A stretch of 64,000 nucleotides of DNA from Sipunculus nudus. Taxonomy: Eukaryota > Annelida > Sipuncula > Golfingiida > Sipunculidae. Within the stretch, counting starts at the first letter, position 1. Each line of letters begins with the position of its first letter. The position numbers and the translations under genes are program-made. The notes under the pieces are model-generated. The model was not told the origin of the DNA and did no database searches. It was given only the letters and a program-made list of their open reading frames with translations. The stretch is from NCBI GenBank assembly GCA_026874595.1, contig CM049306.1:91894642-91958641 (forward strand), given 5' to 3'. Shown here one piece after another: positions 1 to 64,000 of this stretch.

Positions 1-1640
1 CTTCTAGCTTCATATCTAGGGAGGTCCATGAAAAATCTCCTTGGAAACCTGGAATAAGGTCTCTGTTACCCATATCCTTTGAGCTATGGGGCCCCAAAGT
101 ACCCCCCCTAATAGTGAAAAATTTCATACAAAAACTTCAATATCTCATTAACTACATCACTGATGGTCATGATTTTTGGCATAAATATTGATCATGAGAT
201 GTTCCATCAGTTCCTGCAGACTGGTGGCGCCACCTGTATTTTTTTTATTTTTTACGATTTTTTTCTCTATTTTTGAGACCTTTAAAAATGTGGACATCTA
301 TTAACAGGGCACAAATCGTAAAGACTGGACCTAGAATCTTCATTCTTGACATTCTGAGAGACCTATGAAAAGTCTCCATGGAAACCAGAAATTAGGTCTC
401 TGTTAACCATATTCTTCGAGCTATGGGGCCCCAAAGTATGCCCCAGAATAGTGAAAAATTTCATACAAAAACTTCAATATCTCATTAACTACATCACTGA
501 TGGTCATGATTTTTGGCATACATATTGATTATGAGATGTTTCATCAGTTTCTGCCGACTGGTGGGGCCACCTGTATTTTTCATATTTTTACCATTTTTTT
601 TCTCTATTTTTAAGACCTTTAATGATGTAGTTATCTGTCAACAGGGTTCAAATTGGACCTAGAATCTTTATTTTTGACACACAGGGAGACCTATGAAAAG
701 TCTCCATGGAAACCTGAAATTAGGTCTCTGTTACCCATATCCTTTGAGCTATGGCACTCAGAAGTACAGCTCAGAATAATGGAAAATTTGATACAAGAGC
801 TGAAGTATATGAACAGCTAATGCAGAGATCACCATAATTGTTTGTATGGATATTGATCATGGAGTGTTTCATCAGTTTCTGCAGCCTGGTGGCACCACAT
901 ATATTTGTTCTTGCTTTTTTTTTAATTTTTTTCTCTATTTTTGAGACCTTTAAAGATATGAACATCTGTTAACATGGCACAAATCATAACAACTGGACCT
1001 AGAATCTTCATTCTTTACACACAGGGAGACCCATAAAAAATCTCCATGGAAACCTGAAATTAGGTCTCTGTTACCCATATCCATTAATCTGTATGGCTCC
1101 AAAATACCCCCCCAGAATAATGAAAAATTTGATACAAAAACTCCAGTATCTCAATAACTACAACACTGATGCTCATGATTTTTGGCATACATATTGATTG
1201 TGACATGTTCCATCAGTTTTAGCAGACTGGGTGTGCCACCTCTATTTTTTCAAATTTTTATAAATTATTTTCTCTATTTTTGAGACCTTTAAAGATGTGG
1301 TTATCTGTCAACAGGGTACAAATTGTAACAACTGGACCTAGAATCTTCATTCTTGTCATGCAAGGAGGCCCATGAAAAGTGTCAATTTGTGTCAATGCCA
1401 TGAAATTAGGTGTCTGTTACCCATATCCTTCAAGCTTTAGGACTCCGAAGTATCCCTCAGAATAATGGAAAATTTGATACAAAAGCAAAAGTATCTGAAC
1501 AACTAATCCAGAGACCACCATGCTTCTTTGCATGGATATTGACCATTAAATGTTTTTTATTAGTTTTTGCAGACTGGTGGAGCCACCTGTATTTTTTTAA
1601 AGTTTACAAATTTTTTCTCCATTTTGAGATATATTAATAC
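1..1640. repeat. ~335-bp tandem repeat array (family A), five copies
   Basis: Five diverged copies of one unit run head to tail. The phrase AGGTCTCTGTTACCCATAT recurs near 55, 390, 720, 1061 and 1407, and CTCTATTTTTGAGACCTTTA recurs near 263, 601, 930, 1271 and 1617, giving a period of 328-346 bp. Each unit carries a GGTGGYGCCACCTG-like palindrome and a C-run after 'CCCCAAAGTA'. The short open frames here differ from unit to unit and look non-coding. The array continues to a terminal hairpin at 1776, so it probably forms the body of a dispersed element whose left end lies before the window. Confidence 0.85.
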
Positions 1641-1742
1641 AGACACAATCTCAGCCTGTTGGTTAATCTGTTTGATGCTTCAGTTGAATGGTTATATATT
1701 ACCATTCAGATGATAAAATTTCCTTTTGCAAATCTCTTCCCA

Positions 1743-1776
1743 GTCAGCTGAGCGTCATGACCTCTGGGTCACTTGT
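1743..1776 (+). other. Terminal hairpin of a family A element (CAGCTGAGC...CTTGT)
   Basis: The sequence reads CAGCTGAGCGTCATGACC, a short loop, GGTCACTTGT. The same arrangement of CAGCTGAG, a GACC/GGTC-type stem and CTTGT ends other copies at 10165, 16700 and (minus strand) 34028, and a variant ends at 8911. The unrelated Helitron-like family begins directly after CTTGT, which marks this as an element boundary. Confidence 0.5.
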
Positions 1777-2788
1777 TGATTGACCTCTGACCTTTCCTCT
1801 CTGCCAAGCGTCCATTTATGCGTCTGTTTCAACACATAAACCCACATATCTCGGGAACCATTTGACCTATCAGGCTAAAAATTTTCCACAAATGTAGCCC
1901 TTGGATAGCTTTATAACATACATATAAAATGGTGGCGCCACCTGCAACCATTCTTGCACAGCATCCAAATGTTCATCTGTTTTAGGATAAAATCACTCAT
2001 ATCTCTGCATTGGTTGGACTTATCCACCTGAAATTTTGCATGTGCATACATCCTGGATAGCTTTCTTGATTTTATGACAGGAGGCACCACCTACATTCAC
2101 ATTTACGCTACAGACATCCAAGCTCATATCTAGGGAACCGTTTGACCCATTGGGCCAAAATTTTGCATGTGTATAGATCTCACATAGCTCTTCATCATAA
2201 GCAAAACTGGTGGCACCTCCTGCAACCATTTTTGCACAGCGTCTGTCTGTTTGTCTGGCGTGGGATAAAATCACTCATTTCTCAGCATTGGTTTGACATA
2301 TTTGCCTAAAATTTTGCAGGTTTATACATCTTGGATGGCTTTCTTGATTGTGGCAGGTGGCGCAACCTACATTTATGTTTACGCTGCAGACATTCAGGCT
2401 TATATCTCAGGACTGGTGTGACATATCCCCCTGAAATGTTGCATGTATATAGATAGCTTTAAATGATAAACAAGATTGGTGGCACCACCTGCCACCATTT
2501 TTGCACCGCAACCTTCTGTTTGTCTGCTGTGGGATAAAATTTCTCATATTCAAGTAGTAGTTTGACTTGTCTGCCTAAAACTTTGCATATGTATTCAACT
2601 TGGACAGCTTTCTGGATTTTGTGGTTGGTGGCGCAACCTTCATACACATTTTGGCTGCAGACATCTATGCTAATATGCAACATACCTCACTCTGTTTCCC
2701 CTTGCAACTCAATCCATGCCTCACTTCACCTGTCCCATTCTGATTTCGGCAGATACACGTAATGGCTTGTCGACTACCCATATTCTAG
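1777..2788 (+). mobile_element. Non-autonomous Helitron-like element (family B), 5' end missing
   Basis: This aligns by eye with the complete element at 60446-61503: the shared phrases GACCTCTGACCTTTC, ATAAACCCACATATCTCGGG, GGTGGCGCCACCTGCAACC, GTCTGTTTGTCTG and GGGATAAAATCACTCAT occur in the same order. It ends in a degenerate hairpin (around 2759-2778) and TATTCTAG followed by T, the CTRR-3' rule of Helitrons. The expected TC start is absent, because the family A end abuts at 1776. No Rep/helicase coding sequence is present. Confidence 0.65.
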
Positions 2789-3425
2789 TTTCTGTTTTGT
2801 TCCAGTTCCCAAACAGATGATTTTGTACAGCATATATTTTATATACTGTTAAATACTCAGAAGCAGTTATTTTTTTATTGAAAATTTACTGAATATTAAC
2901 TTATCTCTAATAGGGCTTCCAGGAATGTGAGGGTAAGCATCTGTGACACATGATATTTCTTTTGGATGCTCAGAATTTCTGGCTACCCTTGTTACAGTTA
3001 CTTACCATTGTCATCAACCTAAAACAAATAAGTCAGCAGTGTAAACACTGCACTGACAACTGACCCTTAATTCACACTATGATAAAAAAAATTCATATAA
3101 TGACACTGTTGCTAATCATATTATGATATGATTTTTACATGAAATATAACAAAAAAATCACTCTTATGTAACCATTCAGAATTTGACACAAGGCATCTCC
3201 CCTTGGGACACTGCAGACTCAAATGGGACTCTTAGGCAGTTTATTCTGAGCTTCCTAAATTCCCTTCCTATTGGATGCTCTTCTCTTATGATATAATTAG
3301 TATTTGTAACTGAATGTTCACAAATAGCTGTATTTAACAGCATCTCAAGCATTAGTGCCACTGACACATACCGTATAAGTTTGATATGGACAACCCAACT
3401 CTTCTTGATATTTTATCTTTTGTAG
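2789..3425. other. Non-coding stretch upstream of the first visible VWDE-like exon
   Basis: No coding exon or clear repeat is seen. The last 20 bases are pyrimidine-rich and end in TTTTGTAG, the splice acceptor for the exon at 3426. The sequence is therefore read as the 3' part of an intron whose upstream exon lies outside the window. Confidence 0.5.
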
Positions 3426-6400
3426 AAATATAAATGGCCGACGAATTCAGGGTGGAACAAGACCTATGCATACCAATTCTGTGATGAATACCTGCAAGAA
3501 AAATTTATGGTCGGGCGAGAGTGTTCCAAGATACCAGCTGTTGATGTGGACCAGGAGAGGAAGACGTGTATGGAGGACATAAAGGTATGTCATATATATC
3601 AGTACAGTAAAACCTCTATTATAAGACCACCCACTGGACTGGCCAGAAGTGTCTTAATTTACAGGTGGTCTCATAAGACAGGTCAGTCATTACCAATGTG
3701 AATGCTTTCAGTTCACACAGGAGTGGTCTAATAAACAGATGGTCTTTCAGACAGGTTCCATGGTATATATATTTTGTTTATTGATAATGACTGAATCTTG
3801 TGCATAATCTTGGTTTTGATTTATTATTTTGATGTGTCCTAAAATCAAAGCTTGTCATATATTTTGAATGCAATATAAGTAATTTAGATTAATATTTTGA
3901 TCACTGAACAGTGTGATGTACATCATCGAAACTAAATGTACTCATTAACGGGGCAAAGGTTGTAACAGTTACACCTAAAAAATTCAAACTTGACATTAAG
4001 ACAGGTCTCCTCATATATAATTAGTCCTTCTCAACTTACATTATTATTCCAAATAAAGATCCTCCTCCAGTCTGTATTGCAGTCTGGTCCATTCAAGTGT
4101 TCAGACAACTTCACAAATCAAGATTTTTAAAGCTCTTAGCAATGTTTCATCTGTTTTTCTTCTGCCATATTTCTTCTCCTTGTTTGGGAGTTGTCACTCA
4201 TGTGCAAGATCAGACTTCTTTTCAGTCTTGTTATGGTAAACATAGACTGTGTTTACTCACACACAGAACCATAAAAACATATAAAACTGATGAACTGGAG
4301 AAAGAATGTCCATTTGCCAAGATATTTTTCCTTTGAAACTTTTTCGTATTTAGCCAAATTGAACTAATAGCTTGAGATAATACATATATGTACCTTTAAC
4401 CGATTGCTGTTTGGGACGCCCCCTGGACGCCCGTCACAAAACTAATACGCTGTATTCATAAGCCAACATAACGCACGATGGACTCACCGTCCTAATGCAT
4501 TTTTCCCTGCTAATTATTTGCGTTAAATATCTATGCCACGCCCTTAAACACATTTCCATATTGTTCAGGGACACCCCTACCGTAAAGTTGATAATTTTTT
4601 ATTTATATCAACATGATATTTCATTAACCTGTTTTACCTAGATCTTCCATGACAATACACCAGGTACCGGCGGCTGATAATTCCCTTATTGTTCCTAAAT
4701 TCTACAATGTCTTCACTCGGATATACTATAGACATTCATGTACAAATATGCTAAAACAATAAAGACAATAAACTTACCTGAATTTACCTAACCTACCTGG
4801 TTCTACTAATAGATATATGCAAAATTTATGATTGGTTAAGTCATTAACCACTTGCTTGGTATCTCTGTAATATGTGTTAAAAATTTCATAAGGATTCACC
4901 AAAAATTGATCACATTATCAATCATAACATTAATGTACAGTGTGTCAAAATTGAAAGTGTGAGAAACCTAGAATTAATCTGAACAGTAAGGGGGGTGTTT
5001 TGTGACAACCAAATACAAACAGTAAAGGGTTAATGAGGTAGTTCATCTGGTGGTTTATTTTGACAGATCACTGACAGTGCCAAGTGGAAGGAGTCAGCCC
5101 TGGGAGCCATGAAGGAGCAATGTAAGGAGGCTGTCAAGAACGATCCGAACCTCCCATCAGAAACCGTCAAAAAGATCCAGTCAAACATGTGTCTGAATGA
5201 ATGCAGCAGCAGGGGAACATGCATTAATGGTATTACTATATTTCATGTAGCAGTTAAAATAATCAAAATAACAACACAGGTGTCACATATCAAAGGTAAA
5301 TGAACTGATCAAATGATGAGAAAAAAAAAATAAAAATAAGCATTAAAACTTATTATGCACAGATGTTTGCCTGCATTCTCACAATATCCAGGTTATTTAT
5401 CCTAACCCAAAAAGGATGGCAGCAGATTGAGGTTATGCAGTTTCTAACTGTATCGTTTTGCCTGTAAGTAACTTGGAATGGAATGGCTTTACAGGTTATG
5501 AAAAAAGGGAAAAAAGGATAATTATATTCTTAATTTTTTTCAGAATCTTTTTAACAGCATGGTAAAAGGTTAAACATATTTTAATCTAGTTTATGGAGTT
5601 TGTTTTTATTTTGTATATCAGTTGTTGTCAGCATCATCAATAATCATAATATATCTGTCGACAGAACCATCAATGGTCATTTTGTTACCTGTCACAGCCA
5701 CCAATGAGTCATTAACAGACATATTGTATTGATAAACTTATAACCAGGACATATCCAAAATGCTTTCTGTTTTTTTCCAAAGGATCGTGTAAGTGTGAGA
5801 TAGGATTTGGCGGCAGTGACTGCTCTGTTGACAAGGCAGAGCCCCCCTACCTGATGCAAATTCCTGCAGATGGACTGTGTGATACAAGATACACCAACTG
5901 TTCCTCCACACGGGTGTATGGAGACTCATTTCTCAAGTCACCAAATCTGAAATGTAAACTCCAGCCTGTTGAGGTAAATATTAAAGTTACAATCTCAATT
6001 ACTCCAATACAGACCCTCGTGGTTTCTCCTATTTATTTTGTTTTTTCTCTTGGTTACCTTTCCTCATGGGTCACCTGGGCTAAATATTGTTTAATAAAAA
6101 ACATCTTATGACAGTTGCTGGCAGTGATATCTTGTAACGTGCACGTTATCAGTTGATAATGTCACATGATATAACAAAATATTTGTTTCACTTTCTCCCT
6201 TAATAGAGGTTTGACACATGAAAGTAATTGGGAATACCACCTTCATTTAATTATTCTCAACCCAGCAGTAAGATTTTTTTGTTAATATCTTAATGAATAA
6301 GTAACAAAATTAATTCTGAAAAAAAATTGGGTGTTTTTTAGCCAAACAGTTAAAGGGTAAAATGCTCTGCTTTCACTTATGGTGACCCAGTTCAATCCCT

Positions 6401-9400
6401 GGTATGGCTATGAGAGTGGTTTATAGTTGTCCGTCCAAGATCTGTGGTTTCTCCAGGTCCCCCAGTTTCCTCCACCTCCACAGACCAACAAACGCCACCA
6501 TTCAAGGCATTGAGAGTGTCTTGTTAGTTCACTCTGTGAACTTATGCCATGGCGCAGCGTCCACTGTCCACTTCCACCATCTGTTACTAAATATCTCAAC
6601 AGCCACAGCAGCTGCAGTCATGAAACTTTGCAGAATTAATGATTATGGGATGAATATGCATAAATACGATTTTGGATGGGGCCACCTATGTTGACCTACT
6701 TTCTGTGGGCCTAAAAGGTCTTTTCCACTTCTTCAAAGATAAGTCATAAAGTATTCATATTTTGGCCTTCATATAAAGTTCCTGAGAGGAAGGGGAATAA
6801 TAGTATCCCCTAAAAAGTTTTCCGCCGCCGCCGCCGCCGTGTTTGTTTCCAGAAAACTCCTCTGAGACTACTGGACAGATTTTACCAAAACTTACACCAA
6901 TTATCGGGTAACATGTGAACTGGTGCCTAACCAATTGGCGTTAACCTCTGACCTTTCCTTCCGCCCAGCGTCAATTTATGAGTCTGTTTCCACACATAAA
7001 CCCACATATCTTGGGAACCGTTTGACTGATCAGGAAAAAAATTTTGTACAAATGTAGCCCTTGGATAGCTTTATAACATACACAAAAAATGGTGGCGCCA
7101 CCTGCAACCATGTTTGCACAGTGTCCATCTGTTCTTCTGCCTTGGGTTAAAATCACTCATAACTCTGCAGTGGTTTGACTAATTCACTTGAAATTTGGCA
7201 TGCGTATACATCCTGGATAGCTTTCTTGATTTTATGACAGGTGGCACCACCTACATTCCATTTATGCTGCAGACATCCAAGCTCATCTCTTGGGAACCGT
7301 TTGATTGGGCCAATGTTTTGCATGTGTATAGATCTCGCATAGCTCTTTATCATACGCAAAACTGGTGGCCCCACCTGCAACCATTTTTGCACAGCGTCCG
7401 TCTGTTTGTCTGCCATGGGCTTAAATCACTCATATACATGTAGTGGTTTGACTGATCTGCCTTAAATTTTGCATATGTATACAACTTGGACAGCTTTCTG
7501 GATTTTGTGGTAGGTGGCACAACCTACATACACATTTCGGCTGCAGACATCCATGCTAATATGCAACACTTCACTCTATTTCCCCTTGCCACTCAATCCA
7601 TGCCTCACTTGAAGTCACTTCACCTGTTCCACTCTGATTTTGGCAGATACCCGTATTCTAGTTTGAGTATAAATTCAGGCAAGTCATTTATAAGATTGCG
7701 TCTCTATGGAAGTTCAAATTGTGTCGATGGCAAAATTTGACAAGTTGATGTGTTTCCATACATAATGTATTGTCTGTTACCAAATATCTTAGGAACTGCT
7801 GCAGCCTTCAGTTTCAAATTTCAGGAATATTGATCATGTGACTGCTAAATGATTTTGACCTGCAGGTGGCACCACCTGTGTTGACCTCCTTTCTGCAGGC
7901 TGTAATGGTCATTTCTGCTTTTTCCAAGATATGTTATAAAGTATTAATATTGTGGCTTTCATATCATAATCAGCAGTACCTTAGAGGAAGGGGAGTAATT
8001 TGATTATAAATTTAGTCAAGCCATTTTCAAGATGGCGTCTCTACAGAACTTCAGATTGTGTGGATAGAAAAATTTGACAACTTGATGTGTTTACAAACAT
8101 GATGTATTGTCTGTTACCAAATATCTGAGGAACTGCTGCAGCCTTCTGTTTCAAATTTCACAGGAATATTGATCATGAAGAGCTACTTTCTGCAGGCTGT
8201 AATGGTCTTTTCTGCTTTTTCCAAGATATGTCATTAAGTATTTATTTGTTATAATCCGCTAAAAAGGAGTCTCCTCTGAGACCCTTAGACCGATCTTTCC
8301 GAAACCCTGCATAGTTATTCCCTCAACTAATTAGTTGTGTGTAACAATGATGGGTGGCGCCACCTGCAATCCATTTCGTGCAGTACAAACCTGGGTGTCT
8401 CAGCAGGGGTTATAAGTATTGAGCTGAAATTTGGCAAGTCCTTGTATCTTGGACCTCTCAATCTCGTAATTGAGACTTGTGGCGCCACCTATAATACTTT
8501 TTGCTTAGCGTCCATCTCTAGATTTGCCATCTGTTCTTCTTAGTGGTTGTTCAGTGTAATGTGTTGGAATTGTGCATGTCCATAGATACTCGACACCTCC
8601 ATCTGGTAAACAAGACTGGTGGTGCCATCTGCATTCGTTTTCCCATGGCATCCATCTGTACATTTTCTTTGGTGAAAATTGTTCATATCTCAGAAGTGTT
8701 TCAAGGTATTGGTCTGACAATTGGCATGTGAATCCATCTTGGAAAATTTTCTCATAAACCCGACAGGTGGCACCTCCTACCTTGTGCAATAGGACAGTGT
8801 CCACTTTGAAAGGAATGAAAGGTATTTTCACATTCACTTTTTTCTTTCTTAATCACCTGCCATCGTCCACAGTAATTCACAGAGTGAACATTAGACCCCA
8901 GGGTCTCTTGTATTAGTTATTATAACTGGTGTACAACAAATTTAAAATAAATATAGCTTCTATATATAAGGACGACTCTTTTTTGCTAACATTAAAGGCT
9001 GCTCAGCATTAAGGAGGTGTCTGTGGGTTTGGTCACACATATGACACACATTAAAACTTTTTATTATTTTATAAACAAATTTGTCCTTTTGCCTCCAGGT
9101 AAACAATCAAGGTTATACTGTTGTGAAGAAACAGCCAGTGGTCGGGAACGCAAGGTTTATCAACTTTAATACGGTGGAGTGTGACACCCCGGTACCTCAC
9201 AAGTACCTGCTGCACATCAGTAATAACGGTCAGAACTACAGTCACCCACTCCTGTTTATTGGCTACGATTCCATATGTTACGAGTGTAGTTCAGCCAACT
9301 TCACGTGCGTACGCAAGGTAAGCCCAGCATGTTTGTTTTTTTAAGGCCTGTTTATGAGGGGACGTATTATTGTATACCCACAGTCCATCATGCCGTCTGT

Positions 9401-12400
9401 CAATCCGTCCATTAACTTTTAGTGTCGCAGCAATAACTTACTGGGGTATTGATGGATTTTCACAAAACTCATCATAATTACTGACCAATTGATTATCTCA
9501 CCCGGGTTCAATCATGGGCAGAATCCATGCATATTTAATAAGGTCACAGGTCACTAGGCTACTTTGTGGTGTCACCATGATAACTTGTGAGGAATATGGT
9601 GGATTTTGATAAAACTCAACAGAAATATAAACCAATATAATATCTTGCCTGAGAGTGATTTCCAGCAAAATCCAGCATATATAATGAGGCCAGAGGCCAT
9701 AAAACTTTGGTGGCACCATTGTGACCTACCAAAATCTTTTTGATTTGATGACACTCATTATAAATATTTACCAATAGAGTTTCTCACCTGAATTACATTC
9801 TCAGCATATTCTTTAAATTTTTACAAATTTTTTGGTTTATTCTTGAGACCTTCAAATGAAATGGTTGTTCTTTAACAGGGCACAAAATGTTTAGCCTAGA
9901 ATCTTCCAACTTGACATCCAGGGAGGTCCATAAAAAATCTCCTTAGAAACCTGGAACAATGTCATTGTGACCTATTTTCTGCAAGCTGTGTGAAAGAACA
10001 TGATTTTATCATTCTGTTTGTCAGAAGGGCACAAATGGTAGCTGATGGATATAGAATAAGGTCACTTTAATCTGTATCTAAGGTCTATGGCAAAATGCAT
10101 AAATTTTACCCATTATTCAAGGCTCCTTGAATTCAGCTGAGTGTCATGGCCCATGGGCCACTTGTGATTTAATTTTATTTCCTACACATTTAACACTGTG
10201 TTTGCATTGCATGGAAGTAATAAAGATGACAATTTTTATCACAGAACTATATAGGAATTGAGGAATCTCTGTTGGGGGAGGAGGATGGGTAACAGTATTT
10301 CTGTTCCATAAAAATTCACATCACAGATGTTTCAATGCCTCTACAGTTATCGTATTACAAAGGTGACTCCATTGATTAGACTTGCACTATGTGACTTTAT
10401 GCAATATGGTCTTGTCATACACAGATTTTTCATGATATGGTAGGAATTTGTAGATCATGCCTCCACCATGGATCTGTACAGTATTTTAGCGAAGCATAGG
10501 AAATGAAATAAAATTGTTATTTTTAAAATTGTGGTCCACTTAAGATGACTTATTGGCATATTGCAACTTTTATTTAGGATATTGCAGTGTAAGGAATTTT
10601 TGCAAATAATCACAGACAAATTGGACAGTTGTATACAATTGCAAAATGCTCGTCAGAACAGACACTGTCTGGTCAGTTGAAGGAACCTGTGGAATATGAG
10701 GGGTCATTCTTAAATGCAGTAGAATAAAATGTCATTTTTTATTTATTAGTTGTAGTTTCATAGCAAACCACAGATAATTGTAGCATACTACAGCAAAGTA
10801 AAGCATAGATAATCATAAAAAAAATTGCACAATTTAAGGCCTGCATCAGGTTACAGAGTGACTGTACTTTCTTAATTGTTACAGCCCAGCACGTGTAAAG
10901 TAGACCACATTTGCTACAGAGAAGGTGAGACAATGCCAAATAACAAGTGCATGGTGTGTCGTGGCCAGGAATGGACTACAGATGAAAGTAAGGTCATCGT
11001 ATACCTCAGGGTTAAAGTTCATAGATACAAGTTAAAACAGGATTTTTATATGCATAAAAGTAAATGATATTAAAGTATAGTCTATTATCTATTTAATTTT
11101 TAATCCTGCTGACTAGATAAAGTGTTACTGTTTTTTTCCTTTTCCCTTTTTTTTACATAATAAATCTGGTACTATTATAAAAATTTCAAGATACAGTGGA
11201 ACCCCGCCTTGCGACCACCCCACAATTGCGACCACCCCACAATTGCGACCACCCCACAATTACGACCATTTTGCTTGGTCCCGATTTTTTTTAGTTTATT
11301 TATGTTAAAAAATGACTCACAATATCAACCACCCGTGAATTCAGAAATACGACCAGATTTCCTGGCCCCAGCGCTAATGCTACCCCGCTAATGCGACCAC
11401 CGCCGAGAAGTACTGAAACAACATTTGTCACAAGACAATGGCTGCGTCTTGTCACAGGCGCCTTAACGGAAGATCAAAGCAGGTAACAAGGTTTCTTAAG
11501 CCGAGTGTTAATCTGGTCCCGCATATCTTCCCGACTCGGTGTCTTCGCTGAGACTCGTTGAGGTGTAGGTTATAGATCAAAGAGGGTAAACATCGGCCTG
11601 ATTACTTAATGAGCCGGTCTGACCTGGGGTCAGTTGCTAATTGCCCCTCAGTGATCACCTGTATTACAGCTACCCTAAGTGTGGGGTTGCGGGCTTAATA
11701 TTTCAACTCATCACATATTGTTAGATCCTCATTGGTAAAATTAACGCTCTAGTTAATCCCAAATGTGTTCATACCTTACTGACACTGAGTATTGAGCATT
11801 CAGTAAAATGTATAAATAAAGCTTGCATGGGGAGAAAATCCCTCACATTAACTTGCCTTTTCTGATAGATCGTTGTCAGTTTATTTCTCTACTGGTTAAG
11901 TGTGCATTTAAATTGCTTGCTGTTAGGCAACCATGCCTCTGAAAGAGCTCTCCTTGAAGGATAAAGTGGCGTTAATCAAGGCGGCAACACCACGCGCAGT
12001 CAGCACCAAATGGCTCAGCAGTTTAGCATCGGGAAAACTCAAGTGCACGAATTTATACTCAAGCGGAAGGCTAAATATATGACAGCCACATATTATGTTC
12101 AATATGCATTCAGTAGGTTGTAATCGCATTGCCTTAGTGTTATTATTTGTTAATCATCAGTCACTACGTATGTGTACATGTATATTAATTTTTATCATGA
12201 ATAAATATGTTCAGCTACACACACACACACACACAAAATTCATAAATAATAAGGGTCCTCCACTAAGTAAAATATTTTGTTATAATTCACATTAAAGATA
12301 TGCAATAGATAAACTCTGATAAACATTAAATATCAGCGTGTTATATGCGACCACGGTAAGTTTCACTAATACGACCACTTCCAAATTACGACCACTTTGC

Positions 12401-14609
12401 TCGGTCCCCAGGGTGGTCGTAATTGTGGGGTTCCACTGTAACTATATATATATTTGGTGTCAACTTTTGTAATAACTTCAATATACATGTTAACAGAAAA
12501 ACAAAATGAAATCCTATGATATTATTCATCTTTGAACAAGTCTGATATGCATGCTTATTTTTATTCTCATTTGTAAGTTTGAAGAAGAAGATATGATGCA
12601 GTGCCATGAAAATGATCTGAAATGGTAAAAATGCCCAAAAAGTTTATGTTGAAATTGTGATCTTGTGCACATTTATTGGAATATAAGAGTGAAAATTAAT
12701 ATGCATATTGCAAAGTTCTGCTCTCTAGATACAATGTCCTTTCAATTTTAATGAAATATTACTTGCAGGTCCTGAGTGTAGGCAGAATCCTGATGCACGG
12801 CCACTAGACTGGCATGAAGCTATGTATGGTATTGTCGGGGGGTCTGTCGGGGCCCTGATTGGTTTAGTGGTGGGGATCCTTCTGTATAAATTCTGCTGCA
12901 AGAGGTGAGTTCCTTTTTAATATGTTTATCATATGTGCTTTTGATTCCTTTCACATACAGTAGAACCTCACAATAGACCTTACCCAACTCCCGCCACCTG
13001 GTGGTGATGAATGACACTGAGTGTTTGGGTCTATTACACTGACAGATGAAAATTATACTCAGTCATATTTCCATTGATAAATGTGAAAATTCTACCATAT
13101 ATTTATCTATAAACCACCTGTTTTAGCCCCTAGCTTACATTACATTTTATTTGACAAAACTCGCAGTGCTGACTAATAGAACCTGCACACAGCAGACAAT
13201 CCTTGAGTGCAGTTATATGATGCATTATAATGAAAAAGTCTATTCTGGATACAGGCTGGACCTGGGACTAAGCCAGTATAACAGAAGAGCCCGAATACCT
13301 TCAATCTTCTAGTCAGGCTAATGGAGGTCCCTTATACTTCCAAAGATATATGAACCTCACAAAACAGTCAACTAAACTAATACGACTTAAATTTGTTTGT
13401 GATAGAGGATCAAACAAAATATTGGCAAATTATAATTTCAATGGTTGCATGTAATTATTCAAAAGAATTTAGTCATCTGATTGTAACCAAGAAATACCCA
13501 AATTGTCAGGTCACAAAGAGAGGATTTCCTAGATTTTGATTTATGCGGGGATATATGTATATATTATCTAATTTACATTCAGGAACTAGTTTACATTTTG
13601 TTAACTGCTAACCTTTTTTTTATCTACAGGGACAAAAGGGAACTAGTATGTCAGGTATAAGAATAAAACCCAAAGCAATCTCAATAAATGTTAAAATTAC
13701 ATGTTTATTGCCCCCCGCCATCACCAATGGTGCCTTTGGTGGGGAAATAGAAATGGTGAGGGTCTGTCCGTCCTTCACACATTTGTTAACACAATAATTC
13801 GAAAAGAATTTGAGGTACACTCACCAAACTTGCAGCATTGATGCACCTTATCATGGGCTAGGTCAAGTTCAAATATGGATGACCTTGATGCATTTATCAA
13901 GGTCACAGTGGCAATAATGCTTGAAAGATTTTTACACAATAACTTGAAAAAATTTGTGGTACAGTCACCAGACTTGCAGCATTGATGGACCTATTATTAT
14001 GGGGTTGGTCAAGTTCAGACATGGATGACCTTGATGCATTTTTCAAGGTCAGCAGGGATAGAAGCTAAAATGATGTTAAAACAATAACTTGAAAAGAATT
14101 TGTGGTACAGTCACCAAACTTGCAGCATTGATGTATCTCATGAAGGGCTAGGTCAAGTATGAGTATTGATGACCTTTATGCAGTTTTCAAGGTCACAGAG
14201 GTAATCCTGTTGTGTGACATTTGCCCAAATCAAATTTCATACATGTATCAACAACTTTTTTCTAAATATTCCCCCATCAGTCAGGGAACATACTTGATCT
14301 GTTCCACAGATCAACTTTTCCCTTGTTTTATAATTAGTGTTTTTCTAACAGCATTATAATGACATACTGTTCATTTGTAGGAAATCTACAGCAAATGAAG
14401 GGATGCCGCAAGACACACTAGATAACCTCCCTGACCGACCAATGGGAGATTACCGTCTTCATCGAAACCGAAATCTACCAGAGTTCGGTAACATTGACGA
14501 GGATGTACCTTTTCCACCATCACCAAGGCATGGAATTCATGAACAGTGGGGGTATGCTAACAATGGCAGGGGTGTGGAAAATGGTGTTGATGATACAACT
14601 TATTTCTGA
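3426..14609 (+). CDS. VWDE-like single-pass membrane protein, C-terminal part (7 coding exons visible)
   Basis: Coding exons are 3426-3584, 5067-5229, 5783-5973, 9099-9317, 10885-10987, 12769-12904 and 14381-14609. All have AG/GT borders and one continuous frame of 399 residues plus stop; upstream exons lie outside the window. The visible part contains a cysteine-bearing segment (1-94), an EGF-like module at about 95-121 (C-x3-C-x5-C-x4-7-C-x-C-x8-C, split across the exon 2/3 junction), a cysteine-rich ectodomain to about 290, one membrane helix at about 299-318 (GIVGGSVGALIGLVVGILLY), a CCKR stop-transfer cluster and a proline-rich cytoplasmic tail ending TTYF. The cysteine pattern and the order EGF, cysteine-rich region, helix recall von Willebrand factor D and EGF domain-containing proteins. 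The VWD domain itself would be upstream and is not seen, so the family name is a recollection-based inference, whereas the exon model is well supported. A gene of this kind is a cell-surface or secreted adhesion-type protein. A small optional exon lies at 13630-13654. Confidence 0.8.
3605..3763. mobile_element. Short MITE-like element with CAGTAAAACCTC-type ends
   Basis: The left end TACAGTAAAACCTCTATTAT and the right end (reverse complement TACCATGGAACCTGTCTGAA) are imperfect inverted repeats about 160 bp apart, with further 'GGTCT' blocks facing each other inside. TA at both edges and the CAGTRRAACC start match the pogo/Tigger type of terminus seen better at 11194-12438. It has no coding capacity. 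Confidence 0.4.
3764..4395. other. Intron sequence with a weak dispersed repeat
   Basis: No exon is seen. The part near 4200-4280 (TCTTGTTATGGTAAACATAG followed by ACTGTGTTTACTCACACACAGA) resembles the stretch at about 38930-38990, so a low-copy dispersed repeat is likely. The open frame of 79 codons here has no supporting feature. Confidence 0.35.
4396..5033. mobile_element. piggyBac-like MITE flanked by TTAA
   Basis: TTAA at 4396-4399 and 5030-5033 bounds a 630-bp insert. The left end starts CCGATTGCTGTTTG and the right end, read inward on the other strand, starts CCCTTTACTGTTTG (11 of 14 identical). Both ends then share GTCACAAAAC about 30 bases further in. TTAA target duplication with C-rich inverted ends is the piggyBac signature. 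No transposase coding sequence lies inside, so it is non-autonomous. Its right edge is only 33 bp before the splice acceptor of the exon at 5067. Confidence 0.6.
5230..5782. other. VWDE-like gene intron, no other feature seen
   Basis: An AT-rich intron with donor GGTATTAC and acceptor TTTTTTTCCAAAG. No repeat or exon is recognisable. Confidence 0.5.
6340..6560 (+). repeat. Possible tRNA-derived SINE fragment
   Basis: CAGTTCAATCCCTGG near 6389 resembles a RNA polymerase III B box (GGTTCRANYCC) and follows an AGTTAAAGGGTAAAATGCTC stretch where an A box would lie. It is followed by TTTCTCCAGGTCCCCCAGTT and TTCCTCCACCTCC, a C/T-rich block that I recall from SINE bodies of marine invertebrates. 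No poly(A) tail or target duplication could be assigned, so this is tentative. Confidence 0.3.
6806..7661 (+). mobile_element. Non-autonomous Helitron-like element (family B), 3' hairpin deleted
   Basis: It starts A|TCCCCTAAAAAG and ends TATTCTAG|T, matching the Helitron rules 5'-TC, CTRR-3' and insertion between A and T. The interior shares ordered blocks with 60446-61503, including GGTGGCGCCACCTGCAACC at 7091. The sequences just outside join to reproduce the uninterrupted family C unit near 7985-8015 (GAGGAAGGGGAGTAAT then TTGATTATAAAT), an empty-site comparison that supports the borders. The usual 19-nt terminal hairpin is missing: GATACCCGTATTC is found where the complete copy has GATAC, hairpin, CCCGTATTC. 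A (CCG)6 run lies at about 6821-6839. Confidence 0.75.
8255..8860 (+). mobile_element. Helitron-like element (family B), degenerate, 3' end unclear
   Basis: It begins A|TCCGCTAAAAAGGAGTCTCC, close to the left end of the complete copy (A|TCCGCCAAAACAG). The interior has GGTGGCGCCACCTGCAAT at 8353 and further GTGGCRCCACC/GGTGGTGCCATC blocks. No CTAG terminus was found, so the right border is approximate. Confidence 0.5.
9350..10165 (+). repeat. Family A-type dispersed repeat
   Basis: It contains the family A phrases AACAGGGCACAAA, CCTAGAATCTTC and CAGGGAGGTCCATAAAAAATC at 9880-9945, and several 'aggtcac..ggtcac' blocks before that. It ends in CAGCTGAGTGTCATGG, a perfect TGGCCCATGGGCCA palindrome at 10147-10160, then CTTGT, the terminal hairpin design of family A. 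Confidence 0.55.
10166..10884. other. VWDE-like gene intron, no other feature seen
   Basis: AT-rich sequence with no recognisable repeat or exon, ending in the acceptor TTAATTGTTACAG before the exon at 10885. Confidence 0.45.
11933..12082 (+). pseudogene. Broken N-terminus of a Tigger-like transposase (CENP-B-type HTH)
   Basis: ATG at 11933 opens MPLKELSLKDKVALIKAA, which resembles the start of the CENP-B/Tigger helix-turn-helix (LS..EK..II). After about 22 codons the frame changes near 11999, and the next frame reads MAQQFSIGKTQVHEFILKRK, resembling the recognition-helix part of the same domain (..A..F.IGK.QV..IL..K). No DDE catalytic region follows before the element ends at 12438, so this copy cannot encode an active transposase. 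Confidence 0.6.
12217..12235. repeat. (CA)n microsatellite
   Basis: A short run of AC dinucleotides inside the Tigger-like remnant. Confidence 0.9.
13630..13654 (+). other. Possible 25-bp alternative exon that would truncate the VWDE-like tail
   Basis: A strong acceptor (CTAACCTTTTTTTTTATCTACAG, including a branch-like CTAAC) is followed by 25 bases and a donor CAG|GTATAAG. Entering from the exon ending at 12904, it reads RDKRELVCQ in frame. Joining it to the exon at 14381 shifts that exon into a frame with a stop after about five codons, giving the tail RDKRELVCQEIYSK in place of the 76-residue tail. Skipping it (12904 to 14381) keeps the long tail open. It could be a regulated cassette exon or a decoy; only transcripts can tell. 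Confidence 0.35.
13712..14200 (+). repeat. 145-bp tandem repeat, three copies, in the last VWDE-like intron
   Basis: ACAATAAYTTGAAAAGAATT followed by TGTGGTACAGTCACCA recurs at about 13790, 13935 and 14080, and GACCTTGATGCATTTWTCAAGG recurs at the same spacing. The array starts with CCGCCATCACCAATGGTGCC, a C-rich end with a CACCAATGGTG palindrome, followed by GTCTGTCCGTCC. This resembles the general plan of families A-C: an end with a palindrome followed by a tandem core. Confidence 0.7.
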
Positions 14610-15034
14610 TGTCATGATAAAGAAGACTAAAAAATGTTATAATGCAGCATGAGGCTAAGAAGATCCTTAGTCAGAAAAAGAATACACAATTATCTATTGT
14701 GTCATATGGGCTCCTAAACACTGCCAAAGAGTCTGTAAGTTACATGACCTAGGAAAGTCACATGATACTCATTACAAAGGTCACATGACCATAAAGCTCC
14801 CATGATGTCGTCCAGGTCAGTCACATGATCTGTGCATTGGAGAAGCATAATATGAACAAGACAGCTGTGGTGACATCTGTTTGCAGAAAGATGACTGTGA
14901 TGAAACAGAACCTCTACAGTTGCTGAAGCAGAACTTGAAAAATAAGGTGATACTCGAGGAGAGAATGATGTCCTTCATCAGTAAATCTCTGTGTGCCAAA
15001 CATGAAAAAGTGACAATCGCCATGTATTAATAAA
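14610..15034 (+). other. VWDE-like 3' UTR with a candidate polyadenylation signal
   Basis: The sequence after the TGA at 14607-14609 is unique-looking. AATAAA occurs at 15029-15034, about 420 nt past the stop, making it the first plausible poly(A) signal. A further AATAAA at 20439-20444 could serve a longer form, but nothing else supports that. Confidence 0.4.
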
Positions 15035-16150
15035 ACACTAGCAAGCATCGAGTATACTCCATTTACTAGTTCCCCCCTAGGATCACATAGTAACTATCAC
15101 ATAGCCTTGGTTGTTAATTTATCTACCCTAGCTGCACCTGTAGACTGTAGTTATCATGGATGTTGATATTCACTGGTGGTAAGATTCATTACCCTTGGAA
15201 TTTGATTAATGTGAGCACAGTCGCTTGAATCCCTATTTGTGGTTGTGTACTAATGGAGAAATGGATGAGACTGAGCACTATGTATGAGTATATAGTAGTG
15301 CCTACTTCGTACGGAAAAAGCATGTATCAGTATAGAGGGGTAACATGCACTAGTTCTTCCCATTTCCCCCTGAAGTAGGGATTCGAGTGACTGTGATGTG
15401 AGTCCTGTATATTGATGTTCATTCTTGCATGTAATATTGCACCTTTCCTCAGTGATCAAGCATGTGTTGCATATAACCATTTGCAGTTTTCACATAAGAT
15501 GAGCCCAAGCTTTCAGGTGTTTTCAGGTTAAATCTAATACATGTCATAGGCTCAGACATGAAAAAACCTCATCATAAAAGATAAGTTTGCTTTTACTTTG
15601 TTTAATTGAGATATGACTAAATATAACATATCTTAGTCCATGTAATGAACTAGCCCCATTTAATCAAATTCTATGTTATAAGGCCCTGGCAAATATTCTA
15701 TCTCACATCTGTACAATGAGAGTTTCAACATTATAAGCCTCAGACTACACACCACTCAATGCCCTTGTAACCTTTGTCTAAGGTATTATTATTACCCCAT
15801 GCCATCACGTCACTCTTCAAAGTGTTGTTTTAAAAAAAAAGGTAACAAAAGTACCTCGAGTCGGCGAGGCTCCCAGAGGGGTATGCAGAATTGTTGTAGA
15901 AACTCTTAGTGTGTGGATATCAGACTCAATATTTGGGCCTAGTCTTCATTTTAAGAAACAATTTTGATTTTTATGAAAAAATATGGGTGGTAAATCCATA
16001 GAACAATAATTTTTGTGTGGCCTTTTAGGAAGGTTTTAAATGCTTCGTATGTGGCATCAGTTTCCCCCAGTTACCCTTCTGTTTCATACTTAAAAGAGCT
16101 ACTATTTGTAAACATCATGAAAAAGAATTTAAAAGTTCATACTAATTTTT
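15035..16150. other. Intergenic sequence, no gene seen
   Basis: AT-rich, with no supported exon, RNA gene or clear repeat. Short open frames lack splice context or recognisable protein content. Confidence 0.45.
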
Positions 16151-16700
16151 AGCTCAGCTGACTAAAAATCTTCCGAGCTTTAGCGATGGTCCTTTATTCG
16201 TCATCCAGGCGTCCATCCATCAACATGGCATATTTTGAACTGTTAGACTTTCATAGAAAAATTAGGCCTATTACTATTTTTATCCTTATTCCATCATTAA
16301 ATGGTTTCAAGCTACAAGTTTCAAATATTACACAGTGCAGATGCAGTGTATACTTCATTGGCTTGTTATAACTTACTAATCAAATTTAGTTTTATGCTCA
16401 TTTGAAAATGGAAAATTTTAATTTTTACAGCATTTTATTTCAGTTCATAAATTATTAAATGTTTATTATAATTCAGTTCATGATGTTCATTAATCTATAA
16501 TTTACAGGATTTCATAAGTTCCCAGTGGATATATTTACATGCATATTACAGTCACTTAGCTGAAATAGTTAAACTTTTACAAATACATGTATGTGATCAT
16601 GTAGTCCATAAAAGTTCACAGTCATCACAACCAATAGGATTTAATACAAATATTCTCAGAATCAATTTCAGCTGAGCGCTGTGACCAAAAGGTCCCTTGT
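16151..16700 (+). mobile_element. Short dispersed element with family A ends
   Basis: The left end AGCTCAGCTGACTAAAAATC matches that at 21817 and, inverted, at 35550. The right end is CAGCTGAGCGCTGTGACC, AAAA, GGTCCCTTGT, the terminal hairpin plus CTTGT of family A. About 550 bp long with no coding capacity; the interior is unlike the longer copies apart from the first 70 bp (GATGGTCC..GTCATCCAGGCGTCC). Confidence 0.55.
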
Positions 16701-17940
16701 TTACAAATTCCTTTCATTGTTAGTTTCTTGTCAGACGTAATTAATGATATAATTGCCAGAATGCTTAGGACTTGCAGTAAATAAATTAATGATGTCTTCT
16801 TACCAGGCCAGTGAGTTTTCAAATAATGCTCACAAATAATAATGAATAATTTTTTAACAAACCTGTTAATTGACACAAAGTGAACAGTGCCTTCCCGTAA
16901 TGCAATGGCAGATGTATTCTTATGATGCTCTGCAAATGAGCAATACAATAAGTCTTCCTATATTATGAATATTTGATAAAATGCCTTCTGATAATACTCT
17001 GAAATCTCATAATATATAGATTTTCTTTTTTACTAATTCACCTATACATAACTGTTTATTGAACAACAAGAAATCTAGATTTGTACAACTTATAAGCTGA
17101 GGAAACATTGTCACTATTTTTTATGTATTGTATCTGCAGAATGTTTCTTGTTGAATCTCATCAAAATTAAATATGAGGCATTCTTTCACAAGTATTGGGG
17201 ATTGGCTTTTGAAAAAGTTGAGCCTTTTACAGCTTGATGTACATAAACTATTATGTTTTCATCTGATTCAAAAGTTTATTGATTGAGTAAAATTAATTTA
17301 CCTTAACACAATTGCATGATATTTTATTAGAATTGACTGTTTAATATACACATATACATGCAGCATAACCATGACTATATGCTATGGGTTAAATGCAATT
17401 AATAAAACATGACATGGTTTGAGAAAATATAAACATGAAGAGTCATGTTTTTTATATTATGAACATATTTAAATATCTTTCACTTTCAATTACCATCATG
17501 TTATATAGATAATGTATAAATTTAGGATTAATCTGCTAGATATTGCTTATTTGCTCGTGCTTAGTATAATGTATAAGCGTTATGATATTTGTAATATTTC
17601 CATGATTTGCCAAGGGCTTTAACATTACTTCACCTTTTTCACATATTGTAGTTGTATCAACTAGTGAAGTGTCTTTGAGGAAATATTATTTAAATGTATA
17701 TAATTCATAAAAACTCAGTACAGGAAAAATTAAAATTAACTAAAATTAGGGAATTTTTTATTGAACATTTGCACTGTAAGAGGGAGTGACTTGGTTGAAG
17801 CAATTATAGTTATACTCACATAACTCATATGGTCTTTGTCTAGTCAACCAGCAGTTATTCGGTGTCCATATACATACTCTTTATAATAAGAGTACCTGTG
17901 TTTTAATATTAGGTGTTATTGATTTATAAAACTTTGTTAT
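16701..17940. other. Intergenic AT-rich sequence, nothing recognised
   Basis: No gene, RNA or ordered repeat could be supported on either strand. Confidence 0.45.
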
Positions 17941-18610
17941 TAGATCTGTTCGGTTTCAGTGTTATTTTTAGGGTGTTTTAGCATGCCAAGTAGAAATACC
18001 TGTGTTGGTTTTAACCTTTTTATATAGGTTTCTTGTGTTTAAACAAAACTGGAATTTGTTTATTAATTTACCTTTAACTCTAGACCTTCCAATGTTTGTA
18101 CATTGTTATGAAGGTTTATAAACTTATGGTATATTATCTTTTAGTGTTTACAAATTACTATTATATATTATGGGGTTATAAACCTTTAAAGTGGGCCTTC
18201 CAGGGTTTGTACATTGTAGTGAAGGGTTTATAAAGAAACCTATGGCATATTATCTAATACGGTTAACAAACACTATTTTGGGTTTATAAACCTTTGTACA
18301 TTACCTCTGGAATAAGGTCTAATGGTGTTTACTCAGAATCTTGATGGGTTTATATAGGTCTACATGTGTACAAATGAACAAAAGATTTTAAACCTTAATA
18401 TTGCATATTGAGGGTTTATTTTCCTCTGAGATGATGGTATATAAACGTTTAAGTGTGAAAGTACTTACTAATTGATGTGACAGGTTTATAAACATTGTGA
18501 GATATGTATACCATGTAACTTGGTAATACTGCCTGTGTTTACATGCTACAATGGTGCCATTATAATCCTTTGTAATTAGGTCTGTCTATGTTTTGACAAC
18601 CTGATATGAA
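17941..18610. repeat. Degenerate ~60-bp minisatellite with GGTTTATAAACC palindrome
   Basis: Variants of GGGTTTATAAACCTTTG occur near 18112, 18172, 18224, 18284, 18348, 18408 and 18482, spaced 52-74 bp, with diverged copies on either side. Between them lie similar blocks such as TTGTACATTGTWRTGAAGG and GGCATATTATCTAATAC. No open frame survives through the array. Confidence 0.55.
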
Positions 18611-19104
18611 AACCATGTCTGCCAGCCTGTCTAGAGATTTTAATTGTTATAAACAGTACATCTATGGTGCTTCTGTACATAAACAAATCATATTTCTACT
18701 TGCCCAGCAAGAGAGATATGACAACAAGATGTTATCATGATCTCTTGTTAAATGTTGCCTTACATCATATGCTAATTAAAAATAATTTTTTACTGTTAAG
18801 TTATAATGTTCTGTGAATTAATTCGGGAGGAGAACACTGAATAATATTATACCTGACAGAACAAATTCTCCTTACATTTTCTGAATTTGGAGGTTTATCT
18901 TACAGACTTCGAGTACGCATGATCAAACTTAGTAGCTTTGTAGGAGATGAAAGTACATTATAATACAAGCCTTTTGCATTCTTACCATATGATTTTCATA
19001 TTCATTATCATAATCATCATCATTTTCATTATCTTTTTTTAGAAGAAAGGTGCTTGGCTATCACAGTGTGAAATTGTAAATATTATTTGGATAACATTTA
19101 AATA

Positions 19105-19760
19105 GAAATTTACTTAGCATATTGTCAAATAAGGTGACCTGCTGAGGTCAAATTTCATAAAGGTCACATGTTGAGGTAGATTTTCTAAGGAATTTACTAA
19201 GCATATTGTCAAATAAGGTGACCTGCTGAGGTCAAATTTCATAAAGGTCACATGTTGAGGTAGATTTTCTAAGGAATTTACCAAGCATATTGTCAAATAA
19301 GGTGACCTGCTGAGGTCAAATTTCATAAAGGTCACATGTTGAGGTAGATTTTCTAAGGAATTTACCAAGCATATTGTCAAATAAGGTGACCTGCTGAGGT
19401 CAAATTTCATAAAGGTCACATGTTGAGGTAGATTTTCTAAGGAATTTACCAAGCATATTGTCAAATAAGGTGACCTGCTGAGGTCAAAGTTTATAAAGGT
19501 CACATGTTGAGGTAGATCTTGTAAGAAATTTATCAAGCATTTTATCAATTAAATAGGTGACCTGCGGCAAACATAAGGGCACAAGCTTGAGGTAGATTGT
19601 ATATAAAGGTCACATGTGGAGATAGATTTTGTAAGGAATTTACCAAGCATATTGTTATTTAAAAAGTTGACCTGCGGAGGACATTGGTCATAAAGGGCAC
19701 AAGCTTGTTAAAATAATTAAAAGCATATTGTCAAATAGGGTGACCAGAGGTCATAAAGGT
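19105..19760. repeat. 84-bp tandem satellite, five near-identical copies plus decayed ones
   Basis: GCATATTGTCAAATAAGGTG starts at 19117, 19201, 19285, 19369 and 19453, exactly 84 bp apart and almost identical. Decayed units follow to about 19760. Because 84 is a multiple of three, the minus strand holds a 144-codon frame of 28-residue repeats. This is a by-product of the period and there is no promoter or splice context. Each unit contains TGACCTGCTGAGGTCA plus a further AGGTCA. Confidence 0.9.
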
Positions 19761-20590
19761 CACCTGCTCAAGGACATGCTGCCTTGTCATGGACAGTAAA
19801 TGTTAACTGCACTAGCACCTTAGATGACAGCTTAACTAGCTACAAGATGTTATATGGATTTTAATTATTTTCTGTGCTAATATGATTAAAAAGCGCTGTT
19901 ATATACCAAATCAACTGCTTCCTTCAACTGTTTATAAATAACTGTCTTATCTTCAGACATTGGAAGTCCTTCAATAAATTTGTTTATTTCAAGAATTATT
20001 TTATCAAAAAAAGTAATCATGTTTCATCATCCTATTATTTTAATTACTTTTTGTGGGTTGTAGAAAAAGAAATTAATATTTTGGTATCAGATGCTTTCAA
20101 ATGATTTACATGATGGCCACATTTAAAAATCTATTTATACAAAATATATCAGTTTGTATAGATGTATGTATACTGTTGATCCTCTCAAAATTGGATAGGT
20201 GAATGCAAACAGAAGGATATATTGCATAATAATATGTTTATAATTGAAAGTAGCATATGAAGAAAGCATGTGTTGGAGTAGATACATGTTACATGATGTT
20301 GGTCATTGGTGCCGAAGTTACAGTTAAATGCTTGATTATAATTACTGAGATATTAAGATTATTGATATGCTTGTTTTATAAAGATTTATATTATGGCTGG
20401 AGTAGTCACCAGTCAAGTGTTCTGTATATTATTATTTCAATAAATACGTACATTTTTATGTATTAAGCTGTTGTAATATGATTAAAACTATGTGAAGTGT
20501 TGTGCTTGGAAGACTGCATACTCCTGTTTGTAATTTGGAGTTTGTTGTATAAGGTCCTAAAGACCTTTGACAAGTTTTTGAGGCATTTTA
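19761..20590. other. Intergenic sequence, no gene seen
   Basis: AT-rich with no supported feature other than an AATAAA at 20439-20444. Confidence 0.4.
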
Positions 20591-22790
20591 AATGCCTGTC
20601 ATATGACAGGAGTATTATAGTAAACGCGCCGTCCATCTGTCTGTCCCTTTGTTTACGAGTGTCACTGGGGCTTTACCAGGGCTTTTATGGATCTTCACAA
20701 AGCTCACCATAACTACTTACCAATAGATTATCTCATCGGATTTCAATAACAGGCAACATCCATACATATTTAACAGGGTCACTAGGCTTCTTTGTGGTGT
20801 CGCCATGAGAACGTATGAAGAATATACAGGATTTTGATCAAACTCATCAGAAATGTTAGTTAATAAAATATCTCACCTAAGTTTGATTTCCAGCTAAATC
20901 TCATACTTGATGAGGTCAAGCTAGGTCACTGCACTTTGGAGGCACCTTGGTGACTTACCAAAAATCCTATGGAATTTCATGAAAATCATTATACATATTA
21001 ACCAATAGAGTTTCTAACCTGAATTACCTACTCATCAAAATTTATATGATTTTATGAAGTCAGAGGTCACCAGATACATGACGGTGTATTATGCCAATTG
21101 TGGTGCTCTTGTGGCTTTTGTCATGTAACCCAAGATAACCATGGAGTAGACATGCTACCTGCATAGAACTGGTCACAAGTCAGTGATGTAAGACTCCTTG
21201 AAGAAACTAAAAAATAAATGTAGTTTCAAGTCCATTTTGTCATGGCCTTGGACATGAACTTGAACTTGATAGTCCTGGACTCAGACTTGTACTTTAAGTT
21301 AGCTTTTAGAAATGAGGCCGAATCCATAGCAGGTCCAGTGAAATGGGGAAAAAGTCACTGAAGACCTGATGTTAACACTGATTTGTGTGAACTATTGACA
21401 GAATATTTATATATGAATTATGAGACCACTTTGAATTTTTTAGCTCAGATGAAAGTAAACTGAAGTATAGGTATGGCACTGTGTCCGTCATCCGGCTGTC
21501 TGTCCTGGAGTCTGGCCGTCCATTAGCAGGGCACAAATCGTTACCACTGACCCTAGAAACCTGTTACCAAAATATCCAAGGAGGTCAATAAAGAATCTCC
21601 TTGGAAACCAGAGATTAGGTCACTGCAAGCTATATCCACTGAGCTTTGGGGCTTGTATGAACCCCTCCCCCCCCCCCCCCCCGAAAAATTGAAAATTTTA
21701 TACAAAACCTCCAATATTTTGATAATTAATGCATGGATTGTCATGAATCTTGCCTTGAATATTGACCATGACTAGTTTTGTCAGTTCCCAAAAAGTGGTG
21801 GAACCACCTGTATTTTAAGCTCAGCTGACTATAAGTCATCTGAGCTATAGTTGTGGTCCATGGTCCGTCGTCCGTCAGTCTGTCCTAGATGTGGCACGTT
21901 TTGAAACCTTAAGACCTGGGAATCCAAAATTCAGCATAATGTAAGATGTCTCCAAGATCTCCTACCAAGCCGAAAACTGGGTCATTGCGACTTCGTTCCT
22001 TTGAGAAATTAAGGAAAAACCTGAATTTTTTATTAAAAACCTATTTTTTCAGTTTCTCAGCTGTAATTACATCTGGTGTCCCAAAACCTGGTGTGTTTAT
22101 TGATCACTAGTGGATGCCCTATAGTAATCACCCTGTCAGTCTGTCTGTTTGTCTGTCCATCAGTCCATCCACACAAATTTATTTCAAGATGATAACTGCA
22201 GGTTGGATTGAGATATGGATTTCAATTTGAATTGTGTATGGGCCACCACTAAAGCAAGAACCCTTATGATTTTTGGGTCATGAGGTCAAAGGTCTAGGTC
22301 ACGGGACCCACTTATTTTTAAAGATTATGGCTGGGTTTTAAGCCAAGCATTCATCCCAAACCTTCCACTTTGCGCATATAGCTCAGCTGCAAATAGGGAA
22401 AGAACATAAATGAATTTTGGGTCACAAGGTCAAAATCACAGGAGCCATCTGTTCACATATTTGTTTCCAGATGATAACTCCAGTTTGGTTTTACATATTG
22501 ATTTCAAACTTGATTTATGTATGGCCCACCACTTAAGCAAGAACCCTTATGATTTTTGTGTCATAGGGTCAGAGGTCAAGGTCACAAGGCCCATCCATTA
22601 ATTCACAAATTAGTTTATGGATGATAACTCTGGTTTGGATAGATAGATTGACTTCCTAGTTTATTTATTAATGACCCACCCTTTAAGTATGATACATTTT
22701 GATTTCCAGGGTCTTGAGGTCAAAGGTGAAGGTCACAGAAGCCTCATCTGTAAAAAAAGATTGTGGATGAACTGTAGATCAAACTTGTTA
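20591..22790 (+). repeat. Cluster of family A-type elements with tandem inner modules
   Basis: The 20630-21100 part carries CGTCCATCTGTCTGTCC and then 'ggtcactaggc..tttgtggtg' units like those at 9400-9780. At 21443 and 21817 there are AGCTCAG left ends, the second reading AGCTCAGCTGACTATAAGTC. A full 335-bp unit (CAGGGCACAAATCG, CCTAGAAACCTG, GGAGGTCAATAAAGAATCTC) lies at 21525-21810. From 22187 onward another module with 'GATGATAACTSCRGTTTGG', 'GGCCCACCACTTAAGCAAGA' and 'ACCCTTATGATTTTTG' repeats about three times. This order mirrors the inverted copy at 34028-35550. Confidence 0.6.
21668..21682. repeat. Poly(C) run inside a family A unit
   Basis: Fifteen C at the position in the unit where the first array copy (about 104-110) has seven C and the inverted copy has a G-run at 35306-35322. 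Confidence 0.9.
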
Positions 22791-22926
22791 TAATTATAAA
22801 ATAATTTGATTGGACTCCCAACTTCATTCTCAAATACTCAGACTCAAAGGTAGACTTGGAATTATGGAATCAGACTTGGGACTCGTATAGTCTGGAATCA
22901 GACTTGCACTCAACTTACAAGGACTT

Positions 22927-22931
<5 letters not shown>

Positions 22932-23010
<79 letters not shown>
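22932..23010. repeat. (AT)n microsatellite, about 79 bp
   Basis: An uninterrupted AT run. The open frames of alternating Tyr-Ile codons across it are artefacts of the repeat. Confidence 0.95.
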
Positions 23011-23017
<7 letters not shown>

Positions 23018-25560
23018 ATCAACAAAAAATGCTGTTCAATCAGGCATATTAAAAATCTTTGTATTATATCATACAGTATTGATATTGGTGGATGAAAAGT
23101 TTCTTCTCTCATGCATTTTGCAGTTGGTCTAGCATGGTCACATGATCATAAGAATGATAAAAAATTTACTGTGTAATCTCCCCTCAATGAAAAATGGAAA
23201 AAGCATTTCATGGAATTTACTTTACTGTTGTAAAGTAAGATTCTATATGCACAAAATGTGTATCTGACATTTTGAATGTGGATAAAAATTGACACTGACT
23301 AGATAAGTGAGATTCCATATGCACAGATCAAGCATGCAGAATCAGGCAAACTAACATGTAGTAATTTTTGCAGGTTCTGCAAAAAAATATGCATGTTGCT
23401 GGTACATATGAAATCTCTCAACAGGCATTCTGCATACCACATTGTGCATATGGAATCTTAACTGTAAACAGGGAAAATAAGGGGTAAACGTAATTAAGAT
23501 AAAGTGTATAATAAATGAGAAAAAAAAATGCAAGTGAAAAGTATCTCAAGACAAAATAAATGATAAAGCTTTATTATCACCAAAATATCACCAAAGACAA
23601 TAATTAAACACTGATATCCCTCTCTGCATATATTTATATTTATAACCCTCTTTGTATACTCCGATTGAAAGGTTGGATGGACATTTTGTTATCACACGAC
23701 TAGAATATAAAAAAATTTCAGTAAAATTACATGAACAATACATTTCACTTTATACATCAGCAGTATAATTTAAAATATTAATATATGAAGCATATGATAT
23801 CACAACCCAATTGTGGCAATAAATCTGTATAAATATATGATACACACCACTGATACGGATTAAAAGCAGTCTTATCACTTATGGTCCCACTTTTTGAAAG
23901 GGCTAGCTATACTTGTACAGGGTCACAATTTGTTTAAAATATTAAGAGGCTGATAAATTGATATATAATTATTCATATCAAATGTGCTGTAATAATTCTT
24001 TTTCATGTTATAAAGTCAATATGTTTGATACAGAATAAAGTGAATATTATACAATATATAACATTACAATTTCATTTATACAGTTCCTGAATACATTCAT
24101 ATACATGTACTATCTTCAAGTACTTTGGCACATGAAAGCTTTCAATGACTTTGTCTTATTTCAAACATATCACAACTTAAGTAATACTAGAAAGCCATAT
24201 CCAGATCTCAAGATTTTAAAGATTATAAATATATCAGGTTACATAATATATATACTCTGCATACAGATACAGATCTCATCAACACAGGCAAACAGATATA
24301 CTTTTGATACATGCAAGGTTTTTCAGTCATACAGATTAGACTGAAGGAAGTCTGATACAACAGAGAGGACTTTAGTCTTCACTTTGTGTATATATTCTTA
24401 CAGTGAAACCCCTATCAACAGCTATTCTTGTAAATGACCACCCTGCTTTTATGACCAAATTTTGGATCCTGGGTTGGGCAGTTCATGACATTTTTAAGGT
24501 CTAACATAAATTACATTAATAGTTCACTGAAAGTAACACACTGTTTCTGACAATCCTATAGGTGTTTATATTTTCATTTTTCACTACATACAGATTGTAG
24601 TGTATGTTTGTGTGATTTGTTATTACACTTCATCACCTCTTAAATCAAATGCCTTAATCATTTAAACAGTGACTGATACATGGAGTTCTAAAAGATTTAC
24701 TGACAGATGAAGAAACAAATACAGATAGGGACACATCATTGCAACAATAGGCACCTCATTCACTTTGGCTTTACATGTTCATAAAGTTGTATTTACAGTA
24801 AAATGACATCCATGTATACTTTATAAACTTATTAACTTCGCACCGTGCCATATAAAATAGGCTATTAATATTGCACCAATTAAAACTTGACTTAGACCAC
24901 ACTTTGGCTATCACAACTGACCCCTCAAATAGCCTAAGAGATTCATCCCAAGGACTCTTTCACAATGATAACATTAAATAGCTATACATGTAGAACCTTT
25001 AAATACAGGTACAATTACATGGCAATTCATCAGTGCTCATTTGAAAGGTATCACTATATTCCCAACCTTTGTTAGCTGTTATTCATATCTCTAACCATAA
25101 TTCTCTGTGAACATCACAGCTGATATTATATAATAAAAATCAGACTATACACAGCTAAGTTAACTTTGGTTTATCATTTAAAAACAAGAAGTGATATTAA
25201 TACTGAATATCCTGCATTTTCTTATATATTTAAATTTATTCTTAACAGCAATGATATGTAATAGTCATGGTTTGCAGAGGGCAGTAGACTCTTCTTAAAC
25301 ACACTTTGTACAATTACACAAATATCACAAGAAAATCAAGCATTCTGCACTTCTGTTAATGTTAAGTACTTTTTTAACATTTTGTTTCACGGCAATGATA
25401 TGCATTTGTCATGGATTCTAAAAAGGCAACAAGCAGAGTGTATCTTTGCCTAAACAATACATATGCATAACACACATAATGAAAATTATATTTTCATCAC
25501 AAAATTGTTAATTTTGCTTGCATTTCATTTAGAAATACACATCTTCCCTTTACCTTTGTC

Positions 25561-25618
25561 GGGGGGGGGGGGGGGGGGGGGGAGGATTTTAGAAAAGGCG
25601 AGGGGGGGGGGGGGGGGG
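25561..25618. repeat. Two poly(G) runs (22 and about 17 G)
   Basis: Long G tracts at 25561-25582 and about 25602-25618 separated by 19 bases. If transcribed from the TRPV strand they would be C tracts; on the plus strand they could form a G-quadruplex. Confidence 0.9.
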
Positions 25619-26089
25619 ACTTACCACCCTGGTACATGTAAATGTGTACTGGAATTCTAACAGACTTTATAGATAACTCTCACATGCAGAAGTATAGACA
25701 AGAATATAGGACAAGATGCAATATCCAGCCCTGCTTTTTGGTATTAAGGGTGTATAATTTCATTTCACAGATTATTTTAGTTTGAAACAGGGGGCACACC
25801 CTCTCCTCGCCCCCTCCCCCAATCCACCTATGATTGTCTGTACTCCAGTCTTGCTCAGGATCAAATCAGTCTGCATTAACATATTACACAGGTAAAATAT
25901 GATTGTGAGATAGCACTGGTAAGTCATCCCAATAAGTAGCAAAGATCCATGTTTTATTTTATCACTCTTTTAACTTCTACCATCATCCAAAGATAGTAAA
26001 TTGATAAAAACGCTCACAGCCTAAGTACATATTAAGTTAAATAATATTTCAAGACTGCATATCAGTGCACAATCAAATTGTATCTCTTA

Positions 26090-26109
26090 CCCCCCCCCCC
26101 CCCCCCCCC
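26090..26109. repeat. Poly(C) run
   Basis: Twenty consecutive C. Confidence 0.95.
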
Positions 26110-26439
26110 GACCGACTAGACAATACTGTTAGATTTTCTGTATGGTAAGACCATAAGAAACAAAGAATCTAGGTTGCATCATCTGCTAGTTGAATATACT
26201 TTTCCCATATTGCAGGAATGATATATAAATCTGAAGCTCATTTTATGTTTTCCTTACAAGATTGAGATTCATTAAGTCACTAGGCCCAGCACTCTCGATG
26301 ACACGTACCTGTAAAAAATTAGGCTGGGGTATCTTCCTACCCTTAAAACCTTCTTACATGTAGGACCATTGTCTCCCTGTGATGCTGTCAATGAAGTGAT
26401 GATCCCACTTCCCCTGTATCACTCCTCTAGATTTTCCAG

Positions 26440-29400
26440 TTACTTTGCCTCACTGACCAGCATCATCTTCTGCATCTCTCTCATCTCCATCTTCTTCTGC
26501 AGCATGCTCCGTTGTTTGGCTTTCTGGTCTTCCTTGAACTGCTTAAGCTCCTCTTGTTCCTTCTCCTGTAAAGAAATCAAGCAAGTATGACAGGGCTCAC
26601 ACATCATCAGTATCATCTCCCATGTGCCCTGAAATGGCATCCAGGTTACACCAAGACACACTGGGACACATCAGGGTGACATCAAGATATATTGGAAACA
26701 CATCTGGGTAACACCAGGACACACTGGAACACATCTGGGTGACACCAGGAGGATGTGGAAGTGGAGAAGATCTTGTACACATCAGGATATTATTTAACAT
26801 TTAAACAATTTAAGAATCAGGGTGACACACAAGACATATCTGGTACCATCATGACACATTAATGTGACATCAGGACACAATACCACACTTTGGGATGACA
26901 TGAGACAACACACTGAGGTGACACAGGTGATGTGTGAGCCAGCCTTAAATTAAAGGTCAGCCTTCAGGGTAGCATATTGCCCCGTTCTCTCATTCTGCTT
27001 CACTAAATTACTGTGTGAGAGACATATATATTGGACACCTTTGTGGTACAGTATTAGTTAGCTGAGAATATACTGATCCTGCAGCATAAACAAACAAAAA
27101 AACAATTTTTTTGGGGGGGTGGGGGAGGTGTTACCAATTACAATTAGGAACTGAATACTCTAAAAATATAAAATAAAACAAAACCCTCTGAGGGGGGTTT
27201 AGCTGTAAAAATATTTGGAAAACAGTGCAAAACAGTAACTTTTCCTTGGTTTGGTGGGAACTGGCTATTATTTTAAACAAGCAGTGATTGCCAGTGGTAA
27301 CAGGGTAACACAGAGGGGCTGATCCAGATTTAATCCGTGCTGGGGAATCACCAAGGTGAAAGAGTATAGCATGATCAGTGGTGACCTATATGTCCACATA
27401 TTTAAACACAAGTGATACCAGACATCAGTGAACATTTAGATCCTGAGATAACTTAATAACTTACACTCTGATGCCACCTGATGTCGAGTGCCCTGCGGCC
27501 GTCAGCCAGCTCCAGTGAGTAGTTGATCTGCTGTCTTTTGCGTTCCTCAGTCGTCACTGTCTGCTCCACCACCAGGATAATCTTGGCCCACTGTGGGAGG
27601 ATAACAATGTAGGATAATCATTAAATATCATTTATCATTATCTGAAAGCATTTTATTATAGACACACATCTCTATTACAGACACCTGTGGTCAAAATGTA
27701 CTGTTTTTCTATTTCAATGGATTCTTTCAGTGGGAATTTGATTAGGTATTTAATTCACATTCAGGAAACCAAAGATTCAACATTAAGTTCCAAATGTCTT
27801 AAGGGAAAGACTCATATGCTCTGATTTGTTGAATTTCTGATTGCATACAAGCATTTCAACATGTCCACAGGTCATGTGGACAAAAGCTAATTTGTACAAG
27901 GAACGGGAAATGACCAGTCACCATAGAGATGGGAATAATACTTTGGTACATTCATATGTAACCAAATGTTAAGCTTATTGGATGTTTACAAACATTATTA
28001 TTAATGCAATAGGATGGCTGGCTGTTGCTTTTAACAAGTGTCCCCACTGAAACAGTTCTACCACTCCAATATATATGATTACTGAGTCAATTATTCACAG
28101 CTAAGTAAAGATAAGATATACATTTACATACATACCTGTCTCAACCATTCTGTCTGTGTTTCATTAACCATCTGGTAGGTGTTACCCATCATAGCGATCA
28201 GCATGTTGACAAGCAGCAGCGTCACCAGGATCATGTAGATCACAAAGATTATCTGCAACAAAATGACACTGCTGTTAATCATGTGTTATACCATACATTC
28301 TCTAATACTACATACATCTAAAGCATGTATAAAACGTATCAGTTATGATAATCATGTTACACCATATATTCCTCAATACTACATCTAAAGCATGTATAAA
28401 ACTTATCGGAAAGATCATGATTTCCTGATTTTCAAACAAATGACCCCATGGGTCATCACACTCAGCTCAATTTATATTAGCAGTTGGAAGTTTTCTGGAA
28501 GAAAAATCTTGTATATTTAACTAGCCACTGAAAATGAAAAATTCCATTTTCTTCTTAAGCTGAATCAAAATATACCAAGAAAAAAAGATGAATAATAAAA
28601 AATAGATGTGCTAACCTTTGGGGCATTTGGCTCATCAGTTTTACGGAAAGATTCGTAGATATCGGCAAATTCCCCAAGCGACATTATGAACATCCCCATC
28701 ATGGCCTCAATCGGGTGGTTAAAGATGGTAGTCTCTTTCCCTCGGAATATTACATACATCGCTGTAATACAGTAGAATTTTTGTCAATGGTGGCCTTAAT
28801 TTGCCTTTTAGAATTTATATACAGACTTTCACAGTGAGGTTTCTTTCAAACTAACCATGAAAAATTTTGTCTAGGCATAAAGTTTGATCAACTGTTGATG
28901 GTGGCCCTAATTTGCATAATACACTAACTGCCCAAGATCACAATGAGAAAAACCTGTCTCAAATGTATCAGTGGACCCCTCTGATCACAAATCGGTAAAA
29001 GAGGGTTCTTCAACAAATTCATAAATTTGTTATGGAATATATATATAGGCAGCAACTTGACTATTCTATGTGGCTCATATTTGCAAGATTCACAGATTTC
29101 ACTTTTTCATTGTTTCATGTGGGTTTCATTTTCATGATCCCACCATACAATTACCTACATAGAGCTCTATATATATGATTATATGAATTAATTATATTAC
29201 ATAATATGTACATAAAATTGTAACAACTTGACATGGACCCAAGTGAACACTGAACAAGAAGAAATTATTTTTCACTACTGGCAGATACTTTTATTGACAG
29301 ATACATTGAAAGATCTGATATAATTTATAAAGGCAATTTTTGGTTAATGGGAAACATACAAGATCTATAGAACCACACAAACAAAAAGGCAATGACAGTA

Positions 29401-32400
29401 TTTGTGTTCTATTTTAATCTCATCAACACTATCATGTTTGGTTAATGACAGTATTTGTGTTCTACTTTTCTCTCAACAACACCATCATGTTTGGTTATGT
29501 ACCCATGGTATGAATCTTTAGAACTAACCTTGTGAGAATCCAACAACAAAGATGAGATAGATGGTGAAAAATCGAAGCAAATCTGTCCGGATCATCTTGT
29601 ATATCATCACCACAAAGGGCCCCACAATCCTCAGCCCCCTGAAGAAACATGCAAGTTGATACTGATGCTCTAATTGGTACATTATTCTCCCCTTATTTAC
29701 ACATTAACTCCCTATATTTGTCATATGTTCACGTCTCTAAACATGTTCACTCAAAGATGTTCATACTAAGGCTGTGACTATACATTATCTCACCATACAA
29801 TATGTAATTCCATATGTCACTCATGATATGATACGAGATATAATTCATTTAATGTGCATTACAGTTTAAGTTCTAGGTTTTTGTTCAACCTTGTTGAATA
29901 CAAAATAACCAAACCTCCTCACACAAAAGTATTACCAAATTATAATTAACAGTTATTTACTTTCAATCAGCCAATCAGATGCAATTACACTCATTTTCAA
30001 CTTATGACGTTTCACCTTACATGCCACAGATTTGTTTTTTTTTTTGTTTTTTTTTAAGAATTTATAAATGTGGGACCTTGCTTTTCCCTCACACAACAAA
30101 ATTCCATCTTTGTAATGATACAGGGGTGATGATACCGATATGATATGGGACTCTGTATCAACATGTATCACCCATTACACCAGTTAATTGTCACAGTCCT
30201 GGTTCACACAATCAAGTGAATACACTCTTATAGATATTATTGATTTCTATTCTTAAATAGCACAACTGCATTATGGTTAAGATCTTGACCAGGGAATCTG
30301 GTCAAAAGTGAACATGTTACCTGGGATGTAAACTGAAAAACACTAAATTATCATTAACATGGTAATTATGTTACTTTTATGCATTGTTATTTAAAATGAT
30401 TATAATAAATTGAAACAGACTGATAAAGTAGGCAGTGATATACAAACCTGCAAAAGAACAGGAAATATGGGGCTGTGCAAAGAATTGCCAGCACCCCCAT
30501 CACATCCTCATATGTACTGTGACACGCGGCACGTCCTGGTACCATCAGAATCACGAAAAAGTTAGCCAGCAAAAACAGGGCCTTTGAAGGGGAGGCTATC
30601 TGTAAAACAGGAAAGCAGAAATGAAATACCTATAACTTTACAGTATCATGATACTTCACTTACAATGCAAATTGTGCAATCTATAGAGCAACAATTTTTG
30701 TGTTTGACATAAAATATGATGCATGACTACTTACAAGTGTTTGAAAGAAGATCTTGAATCCTTGATGATAAATCTCCTTCAAAGACAGGAATACATAGAT
30801 TGTGGCCCCCAGCAGGGTAAAACACTCCAACACAATTCTGGCCTGAAAAAATTGACAATGGATGTAAAAATACAGAACAATAATTTGGGTGATGTTTGGC
30901 ACCAGACACAGTAAAACACTTTGATACAACACCGACCAAATTTCAAATTTACCACTTATTTTAATATGATTATATTGTGTGTGCACAACTTCATTTATTC
31001 TATATTCTTGTAAACCGACTAAAGGCTATACATTTATTAAAATATACACATGTAATAATCTTTTTATCAATGACCTTTATATTATTGCTTTCAGTGGCAA
31101 CTTTCAGCAATGTTCTACTTTCCTTCTAACTTAGGCCAGATATTTTATTAATATTTCTGTTGAGTTTTATAAAAATCCATCATATCTTCCAAGTTATCAC
31201 AGCAACACCACAATGTAGTCTAGTGACCTCTGACCTTTTTGAATATGCATGGATTTTGCCCATAATGTAACTTGAGAAACATTATATTTGGTAAAAGTTG
31301 TAATGGTTTTGTGTTTTGTGTAAATCCAATAAAGCCACAGTAAGTCATCACAGCGACACTAAAAGTTAACGAACAAACAGTGGGTATACCATAATACTTC
31401 CCATCACAGACAGGCCTATTAAAAATTTTTTTTATAACTAGGTGATATTAAATTTGCTTCATTCCAAATACTGTTAAACATAGATACTTGGTTGTTTTCC
31501 AGAACTATACTCACAATATCCCAATCTGACCGAATCCTTAGCAGATAGCAGGGATCCCGGACTGTACGGTTGTAGGTGTAGTTAGACATATTGTTGGTGA
31601 GACCGGCTTCAGTGGTCACTATAGGATCAGTATCAGTCCCAGGTCGCAGAAGAAATGTCCCAACAAAGATCACAAAGTAAATGAAGAATGCGATGAAACG
31701 TCGGATAAACCTGAAAATAATCAGTGATGCACAGTGTAGTCAGCCGCTGTTACTTTTTAACCCAATGTTCATTTTTCCTTTCAAATTAAGTAATTTTTTA
31801 GTTCTCCCACTAATATAACTTGCAAGGTTTGATCATTTGACCTAAAACAATAAAATATATTTCATAGCACAATTAATTTTTAAAAAATAAACATAATATT
31901 CTGTGAATGGAAAATTCTGCATTCATTTTTTTATATTCATAGGCATGTGGATTAAAAAAAAAATTTTAGAGAGATACCTACCCTCATTTCCCTATATTAT
32001 ATACATTAGAAATATAATTTAAAGATTATTTTATGATATAATTTGCATACTCCTATACCCTAAATATTGAACAATTTTTACAACACTGCAAATGTGCTGG
32101 ACCTAAAAATATATAACATTTGCAGTTAACTTTATTAAATCATCTAAGAATGTATGACACTTTCATGAAACATTAGCACAGTAAAGCTTTAACTCTCATC
32201 AATTTCTTAAATGTGTGTGGGAAGAGTCCAGAGTCACCATTTGGAAATGTTGATTGAAAAAAAAAGAATAAGAAAAGTATATTATATATATAGATGTATA
32301 TACCTGTATTTAGCAAATGTCTTCCACTTCCGATGCAGCAGCTGGGAGATCATTCCATCAATCATCTCCAGGTGATTAGGTTCATCCTAAAACAATAATA

Positions 32401-35400
32401 TATGGACCTGGTTAATTATATATGCTAATTATTGTTGTGGTTAAGTCTGAGTGCAAGTCAGTGTACTTGAGATTTGAGTCCCAAGTCCACCTCACTCAAG
32501 TGTGAGTTGAAAAAGAAACAGATTTCAAGTTGAATAATAGTTATATATGAAATAAAAGAGCTAGATGGAATTTTATATAATAATTTGTATCTTCATGTTA
32601 GAGGATTTTGTTTTACTTAAATGTTGTTCATGATTTAGCTGGAGGTCCCTCATATGTGGGCATTCAATAGATAACATCTGGGTGACACTAGGACAAGTCA
32701 CACTGGGAGAACATCACACTGGACAACATCATACTGGGACAAGATCAGGGTAACAAGGGGACAACATTATGGGTGACACTGTGCCAACATCAGTGTGACA
32801 CTGGGGCAACATCACACAGGGAAAACATCAGGGTGACACTGGGACAAGTCACACTGGGCAACATCACACTGAGACAACATAGAGGTGACACTTGGACAAC
32901 ATCACACTGGGAACACATCAGGGTGACAATTGGACTAATTAAACTGGGAGAGCATCACACTGGGACAACATCAGGGTGACACTGGGACAAAATTATGGGT
33001 GATACTGGGACAACATCAGGGTGACACTGGGACAACATATGATATGTAAGATTGATGCTCTTACCCCTGTGACAACATGATACATGGCCGAGTTGGTATT
33101 TATCTCTCCAGTAGAGGAGATTGTATCTATATGTTGAAGTGGATATGCAGCACAGGTAACGTTCCCAAAGATCCAAAATACCTCCCTCTCTATCTCCAGG
33201 ATGTGTTCATACATCTGTAAACATAAATCATAGATTTAACTATAATAGTAGTAATATCCAGATTATATATAACTTTGACTGATGACAGGGTAAAATTCAA
33301 ATGTTAATGTCACAATGCACATGTTTGGAGTCAATAAGTTTGCTAGTATCATCTAAAAACGCTAATATTGAGAATAAACCAAAGTGGGGTCAACATGCAT
33401 GGTTCATGGAGTGTAAAAGATGAATGAAAGCTTAAACAATGCAGACTATGTAGGAAGAAGAACAGAAGTTTCTTTTTTCTGTCTGAACATTAAATTAATT
33501 ATTCATTAAAGCCAGCTATTCACCTGCCTGTTTTGCAGTATTTATGTGATTTTCAATATGGCTTACTAGTGCATAAGTATTGATGAACTGTAGGTAATTC
33601 CTGTTAAGAGAAATTCTAATAATGCCTCTGTGACGGATGTATGAGCTTGTTTATCTACAAGCTGTTGGTAAACAATGTACATGCACCAATGTTGACAAAC
33701 AGAAATACCACACAACCTAAGGTGGTTGGTTGAATATATTGTGTGTTGAGATGTCACAAGTTGCAAAACGCCCTTGCAAAAGTCTGGATCATCTGACTAT
33801 TACCTGAAAATGCTCTTGTCGAACGTGTGTTTATTATGTTGGCTGTCAGGTCATCACATGTCAGAAACATGTGTATATAAACCAAACAAAAAGCCTGTGT
33901 GCATATCAGAGTTTTCTGGAATATTTTTTATAAAAGTTTCAAGGGATTATCTTTAATTAATTGATCTAAGATATCAGAATAAGTCCCTTTAGCAAAACAA
34001 AAATTTCTTATTGGTGCTATTGCAACAACAAGGGACCTGTGGGTGATGGCACTAAGCTGATATTGATTATGAGAATATTTTTTTATAAAAACCTAACATA
34101 TTATTATAGGGCAACATTGATAATTTTGTGTATGTCATTATTAGATAAATGTACACAATACTCATATTTGGAGTTACCTTTGTACTTTCATGGGCTACAT
34201 GAAATATGCAGGAGCCTCTCATGGTTACATATTTGTAGAAGTACTGTTATACAAACAGAAAGACTGTAATGTGCATGTAAATTATAAACATGTTTCAAGT
34301 CAATCTTTCTACCCAAACTGGACTTATCATCCATTAACTCATTTGTGAATGGATGGGCTCTGTGACCTTGAGTTTTGAGCTTGTGACCCCAAAATCCATA
34401 AGTTTCTTCCTCTATTGGCAGGTGAGCAATATGTGGAAGATGGAAGGTTTGGGATGAAAAGTTTGGCTTAAAATGCATCCACAATTTTTTTAAAGATAGG
34501 GGTCCTTTGACCTTTGACGCCAAAATCATAGGGGTTCTTACTTTAGTGGTGGGCCATGTATAATTAGTCAAGTTTGAAACCAATAAATTCAATCTAACCT
34601 GGAGTTATCATCTGGAAACAAATATTTGGACAGATGGCCACTGTGACCTTGACATTTTACCTAGAGACCCTAAAATCTACCAGGTCCATCTGCTATTTGC
34701 AGGTCACCCATATGTTTTAGATGGAAGATTTGGGATGAAAGTTTGGCTTAAAATGCATCAACAATCCCTCTAAATGAGTGGGTCCTGTGATCCTGAACTT
34801 TGACTTTGTGACCCAAAAAAAATCATTTGAGTTCTTGCTTTAGAGGGGGCAATATATAATTCAAGTTTGAAATTGATATGTCAATCCAAACTGGAGTGAT
34901 CATCATGCAGGAAACAATTTGACGGACATATAGAAAAACAAACAGACGGACGGACAGGGTAATTACCATAGGGCATCAATTATTCATAAATATTCAAGCT
35001 GGGCCCTAATTACACACAAGGTTTCAGGAAACTAGATGAAACCTTAGTTGCATATCTTTTAGAATCAATATATAATTTGGCAATCCCATAATAAAGGAAA
35101 AAATTTGTAAAGAATAGAAAAAATACAGGTGGTGCCACCATTCTTCCTGAACTGAAGAAACCAGTAATAATCAATAAACACATCAGGATTCGGGACACTA
35201 GATGCAAATACAGTTGAGAAACAGACATAACTGCCATCATTTGACATTCTCAAAAACAAAAACAAAAATTGAAATAATTTAGAAAAAAATGCAAGTGGCA
35301 TTACCGGGGGGGGGGGGGGGGGTATGACAAGCGCAATAGCTCGGAGGATATAGGTCACAGTGACCTAATTTCAGATTTCATAGGAGATTTTTTATTGACC

Positions 35401-38400
35401 TCCCAGGACATTCAGTTACAGGTTTCTAGGTCCAATGATTTCAAAACGTGCCTTGTTAATGGACAGCCAGACAGAGGGACGGCAACTAAGACAGACGACA
35501 GACAAAGGACAATCACTATAGCTCAGATGACTTATAGTCAGCTGAGCTAACAAAGCTGTTTCATTAATGGTTTCTGAATCATATACAATATCTCTCAAAG
35601 TGCCCATAAAGTTTGGAGAAAGCACAACTCACCTCCTTTCGAGCCAGCTTTGCAGCAAGAGTAAGGGGTGTCAAGCCCTGTCTGTTCTGAATGTGTAGCT
35701 TTGCTCCAAGGTCAACCAGGAGGTCAAACATTTCCTGTAAGATATATAATCAGCTTACTTAACTAAATAATTATTAGTATCACATGAAATAATAAAAAGG
35801 GCTACAACCTATGTTTAACTATGACTCTCCTATCAATCAATTTATTCAGAGAAGAAACAGAACAGATGACAAATTGTTAAATCATCATACAATTATGACT
35901 GACCATATGTAAATACCAGCAAACCTGTCTGAAAGATGACCCACCTAAAAAGAACATCTCTGATATCATAAACATTTTATCATGACCCCACGGAAATTAT
36001 AATCATTTAGTCACCAGTATATAACAGGACATACACACACACAATCCTATAAGATCTGTTAAATAGGGTTCATTTTTTAGTATATTGTTCATATTATTCT
36101 TCATTTACTTAACAGAATTGTGCTCATGCTGAGAGAACATGGTATGGAGAGTATACAAGTAGACAGAAATTACAGCTTAAAGTAGTTTGAAAATTATGGT
36201 TAAACCAAGATATATTATGTTATTTTGTATTATATTTTTAGTAATTAAGTGAAGATGGTTAAATCACAGATTGTAGATTAATAGGGTTCTTGCCTCACAC
36301 ATACACAGTTTCCAAATGATAAAGCAAATACTTGTAGTACAAGTGATTATTTAAATACAAAGAGTATTCTACCATAACTGTGCCAGTCCTACTGATAAAT
36401 CACACTATACATACATACTATACATACATAAAAACACCAAACTACATACTCTGTTCCTATAGAGTACCCTAAGTCATACTAGTATTTTTTGCATAAGTCA
36501 AGGTCAGAGTCACTCTGGTAATTATTATGAACATAATATAATATTGGAATAATATCATACATTTGCTTTCCAGAACAAGTAATTTGTTTATTATATCCAG
36601 ATATGTGGTAAAAATTCTCTGTCATGCTTTCACATGCAAAATTTGGGATTTTAATGGCTGGCTACTGCCTCTTAGTAGAAGTTCATGCATTTACCATAGA
36701 AGGTTATGCAAAATATAAAAATCTGCACAATAAAATAATACATGTACACATTTGTAAAAAATATCCTATGAACTAAAAAAAGACACAAAACCATCATACT
36801 AAACTGGTCAAGGTGAACTAATGCAAATATTGTTCACATACCATCAGGAAAGGGTTAATCCACATAACACCAACTAGACCTAAAACAACAGATATGACAT
36901 GTACAGAAACAAATGGATGTAATCAGACTGATTGAAACATTGAGTAGTCCCACCTGACTCCTGAAGTGATCATTGGATGAAACAAGTTAAATGGAAGCAG
37001 CCTAAGCTCAATTACATAACAACATGCACAAACTCAAACATATGACATATAGCAGATAGAGAAGATAAAAGATCATAAATAAAAATAATTAAAAGAGAAA
37101 TTATAATGGAAAATAACATTCAAAAATAAGTTTTGCTAATTATTAGCTGTTGATCTTTTTTTCAATATCTGGGTCATGGGCAACAATATTAAAAGCAGAA
37201 AACCCTAAGATAATGGTGATATTGATGTTTCTATACAGTTATGGATCCTTCAGTTTAACATTTGTTTATGATATGTTTTAAATAATACATAAAAACACTC
37301 AGTTTTGTACAATCAGTTAGCACTTCATTATCATATACCAGTAAACTGATCTGAGCCAAAATGAATGGTTGTAAACCCAAATCAATAATTAATAATGTTA
37401 TTTTCTCTGATTACATTATTTTATTTTGTCAGCTCCTTAAATTGGCCAGTCCTCTTAAATACTGTACTGATCAGTTTTTACCTCTGCAAAAAATGTTGTC
37501 AAAGGTTATGCGTTCACCCCTGTATGTCTGTTTGTTTGTTTGCCTGTTTGTTTGCACAATAATTCAGAAACTTTTGGATACTTGGGATTTCATTAAATCC
37601 TGACAAGACAAGCTCTACGCTATACCCATATCCACACAAATAAAACATGAACACCCAGCCTGCACACATCTATTAAAATTAAACCATGATAAGGCATATG
37701 ATGTAAGTCCAAACCTCTGGATGACTGTACTGTAATGGTAGAATATGAGTGATATAGAAGACAATGTCCCACATGCCATGCAGTTTTCTCTGACCATTTG
37801 CCATGCTCCAAGTCTATGCTTGTTCTGTTCATTACATTCACAACATAACTCATGGAATCTCATTCCTTAGAATGCAGTTTTCTTGTTTGCTTTATATGGT
37901 CTATCAGTACAGGATTCATAGAATTCCACATGATTAAGAGTTCAGAACTAATTCATAATTTCCTGATAACATGTTGACAAACTTGATGGTATCATGAGAT
38001 ATCTTTGCAAAGCTAAGATTCCTTGTGTACATGCAGAATGCAGAATACGGCATGCAGAATGTGTGTTGAGAGATTTCATATATGTTTTGACACAGAACAT
38101 GCATGTTTTCAATGTATTGCTCCTGGATACCTTGTGGAACTGGTAAAAATTTCTACATGTAGTGATTCATTTTGCAGGAAACGATTTCCGCATGTCTGAT
38201 CTGGGTATAAGGGATCTCAACTTTTGTATTTATTCAATACTGATTTTATCCACATTCCGCATTCTGTATTCTGTACTTAGAAATCTTAGCTTTACACTGT
38301 CCCTGCCATAATGAATGGACTTATTCATGTTCATTAACCCTTTTATCTTTTAATTTCTGTATGCTGTATACTATTATATACTTCACTATGCAAGTCATTG

Positions 38401-41400
38401 GGGGACTGTCTCTATAGTTTCTCTTCTTCAAATTATTTCTAAATTTAGGAGGAAATCTAAAGAAAAGTTACTGTAGATAAAATTGTCAGATAACAATTTT
38501 TCCAAGACTTCAGGCACATTTCCTAAAATTTCATTATTTTTAAATACTTTGATTCAAAAATATTTTAGGGTATACAAAAATTGAGCAATTTTATTTTGAA
38601 GATAAACACAGGATTTAAAAGGTAAATGTTTTCCTGTGTATTATCCATCTTTAAAGGGGCCTAATCATCTATAAAGCATGTAGAATTGACACAAAAAATA
38701 GCTCCTCCCCCTTAAATAAATCTGTACCTGCCAAAATATTGCCTTGAGACTGTTTGCGGAGTCCTGTAAATGAGTGTTAAAAACAGTGGACCAGGCATGA
38801 TCACAGGTATCAACATAAACACAGCACGCTGTGCCCTGACTGTCCTGGCCCAAAAAAAGTAATCCATGTTCCCACTGGCTGAAACACCTCATGTTGCAGA
38901 CAATCACACTCGGACCTCCAGTCATGCAGCCTTGTTATGGTTACCATACATATGTGGACTGTGTAAACCAACACGCAGAGCCATTACAAGGTGTTAACAG
39001 CATTTTGGAGGTACTAAGACTGTGTGATGGGATGGTTTTGCTGGGAACTTTTTGTATGTAGCAAAATGGAACTGATAGTGTGAAAAAACAGGCATAATAT
39101 TGCTCCTGATTATGTCCCTTTAAATATCACTTCACAAATGTAAATCTATTAGCATGGCAAATGGTAAGAGATAAAGCAAATATAAATCATTAGTAGTCAG
39201 CTTGTTAATTAAGAGGTACCAGTAGTCATAAGCTGAGTTACAGGAGTTGATTACATATTTAGTATATACATCCATTATTGTAGTTGACATGGCAACAATA
39301 ATATAGAATATACATACAATAATGACCCACGGACTGACAACATGTGATCAGTTACACAGGATTTATCATAGGTTTATTTATACATAATTATAGATTCATA
39401 TATTCCAAATTAATTATAATACAATTTGAAACACAGAACACTATTCATCACATGAAATGATTTTACTCATTTCTTAAAATTTTCATCATACTGATCAAAG
39501 GACAGCTGAAGGAAATAATGAATCAATCTACTTAAATTATTGCCATAATTGTCTGATTAAATAGATCAACAAACCTTTCCAGTTGCAGCACTGTCCCTCA
39601 GCTTTTACACATAGTGCAAGGCAGCAATTAAGCAAATCAATGACAAAAATCATTGGGGGAATATAATTTTTGTACACCATGCATGTACATTCATAGACAA
39701 AATTACCCAGGCAGGCCAGTAAGGTGTTATTGATATTGAAAAACTGCATTCCATCATACCCATCTTTTAATTTATCCTGTCCCATGCAGGGAAAAATATT
39801 TTTTCTGTTATTTATACACAAGACATTGACAGAAAAAGCAAATCCCTAGTTGCTGTTCCACAAATCACTAAATAGCACATAGAAATATTGATTTGTGAAA
39901 TCATTGTGTCAAAATCTAAAAGTTTCATTAAATATCACAATTAAAAAATCATAATCAATCTTATAACAACTGAATCTCTGATCTTGTCAGTACTAGTACA
40001 GATTTTACTGTGTCTTTTGAATCAAAATCAAACAACACCACACCAATTGGAATACACATCAATCCATACTGCATGATTATAACTATATGCTGTTTTTTAC
40101 AGTCAATTAAAGCTTTCCTTCATATCAAACTAACATGAAGAAACTGTCATGAATATGATGCAAAATCATGTCTAAGATGTGATCTGTGTAAAAACTATAG
40201 AATAAAAAGACACATCTTCATATTAATCACCATGCTGAAATAATGACCTGCCACAAACTTACCTTTTTGTCATGAATAACCAACAGGTGCAGCACTGTAT
40301 TGCCATTAACATCTTGCTTGTTGGGGTCGGCTCCCTTGGCGACCAGAAGACGGATACACTCTTCTTGACCCAGGCAAGCAGCAAACCCTAGTGGATACTC
40401 TCCCCAGTAGGTGTAGCTGCAAGTCACAACAGCAGGCACAAATTATAGATGTGTAAATTAAGAGTGTAATGTAATCAAGAAGAATAAAGTATTATAAATG
40501 TCACAGATTATAAGCATTATGATAAATCCATTAAAAATGGAAGGGTAACAAAATGTTAATGTGCTCAGCCGGTATGTACTATAAAAAAAAATGTGCTGAC
40601 CCCTATTGAGTGTTAGTTGTACTATTTTGAACTGCTCATGTGAGATTTCACTGACTGCTTTTTTTATGAATGCATTATTATACTTATTTTAGGGTGTTTT
40701 CATGTGATTGCTGCAACAGTACTGTCCATTAGAAAAAAAAACACATGTGAATCATAAAACATTATGCATATTACACAACTCATTTTACAAAATTTCTACT
40801 CCTTTCATATATATTACATGTACACCAATACAAGTACTACAAAGACAGTGATATTATACTGAAAACCCACTGTAAGATCTGTTAAAACATTTCTTGGAAT
40901 CTTGGAACAAGGCCTTCATTTGGAGTAGCATGAAAATTAAACTGACGTTTTACACATTTTGAATAAACTCTGACCCGTCATAGTTGGTTTTGGGCGACAC
41001 GTCCACCCAATCATGTTCCAAACTGTCTGTACGTGAGGCTTTTTGGTCGTCCGGACAGAAGAAGTTCCCACAGCATCGCTGGTGATAGTCTGCTCCAAGG
41101 TCAAGGTAAAATTTCACCATAGCTGGGTCCTCATTAACGATGGCCATGTGGAGAACATTCTCACCTTAAACAAGAAGTAAATGGCATTTTATATCAATGA
41201 TAAAATACATATGGGCTAGATTTTCTTAAGTGTCCACTTTTCGGTAGGAAAATATTGAAGAAAATAAGTTCCTAATATCAGGATATTAACCATAGGCCTT
41301 GACAGTACATGTCTTGCCAAATATGTATACCAAAGTACAGCATCCGGACTAGACCCCTTAATACTTTGCCACGTGAGCAAAATAAGACCTCTATCTAGAG

Positions 41401-44400
41401 TGTGATCTCCTTTACCTTTTTGTTCTGTTTCAGATGCATGCTATACAAATAAAACCATTCAAAGATACTGGAATACCTGTGACGCTATACGATGGATAAT
41501 GCATCACAGAATAAAACATATGCAAATTTTGTTTGTATATCTGTAACCCTGTTTCGGGAGAGAGCATGGAAATAGAGGGCTTTTACCAGAATAAAACGTA
41601 TTTTAATGGCATTTATATAACATATAGTTTCCTTTTGTATGGACAACTGTCAATTGATACCCTAGTTTATCCTTGCCTATCTTCAGTAAAAGAACATCAC
41701 CATTTACCTAAATCAATTAACAACATACAGGCCAAAAGGCAGGTAAATATTTCATGTGCAGCATTAAACATTGGGTAGAAATGTAAAGGAGAACACGAGG
41801 AGAGGAGATACATTTAAGTATTTGAAATATTAATAAATGCTACAAACAACAACTGGAAAATGTTTTATTATAAAAAGACAATCTGCAGGCATCTTAATTA
41901 ATGTGCAGTTCACGAAATATTTGCAAATAAGTGTTAATCTGTAAGTCAACTCGTCCTTTAGAAAAATATCCATGATAATTCTGAGCAAAGGTTATTCATC
42001 CAGAGCTTTATATTGGCCTGAATGACTACAAACAGATTAAGAAAAACAATATATGATGTAACTTTCTATGTGACTGCTAATCATTATATGATCAATGAAA
42101 ATGAGTGTGTCAGTGAGTCAAGTAATCAGATATATGATATGTAAAGGAGAACACCAAAATAATAGCGAGTATAATATTACATGTAATCAGATGATAAAGT
42201 ATTAACGCGAAATAAATCCATTACAGAAATGATTACCAGTGATAGAAATGCCTGATGCATTTTGCTTGGTTGACAAAATCAACTGCCAGAAGGTGTTAAG
42301 AACTATCAATCGTCCTTCATGATTTCAAGATCTGAAATATACTTATATACCTATGAATGATGAAATTGTTCATCTAAAATGAGCACTTGTTACAATTTTT
42401 GAAACAATAAAATGACATCAACAGTTCCAAAAGACTAGATCTTTATACAGGCATGTCGAACTGAGTCTGAATGCCAAGAAAATGATACACATATTGTATG
42501 TAAAGGAGATCACATGCAAAGAAAGTGGGTTACACAGAAATCTGAACCATCTTAGACAATACCTTCTGTCATTATTTATGTGTATCGGAACATGTGCCAA
42601 ACATCATTCTACCCATCTTATATAGACAATTATAACATGAATCCTTTCTTAAGTGCAATATGCAGTATATTCAACTGGAATTCTTAGAATTGGGTCCTGC
42701 TGTACTTATGCAAAATTATGTAAGAGTGTCAATCTTGTCAAACTCTACTTGTTCTTAGAACATGTGAATTACAATTAGGAAACTTATATATAAAAGTGAA
42801 CATTTAAATCGGGTACAGCCACTCGCAGTCTGGGTATTACCCCAGTTTTAATCCAGTAGGGAGATCAGCACTGAACACTCTCTTAGAATAAGGAACAGGT
42901 GCATTAATAGTGCACACAATGTCATCTTTTGGAACTGGAATTTCATCTTTCCGATTCGGCCACTTGAACCTATGCAGTTTAACACTTGTGCACTGCATAA
43001 AGTTAATTGTCAGGCTGTCTGGGTCTGGTACAGATGTTATCTCCCCAATGTAATGCGATTCATCATATGTGGCAACAACAAAAGTTCCAATAGGAATAGG
43101 ATTTGGATCTTCAGACTTTGCAGCAGGACAATCAAGAGATGAAGCTTCACTGCCTGCAGACTTACCAGGAAGAGCCGGGGATGTTTTTGTGAGCTGTTGG
43201 TCACCGATGTTTTGCCCGTCTGCTGTGGGCTGGTCATATATTCTGAAGTTACATTCTGGAAACTTATGCACTACCCAACCCGGACATGAAGGCTGTTGTG
43301 CGAGTCCAGAAGGCTTATAGCATCCAGAACAAAAGCAGGACACATGGCGTAATGCAACTGAACTTGTTCCTTGTATTGGTATACAGGCATGGAACTGCAT
43401 TGTGCCACAAACAGTTTCTCTTGACAGTTCATCTAACTCCTTGCGAGACTTCAAAATCTCCTTTGCTGTGTACAACCTGTATTTCGGAGCCATTTTCTCA
43501 CCATTTCCCCACTTGACAAAGTCCTCGGCACTTTGTATTCGTATGCCCCTCTTGACTGCTATAGAAGCCATTCTCTTGCTGCTTCCACCTACCCCATCAC
43601 ATGCTCCCTTCCCGTGCCCGGCTTCCATGTATGTCCATGTAGCTTGTTTACTCCATAGTTTCTCATGGTGACTCATGATCTGAAACATTGTTTTGTTTCG
43701 ATATTGGCTGGTTGGGGAATCACTGGTGTAATGCACTGTATTGACAAATGGCAAGTCTGCATTTAAGTCATCAATAAGTTTTTTCATGATTGTAAAGATT
43801 GCAGCGACCTTATGATCTGTGCTATCAGAACAGAATATGTAAGACTTGACCTTCAGTGATCCGTTAGTGTCATCCTTGTAGTAAATGACAACTGGGTGAA
43901 GACTAATAGTTGGTTTGTTATAATAGCTACTTTGCACCTCTTCCAGGTAGTCGCAAACAAAGTTTTCTGCAAAGTCCATCACGGCAACGGCATGCCCAAG
44001 ATACAGGTTTTCTTTTAGGCTTCTTACTTCTGAGTACTGAGTCTTAGCTCTACTTGTGTGCTCTCTAAAAGCTGACATCTCTTTATAAAAGTCGCTGACG
44101 AAATCATTTCTTGTTTTTGAGACACGGACCAATGCAGTTCTTTTGTACTTCTGGTTCTCTTCTGACTGATAAGTCACCTGCTGCCATTCCTCAAAAGTAA
44201 TGTTTGGTGGCAGCTTTTTCACATCAATGTCTTTCAGCTGCTTTTCACAAACAAACTGCTCAGCACTTGAGTTAATTGAAGGTATATGACGTTTCAGTGC
44301 ACGGAGTTTAAGCTCAAAATTTTGATGTTGCTGACACAAGCAAATTTCTCTCTTTTTAAATGATACATGTCTGAGGTGCGTTGTGAGTCGAACAACTGTC

Positions 44401-47400
44401 TGAAAAAATGAGAGACTAACATATGGATTGCCTTCATCCAAGTACTTGTCCCGCAGGTTGTAAACAAAATCATTCAGAACTCTCAGCTGATGGCTTCCTG
44501 TCCCATCTTTCCTTCCTGGTAGCACACTTGAAATATCATCTCTTTCCAAGAATTTCACGACGGATTTCCTTTTCTGCTGATTTGCTTCTTCCTGTCTCTT
44601 CTTCTTCACTTTCTGTAACCTCTTCGTTTTACTACAGCGTAATTTCTTTACATTCATCTTAAGGATTTGGCTTATTCTGCATACTGATCTTGTCTTCTTC
44701 GCATAATTGCCAGAAACTGCATTGGATATAGACACATCTGTATCAGTTTGTTCCGTCACCTGTAGCTCTTTTGCAATGGTATGCAAAGCTACTAGTTCCT
44801 TGTGTAGAGAGGGTACATTTTCTGGTTGAATTCCAGCATCCTGAAGAATACTTGCTGCTCTCTTTTTTGGTGTGCAGAATGATTGTGGGGTGTCTGGCTG
44901 AAGACCATGAGTGATGATTTTACCTTTCAACCTCTGATTCTGTTTTTGTGTTGTTTTTAATTTCTTTTTCAAGTGTGTCATTTCTGATTCTAGTTTTTTA
45001 TTTGCTCTTCTTAGTTTTGATGTAGCATGACTGATTCGTCTTCTGGATTTAGATTTATGTGACACTGGACCACTGCAAACGGTATTCACAGTAAATGGCA
45101 GCTTTACCACCAGATGCGATGATGATCTGTTCCAGGGTCCATCATGGACACTCGTTGATCTTGTGGCCCGCTTTGGTGTAGTAGGACATCCTATTTCTGA
45201 GTTGTTGTGATTTTTTTTATCTCGAGCCCTTTTTCGAGATTTCTGCATAGCCAATTTTACCTTAACCCTCCTTTTCTCAGCATTTCCTTTCTCAAGCGCT
45301 TCTGTTGGAATGTATGCAACTCTCTTTCTCTTTGCTTCTTTTTCAAGAAAAACTCTCCCTTCTCTTTCTTTCTTCCTGTGATAGTATCTCAGCTGTCTGC
45401 TTTGTTTGTCCATCTTACAGACTATCCTAAAACATATAATGACAATGGATACCATTACTATTATATCATACTATAGTTTGTATAATAATATTAGTAAAAT
45501 TATGATGTACAAATTAATTAATCAAGAATCATCAATATATCTAAACACACACACTGTGCCCCCCCCCCCCCCTCCGTAAGGCGTGAGTAGTGAGTACCTT
45601 TGGTCAGGTTTTATTCATCAGAAATAAACTATCAGTATTGTTGTTAATAAACATGTCCAGTTATAACAGTCAGACCTGGAATATTAGAAATTAATAAAAT
45701 GTGTACACTTGTGTCTGTGTATGTGTGTGTGTGTGTGGGGGGGGGGGGGGTGTTAACTTCCTAATATAATCTTAAACAAGGAAGCACATTTTTTTTGCTG
45801 TCATATGTGGTTATAGAAAATATTCTTTCAAGTTTATTATTCATAGTATATAAAAAGTGTAAAAAGTGTGTATGAGGGGGGGGGGGCAATTGTAATTATG
45901 AGCCAAAAAAAAAACTATATATACCAAAAATCTCTTGTTTGATCTCTGTATTGTTTATATACCAGTATCATGAGTCAAATTGATATAATAAGGTCAACGA
46001 GTGTGTGTTTGGGGGGGGGGGGGGTTGTTCCTGATGAAATATAATGTAATTGAAAGGGGTGAGGGGGTGAACAGGGGGCATGCATTAAGCATGTGTCATG
46101 GCTGAGGCATGCACCCAGGCATAATCTCCTATCATTTTTTTATGCTTACACACTTAGGACAGTAAGTAAGGCAAGAGATGACAATAAATTTGGTATTCTA
46201 CCCAAACAATGGAAATATTTAACAAGATCACACCATAATTTAGTTTAGAAGGTAAGGAGGATTACTTACAAATCTTATCTGAAACATGCTTACACGTCTC
46301 AGTAAAAAAAAAACAGCCTAAACTGTGGGAGCTAAAGCAGTTATCTCCTTTACACATTATGTGAACTCCTTTACACCTTTTTCAATCACATTTCTGGAAC
46401 GACCTTAAGCGTATTTTCTCTTATTTTCGCTCGAATAAATGTATCAATGATGTAAACAAGATACTTAATCAAGTAAAAGCGCCAATTCCTTGCTCTGCGC
46501 TACTAATTTCTGGCTTTGAAACATTGAAATTAATTATCTCACTGATAATATTACCCGTTTATCGTTGAAAACATACCTATAGGGACGCTGGACTCACGTT
46601 CTTGCCGCCATCTTCGTAACACAGGGTCGGGCTGACGTCACAAATTCAACTCACTGGTCTATATGCTGGCGCCACCTGTCTACCTTTTCAGACATGAAAG
46701 GCTTGGTAAAGGAGAACACGTAAAGGAGTTCACTCTCTTCACCTAGTTCCACTTGATACGAACCGCGGTGCGTCGCATTTACCAATTCATTTAATACATT
46801 GGGAGCGTGAGTAGGCCGGCAATATAGTAGCATGTGTTAAATGTCCGCAACTGCTAAGGTACCGTGTCAACAGGGCGTAAAGGAGGTCACTTCCTTAACG
46901 CATCTCTCTCTCTGTCAGGCATTGATCTGTCACATGCGTAAAAGTAGCAGAAGTACTTAAAATTTATTATCATGAACGCAGACCGTATGACGCGCGAATT
47001 ATTTAAATATGTTACTGAATACATTAAGTGATATTTTGTCATATTTTATGGGTATTATTATGTTTTGTAAAGGAGAACACATGGCTCTGGCGACATTTAG
47101 TTTTGGAAGTTTTCTCCTGATTAAAACATACGCGGCCTGTATCTTGACATTACTTTTTAAGTCAAAACTCGCGTGTCTCCTAACCGAGGATTCTAAATTT
47201 TTCACCTTTTCCTTTTATTGTTTTGGTAATGTTTTGAAAATTAAGGAGTGCTTTGGCGACATGGAATTTCTTTAAAAAATGGCCGACCTCTTAACTATTA
47301 CAGTTAACCACACGGGAAGTAAAAGATATTACCTGGTCATGTCATATATGTATAGCAAGCTTAGAAAACGATCTATCAATTGGTACAGGAACTTAAGTGA

Positions 47401-50400
47401 AAACAAATACTAGTTTGGAAAAACATGCTGGCGACAAAAATACACCTAAAAGTGGACAGTTAAGAAAATCTGGCCCATATATGATAAATCAAATAAATAT
47501 GTGAAAAATTCCATATCAAGTATACTGAAATATGGTGAACATATGGCTACTTGAATGTATAACTTGGTAACTTGGTTTCTGGACCTTTACCATGCAAACT
47601 TCTTTAAGACTAAGTAATTTTAGGCTAATCATCCTGTATTTTAACTAGAACTCCTTAAAGACAGTAAGAACTAATAAAGACAAGATCCGTTTATTTTGGA
47701 TGAAATCAACAATAGTAGTCCATTGTTGAGGACTTTATATCTGAATACTTTTGCAAGTATGCAAAAATCAGAAGGTCATAAAGGAAAATTATTTTGGCAA
47801 TAAAACTGACCGACATAGCATAGAAACACTGTAATCATGTAATATTAACTGCATCTGGTTCCTATTTATTCAGAATCTAACACATAAACAAGTTGACCCA
47901 AAACTGGCAAATAAAAATACCTTTGTTATCATTTTCAAATGTCTGCTTTTTCTCACAATTCAAAATAAGCAGAGACATTCATTCACTATCTAAGTATGAA
48001 AATACTCTCAACAATAAGCTTTAAAGATGCCCATTCACCTACCATTTGAAAAAGAATTGATATGATTTCTGGCTTCCCCTGTGTATATATTAATGATCTA
48101 AGGGTAATTCTGCTTAGGAAAAGTTCTTATAAGGCCTCTGTGAAGGATGTATGAACTTGTTTATCAACAACATGTTTGTAAACACAGCAATGTTAACAAA
48201 TTGGAAAAATGTAACCTAAGGTGGTAGGTTGCATAAATGTGGAGGTAGAAAAGTATGTTGTTGTAAAACACCATTTGCAAAGCTCTAGCTGCCAGATGCC
48301 CTTATTGAATTTGGTTTATTTTGGCGCCCCCCCCCACATATTATAAACATGTTGATATAAACAAAACAAGCAGCCTGTATGCAGTGATATCCACATTTTC
48401 TGGCCTATTTTTTATAAAAGCTCCAAGGGATTACCTTCAGTGTATAAAGGTCAAATGATGATTTGGCCCTTTTAAGGAGTTCAGCATAATATATACATAT
48501 GAAGCAATATACAAAGCTGACTTACCATAATATTCCTCACTAATGTAAATATCATTCAGCAGTTTTGGGTAGTGTTTCAGCAGCCGTTTGGCCAGGTCGG
48601 CATGGATAGAAGAAGCATTTAGGAGACAACAATGTAGAGCATTCTCCCCGACTGCACCACGCTTGTCCAAACGCCAGCATGTCTCCATGTACTGAGGCCC
48701 TGAAGCAGAATTCATATGCTGTCAGGTTATAATGTACTCAAAAGATTATTAATGTCAGATTTTTAATCAATAGGAACATTTTGTTTTTTTGGTATCAAAA
48801 TGACATTATTTGGCAAAAAAAAGGTAGGGTTCTTAAGCACAAGCGTGTCGATCTTAAACCCTGGCATCAAAAACTTATATTTTGATTTTCAATAGAAACT
48901 TATCAAATTTGAGCTTCAGCTGCTTGGACATTTCTTTCATGAAGATAAAATATCACAATTTTGATAAAATTTCCTTTGTAATGTAGTGCTTTTACATGTT
49001 TAGTGGAACAAATTTGTTGTTATCATTTTTTTTCCCTGATCATATGACATTTTTATCAAAACATACAGATAAAAGTTTTTAAAAATCACCCTAAAACACC
49101 GATTTCTGAAAAAAGTGCCTGAGAGTCCAACTTTTTTTTGGCCTTACATATAAACACATATTTAATACTGAATCTAAGACTATGGGTAAGACTAAGCATA
49201 GTGGTGAATGTGCAACACTTTAGGTCACAAGTTCAAAACTGTCAATGCCTCTACAGCAAAGCAGTTTTTCTTTTTCTTGTAAATTGATAGACAGAACCAA
49301 CTTCAAAAGGCTAAGAGCTGGGAGATCATGTGTTCAAATCTCAGCAAAAGAGCAGTGGCTGCCACCCAGATCAAGTGCTCTGCAGGCTTACATGAGGACT
49401 AAACCTAACAGTCACATTTCACTCATAAAAGAGTGCACCTTTTGGGGGTTCCTCAGTGTTATGGGAAAGATTACACACATGGGGCCCAACAGGTGTGGTA
49501 CACAAAGAGTCTGGTTGACATAAGGATTATTTATTTCTGCCATGTCACAGAGTCACAAAAACAAATTTGATTGCACATGTACCTTGTATTTAGTTAAGCC
49601 AGCATTTAAAATGGAGGTGGTTACTTAAACCACCACAAATATTTTGAAAAAAAGATAGATTCAGTCTTAAATCTACATGATGTACATGTTAATATTTCTG
49701 ACCTGATTTATTCCTACCCTGTGCATATATAAACCTTAAATCAAAAAGGCTTAAAAATTACTTTTCACTCGTATTCATTAGAAGCGGATCCAGGGGGGTT
49801 GGGGTCCAGGGTGTCCGGATAACCCCACCCCCCTTTTTCACCCAAAGCAACCTTTTTTAAAGGGTTTAAGATGCAACTTTGCGACCTGGACCTGATGACC
49901 TTTTTTTTAAGGAATTTCATTAGTCCTCCTGGGTTAGACCCCCCTTTTCCTAAATCCTGGATCTGCCCCTATTCATTATGTTATTATCTTCATTTAACAG
50001 ATACTGGGCATCCCATTTAAAGGCCATGGTCTCTTTAGAATAATCTGAATACAGATTCAATCTTTTTTCACCATATTTGCTGGTTACAGCTGATATAATG
50101 AGCCCTCTATCCCAGTTCTTTAAATGTACCATCTTTTTAATTAGTCTCTGTTATTATTAAGAGTAATGCTTAAAGCTTAATTAGTGGCAGTAAGCTTTTT
50201 AATTAAATGGAACAGTTATGCAATAAAGTAAATCTGAGGTACCAGTAGATGTTTATAAGTCAAAGCTTATATATAACTCAAAAAAAATATTCCAACAAGA
50301 TTATCTGAAAAATTCAGCAAATAATTTTATAGATTATAATAATCTTATTCAAAATAAAAAGATCAAAGAGAAATCAGATTTTTGTAGCTATATACAATAA

Positions 50401-50506
50401 AAACATATATTGATAAATGCAAATTAATTATGATCATTATAGAAGAGGATGAATGTCATAATATTTATTATGGATATATTACATGGAAAGTACACATTAG
50501 AAATTA

Positions 50507-50562
<56 letters not shown>

Positions 50563-51051
50563 TACATTATACGTGAGGAAAACATTAGTACAACAGCTAT
50601 AATTTACTGATCATCTAGTGTAATGTTTAACAAGTATATATGATAATGTGTGTAGTTATATGTGGGTCTGTTTAGCCATTTGGACTTGTGTCCTACCATT
50701 CTTCTTGATATAGTCCACATCTTGCGCCAGCTGTTCCAACTTCACCAGCTCATTTGGGTCATTACGGTTGTACCGTTTTAAAATATCAATTCCTTTATCT
50801 CGACACCTGGCTTGCACCAACTCACTGACATGCGCCATCTTCCCGTTGCCATCATTATACATAAAATGCTTAAGTCCCTCTTTAATCTGCTCATCAAGTT
50901 CTTTGTAATTTTTAGTTTTGTTGGTCTTTTTCATTAAATCCACCAATGCCCCACCCCCTTTCATATCGATGTATTTGTAAATTTCCCTGGTCTCACCGGC
51001 CGCCTGCTCTTTTACTCCACTCGTAACGTTTCCGCTGTTTGTGTTTCCCAT
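26440..51051 (-). CDS. TRPV cation channel, nanchung-type (15 coding exons, 762 aa)
   Basis: A calcium-permeable sensory channel subunit of the TRPV family; insect nanchung and nematode OSM-9/OCR relatives work in sensory cilia. Exons, 5' to 3': 51051-50697, 48699-48526, 41164-40975, 40416-40263, 35734-35633, 33214-33065, 32386-32304, 31710-31515, 30842-30735, 30599-30448, 29638-29529, 28761-28616, 28252-28136, 27590-27465, 26565-26440. Exon 1 counts from ATG 51049-51051, chosen because MGNTNSGN fits invertebrate family members and upstream residues do not. Every junction is AG/GT and the total of 2289 nt is one open frame. Cytoplasmic ankyrin repeats span about 120-330; S1 is at about 406-424, followed by an S1-S2 loop with N-glycosylation sequons (NMS, NYT, NRT); S2-S5 span about 470-590; the pore has SLGE at 619-622; S6 is at about 641-665; the TRP box WAKIILVVE starts at 680; a Lys/Glu/Met-rich coiled coil forms the C-terminus. 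Intron 2 holds a 6.26-kb transposon on the same strand. Orthology to nanchung rather than inactive is from memory of the families. Confidence 0.93.
26640..26940. repeat. Minisatellite in the last TRPV intron
   Basis: Degenerate copies of GGTGACACCAGGACACACTG and 'GAACACATCTGGGTGACA' alternate for about 300 bp. The composition and words closely match the array at 32680-33045 in another intron of the same gene. Confidence 0.7.
30843..31514. other. TRPV intron with a family A-like fragment
   Basis: Around 31120-31400 the words 'TGTTGAGTTTTATAAAAATCC', 'GACCTCTGACCTTTTTGAAT' and 'GTGGGTATACCATAATACTTCC' recall, in inverted order, the repeat at 9350-9780. No coding content beyond the flanking exons was found. 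Confidence 0.35.
32680..33045. repeat. Minisatellite in a TRPV intron next to exon 6
   Basis: Alternating GGGACAACATCAGGGTGACA and 'GGACAACATCACACTGGG' type units, roughly 18-20 bp per half-unit, run for about 365 bp and stop about 20 bp before the donor of exon 6 at 33064. The open frames across it are repeat artefacts. Confidence 0.85.
33500..33960. repeat. Dispersed repeat, paralogous to 48050-48430
   Basis: 'GCCTCTGTGACGGATGTATG', AGCTTGTTTATC, 'CAACCTAAGGTGGTTGGTTG' and 'AAGCCTGTGTGCATATCAGA' have close counterparts in the same order and orientation at 48139-48400. Both copies lie in TRPV introns. Family unknown. Confidence 0.65.
34028..35550 (-). mobile_element. Complete-looking family A dispersed element
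   Basis: Read on the minus strand it starts TTAGCTCAGCTGACTATAAG, continues with GTCTGTC-rich sequence, a 335-bp unit (CCTAGAAACCTG, GGGAGGTCAATAAAAAATCTC) with the homopolymer at 35322-35306 and 'GGTGGCACCACC', then tandem copies of a module with 'GATGATNACTCCAG' and 'ACCCAAAA..TCAT', and ends CAGCTTAGTGCCATCACC, CACA, GGTCCCTTGT. The end-to-end plan of left motif, tandem core and right hairpin with CTTGT defines the element. There is no coding capacity. The plan recalls tandem-core 'pearl'/Helentron-type elements of bivalves, which is an inference. Confidence 0.65.
35306..35322. repeat. Poly(G) run inside a family A unit
   Basis: Seventeen G, equivalent to the poly(C) of the plus-oriented unit at 21668-21682. 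Confidence 0.9.
35735..40262. other. Large TRPV intron, no second gene seen
   Basis: A 4.5-kb intron between exons 5 and 4. It is mostly AT-rich with no supported exon. A dispersed repeat lies near 38640-39120 (counterpart near 4090-4330), and GTCTGTTTGTTTGTTTGCC near 37527 looks like another element fragment. Remaining open frames have no recognisable content. Confidence 0.5.
41213..41245 (+). repeat. Left terminal inverted repeat of the 6.26-kb transposon
   Basis: Begins GGGCTAGATTTTCTTAAGTG and continues TCCACTTTTCGGT. Pairs with 47444-47476. Confidence 0.9.
41402..42513. repeat. Left subterminal motif array (GTAAAGGAGNNCAC, 4 copies)
   Basis: Copies at 41402-41415 (inverted), 41783-41796, 42141-42154 and 42500-42513 (direct). 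The variable dinucleotide is AT, AA, AA, AT in the motif orientation. Start-to-start spacing is 381, 358 and 359 bp. Such subterminal repeats are commonly transposase-binding sites in large DNA transposons; that role is inferred here. Confidence 0.8.
42837..45413 (-). CDS. Transposase of the 6.26-kb element (DDE/RNase H-like, 858 aa)
   Basis: A single uninterrupted coding exon from ATG 45411-45413. An ATG 14 codons upstream lies in what looks like intron, because TTTTAG at 45432-45427 is a good acceptor. Regions: a very basic N-terminus ([20 protein letters not shown]); a Lys/Arg-rich coiled coil at about 125-170; a basic stretch at about 250-285; a CLCxxH metal-type motif at C358/C360/H363; then the likely catalytic core with VMDFAEN (D480), [12 protein letters not shown] (D565) and [15 protein letters not shown] (E597), a plausible DDE triad. 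A second Cys cluster (CFCSGC at 693-698, C710, C721) follows. The C-terminal 80 residues ([17 protein letters not shown] onward) look like a small SH3/Tudor-like beta-barrel. I recall similar 'HGKG..DG.GG' proteins annotated as uncharacterised in invertebrate genomes but cannot name the family. It would cut and join the element ends in the nucleus. Confidence 0.85.
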   Translation of the reverse strand: MDKQSRQLRYYHRKKEREGRVFLEKEAKRKRVAYIPTEALEKGNAEKRRVKVKLAMQKSRKRARDKKNHNNSEIGCPTTPKRATRSTSVHDGPWNRSSSHLVVKLPFTVNTVCSGPVSHKSKSRRRISHATSKLRRANKKLESEMTHLKKKLKTTQKQNQRLKGKIITHGLQPDTPQSFCTPKKRAASILQDAGIQPENVPSLHKELVALHTIAKELQVTEQTDTDVSISNAVSGNYAKKTRSVCRISQILKMNVKKLRCSKTKRLQKVKKKRQEEANQQKRKSVVKFLERDDISSVLPGRKDGTGSHQLRVLNDFVYNLRDKYLDEGNPYVSLSFFQTVVRLTTHLRHVSFKKREICLCQQHQNFELKLRALKRHIPSINSSAEQFVCEKQLKDIDVKKLPPNITFEEWQQVTYQSEENQKYKRTALVRVSKTRNDFVSDFYKEMSAFREHTSRAKTQYSEVRSLKENLYLGHAVAVMDFAENFVCDYLEEVQSSYYNKPTISLHPVVIYYKDDTNGSLKVKSYIFCSDSTDHKVAAIFTIMKKLIDDLNADLPFVNTVHYTSDSPTSQYRNKTMFQIMSHHEKLWSKQATWTYMEAGHGKGACDGVGGSSKRMASIAVKRGIRIQSAEDFVKWGNGEKMAPKYRLYTAKEILKSRKELDELSRETVCGTMQFHACIPIQGTSSVALRHVSCFCSGCYKPSGLAQQPSCPGWVVHKFPECNFRIYDQPTADGQNIGDQQLTKTSPALPGKSAGSEASSLDCPAAKSEDPNPIPIGTFVVATYDESHYIGEITSVPDPDSLTINFMQCTSVKLHRFKWPNRKDEIPVPKDDIVCTINAPVPYSKRVFSADLPTGLKLG
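45427..46576 (-). other. Putative 5' UTR intron of the transposase gene, rich in G/C runs
   Basis: Bounded by the donor and acceptor described for the promoter entry. It carries homopolymer runs at about 45558-45572 (C), 45738-45750 (G after a GT repeat), 45878-45887 (G) and 46010-46023 (G after GT). There is no coding content. Confidence 0.45.
46340..47080. repeat. Right subterminal motif array (GTAAAGGAGNNCAC, 6 copies)
   Basis: Copies at 46340-46353 (inverted, one mismatch), 46361-46374 (inverted), 46706-46719 and 46720-46733 (direct, abutting), 46877-46890 and 47067-47080 (direct). Variable dinucleotides are AT, TT, AA, TT, GT and AA in the motif orientation. Several copies surround the putative transposase promoter, so a transposase bound here could also repress its own gene. 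Confidence 0.8.
46577..46612 (-). promoter_or_regulatory. Putative transposase promoter and noncoding first exon
   Basis: On the minus strand AAGATGGCGGC (46612-46602) is a consensus YY1 element, often found at or just after the start site of TATA-less promoters. About 25 nt on, CCCTATAG|GTATGT gives a strong donor at 46577/46576. The matching acceptor TTTTAG lies at 45432-45427, 13 nt before the transposase ATG, implying a ~1150-bp 5' UTR intron. A palindromic CRE, TGACGTCA, sits at 46633-46640 just upstream. Confidence 0.5.
47444..47476 (-). repeat. Right terminal inverted repeat of the 6.26-kb transposon
   Basis: Read inward it begins GGGCCAGATTTTCTTAACTG and continues TCCACTTTTAGGT, matching the left repeat with three mismatches in 33. 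Confidence 0.9.
48050..48430. repeat. Dispersed repeat, paralogous to 33500-33960
   Basis: Shares ordered blocks such as GGATGTATGAACTTGTTTATC and AACCTAAGGTGGTAGGTTG with the other copy, in the same orientation. It ends just before TRPV exon 2. Confidence 0.65.
49781..49970. mobile_element. hAT-like MITE, 190 bp, with 8-bp target duplication
   Basis: ATTCATTA occurs immediately on both sides (49773-49780 and 49971-49978). The ends GAAGCGGATCCAGG and (reverse complement) AGGGGCAGATCCAGG are inverted repeats. An 8-bp duplication and short inverted repeats are the hAT signature. A related fragment with TTCTAAATCCTGGACCCGCC lies at about 59480-59620. It sits in TRPV intron 1. Confidence 0.8.
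50510..50560. repeat. (TA)n microsatellite in TRPV intron 1
   Basis: A pure TA run of about 50 bp, about 140 bp after the exon 1 donor. Confidence 0.95.
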
Positions 51052-51426
51052 TGTGTGTAAATTTTGATACCTCCAGGTTGCGTTAAAATAAGTTAACACT
51101 ATAACATTTTGGTCATAAATCGAGATGCCCCAGGTTTGACAGGCCAAGATGGCAACCAATGTAAACAACTTCACTGCGCAGACGCAGTAAACCGGATTTC
51201 CTGGTGTGACCATGGCGACGTTTACATGGTGGCCTCCTTAGTTAAATCGGGCACCTGGCTGATTGGTATACACGGGGGCAGGTACCAACAAGGCTCGGTT
51301 AGCAACTGGCCTTAGTAACTGCAAACTCAGGGAACCAGGCCTGCTAGGAAAGGTATATCAGTGGTGATAAGGTGATAATTAGTCACCAGATTCTTGCAGT
51401 AACCATCTGATCAACTTCCTGCAAAG
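51052..51426. promoter_or_regulatory. Bidirectional promoter between TRPV (-) and the CIMIP2-like gene (+)
   Basis: Only 375 bp separates the two start codons. Visible sites: GTAAACAA, a forkhead consensus, at 51161-51168; CCAAT at 51156-51160; a YY1-like CCAAGATGGC at 51144-51153; and GTGACCATGGCGAC at 51206-51219, a 14-bp RFX X-box-like palindrome with one mismatch to GTNRCC-N2-RGYAAC. There is no TATA box at a useful distance for either gene. The GC content is higher than the surroundings, and it lacks the dispersed repeats found elsewhere. Co-regulation by FOXJ/Fd3F-type and RFX factors is inferred. Confidence 0.65.
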
Positions 51427-51740
51427 ATGACCACAATCGGATACGGAGGAGGGCCAACTTTGAGCCAGCGACGTGATTTTGCGGGTCTGAAAGACGGGAC
51501 TCAAGTGCCAGGGTAAGATCCGACTTATCGACTTGCGCTCTTATCTTCAAACAGTAGTGCCTCACTCATTATGCTATTAACACTGGCTTCTATATATAAA
51601 ACGCTTGATCACGGTGTCTAAATACTAAAAACGCTGTCACTGTGTACGTTGATACCAATTAAAAATAGACTTGGTTGTATTTCAGTTGTATTTTAAATAG
51701 AATATATTTATGTAATGTCAAAGTACATTTAAATGATACA

Positions 51741-51809
<69 letters not shown>

Positions 51810-54800
51810 TGATATATGCCTCTCTAAACTGAATTTTGATCTTCAGATAAATATGTATGTTCAAATTTTTTCCATACATGCTCTTGGATCACCAAAATAA
51901 GAACATTAAAATATCTTTTTGAATGAAAAATTAATGAATTGATCTTCAAACTGTTGAGAGGTCATTATTTTATCTTTTTTCACTGCTTCAGGTACCGAGG
52001 TTATATTCCACAAATTAAATACCATGTTGGGAGGACATATGGTGACTCAACACAAGAACTTTCTACAGTAAGTATTAAGTAAAACATAATATATAATTTT
52101 ACTTTTGGAAAGACATTTCTTGAAAATAAAGCTAATGTATGCAATTTTATTTGAATGTAATAGGCTTTTGTTCATTTAGTCAGGTGTTGTAGTGTTTTAT
52201 TAATTTAATTGAGTATTGACATATTTTGATAGTAATTGACTTCAAGTTTAAAGATTTTAAAAAAAAATGTCTCATCATTTCTTTTTTGTTTCAGACTTAT
52301 GAACATAGGCATCCAATTATCAATGATATAGACCCTCAGCCCCCACGGCCTCCACTGAAAAACAGGCTGCCAGACAGTAATGGAGACAACAAATACACTA
52401 AAAATATGGTGCCAGGATACACAGGTAAGAAGAGCTATTGTAAAACACACACAAACACAGGTCTATATTGCTTTACATTCTTGTATATTTCATTGTTATT
52501 CCTTTGAAACTGTCAATACAGATATGAAACCTTTCTAACAAGGAGTGTAATCAATTTGTACCTTTGTAGAAATATTGTTTATAAATACACTGTTCTAAGG
52601 TAATTACTTTCAGTGTAGAAATAAACTTCAAACCTGATATATTTAAAACATAGAATACAAAGAATACATCAGCTGATCTTAAAAAGCAGAATTTGCAATC
52701 ACAGAAAAAGTGTTTATATGTATATCTATGGATCTTTTAAAATATTAATAGTGATATTATTAAATAATTATATCTGTTGGAGTTGCCCAGTACCTGTAAC
52801 ATGTATATGTTAGTTTACACAAAACTTAAACCATTTATTGTCAAGGCACCCGGAATTATACTGAGTTTATAAATTACTCCACTGAATTTGTTAAAAAGAG
52901 AATTAACACCCATTTACACCTATATAGATTTTATGTAAAACCCCCGCCATGGTTCATGTTTTTTTTTTTCAAGAAAGCTAGTCATTGGTTGTGGACCAGT
53001 GCCACTGGCTCTCTATTTACTCCTATTTTAACCTAGGGATCAAGGATTTATTTATACACACAGTGACTATACACAGAGCCTCAGTTGGCTGCACTCAATA
53101 GCACCCTCCTTGTCATGTATTAACTGTACAAGATCTCGTTGACAATGCATTAGGTTTCATTATACAGTACATAAGGTGTCAACAACAGTTTATAGTTCAA
53201 GGAAAATACCGGTATCAAGGATTTATGAGCCTTACAGTCTATGTTTAGATAGTCCTGGGATACATTTTATATGAACTCTTTCATAGGGTAGCTGCTTGGT
53301 CCTGTTATATTTGTAATGGTATATGAAATATTTTTGGGTTGCACCTTCAGGTTTTGAATCTGTAAGGAATCAATACCATTAATAACCACTCATTATATTA
53401 ATCTTTTTAGATTTGTCAATCATTTAGAAAAATACATATGGAATCAACTCAGTTATATCAGGTGGATTGTTAAACTTAAAACAGGACATACCACATATAA
53501 ATAAGATGCTTATATGTGCTCTCATATTCTTGAAAATATAATCCTTTGGTTATAAAACTTTTGTTCTGTAGGTTATATCCCCAGAATGCCCTTTAAGTTT
53601 GGGGACACTTATAAGGAAGACTGTGATGTATGCATCGACCAGCATCTGACAAACATGACACGCCAGCGCTCCAAGGAGACTGATCTCAGGCAGTCCACAA
53701 GGAGCCTCCCAAAACTGCAAACTAAAGCACATGATCCTTTCGTCAGGGATCATCTAAACACCTACAGAGATACCCATCCTGACAGACCAATCCTTATGGG
53801 TATGTAACTGAATTGTTTTATAATCCATTACAGATGGCTAAGATAAAATATGCAGTATAAGTTGACTGATAATTTAACACGGCAAGCCGATATTAACATT
53901 GGGTAAGATGTCTTTAGAACTTGGGTTAATTTTAATCCATCAAGAGTTATTTCAAAATTTTATTATGGGAACATTTACTAAAATTCAAATAAAATGGTTC
54001 ATACTTGGTTCATTCATTTATTCAATTTGGCATATATTAAGGGTAATTATGATGGAATAAAGGCTGATTATATTTATTTTTTTTGTAGTTTAAATCTCAA
54101 ATTTCATTTGACTGATTTCAATTATTAATTGGAATTATTCCAAAATAAATATTATTCCTGAAGAATTATGATACATTGTTTATTCATGATCTCATATGAT
54201 TCAGGTAATATTTCTGTAGCAATGGAATCAACTTAATTAATGAATGGCCATTTGTAGACCTACAAAACTTTAGAGCTTTAAAGTTAAAGCTTAATTTATA
54301 CAAACTTATAGCTTTAATTTCAAATAACATAATTTACCAAGTCTTTTATGGGAATGTGAGCAACTGAGCTGTCAATTTCCAGAGGACAAACGAGGTGCCA
54401 CTGAGCCACCCATACCTGGGTATCAAGGATACGTACCTCGTATCTACACTACAGAGCAGGGCCTGGGCTGCCGTTACAACCAGATGACTCGTAATGGTCT
54501 GGTAACATTCAGAGCTGAGAATGACTTTGCACGATCACTACTTAAGGCCCCAGTTTCAATCAACAGGTAAAAAAATGTTAAATAATTTTCCATGTCTTTT
54601 TGTATTTTTCTTTCAAATATATTTTGCTCAACATGTATACATGATTCAATTTGTGTCATAATTGCTGCAATGCATGTTTATGAATGAAGATTAGTTAAAG
54701 CTGCAACAGAATTATCTTACACATTCCTTCAAGGGAAATGTAAGATAAATGATAAAATTAAATGTAACATTAGAAAAAACAGGAATTCAGAAAAACAAAA

Positions 54801-56007
54801 AATGGAATGAAAGAACAGTTAAATATTCTGTATTGATAAAATGTTGCAAATATAATTAATAATAGATAAAGCTGACTAAGTTCTTAATAATGTTTGTACA
54901 TGTAGTTGCTGAAAGCATTAAATTGTTTAAAGTATACTATTTAAACATGTATATGTGTATGTTAAATTGTACAGCACTGTATTTAACACTTTATGTGTCA
55001 TCTTTCATTTTCAGGCCTATGTCAGAATCCCATGTATCAGACTACACCAGGAGGTTGTATCTTAATGATGGCATGATTCCAAAGTATACAGGATATGTGC
55101 CTCGTAAGTATCCCAAATTTTTTTTATTGTAATTCATGTAATAATATTTCTTTCTTCATGTTATTGTCTTTATACAAGCAAGGCTGTGGCTAAGCAAGGC
55201 TGTGGCAGCTTAACTTCCTTAGACCTTGTGGCTACTTGCTTTATCACGCCACCCTGCTGTTTACTTCATACATGAACAAGAAAACATGCACTGGTAAAAG
55301 GATGTCAGTATGTTTACAATGACTTATTTGATTCAACAGTTTCTTGATCTAATTCCAGCATTAAGAGTCAATTAATCTAGAAATTGCAACAGCTTTTTTT
55401 TCACAAGTGTGTAAAGGAAGTACTGGTATGTGCAGACTATCTGATTGGTTCAAGTTCCCTGTTATAAATTCATGAAATAACACAGGGCAAGGCTTGATGA
55501 AGAAAGGTCTCTTAAAAAGTAGCTGCCAGAGCCTTGCTTAAAGAAAGATGTATTAACAGGTTACTAGTAGTACAAATATTATAACATCCATGGAAGGTTA
55601 AATTACATAGAAATCACAATTAACTGTAGTTTAAAACCCAATAAACCTTTCTCCAAGCCAAAATTATGTACAAAAACAAATGATAAAGTTATATTGATAA
55701 ATTTTGTAAATTACTAACATTGTTGCATACACAATGGTCATATTAGACAGTCCTCTATTAGTGTTCATTTGAAAATCATATATCATGAAAATGTAAGAAG
55801 TGTATTTTAAATGTAATATAATGTTTCATTAACAGAGGAATTATGGGCATGATGAAATACAAAAATTGTGTTTCTATTTCAGAGAGACGATTTGCCTTTG
55901 GTAACACTTATGGTGATACCACCCGCTCACTGGACGTTTGTGCACATCCGAAGACACATTTTGGAGAATTTATGTCTGGGAAAACCTTGACACAGTCACT
56001 ATGTTAA
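51427..56007 (+). CDS. CIMIP2/FAM166-like ciliary microtubule inner protein (7 exons, 305 aa)
   Basis: Coding exons are 51427-51512, 51992-52067, 52295-52424, 53572-53799, 54383-54566, 55015-55103 and 55883-56007, all AG/GT with one open frame of 918 nt. The family (FAM166, renamed ciliary microtubule inner protein 2; UPF0605) binds inside doublet microtubules of motile cilia and flagella. Four spaced copies of a PGYxGYIPxxxxxxGxTY-type motif are seen: GYRGYIPQIKYHVGRTYGDS, PGYTGYIPRMPFKFGDTY, PGYQGYVPRIYTTEQGLG and PKYTGYVPQRRFAFGNTYGD. They begin at or near exon starts, or end exons at the 'GY.P' step. The length of about 305 residues fits the family's usual 275-320. There is no signal peptide or membrane segment. 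The start MTTIGYGGG is the first in-frame ATG. It is divergent from the TRPV gene. Confidence 0.85.
51741..51806. repeat. (AT)n microsatellite in CIMIP2-like intron 1
   Basis: A pure AT run of about 66 bp. Confidence 0.95.
52425..53571. other. CIMIP2-like intron, no other gene seen
   Basis: AT-rich; no supported exon or complete repeat. A stretch near 53030-53110 (ACACAGTGACTATACACAGA) may be a repeat fragment. Confidence 0.4.
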
Positions 56008-56072
56008 GAAGAAACTAAGGCAAAACTGATTTAGTTATTTGTCATTATTGCACTTACAGATATAGGGAAATT

Positions 56073-56078
56073 AATAAA
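56073..56078 (+). terminator. Polyadenylation signal of the CIMIP2-like gene
   Basis: AATAAA 66 nt after the stop codon, the first on this strand. Confidence 0.55.
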
Positions 56079-56099
56079 GGGTAACATATTAATGATTTC

Positions 56100-57640
56100 A
56101 TTGAATGTAAATGCTGATATTGTATCAGTCATCTTATAAATTACTGCTGATATAATAACTGACATTACCTGAGACATTAGTTTAAGAAAAGTCTTTTTTT
56201 ACACATCAGGTGGAGCATTGACCTTTAAGTATTTTTGGCATTTACACCTGAGTATTCCAAGATATTAGTATTAATCAATTTGATTAATTAATTTAATCAG
56301 TATTATTTTAATCAAATGTTTTGAATTATTAGATTATTGCTTGGCTTTTTTATTTTCTTTGATAACTTTTACCTGAAAAATTGTAGAATCTGGATCTTAG
56401 GATACATCCAGGATACTTTTGGCCAGATAAATGATGCTTTCTCTTCTGAGTAGGTCACAAATTGTTTCATTTTTGTATTATCTGTTTTGTTTGCTTACCT
56501 GTCCATTACAATTAATATGTTGCGTACTGTGTATCCAATCAGTAACTAGTTTATCCAAAGAAACCCTGGATAAAGAGAAATATTATTATATAATCAGGTG
56601 AAGATAGATGAGTAGAAACATAGAATACCTCTTCATAAAACATGTATAACTTTAATCAAATTATTTTCTTCTGTGTATTACCAATAATTGGTGCAGCATA
56701 TTAAAAATGTGGTGAAGACTCTTATTCATAATTGCCAGAAAACAGTATTATTATGATTTTATTTTTTAAATAAGTATTTCTTAACTTAATGGAGAGGGAT
56801 TATACAGAGCCATGTAAAGCATAATTGCAATGAGATTTTTCCAATTTTTTTCTTTCCTTTTGAATGAATTGTATTGGTAAAGTTATTGTGTTATTGTGTT
56901 ATAGTCTGTTAATTATCTACCTTATTTTCACCAATCCTGCTGTGATGTTAGAGTATTTGTACATGAATCCTTTATCCAATGATTCTTTTTTGCTCAAATG
57001 ATTTTAACAAGTTTATGGTATTATCAAACCTAGTCTCCTTTCAGATTTGTATACACCCAGTGTTTTATGCAAAGTTTAAAGTATAACCAGGGGAACCAAA
57101 TTGTAAATAGTGCACAAAGTTTGTACTGTATGATAGGAGAATGAAAAATACATACTACCTATACCTATTGTTAATGCTTGTACATTGTCAGATTCATGTA
57201 AATTGAGTGTTTTTTCTATGATTCTTCCTATATTTCAAGATTAGTGTGAATGAGTGTTAGTTGTTGTATATCTTATTATTAGTTATTTTATCTGTAGCTT
57301 TCATTGGGCTGAGGAAAGGTGATAAATTTAATGGTTTATATCTTTCATTCAGTGGACCGCAATGTGCCAAACTTGTGTACAGAATAAATGCTTGTATATG
57401 CCTGTGTTACAAAGGTCTTACTTATTTTATGTTTAGTACGTTTGCTAGCATGACTTTTTAAAAATCACATGTAAGAGTGCCAAACCATCACCATGCATGG
57501 ACAAAGAATATAGGCCTGTATGCTGAACATGTATGAAATGAGCATGCCACTTGGCTTAAACTGGGGTTCAGTTGGTTAGTATGGTATTGTGGAGAAAGTC
57601 TCTGGACTGACAAAAAAACATGAAGAAGCCTTATAAAAAA
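56100..57640. other. Intergenic AT-rich sequence, no gene seen
   Basis: No exon, RNA gene or complete repeat could be supported. Confidence 0.45.
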
Positions 57641-57850
57641 CCTTTAAGGTCATCTGAGCCATAACGATGGTCCTTTGTCCATGATCCGGCTGGGCAGCTG
57701 TCATTAACAGGGCATGTTTTTAAACCATTTGACCTATGAATCCAAAATTTGACATACAGTTAGATGTCCCTAAGTTCTCCTACCAAACCAAAAACTGGGT
57801 CACTGCGTTCCTTCAAGAAATTAAGGAAAAACCTCCATTTTCCATAAAAA
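57641..57850 (+). repeat. Family A left-end fragment
   Basis: GGTCATCTGAGCCATAACGA, TGGTCCTTTGTCC and 'CATTAACAGGGCATGTTTT', then ACCAAACCAAAAACTGGGTC, match the family A element start near 21835-21975. It stops without a right hairpin. Confidence 0.55.
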
Positions 57851-60445
57851 AACTATTATTACACTTTAGGACTGTCTATTATCAAAACCACAAGAGCTGT
57901 TTTGTTTCTCTTTGGCTAAAATATTCCTTTATAAGTTTTCTATGGACAAGTCAAAGATTTAAGTCTGTATTTTGTCATTTCTTGAAGTTATATTGGTGTA
58001 AACATCATGCACTTTGTAAAAAAATAGAAAAAAAATATTCACTTCACACGATCATTGTTGAAGCTGGAGACTTTCAGTTATATAACTTTATATAATCAAG
58101 ATTCAATTGTATACCAAGATTAGATCTGATTTTGTAAATTTTATAATTATTAGCATTAACATAAAATTAGTACCTTATATTTTGCCCAATTTTGAACACG
58201 ATGTATTTTTACCTGTAAGTACTAATGATTAAATTTTCACAGCATGTACATATAAGTACTTAAGTACAAATTTTAAATTTAAAATAAATTTGCTAAAGAA
58301 TTAGGCTATTTATTGAATATTTTGGGAGGCTCTATTGTATTCACTTGCATTGTCAAGTTGCAGGCACCCCACTCCTCGTCACTGGAGGTCACCTATGCCA
58401 GGGTACCTGATTTTTAATGGGTCACCGGTAGGATATCACCCTGCTGACACAGGTGTAAAATTCTCATATTGCCCCCCCCCCCCCTCCATTGTAATGCAAT
58501 AATTGTTATTGTTTGAATTGTATTTCCTTTATTGTAATGCTGTTTCCACTCCAATATACAATTTTTTTATAGTAATTTAAGGATAATCCAGACGATGCCA
58601 TGTTGTGGTAATATAGCATTTTTAAAAAAATCAATTTTCTTTTAAATAATTTGAACAAATTAAAGGTATTTATTGTTTTGTTATAAGATTTTTTGTTGTA
58701 AACATAAGTACATTTGTATGCATAATATTTTGTTCTCTGACAAAATTAGGGATTTCAATTCTCATGTATATGACAATGGGTAAATCAAAAATGCTTCATC
58801 CACCCATCACGTTCTTTCGTGCGCATTGTCTCAAAAACCGTTTCAGATGTTTCCCTGACTTTCGTCCTCCAGGGATGCGGGGGACATTGATTTGGGTTTT
58901 CTGTCTGTCTGTCTGCCCCTCTGTCTGTCTGTCCGTCCGTCAGGTTTTTCATTTCCGTGCGATAACTTGCGTAAATTTTATCTGATTTCATTCAATTTTG
59001 GGTCAGTGATTGCTCTGGTTGGGGTCGATTTTTGACTGTCTATCTGAAAAATAGTTCTCAAAAACAACATTATCAAATATTGGTCCAATTTATCCATGTG
59101 TTTTTGTTTTCATGTTCCCTGCAGATGTCGCCACATGTCATAGTGGATCTGAGTAATTTTTCATGTGCCCTCAAGATTACTCCGCATGTCATAATTTTGG
59201 TAGCGTATCAAGCAGTAGTATAATTTATTGACGAAATCTGTATTATTAACAGGTAAAAAAATTATCTCGGGTACTTAATTCAGTTAGACATGTTTCAGTT
59301 ATGGCAAGCAAATGTGCTTAAAATGTTAGTTGAACAATACAACAACAGCCACGTGGATGAAAAAATGTTCTAACTGCTTCTTGCACAAAAATACATAAAT
59401 GAAGTTAAAGTCACTTTTTGTCGGAAATATGTTGAATATGGTTCCTAAATTAGATACACTTTGGTGCAAAAGTTTTTAATTAAAGACTGCCCCCTTTCAG
59501 CAGCAGCAATCTTTTTCTTCGGGTTTCAGACCAATTTTTTGCGGCCTACCCCTTTCAGGTTCTGTCATTAGTCTTCTGGGTTGGACCCCTTCTTTTTCTA
59601 AATCCTGGACCCGCCCCTGATGTCACAATGTCCATAACATTGATAAAAAAAAAGACTTAAAGCTCCCTTCTAAAAGGAATAAGACCGTATGGCGTGTGAA
59701 ACCTATATAAGTTTATTATATGAGCAGTCTCCCCATCATAATATTATATGGCATGAGACGTTACAATTTACTGAATGAGGCTACAAAGGAACCGGAGAAG
59801 AAAATCAGAGGGTTCTGGAGAGCAACAGCAGCCACGACCACCCGACGCCGCATTCCCTGATCCCCTACCATCTACCATGCACAAGCGTACAGACAGACTT
59901 GTTGTAGTTAGACCACAACGAACGATAACGAGCGATTTTTTTTTCTTCATCAGCCATTTAAGAAAGTGCGAAATCCTTTTCTCTATACAATGTTGTTTTT
60001 ACTATAATTTATGATTGCACATACAAAACTGGGTAAAGGAAGATATTCGCCTCTCTTAAATGACTCCGATATACCTTCATGGTTTCAATTATATTTATAT
60101 ATAAGCATCTAGTAACAGATGCCTATATATATCAAAAGCAGACTGTATAAAATTCGATGATTTGAATCTACATATACGGCTCTTTTTGATAATCAATGTA
60201 TTGTTTGTATCTGCGACGGTAGGGTGGACCAACAAAACGTATCACAACTTAAAAAGACACGTGGTTAAAAGTAATATAAAAAAAGTAATGAAATTTAAAA
60301 TTTCCATTAACAGTTATTAATATAAACTGAAAATCCATTATTATTGAAATTATTGAAGCCAGAACAGGTTTGAAGAGAAAGATTTTATACTTGATTACTC
60401 TGGAACGGTGATTTTATGTTTAATATCTACTTTTATATAATTGTA
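57851..60445. other. Intergenic sequence with repeat fragments, no gene seen
   Basis: It contains a C-run at about 58472-58484, a GTCTGTCTGTCTGCCCC-bearing repeat fragment at about 58790-59010, and a hAT-MITE relative at about 59480-59620. The 79-codon frame near 59775 lacks splice context or recognisable domains. Confidence 0.4.
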
Positions 60446-61503
60446 TCCGCCAAAACAGAGTTTTGCGGATACTATGTTTTCAGCCCACCGCCGCCGCCGT
60501 CGCCGCTTAGGTGTCCGGAGAACTCCTCCGTAACCGCTGGGTGGAATTTTACGAAACCCGGGATTATGTTCGGGTCACATGTAAACTGCTGCGCCCCGAT
60601 TTTGTTTTGACCTCTGACCTTTCTTCTCTCTAGTGCGTCCATCTGTGCGTCTGTTTTGACACATTAACCCACATATCTCGGGAACCCTTTGACCGATCCG
60701 GAAAAAAATTTAGGCACAAATGTAGCCCTTGGATAGCTTTATAACATACATAAAAATGGTGGCGCCACCTGCAACCATTTTTGCACAGCGTCCGTCTGTT
60801 TGTCTGCCGTGGGATAAAATCACTCATATCTCTGCACTGTTTGACTTATCTGCCTAAAATTTTGCAGGTTTATACATCTTGGATAGCTTTCTGGATTTTG
60901 TGGCAGGGGGCGCCACCTACATTTATGTTTACACTGCAGACATCCAGGCTTTTATCTCGGGAACCGTTTGACCGATTGGGCCCAAATTGTGCTTGTGTAT
61001 AGATCTCGCATAGCTCTTTATCATACGCAAAACTGGTGGCGCCACCTGCAACCATTTTTGAACAGCGTCCGTCTATTTGTCTGCCGTGGGATAAAATCAC
61101 TCATATCTCGGCAGTGGTTTGACTTACCTGCCTAAAATTTGCAGGTTTATACATCTTGGATAGCTTTCTGGATTGTATGACAGGCAGCGCCACCTACATT
61201 CACATTTACGCTGCAGACATCCAAGCTCATATCTCGGGAACCGTCTGTTTGTCTGCCGTGGGATAAAATCACTCATATCTCGGCAGTGGTTGACTTTTTG
61301 CATTTGTATACAACTTTGATAGCTTTCTGGATTTTGTGGTAGGTAGCACAACCTACATACACATTTTGGCTATAGACATCCATGCTAATATGCAGCACAC
61401 CTCACTCTATTTCCCCTTGTTACTCAATCCATGCCTCACTTCAGCCGTCCCACTCTGATTTCGGCGGATACACGTAGTCGCTTGTCGACTACCCGTATTC
61501 TAG
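60446..61503 (+). mobile_element. Complete non-autonomous Helitron (family B), 1058 bp
   Basis: It starts A|TCCGCCAAAACAG and ends TATTCTAG|T, obeying the Helitron rules: 5'-TC, CTRR-3', host A and T, no target duplication. A perfect 7-bp-stem hairpin GTAGTCG-CTTGT-CGACTAC at 61474-61492 lies 11 nt from the 3' end, the canonical place. The 5' end itself folds: TATCCGC..CAAAAC faces GTTTTG..CGGATA across three bases. The interior has two GGTGGCGCCACCTGCAACC blocks (60758, 61035) and repeated ATATCTCGGGAACCGT and GGGATAAAATCACTCATATC modules, so it too has a tandem core. No Rep or helicase coding sequence. Confidence 0.85.
61474..61492 (+). other. 3' terminal hairpin of the Helitron
   Basis: GTAGTCGCTTGTCGACTAC: 7-bp perfect stem and 5-nt loop, 11 nt before the CTAG end. 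Confidence 0.85.
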
Positions 61504-61699
61504 TTAATTAATACTATTCACTGAGCGTCATCTAATTTTACTATATTACCGTATTTATTCACATTTTATCTAGACCATTACGTACTCATTAAATTTTTAC
61601 CGGTTTTACCTTTGTGTACGCTTTTGTACTTTTATCTATGTTTTTAAATAAACGTCTTTCAAATATTGAGCAACTCTGCTGCATACTGGCTCACTACGT

Positions 61700-61900
61700 A
61701 ACTCTACTACAGTGGAACTTATCTTAGTGGACACCTCACTAAAGTGGGCACCTGTATATATAGTAGGAGGTTTTGGCAGTCCCACTTTTTCTGCTCCTTA
61801 TTATTTTACTTTCGTCCATGACCTTCAAAAATGAGCACCTCCGTCAAGTGAGCAGTATGGCCCAGTCCCAAGGGTGCCATTTTTAAAGTTAACAGCTGCG
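61700..61900. repeat. Possible MITE with CAGTGGAAC-type left end
   Basis: TACAGTGGAACTTATCTTAG, 'TGGACACCTCACTAAAGTG', then further on 'GAGCACCTCCGTCAAGTGAG' and CCCAGTCCCAAGGGTGCC. The layout recalls pogo-type MITEs like 11194-12438, but the right end was not identified. Confidence 0.3.
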
Positions 61901-62399
61901 TATCTACTTGTACGGACCCGGTGCGTGTGCTGATACGTACATACGGATATGGATATACGTTTTCGTGTGTGTCCATTATATACGTTTGTCAGTGCGGTTT
62001 TAGGTCTTTCAGCTCTTCAAAGGGGCTCTCGGCACATACGTTTCTATATACGTTTCCGTTGCCGCGGCTACATGATCCGGTTTGCAAAAACGTATAGGCC
62101 TATCCGCACGCCGCACCGCATAAAAATGGGGGAAGTCTTTCTATTTTTATTTCCTTGTGCGCGATTTTTGCCGCGTCCACGTCTGTATCCCAAGTTGACA
62201 CGCAGCTTAACTATAACTGTATTATAGGGCCTTTATGTGAACAGAATTTTATTTTGGTAGAGGCTACCCGGAAGATGTTGAAATGAAAAAATATGTTTAG
62301 TCAGTCAGGGTTACTATAAAATCGCACTGTTCCTGACTTGAATACCTGTTGCAGTCTGTAATACATCTCTATAGGCACATTAATTGTTTTAGAAGGGGC

Positions 62400-62581
62400 T
62401 GAAGGGCGTTCACCGGCGGCGCTGTATAGCTGTGTTTGATGTGAATGTGAACAGCCTGTGAGCTCCAACAGTTGTTTTCTGTCCTGTTTTGAACGGTATG
62501 TTACTCGTTATTTAAGAACAGTTCTACGTGTACTGTTGAGATACTGTGCCGCTCTTATTCGTAACCGCACAGACACTGTAG
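62400..62581 (+). other. Possible noncoding first exon of a gene beyond the window
   Basis: Less AT-rich sequence with CCGGCGGCGC near 62413 leads to CACTGTAG|GTAAGTTT, a consensus-like donor at 62581/62582. No coding frame or downstream acceptor within the window supports it further. Confidence 0.2.
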
Positions 62582-63421
62582 GTAAGTTTAACTCAACTGA
62601 TTTTATATGTCAAAACTTGATCTGCACATATATGCATTTTGTTATTACCATGCATTATCAATTATGGATGATGTATGAGTGACTATAGATAGAGACTTTT
62701 GATTAGCTGAGGTACCGAAGCAAGCCATTTTCATATATAATTATATATTCATACATACATACATATTAGTTAGTTTGTTAGTTAGTGTATATCTATCTAT
62801 AATTAAACGGATATATATTTGCTAAGTATATGCCAGAAGGCGTACGTATGTATTTTGAAGGAACCTGAAGTCTAGCTAAATATAGATGCATGTATGAAAA
62901 GCAATTTTTTTTCCATAAGCTCAACTGTTACATACTGATCTAAGTACATGCGGCTAAGCCTGCACCCTCGGGCACACCTGTAACTTCGCACAGCAATAGC
63001 CTGTGTCATAATAAGTGCGAATGAGGTGCGAATCTAAACATATACACCGGAGGTAATGTTTACAGAATATTATGCGCAGTGCTGGAACAGATTTATATTG
63101 TTGAAGTTGGGCTTTAAGTACACAGCTGCAGAGCTCTAGCTGTAAACATGCACTGGTCCACGACCCTATATTGGTCAGTTTGGCAATAATGTATTGTAAG
63201 TGCAATCGGCACTGGTCTGTTTTGTTTCTGTGGTTTATTTGCGGTTTATATACTGTTGATCTCGACATGTTTATACGAAATTGTCAGATAAACAATAGGT
63301 CTTTTCAGGTGAACAGGTGAACGCATTTAATATACGGAATATGAAATGGGGTTATTCTTCAAAATATACATATATGTATTAGTGAATTATATTTTGGCTT
63401 TAGCCGGAGAGAGAGAGAGAA

Positions 63422-63462
<41 letters not shown>

Positions 63463-64000
63463 GTTCATTCCACAATTTACATTTTTAAGTGTAATATATG
63501 TATTTTACATACTGGTATATCTCACAATTTATATCGTTCCTTATTAAGGTCACAGTCTGTCTCCCACGTCTGTTAAACATTACCAAATACAGAGTATTCT
63601 CAGGAATCAGAATATGCATGGGCAACTAATTAAGGGATCCCTCAGTATGCCGCAGATCGTACATTATATCAATAAAAACGGAATCAATTACATACACTTA
63701 CATATATGTTCTTTCAAATTTTCCGCAGTAAGGTAAGTTTTATCAAATATACAGGTAAGAATTAATTTAGGTAAGCAATGTATTCTTCACCAGGGCCATA
63801 TGTCAGGATAATTATTACAGTTTCAGAAACCGGCGTGTCCCGCGGGCGTGTGTGATTTTTTTAAGCCAACTATTATATGTATTTGGAGAATTAAAGTGAT
63901 AACATGTATAGTTAACTAATGCTAAGAAACTTTTCTTTATTTTACGGAGCTGTCACTGTCGGAGATTTTGACCTTGTTTATCTATAGGTTGTTAGTAAAC
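62582..64000. other. Sequence to the window end, no gene seen
   Basis: AT-rich, with no supported exon. It contains the GA microsatellite at about 63403-63459. Confidence 0.4.
63403..63459. repeat. (GA)n microsatellite
   Basis: A mostly pure GA run of about 55 bp; the Arg/Glu-rich open frame across it is a repeat artefact. Confidence 0.95.

Follow-up and report, generated by a model that had tools for sequence, protein, structure and literature searches.

What is the 6264-bp block that interrupts a channel gene in the 64,000-nucleotide stretch of Sipunculus nudus DNA analysed here (the window), can it still move, and to which kind of mobile element does it belong? A first-pass annotation placed it within an intron of a TRPV gene. 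This is borne out by four translated stretches, flanking the element on either side, that match Nanchung (PDB 9nvo, E 3.5e-81) and identify the host, by similarity, as a Nanchung-like TRPV ion channel gene. On the minus strand, the exon preceding the host intron lies at 48437–48721 and the exon following it at 40950–41165, the limits in both cases being those of open frames and not mapped splice sites. Given this position, the recent insertion accounts for the greater part of one of the introns of this sensory channel gene.

Understanding what was inserted requires a precise definition of its borders. The element extends from 41213 to 47476 and ends in 33-nt terminal inverted repeats, the left beginning GGGC (41213–41245, plus strand) and the right ending GCCC (47444–47476, minus strand), with three mismatches between them, as originally described. 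ATAT is present on either flank (41209–41212 and 47477–47480), and its earlier reading as a target-site duplication holds: 4-bp duplications fit all seven copies for which both flanks were read, exactly in five (ATAT, ATAA, ATAT, TTAA and AAAC) and, in the two that sit in AT repeats, in the sense of being compatible only. The four bases adjoining 20 right ends are A or T at 72 of 80 positions, as compared with 63% A/T over all loci compared. When the flanks of one further copy (C8) were joined with a single ATAT, 40 of 40 scored places matched across the junction (291–304 bases), with no gap in any of the eight junction-spanning copies viewed; the joined empty site corresponds to unoccupied repeats.

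Searching the genome with the ends and the transposase recovered further copies. One of them, also full-length but located on a different contig (G000:C14:9894830-9901111), has identical borders with ATAA as its own flank, and differs from the window copy by 35 mismatches in 6263 aligned bases (99.4% identity). Only these two full-length copies were found, together with at least nine shorter places having both ends, of which the one read whole lacks a transposase, and 54 genome matches to the transposase. Full-length copies occur at two unrelated places with identical borders and separate 4-bp duplications, and their ends recur in the shorter copies, which marks the element as a transposon rather than a host gene. 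The near identity of the full-length pair, together with the 97.8–98.1% similarity of the right ends of five shorter copies to that of the C16 copy, supports recent movement, in agreement with the suggestion of recent activity made at first reading.

Whether the window copy itself can move is a separate matter. Its frame is open and its ends and motifs are complete, which makes autonomy plausible, and we infer that the element may be active at present. The second full-length copy has lost its transposase frame to two stops and a frameshift (a 1-bp insertion), and the frame changes between the two copies (2 synonymous and 6 non-synonymous, including two nonsense) leave no purifying selection visible in the pair. 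It is also possible, at somewhat less than an even chance, that the window copy is immobile, inserted recently and already dead but with its frame still undecayed, unlike that of its sister; the finding of only two full-length copies fits such a state. The completeness of the window copy speaks against it, as do the five closely similar right ends, which indicate that the transposon system moved within the span they record.

The transposase is encoded on the minus strand by an unbroken frame of 858 residues plus stop, with its ATG at 45413 and its stop at 42837 (42837–45413), as first reported. The candidate catalytic triad assigned to it at that time, D480, D565 and E597, is kept in its first two members, each of which is D in 19 of 20 aligned rows, and is doubtful in its third: position 597 is E in 17 rows, G in two and A in one, whereas D606 is D in 18 of the 19 rows having a letter there and is present in the relatives that carry G at 597. 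Alignment thus points to D606 as a better candidate than E597 for the third catalytic residue. H600 is conserved in all 20 rows. A single-sequence AlphaFold model of residues 395–720 had a mean pLDDT of 37.6, a confidence too low to support an RNase-H fold by structure. In their predicted order the helices and strands are reminiscent of such a fold, an observation that we do not count as evidence. The window contains one further open reading frame of at least 150 aa and this lies outside the element, which therefore has no single long frame for another enzyme, a nuclease for instance.

The first-pass annotation had looked to profile searches for a place in a named DDE family, and none emerged: the transposase families of Pfam, NCBIfam and PHROGs gave no match, and every library family stayed below its curated cut-off. 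Neither MULE nor hAT was matched in Pfam (MULE was scanned in 20 of 20 members), no nuclease family was among the Pfam matches of the window protein, and comparison with the PDB by sequence gave no meaningful match for either the window protein or the profile. The best Pfam match of the window protein was HAS-barrel (E 0.14). BssC_TutF was matched in 4 of 20 members (E 0.0002 at best) and is taken as chance; on repetition with five members, three scored 19.3–21.8 bits against a cut-off of 25, over a segment of 27–34 residues that lies well before the catalytic region. Weak matches (PHF20L1, E 2.1; and, each in a single member, BRWD_AD at 0.011 and MORC2 chromo at 0.045) raised the idea of a C-terminal Tudor/chromo-like module, which we leave unproven. 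Peptide-pattern scans of viral and genome contigs, which see pattern carriers only, returned matching stretches and no confirmed relative.

A more distant relationship is suggested by profile comparison. L080, a protein of this genome, passes the cut-off of Pfam DUF7869 (PF25273) with 29.7 bits against 26, and the catalytic region of the transposase aligned with L080, L081 and the C-terminal part of L082 at a probability of 63–81%; in the alignment with L080, D565, E597, H600 and D606 are paired with identical residues. The L080 set scored 42.6, compared with at most 24.9 in 60 column shuffles, 14.4 when reversed and 20.4 for the highest-scoring of 31 other open frames, from which frames matching the A1 profile, including the C-terminal part of L082, had been left out. 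Tested alone, that part scored 42.8 and the N-terminal part of L082 11.7. With an Neff of 1, the L080-type profile amounts to little more than a single sequence, so that the link to DUF7869 rests on one related set, and direct comparison with L072, the strongest DUF7869 match in the genome, was not significant (probability 0.6–0.7%, E 0.08–0.1). The Pfam entry describes DUF7869 as of unknown function only, and we found no paper on it.

The subterminal regions carry ten copies of a 14-bp motif, GTAAAGGAGNNCAC, nine exact and one with one mismatch, confirming the number counted at first. To the left of the transposase frame they lie at 41402–41415 (GTAAAGGAGATCAC, minus strand), 41783–41796 and 42141–42154 (both GTAAAGGAGAACAC, plus) and 42500–42513 (GTAAAGGAGATCAC, plus); to its right at 46340–46353 (GTAAAGGAGATAAC, minus, the site with the mismatch), 46361–46374 (GTAAAGGAGTTCAC, minus), 46706–46719 (GTAAAGGAGAACAC, plus) and, adjoining it, 46720–46733 (GTAAAGGAGTTCAC, plus), 46877–46890 (GTAAAGGAGGTCAC, plus) and 47067–47080 (GTAAAGGAGAACAC, plus). 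Outside the element the window has four sites, each with one or two mismatches, and its total of 14 was reached in none of 100 shuffles (mean 3.79, maximum 9). Against the diverged, transposase-less C16 copy, with gaps scored as differences, 133 of 140 motif bases (95%) and 64 of 66 terminal-repeat bases are kept, versus 1476 of 2454 (60%) outside motifs and repeats (Fisher p 2e-20 for the motifs). At all ten sites motif identity exceeds that of the site's own 60-base flanks (52–71%); the second from the left keeps only 11 of its 14 bases in the C16 copy. All six right-hand motifs are retained, with at most one mismatch each, in 10 of 18 copies examined, these ten being close relatives and not independent. 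Retention at this level against so diverged a copy makes the motifs probable transposase-binding sites.

With high confidence, the element is a recently moved cut-and-paste DNA transposon with an RNase-H-type (DDD/E) transposase. It is most simply read as a new family within an established type of element. The 858-aa protein would bind the GTAAAGGAGNNCAC repeats that lie towards either end, bring the 33-bp ends together and cut at GGGC/GCCC using D480, D565 and D606. Insertion into A/T-rich DNA with a 4-bp stagger would then generate the 4-bp duplication. Shorter transposase-less copies with the same ends and motif array may have been moved by the same or a close transposase.

It is improbable that the element belongs to Kolobok, to piggyBac or to some other named superfamily with duplications of 3–5 bp, AcademX for example. 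AcademX duplications of 3–4 bp fit, but the nuclease that AcademX encodes is found neither among the Pfam matches nor among unspliced frames of at least 150 aa in the element. In favour of Kolobok and piggyBac are their 4-bp duplications, the TTAA at one copy of the present element and, for Kolobok, RR...YY ends, with which GG...CC agrees. Kolobok is, however, TTAA-specific and has C/DxxH between its second and third acidic residues, a signature absent from residues 566–606 of the window protein; since ATAT, ATAA and AAAC duplications also occur, TTAA is not required here. hAT elements, with duplications of 8 bp, differ in this respect and, as noted, in Pfam. For piggyBac the TTAA-specific duplication stated in the relevant passages of PMC9587614 sets it apart in the same way. 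MULE (MuDR) duplications are given as 7–12 bp in a passage of PMC10741241 and as 4–10 bp in one of PMC10045372, so that length alone does not exclude this group; none of the 20 members scanned had a Pfam MULE match. Kolobok, piggyBac and MULE are disfavoured by the duplication. Very improbable is a domesticated host gene lying in the TRPV intron by chance, with the ends as relics: an open frame in the window beside a broken second copy would suit it, but the full 6.26 kb, ends included, recurs at a second site that is unrelated to this one and carries a separate 4-bp duplication, and the non-coding parts show the similarity expected after recent copying (outside the frame 27 of 3686 bases are changed, inside it 8 of 2577, p 0.037).

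For a transposase group unrecognised by Pfam, NCBIfam or PHROGs above their cut-offs, the window provides a complete reference copy whose borders, duplication and empty site are defined, as are its probable binding sites. We entertain, tentatively and as the less likely case, that it represents a eukaryotic group lacking a named superfamily or curated profile, characterized by DDD catalysis, an HGKGxxDGxGGxxK motif, a distant link to DUF7869, a 4-bp A/T-rich target and a conserved subterminal array with sites spaced about 359 bp apart. If so, DUF7869 would be a transposase domain. The comparison offers a candidate function for DUF7869-like proteins that is open to bench test.

CACTA and P/Galileo-type elements carry several copies of short motifs near both ends and have duplications of 3 bp and 8 bp, respectively. 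The present element is like them in its subterminal repeats, which may work similarly, and unlike them in its 4-bp duplication; its protein matches neither. Sola, and Sola2 in particular, comes closest, compared here on its described features. Passages of PMC10741241 and PMC3627910 give Sola a 4-bp target-site duplication, which agrees with the seven copies and the empty site described above. As reported in parts of PMC3627910, PMC10741241 and PMC10294476, its element size and its inverted ends of 11–1124 bp also agree, its DDD type may be reflected in the conservation of D606 here, and Sola2 occurs in bivalves. The AWWT duplication of Dictyostelium Sola2 accommodates ATAT but not ATAA, TTAA or AAAC. 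The Sola2 transposase of Dictyostelium fasciculatum, at 888 aa, is close in length to the protein of the window element. A Sola-like affiliation is the most likely one, and we would put its chances at about even.

The element at window positions 41213-47476 is a genuine, recently mobile cut-and-paste transposon and is apparently complete. The features recorded in the first-pass annotation, inverted ends of 33 bp differing at three positions, an ATAT at each flank and an open frame of 858 amino acids, were all seen again in the window, the frame lying on the minus strand. Target duplication was assessed in seven copies with both flanks read in each. Exact 4-bp duplications border the window copy (ATAT), a second full-length copy on contig C14 (ATAA), and copies on C8 (ATAT), C2 (TTAA) and C15 (AAAC); the C16 and C10:28045407 copies lie within AT repeats, where their flanks are compatible with a 4-bp duplication. 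An eighth left end, at C11:22508295, is without a right end. The C8 copy is inserted in a dispersed repeat: its flanks, fused with one ATAT, match across the junction at 40 of 40 scored places, and all eight repeat copies viewed across this junction are without a gap there. This type of repeat also occurs in the window at 22172-22786 and 34301-34904, and a genome search gave 5603 candidates. In the four bases adjoining each of 20 right ends, A or T occupies 72 of 80 positions, versus 63% across all loci examined.

End probes returned 19 and 27 genomic matches for the two ends. Besides the full-length C14 copy, their coordinates reveal nine shorter places with both ends, spaced 3.6-4.5 kb (C16:56559017, C10:28045407, C2:49511844, C15:11002174, C15:30565111, C13:42875241, C8:49066894, C2:53740015 and C14:28155956). 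None of the nine is among the 54 transposase matches in the genome, and the diverged C16 copy, the only one read whole, contains open frames of at most 167 residues. Over the right-hand 1250 bp, L043, L044, L045 and L046 (loci among the nine) and also L049 match the C16 copy at 97.8-98.1% identity, and in the remaining copies identity falls as low as 57%; movement was therefore spread over time. A closer relative, internally deleted, lies at C10:15237686-15240119 (pieces 74-86%, transposase remnant 69%).

A whole-element search located at least two full-length copies, one being the window's own and the other at C14:9894830-9901111. Aligned over 6263 bases, they show 35 substitutions, and eight insertions or deletions also separate them. 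Since codons 61 and 64 are stops in the C14 frame, which also contains a 1-bp insertion, the window frame is the sole open one of the two. Substitutions are rarer in the frame (8/2577) than outside it (27/3686; p 0.037); six of the eight in-frame changes alter the protein, two of these to stops, and the in-frame substitutions of this pair thus do not point to purifying selection. A cluster of eight among the 35 differences lies in a stretch of some 90 bases (45631-45717) immediately upstream of the frame. The region 45562-46030 is upstream of the transposase start and contains several runs of at least 11 C or G. Three of these runs are spaced by about 135 bp and have partly common flanking sequence; length differences between the two copies are partly located in this region. 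Recent or ongoing activity had been suggested; recent mobility stands, and the element is only a candidate for activity today.

Its placement in a TRPV intron was borne out. Four minus-strand open stretches (48437-48721, 40950-41165, 40227-40442 and 35579-35749), translated and joined, match Nanchung on both sides of the element (E 3.5e-81). The intron separating the first two consists mostly of the element, and transposase and host gene share a reading direction.

The ten subterminal motifs are occurrences of GTAAAGGAGNNCAC, nine of them exact; with up to two mismatches the whole window holds 14, versus a mean of 3.79 and a maximum of 9 in 100 shuffles. When the end regions of the window element (left 1420 and right 1241 bp) were aligned with the C16 copy, gaps counting as differences, identity was 133/140 at motif bases versus 1476/2454 at other bases (Fisher p 2e-20), and 64/66 in the terminal repeats. 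Every motif is better kept than its own flanks (identity 0.52-0.71), the least kept being motif 2 (11/14 bases), and in the right-hand 1250 bp six motifs, each with at most one mismatch, persist in 10 of 18 copies. We infer that the motifs are putative transposase-binding sites. Spacings of 358, 359, 359 and 361 bp occur among 41783/42141/42500, 46361-46720 and 46706-47067, and similar ones (360 and 361 bp) recur in the C16 copy; as guesses, the ~359-bp interval might go back to an old duplication, or to sites paired at a nucleosome multiple.

Within the proposed DDE triad, D480 and D565 held, each being D in 19 of 20 rows of an alignment of twenty open frames from the genome, and E597 (17/20) gave way to D606 (18/19); H600 is invariant (20/20). 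A wider scan of the loci examined found a clade in which residue 597 is G and residue 606 is D (L036/L060 and L062/L063, each pair overlapping at the same place). At these two positions L029 has A and D, and L017 has E and S; L061, a decayed frame, has neither residue. On balance, these sequences make D606 preferable to E597 as the putative third acidic residue.

The transposase matched no family in the profile library at curated cut-off, gave scattered weak matches and nothing more in NCBIfam and PHROGs, and had no meaningful match by sequence in the Protein Data Bank. Its region from the second D to the GH presumably resembles DUF7869 proteins; a PF25273 search of the genome gave 17 matches. 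A profile of the catalytic region matched L080, which exceeds the DUF7869 cut-off, over 93 columns (probability 63%, E 7e-5), L081 at 80% and the C-terminal part of L082 at 81%; controls for the L080 match (shuffles, reversal, other open frames) scored well below. Direct comparison with L072, the best DUF7869 match, was not significant, so the link is indirect. L080, L081 and L082 represent a second transposase-like family above that cut-off, with a 690-aa frame, the motifs SDGCCYQNRN and GHTQMEVD, and two copies whose proteins share 99% identity. On other contigs, further families of this transposase group include pairs 99.7-99.8% identical over 5163 (L011/L012), 4395 (L025/L027) and 3810 bases (L032/L035), comparisons that span all DNA retrieved, with element ends lying outside; several group members therefore moved recently.

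The element probably represents a family that is new but of a known kind. Certain transposon groups make 8-bp target duplications, and these are excluded by duplication length. Kolobok and piggyBac are disfavoured because the 4-bp duplications here are without TTAA specificity. For Sola, published work describes elements 2-9 kb long that have a DDD transposase, 4-bp duplications and inverted ends measuring 11-1124 bp (PMC10741241), and for Sola2, AT-rich 4-bp duplications, an 888-aa transposase (PMC3627910) and presence in bivalves (PMC10294476). The element, with its putative DDD triad, is consistent with these reported traits, and the chances that it belongs to Sola are about even.
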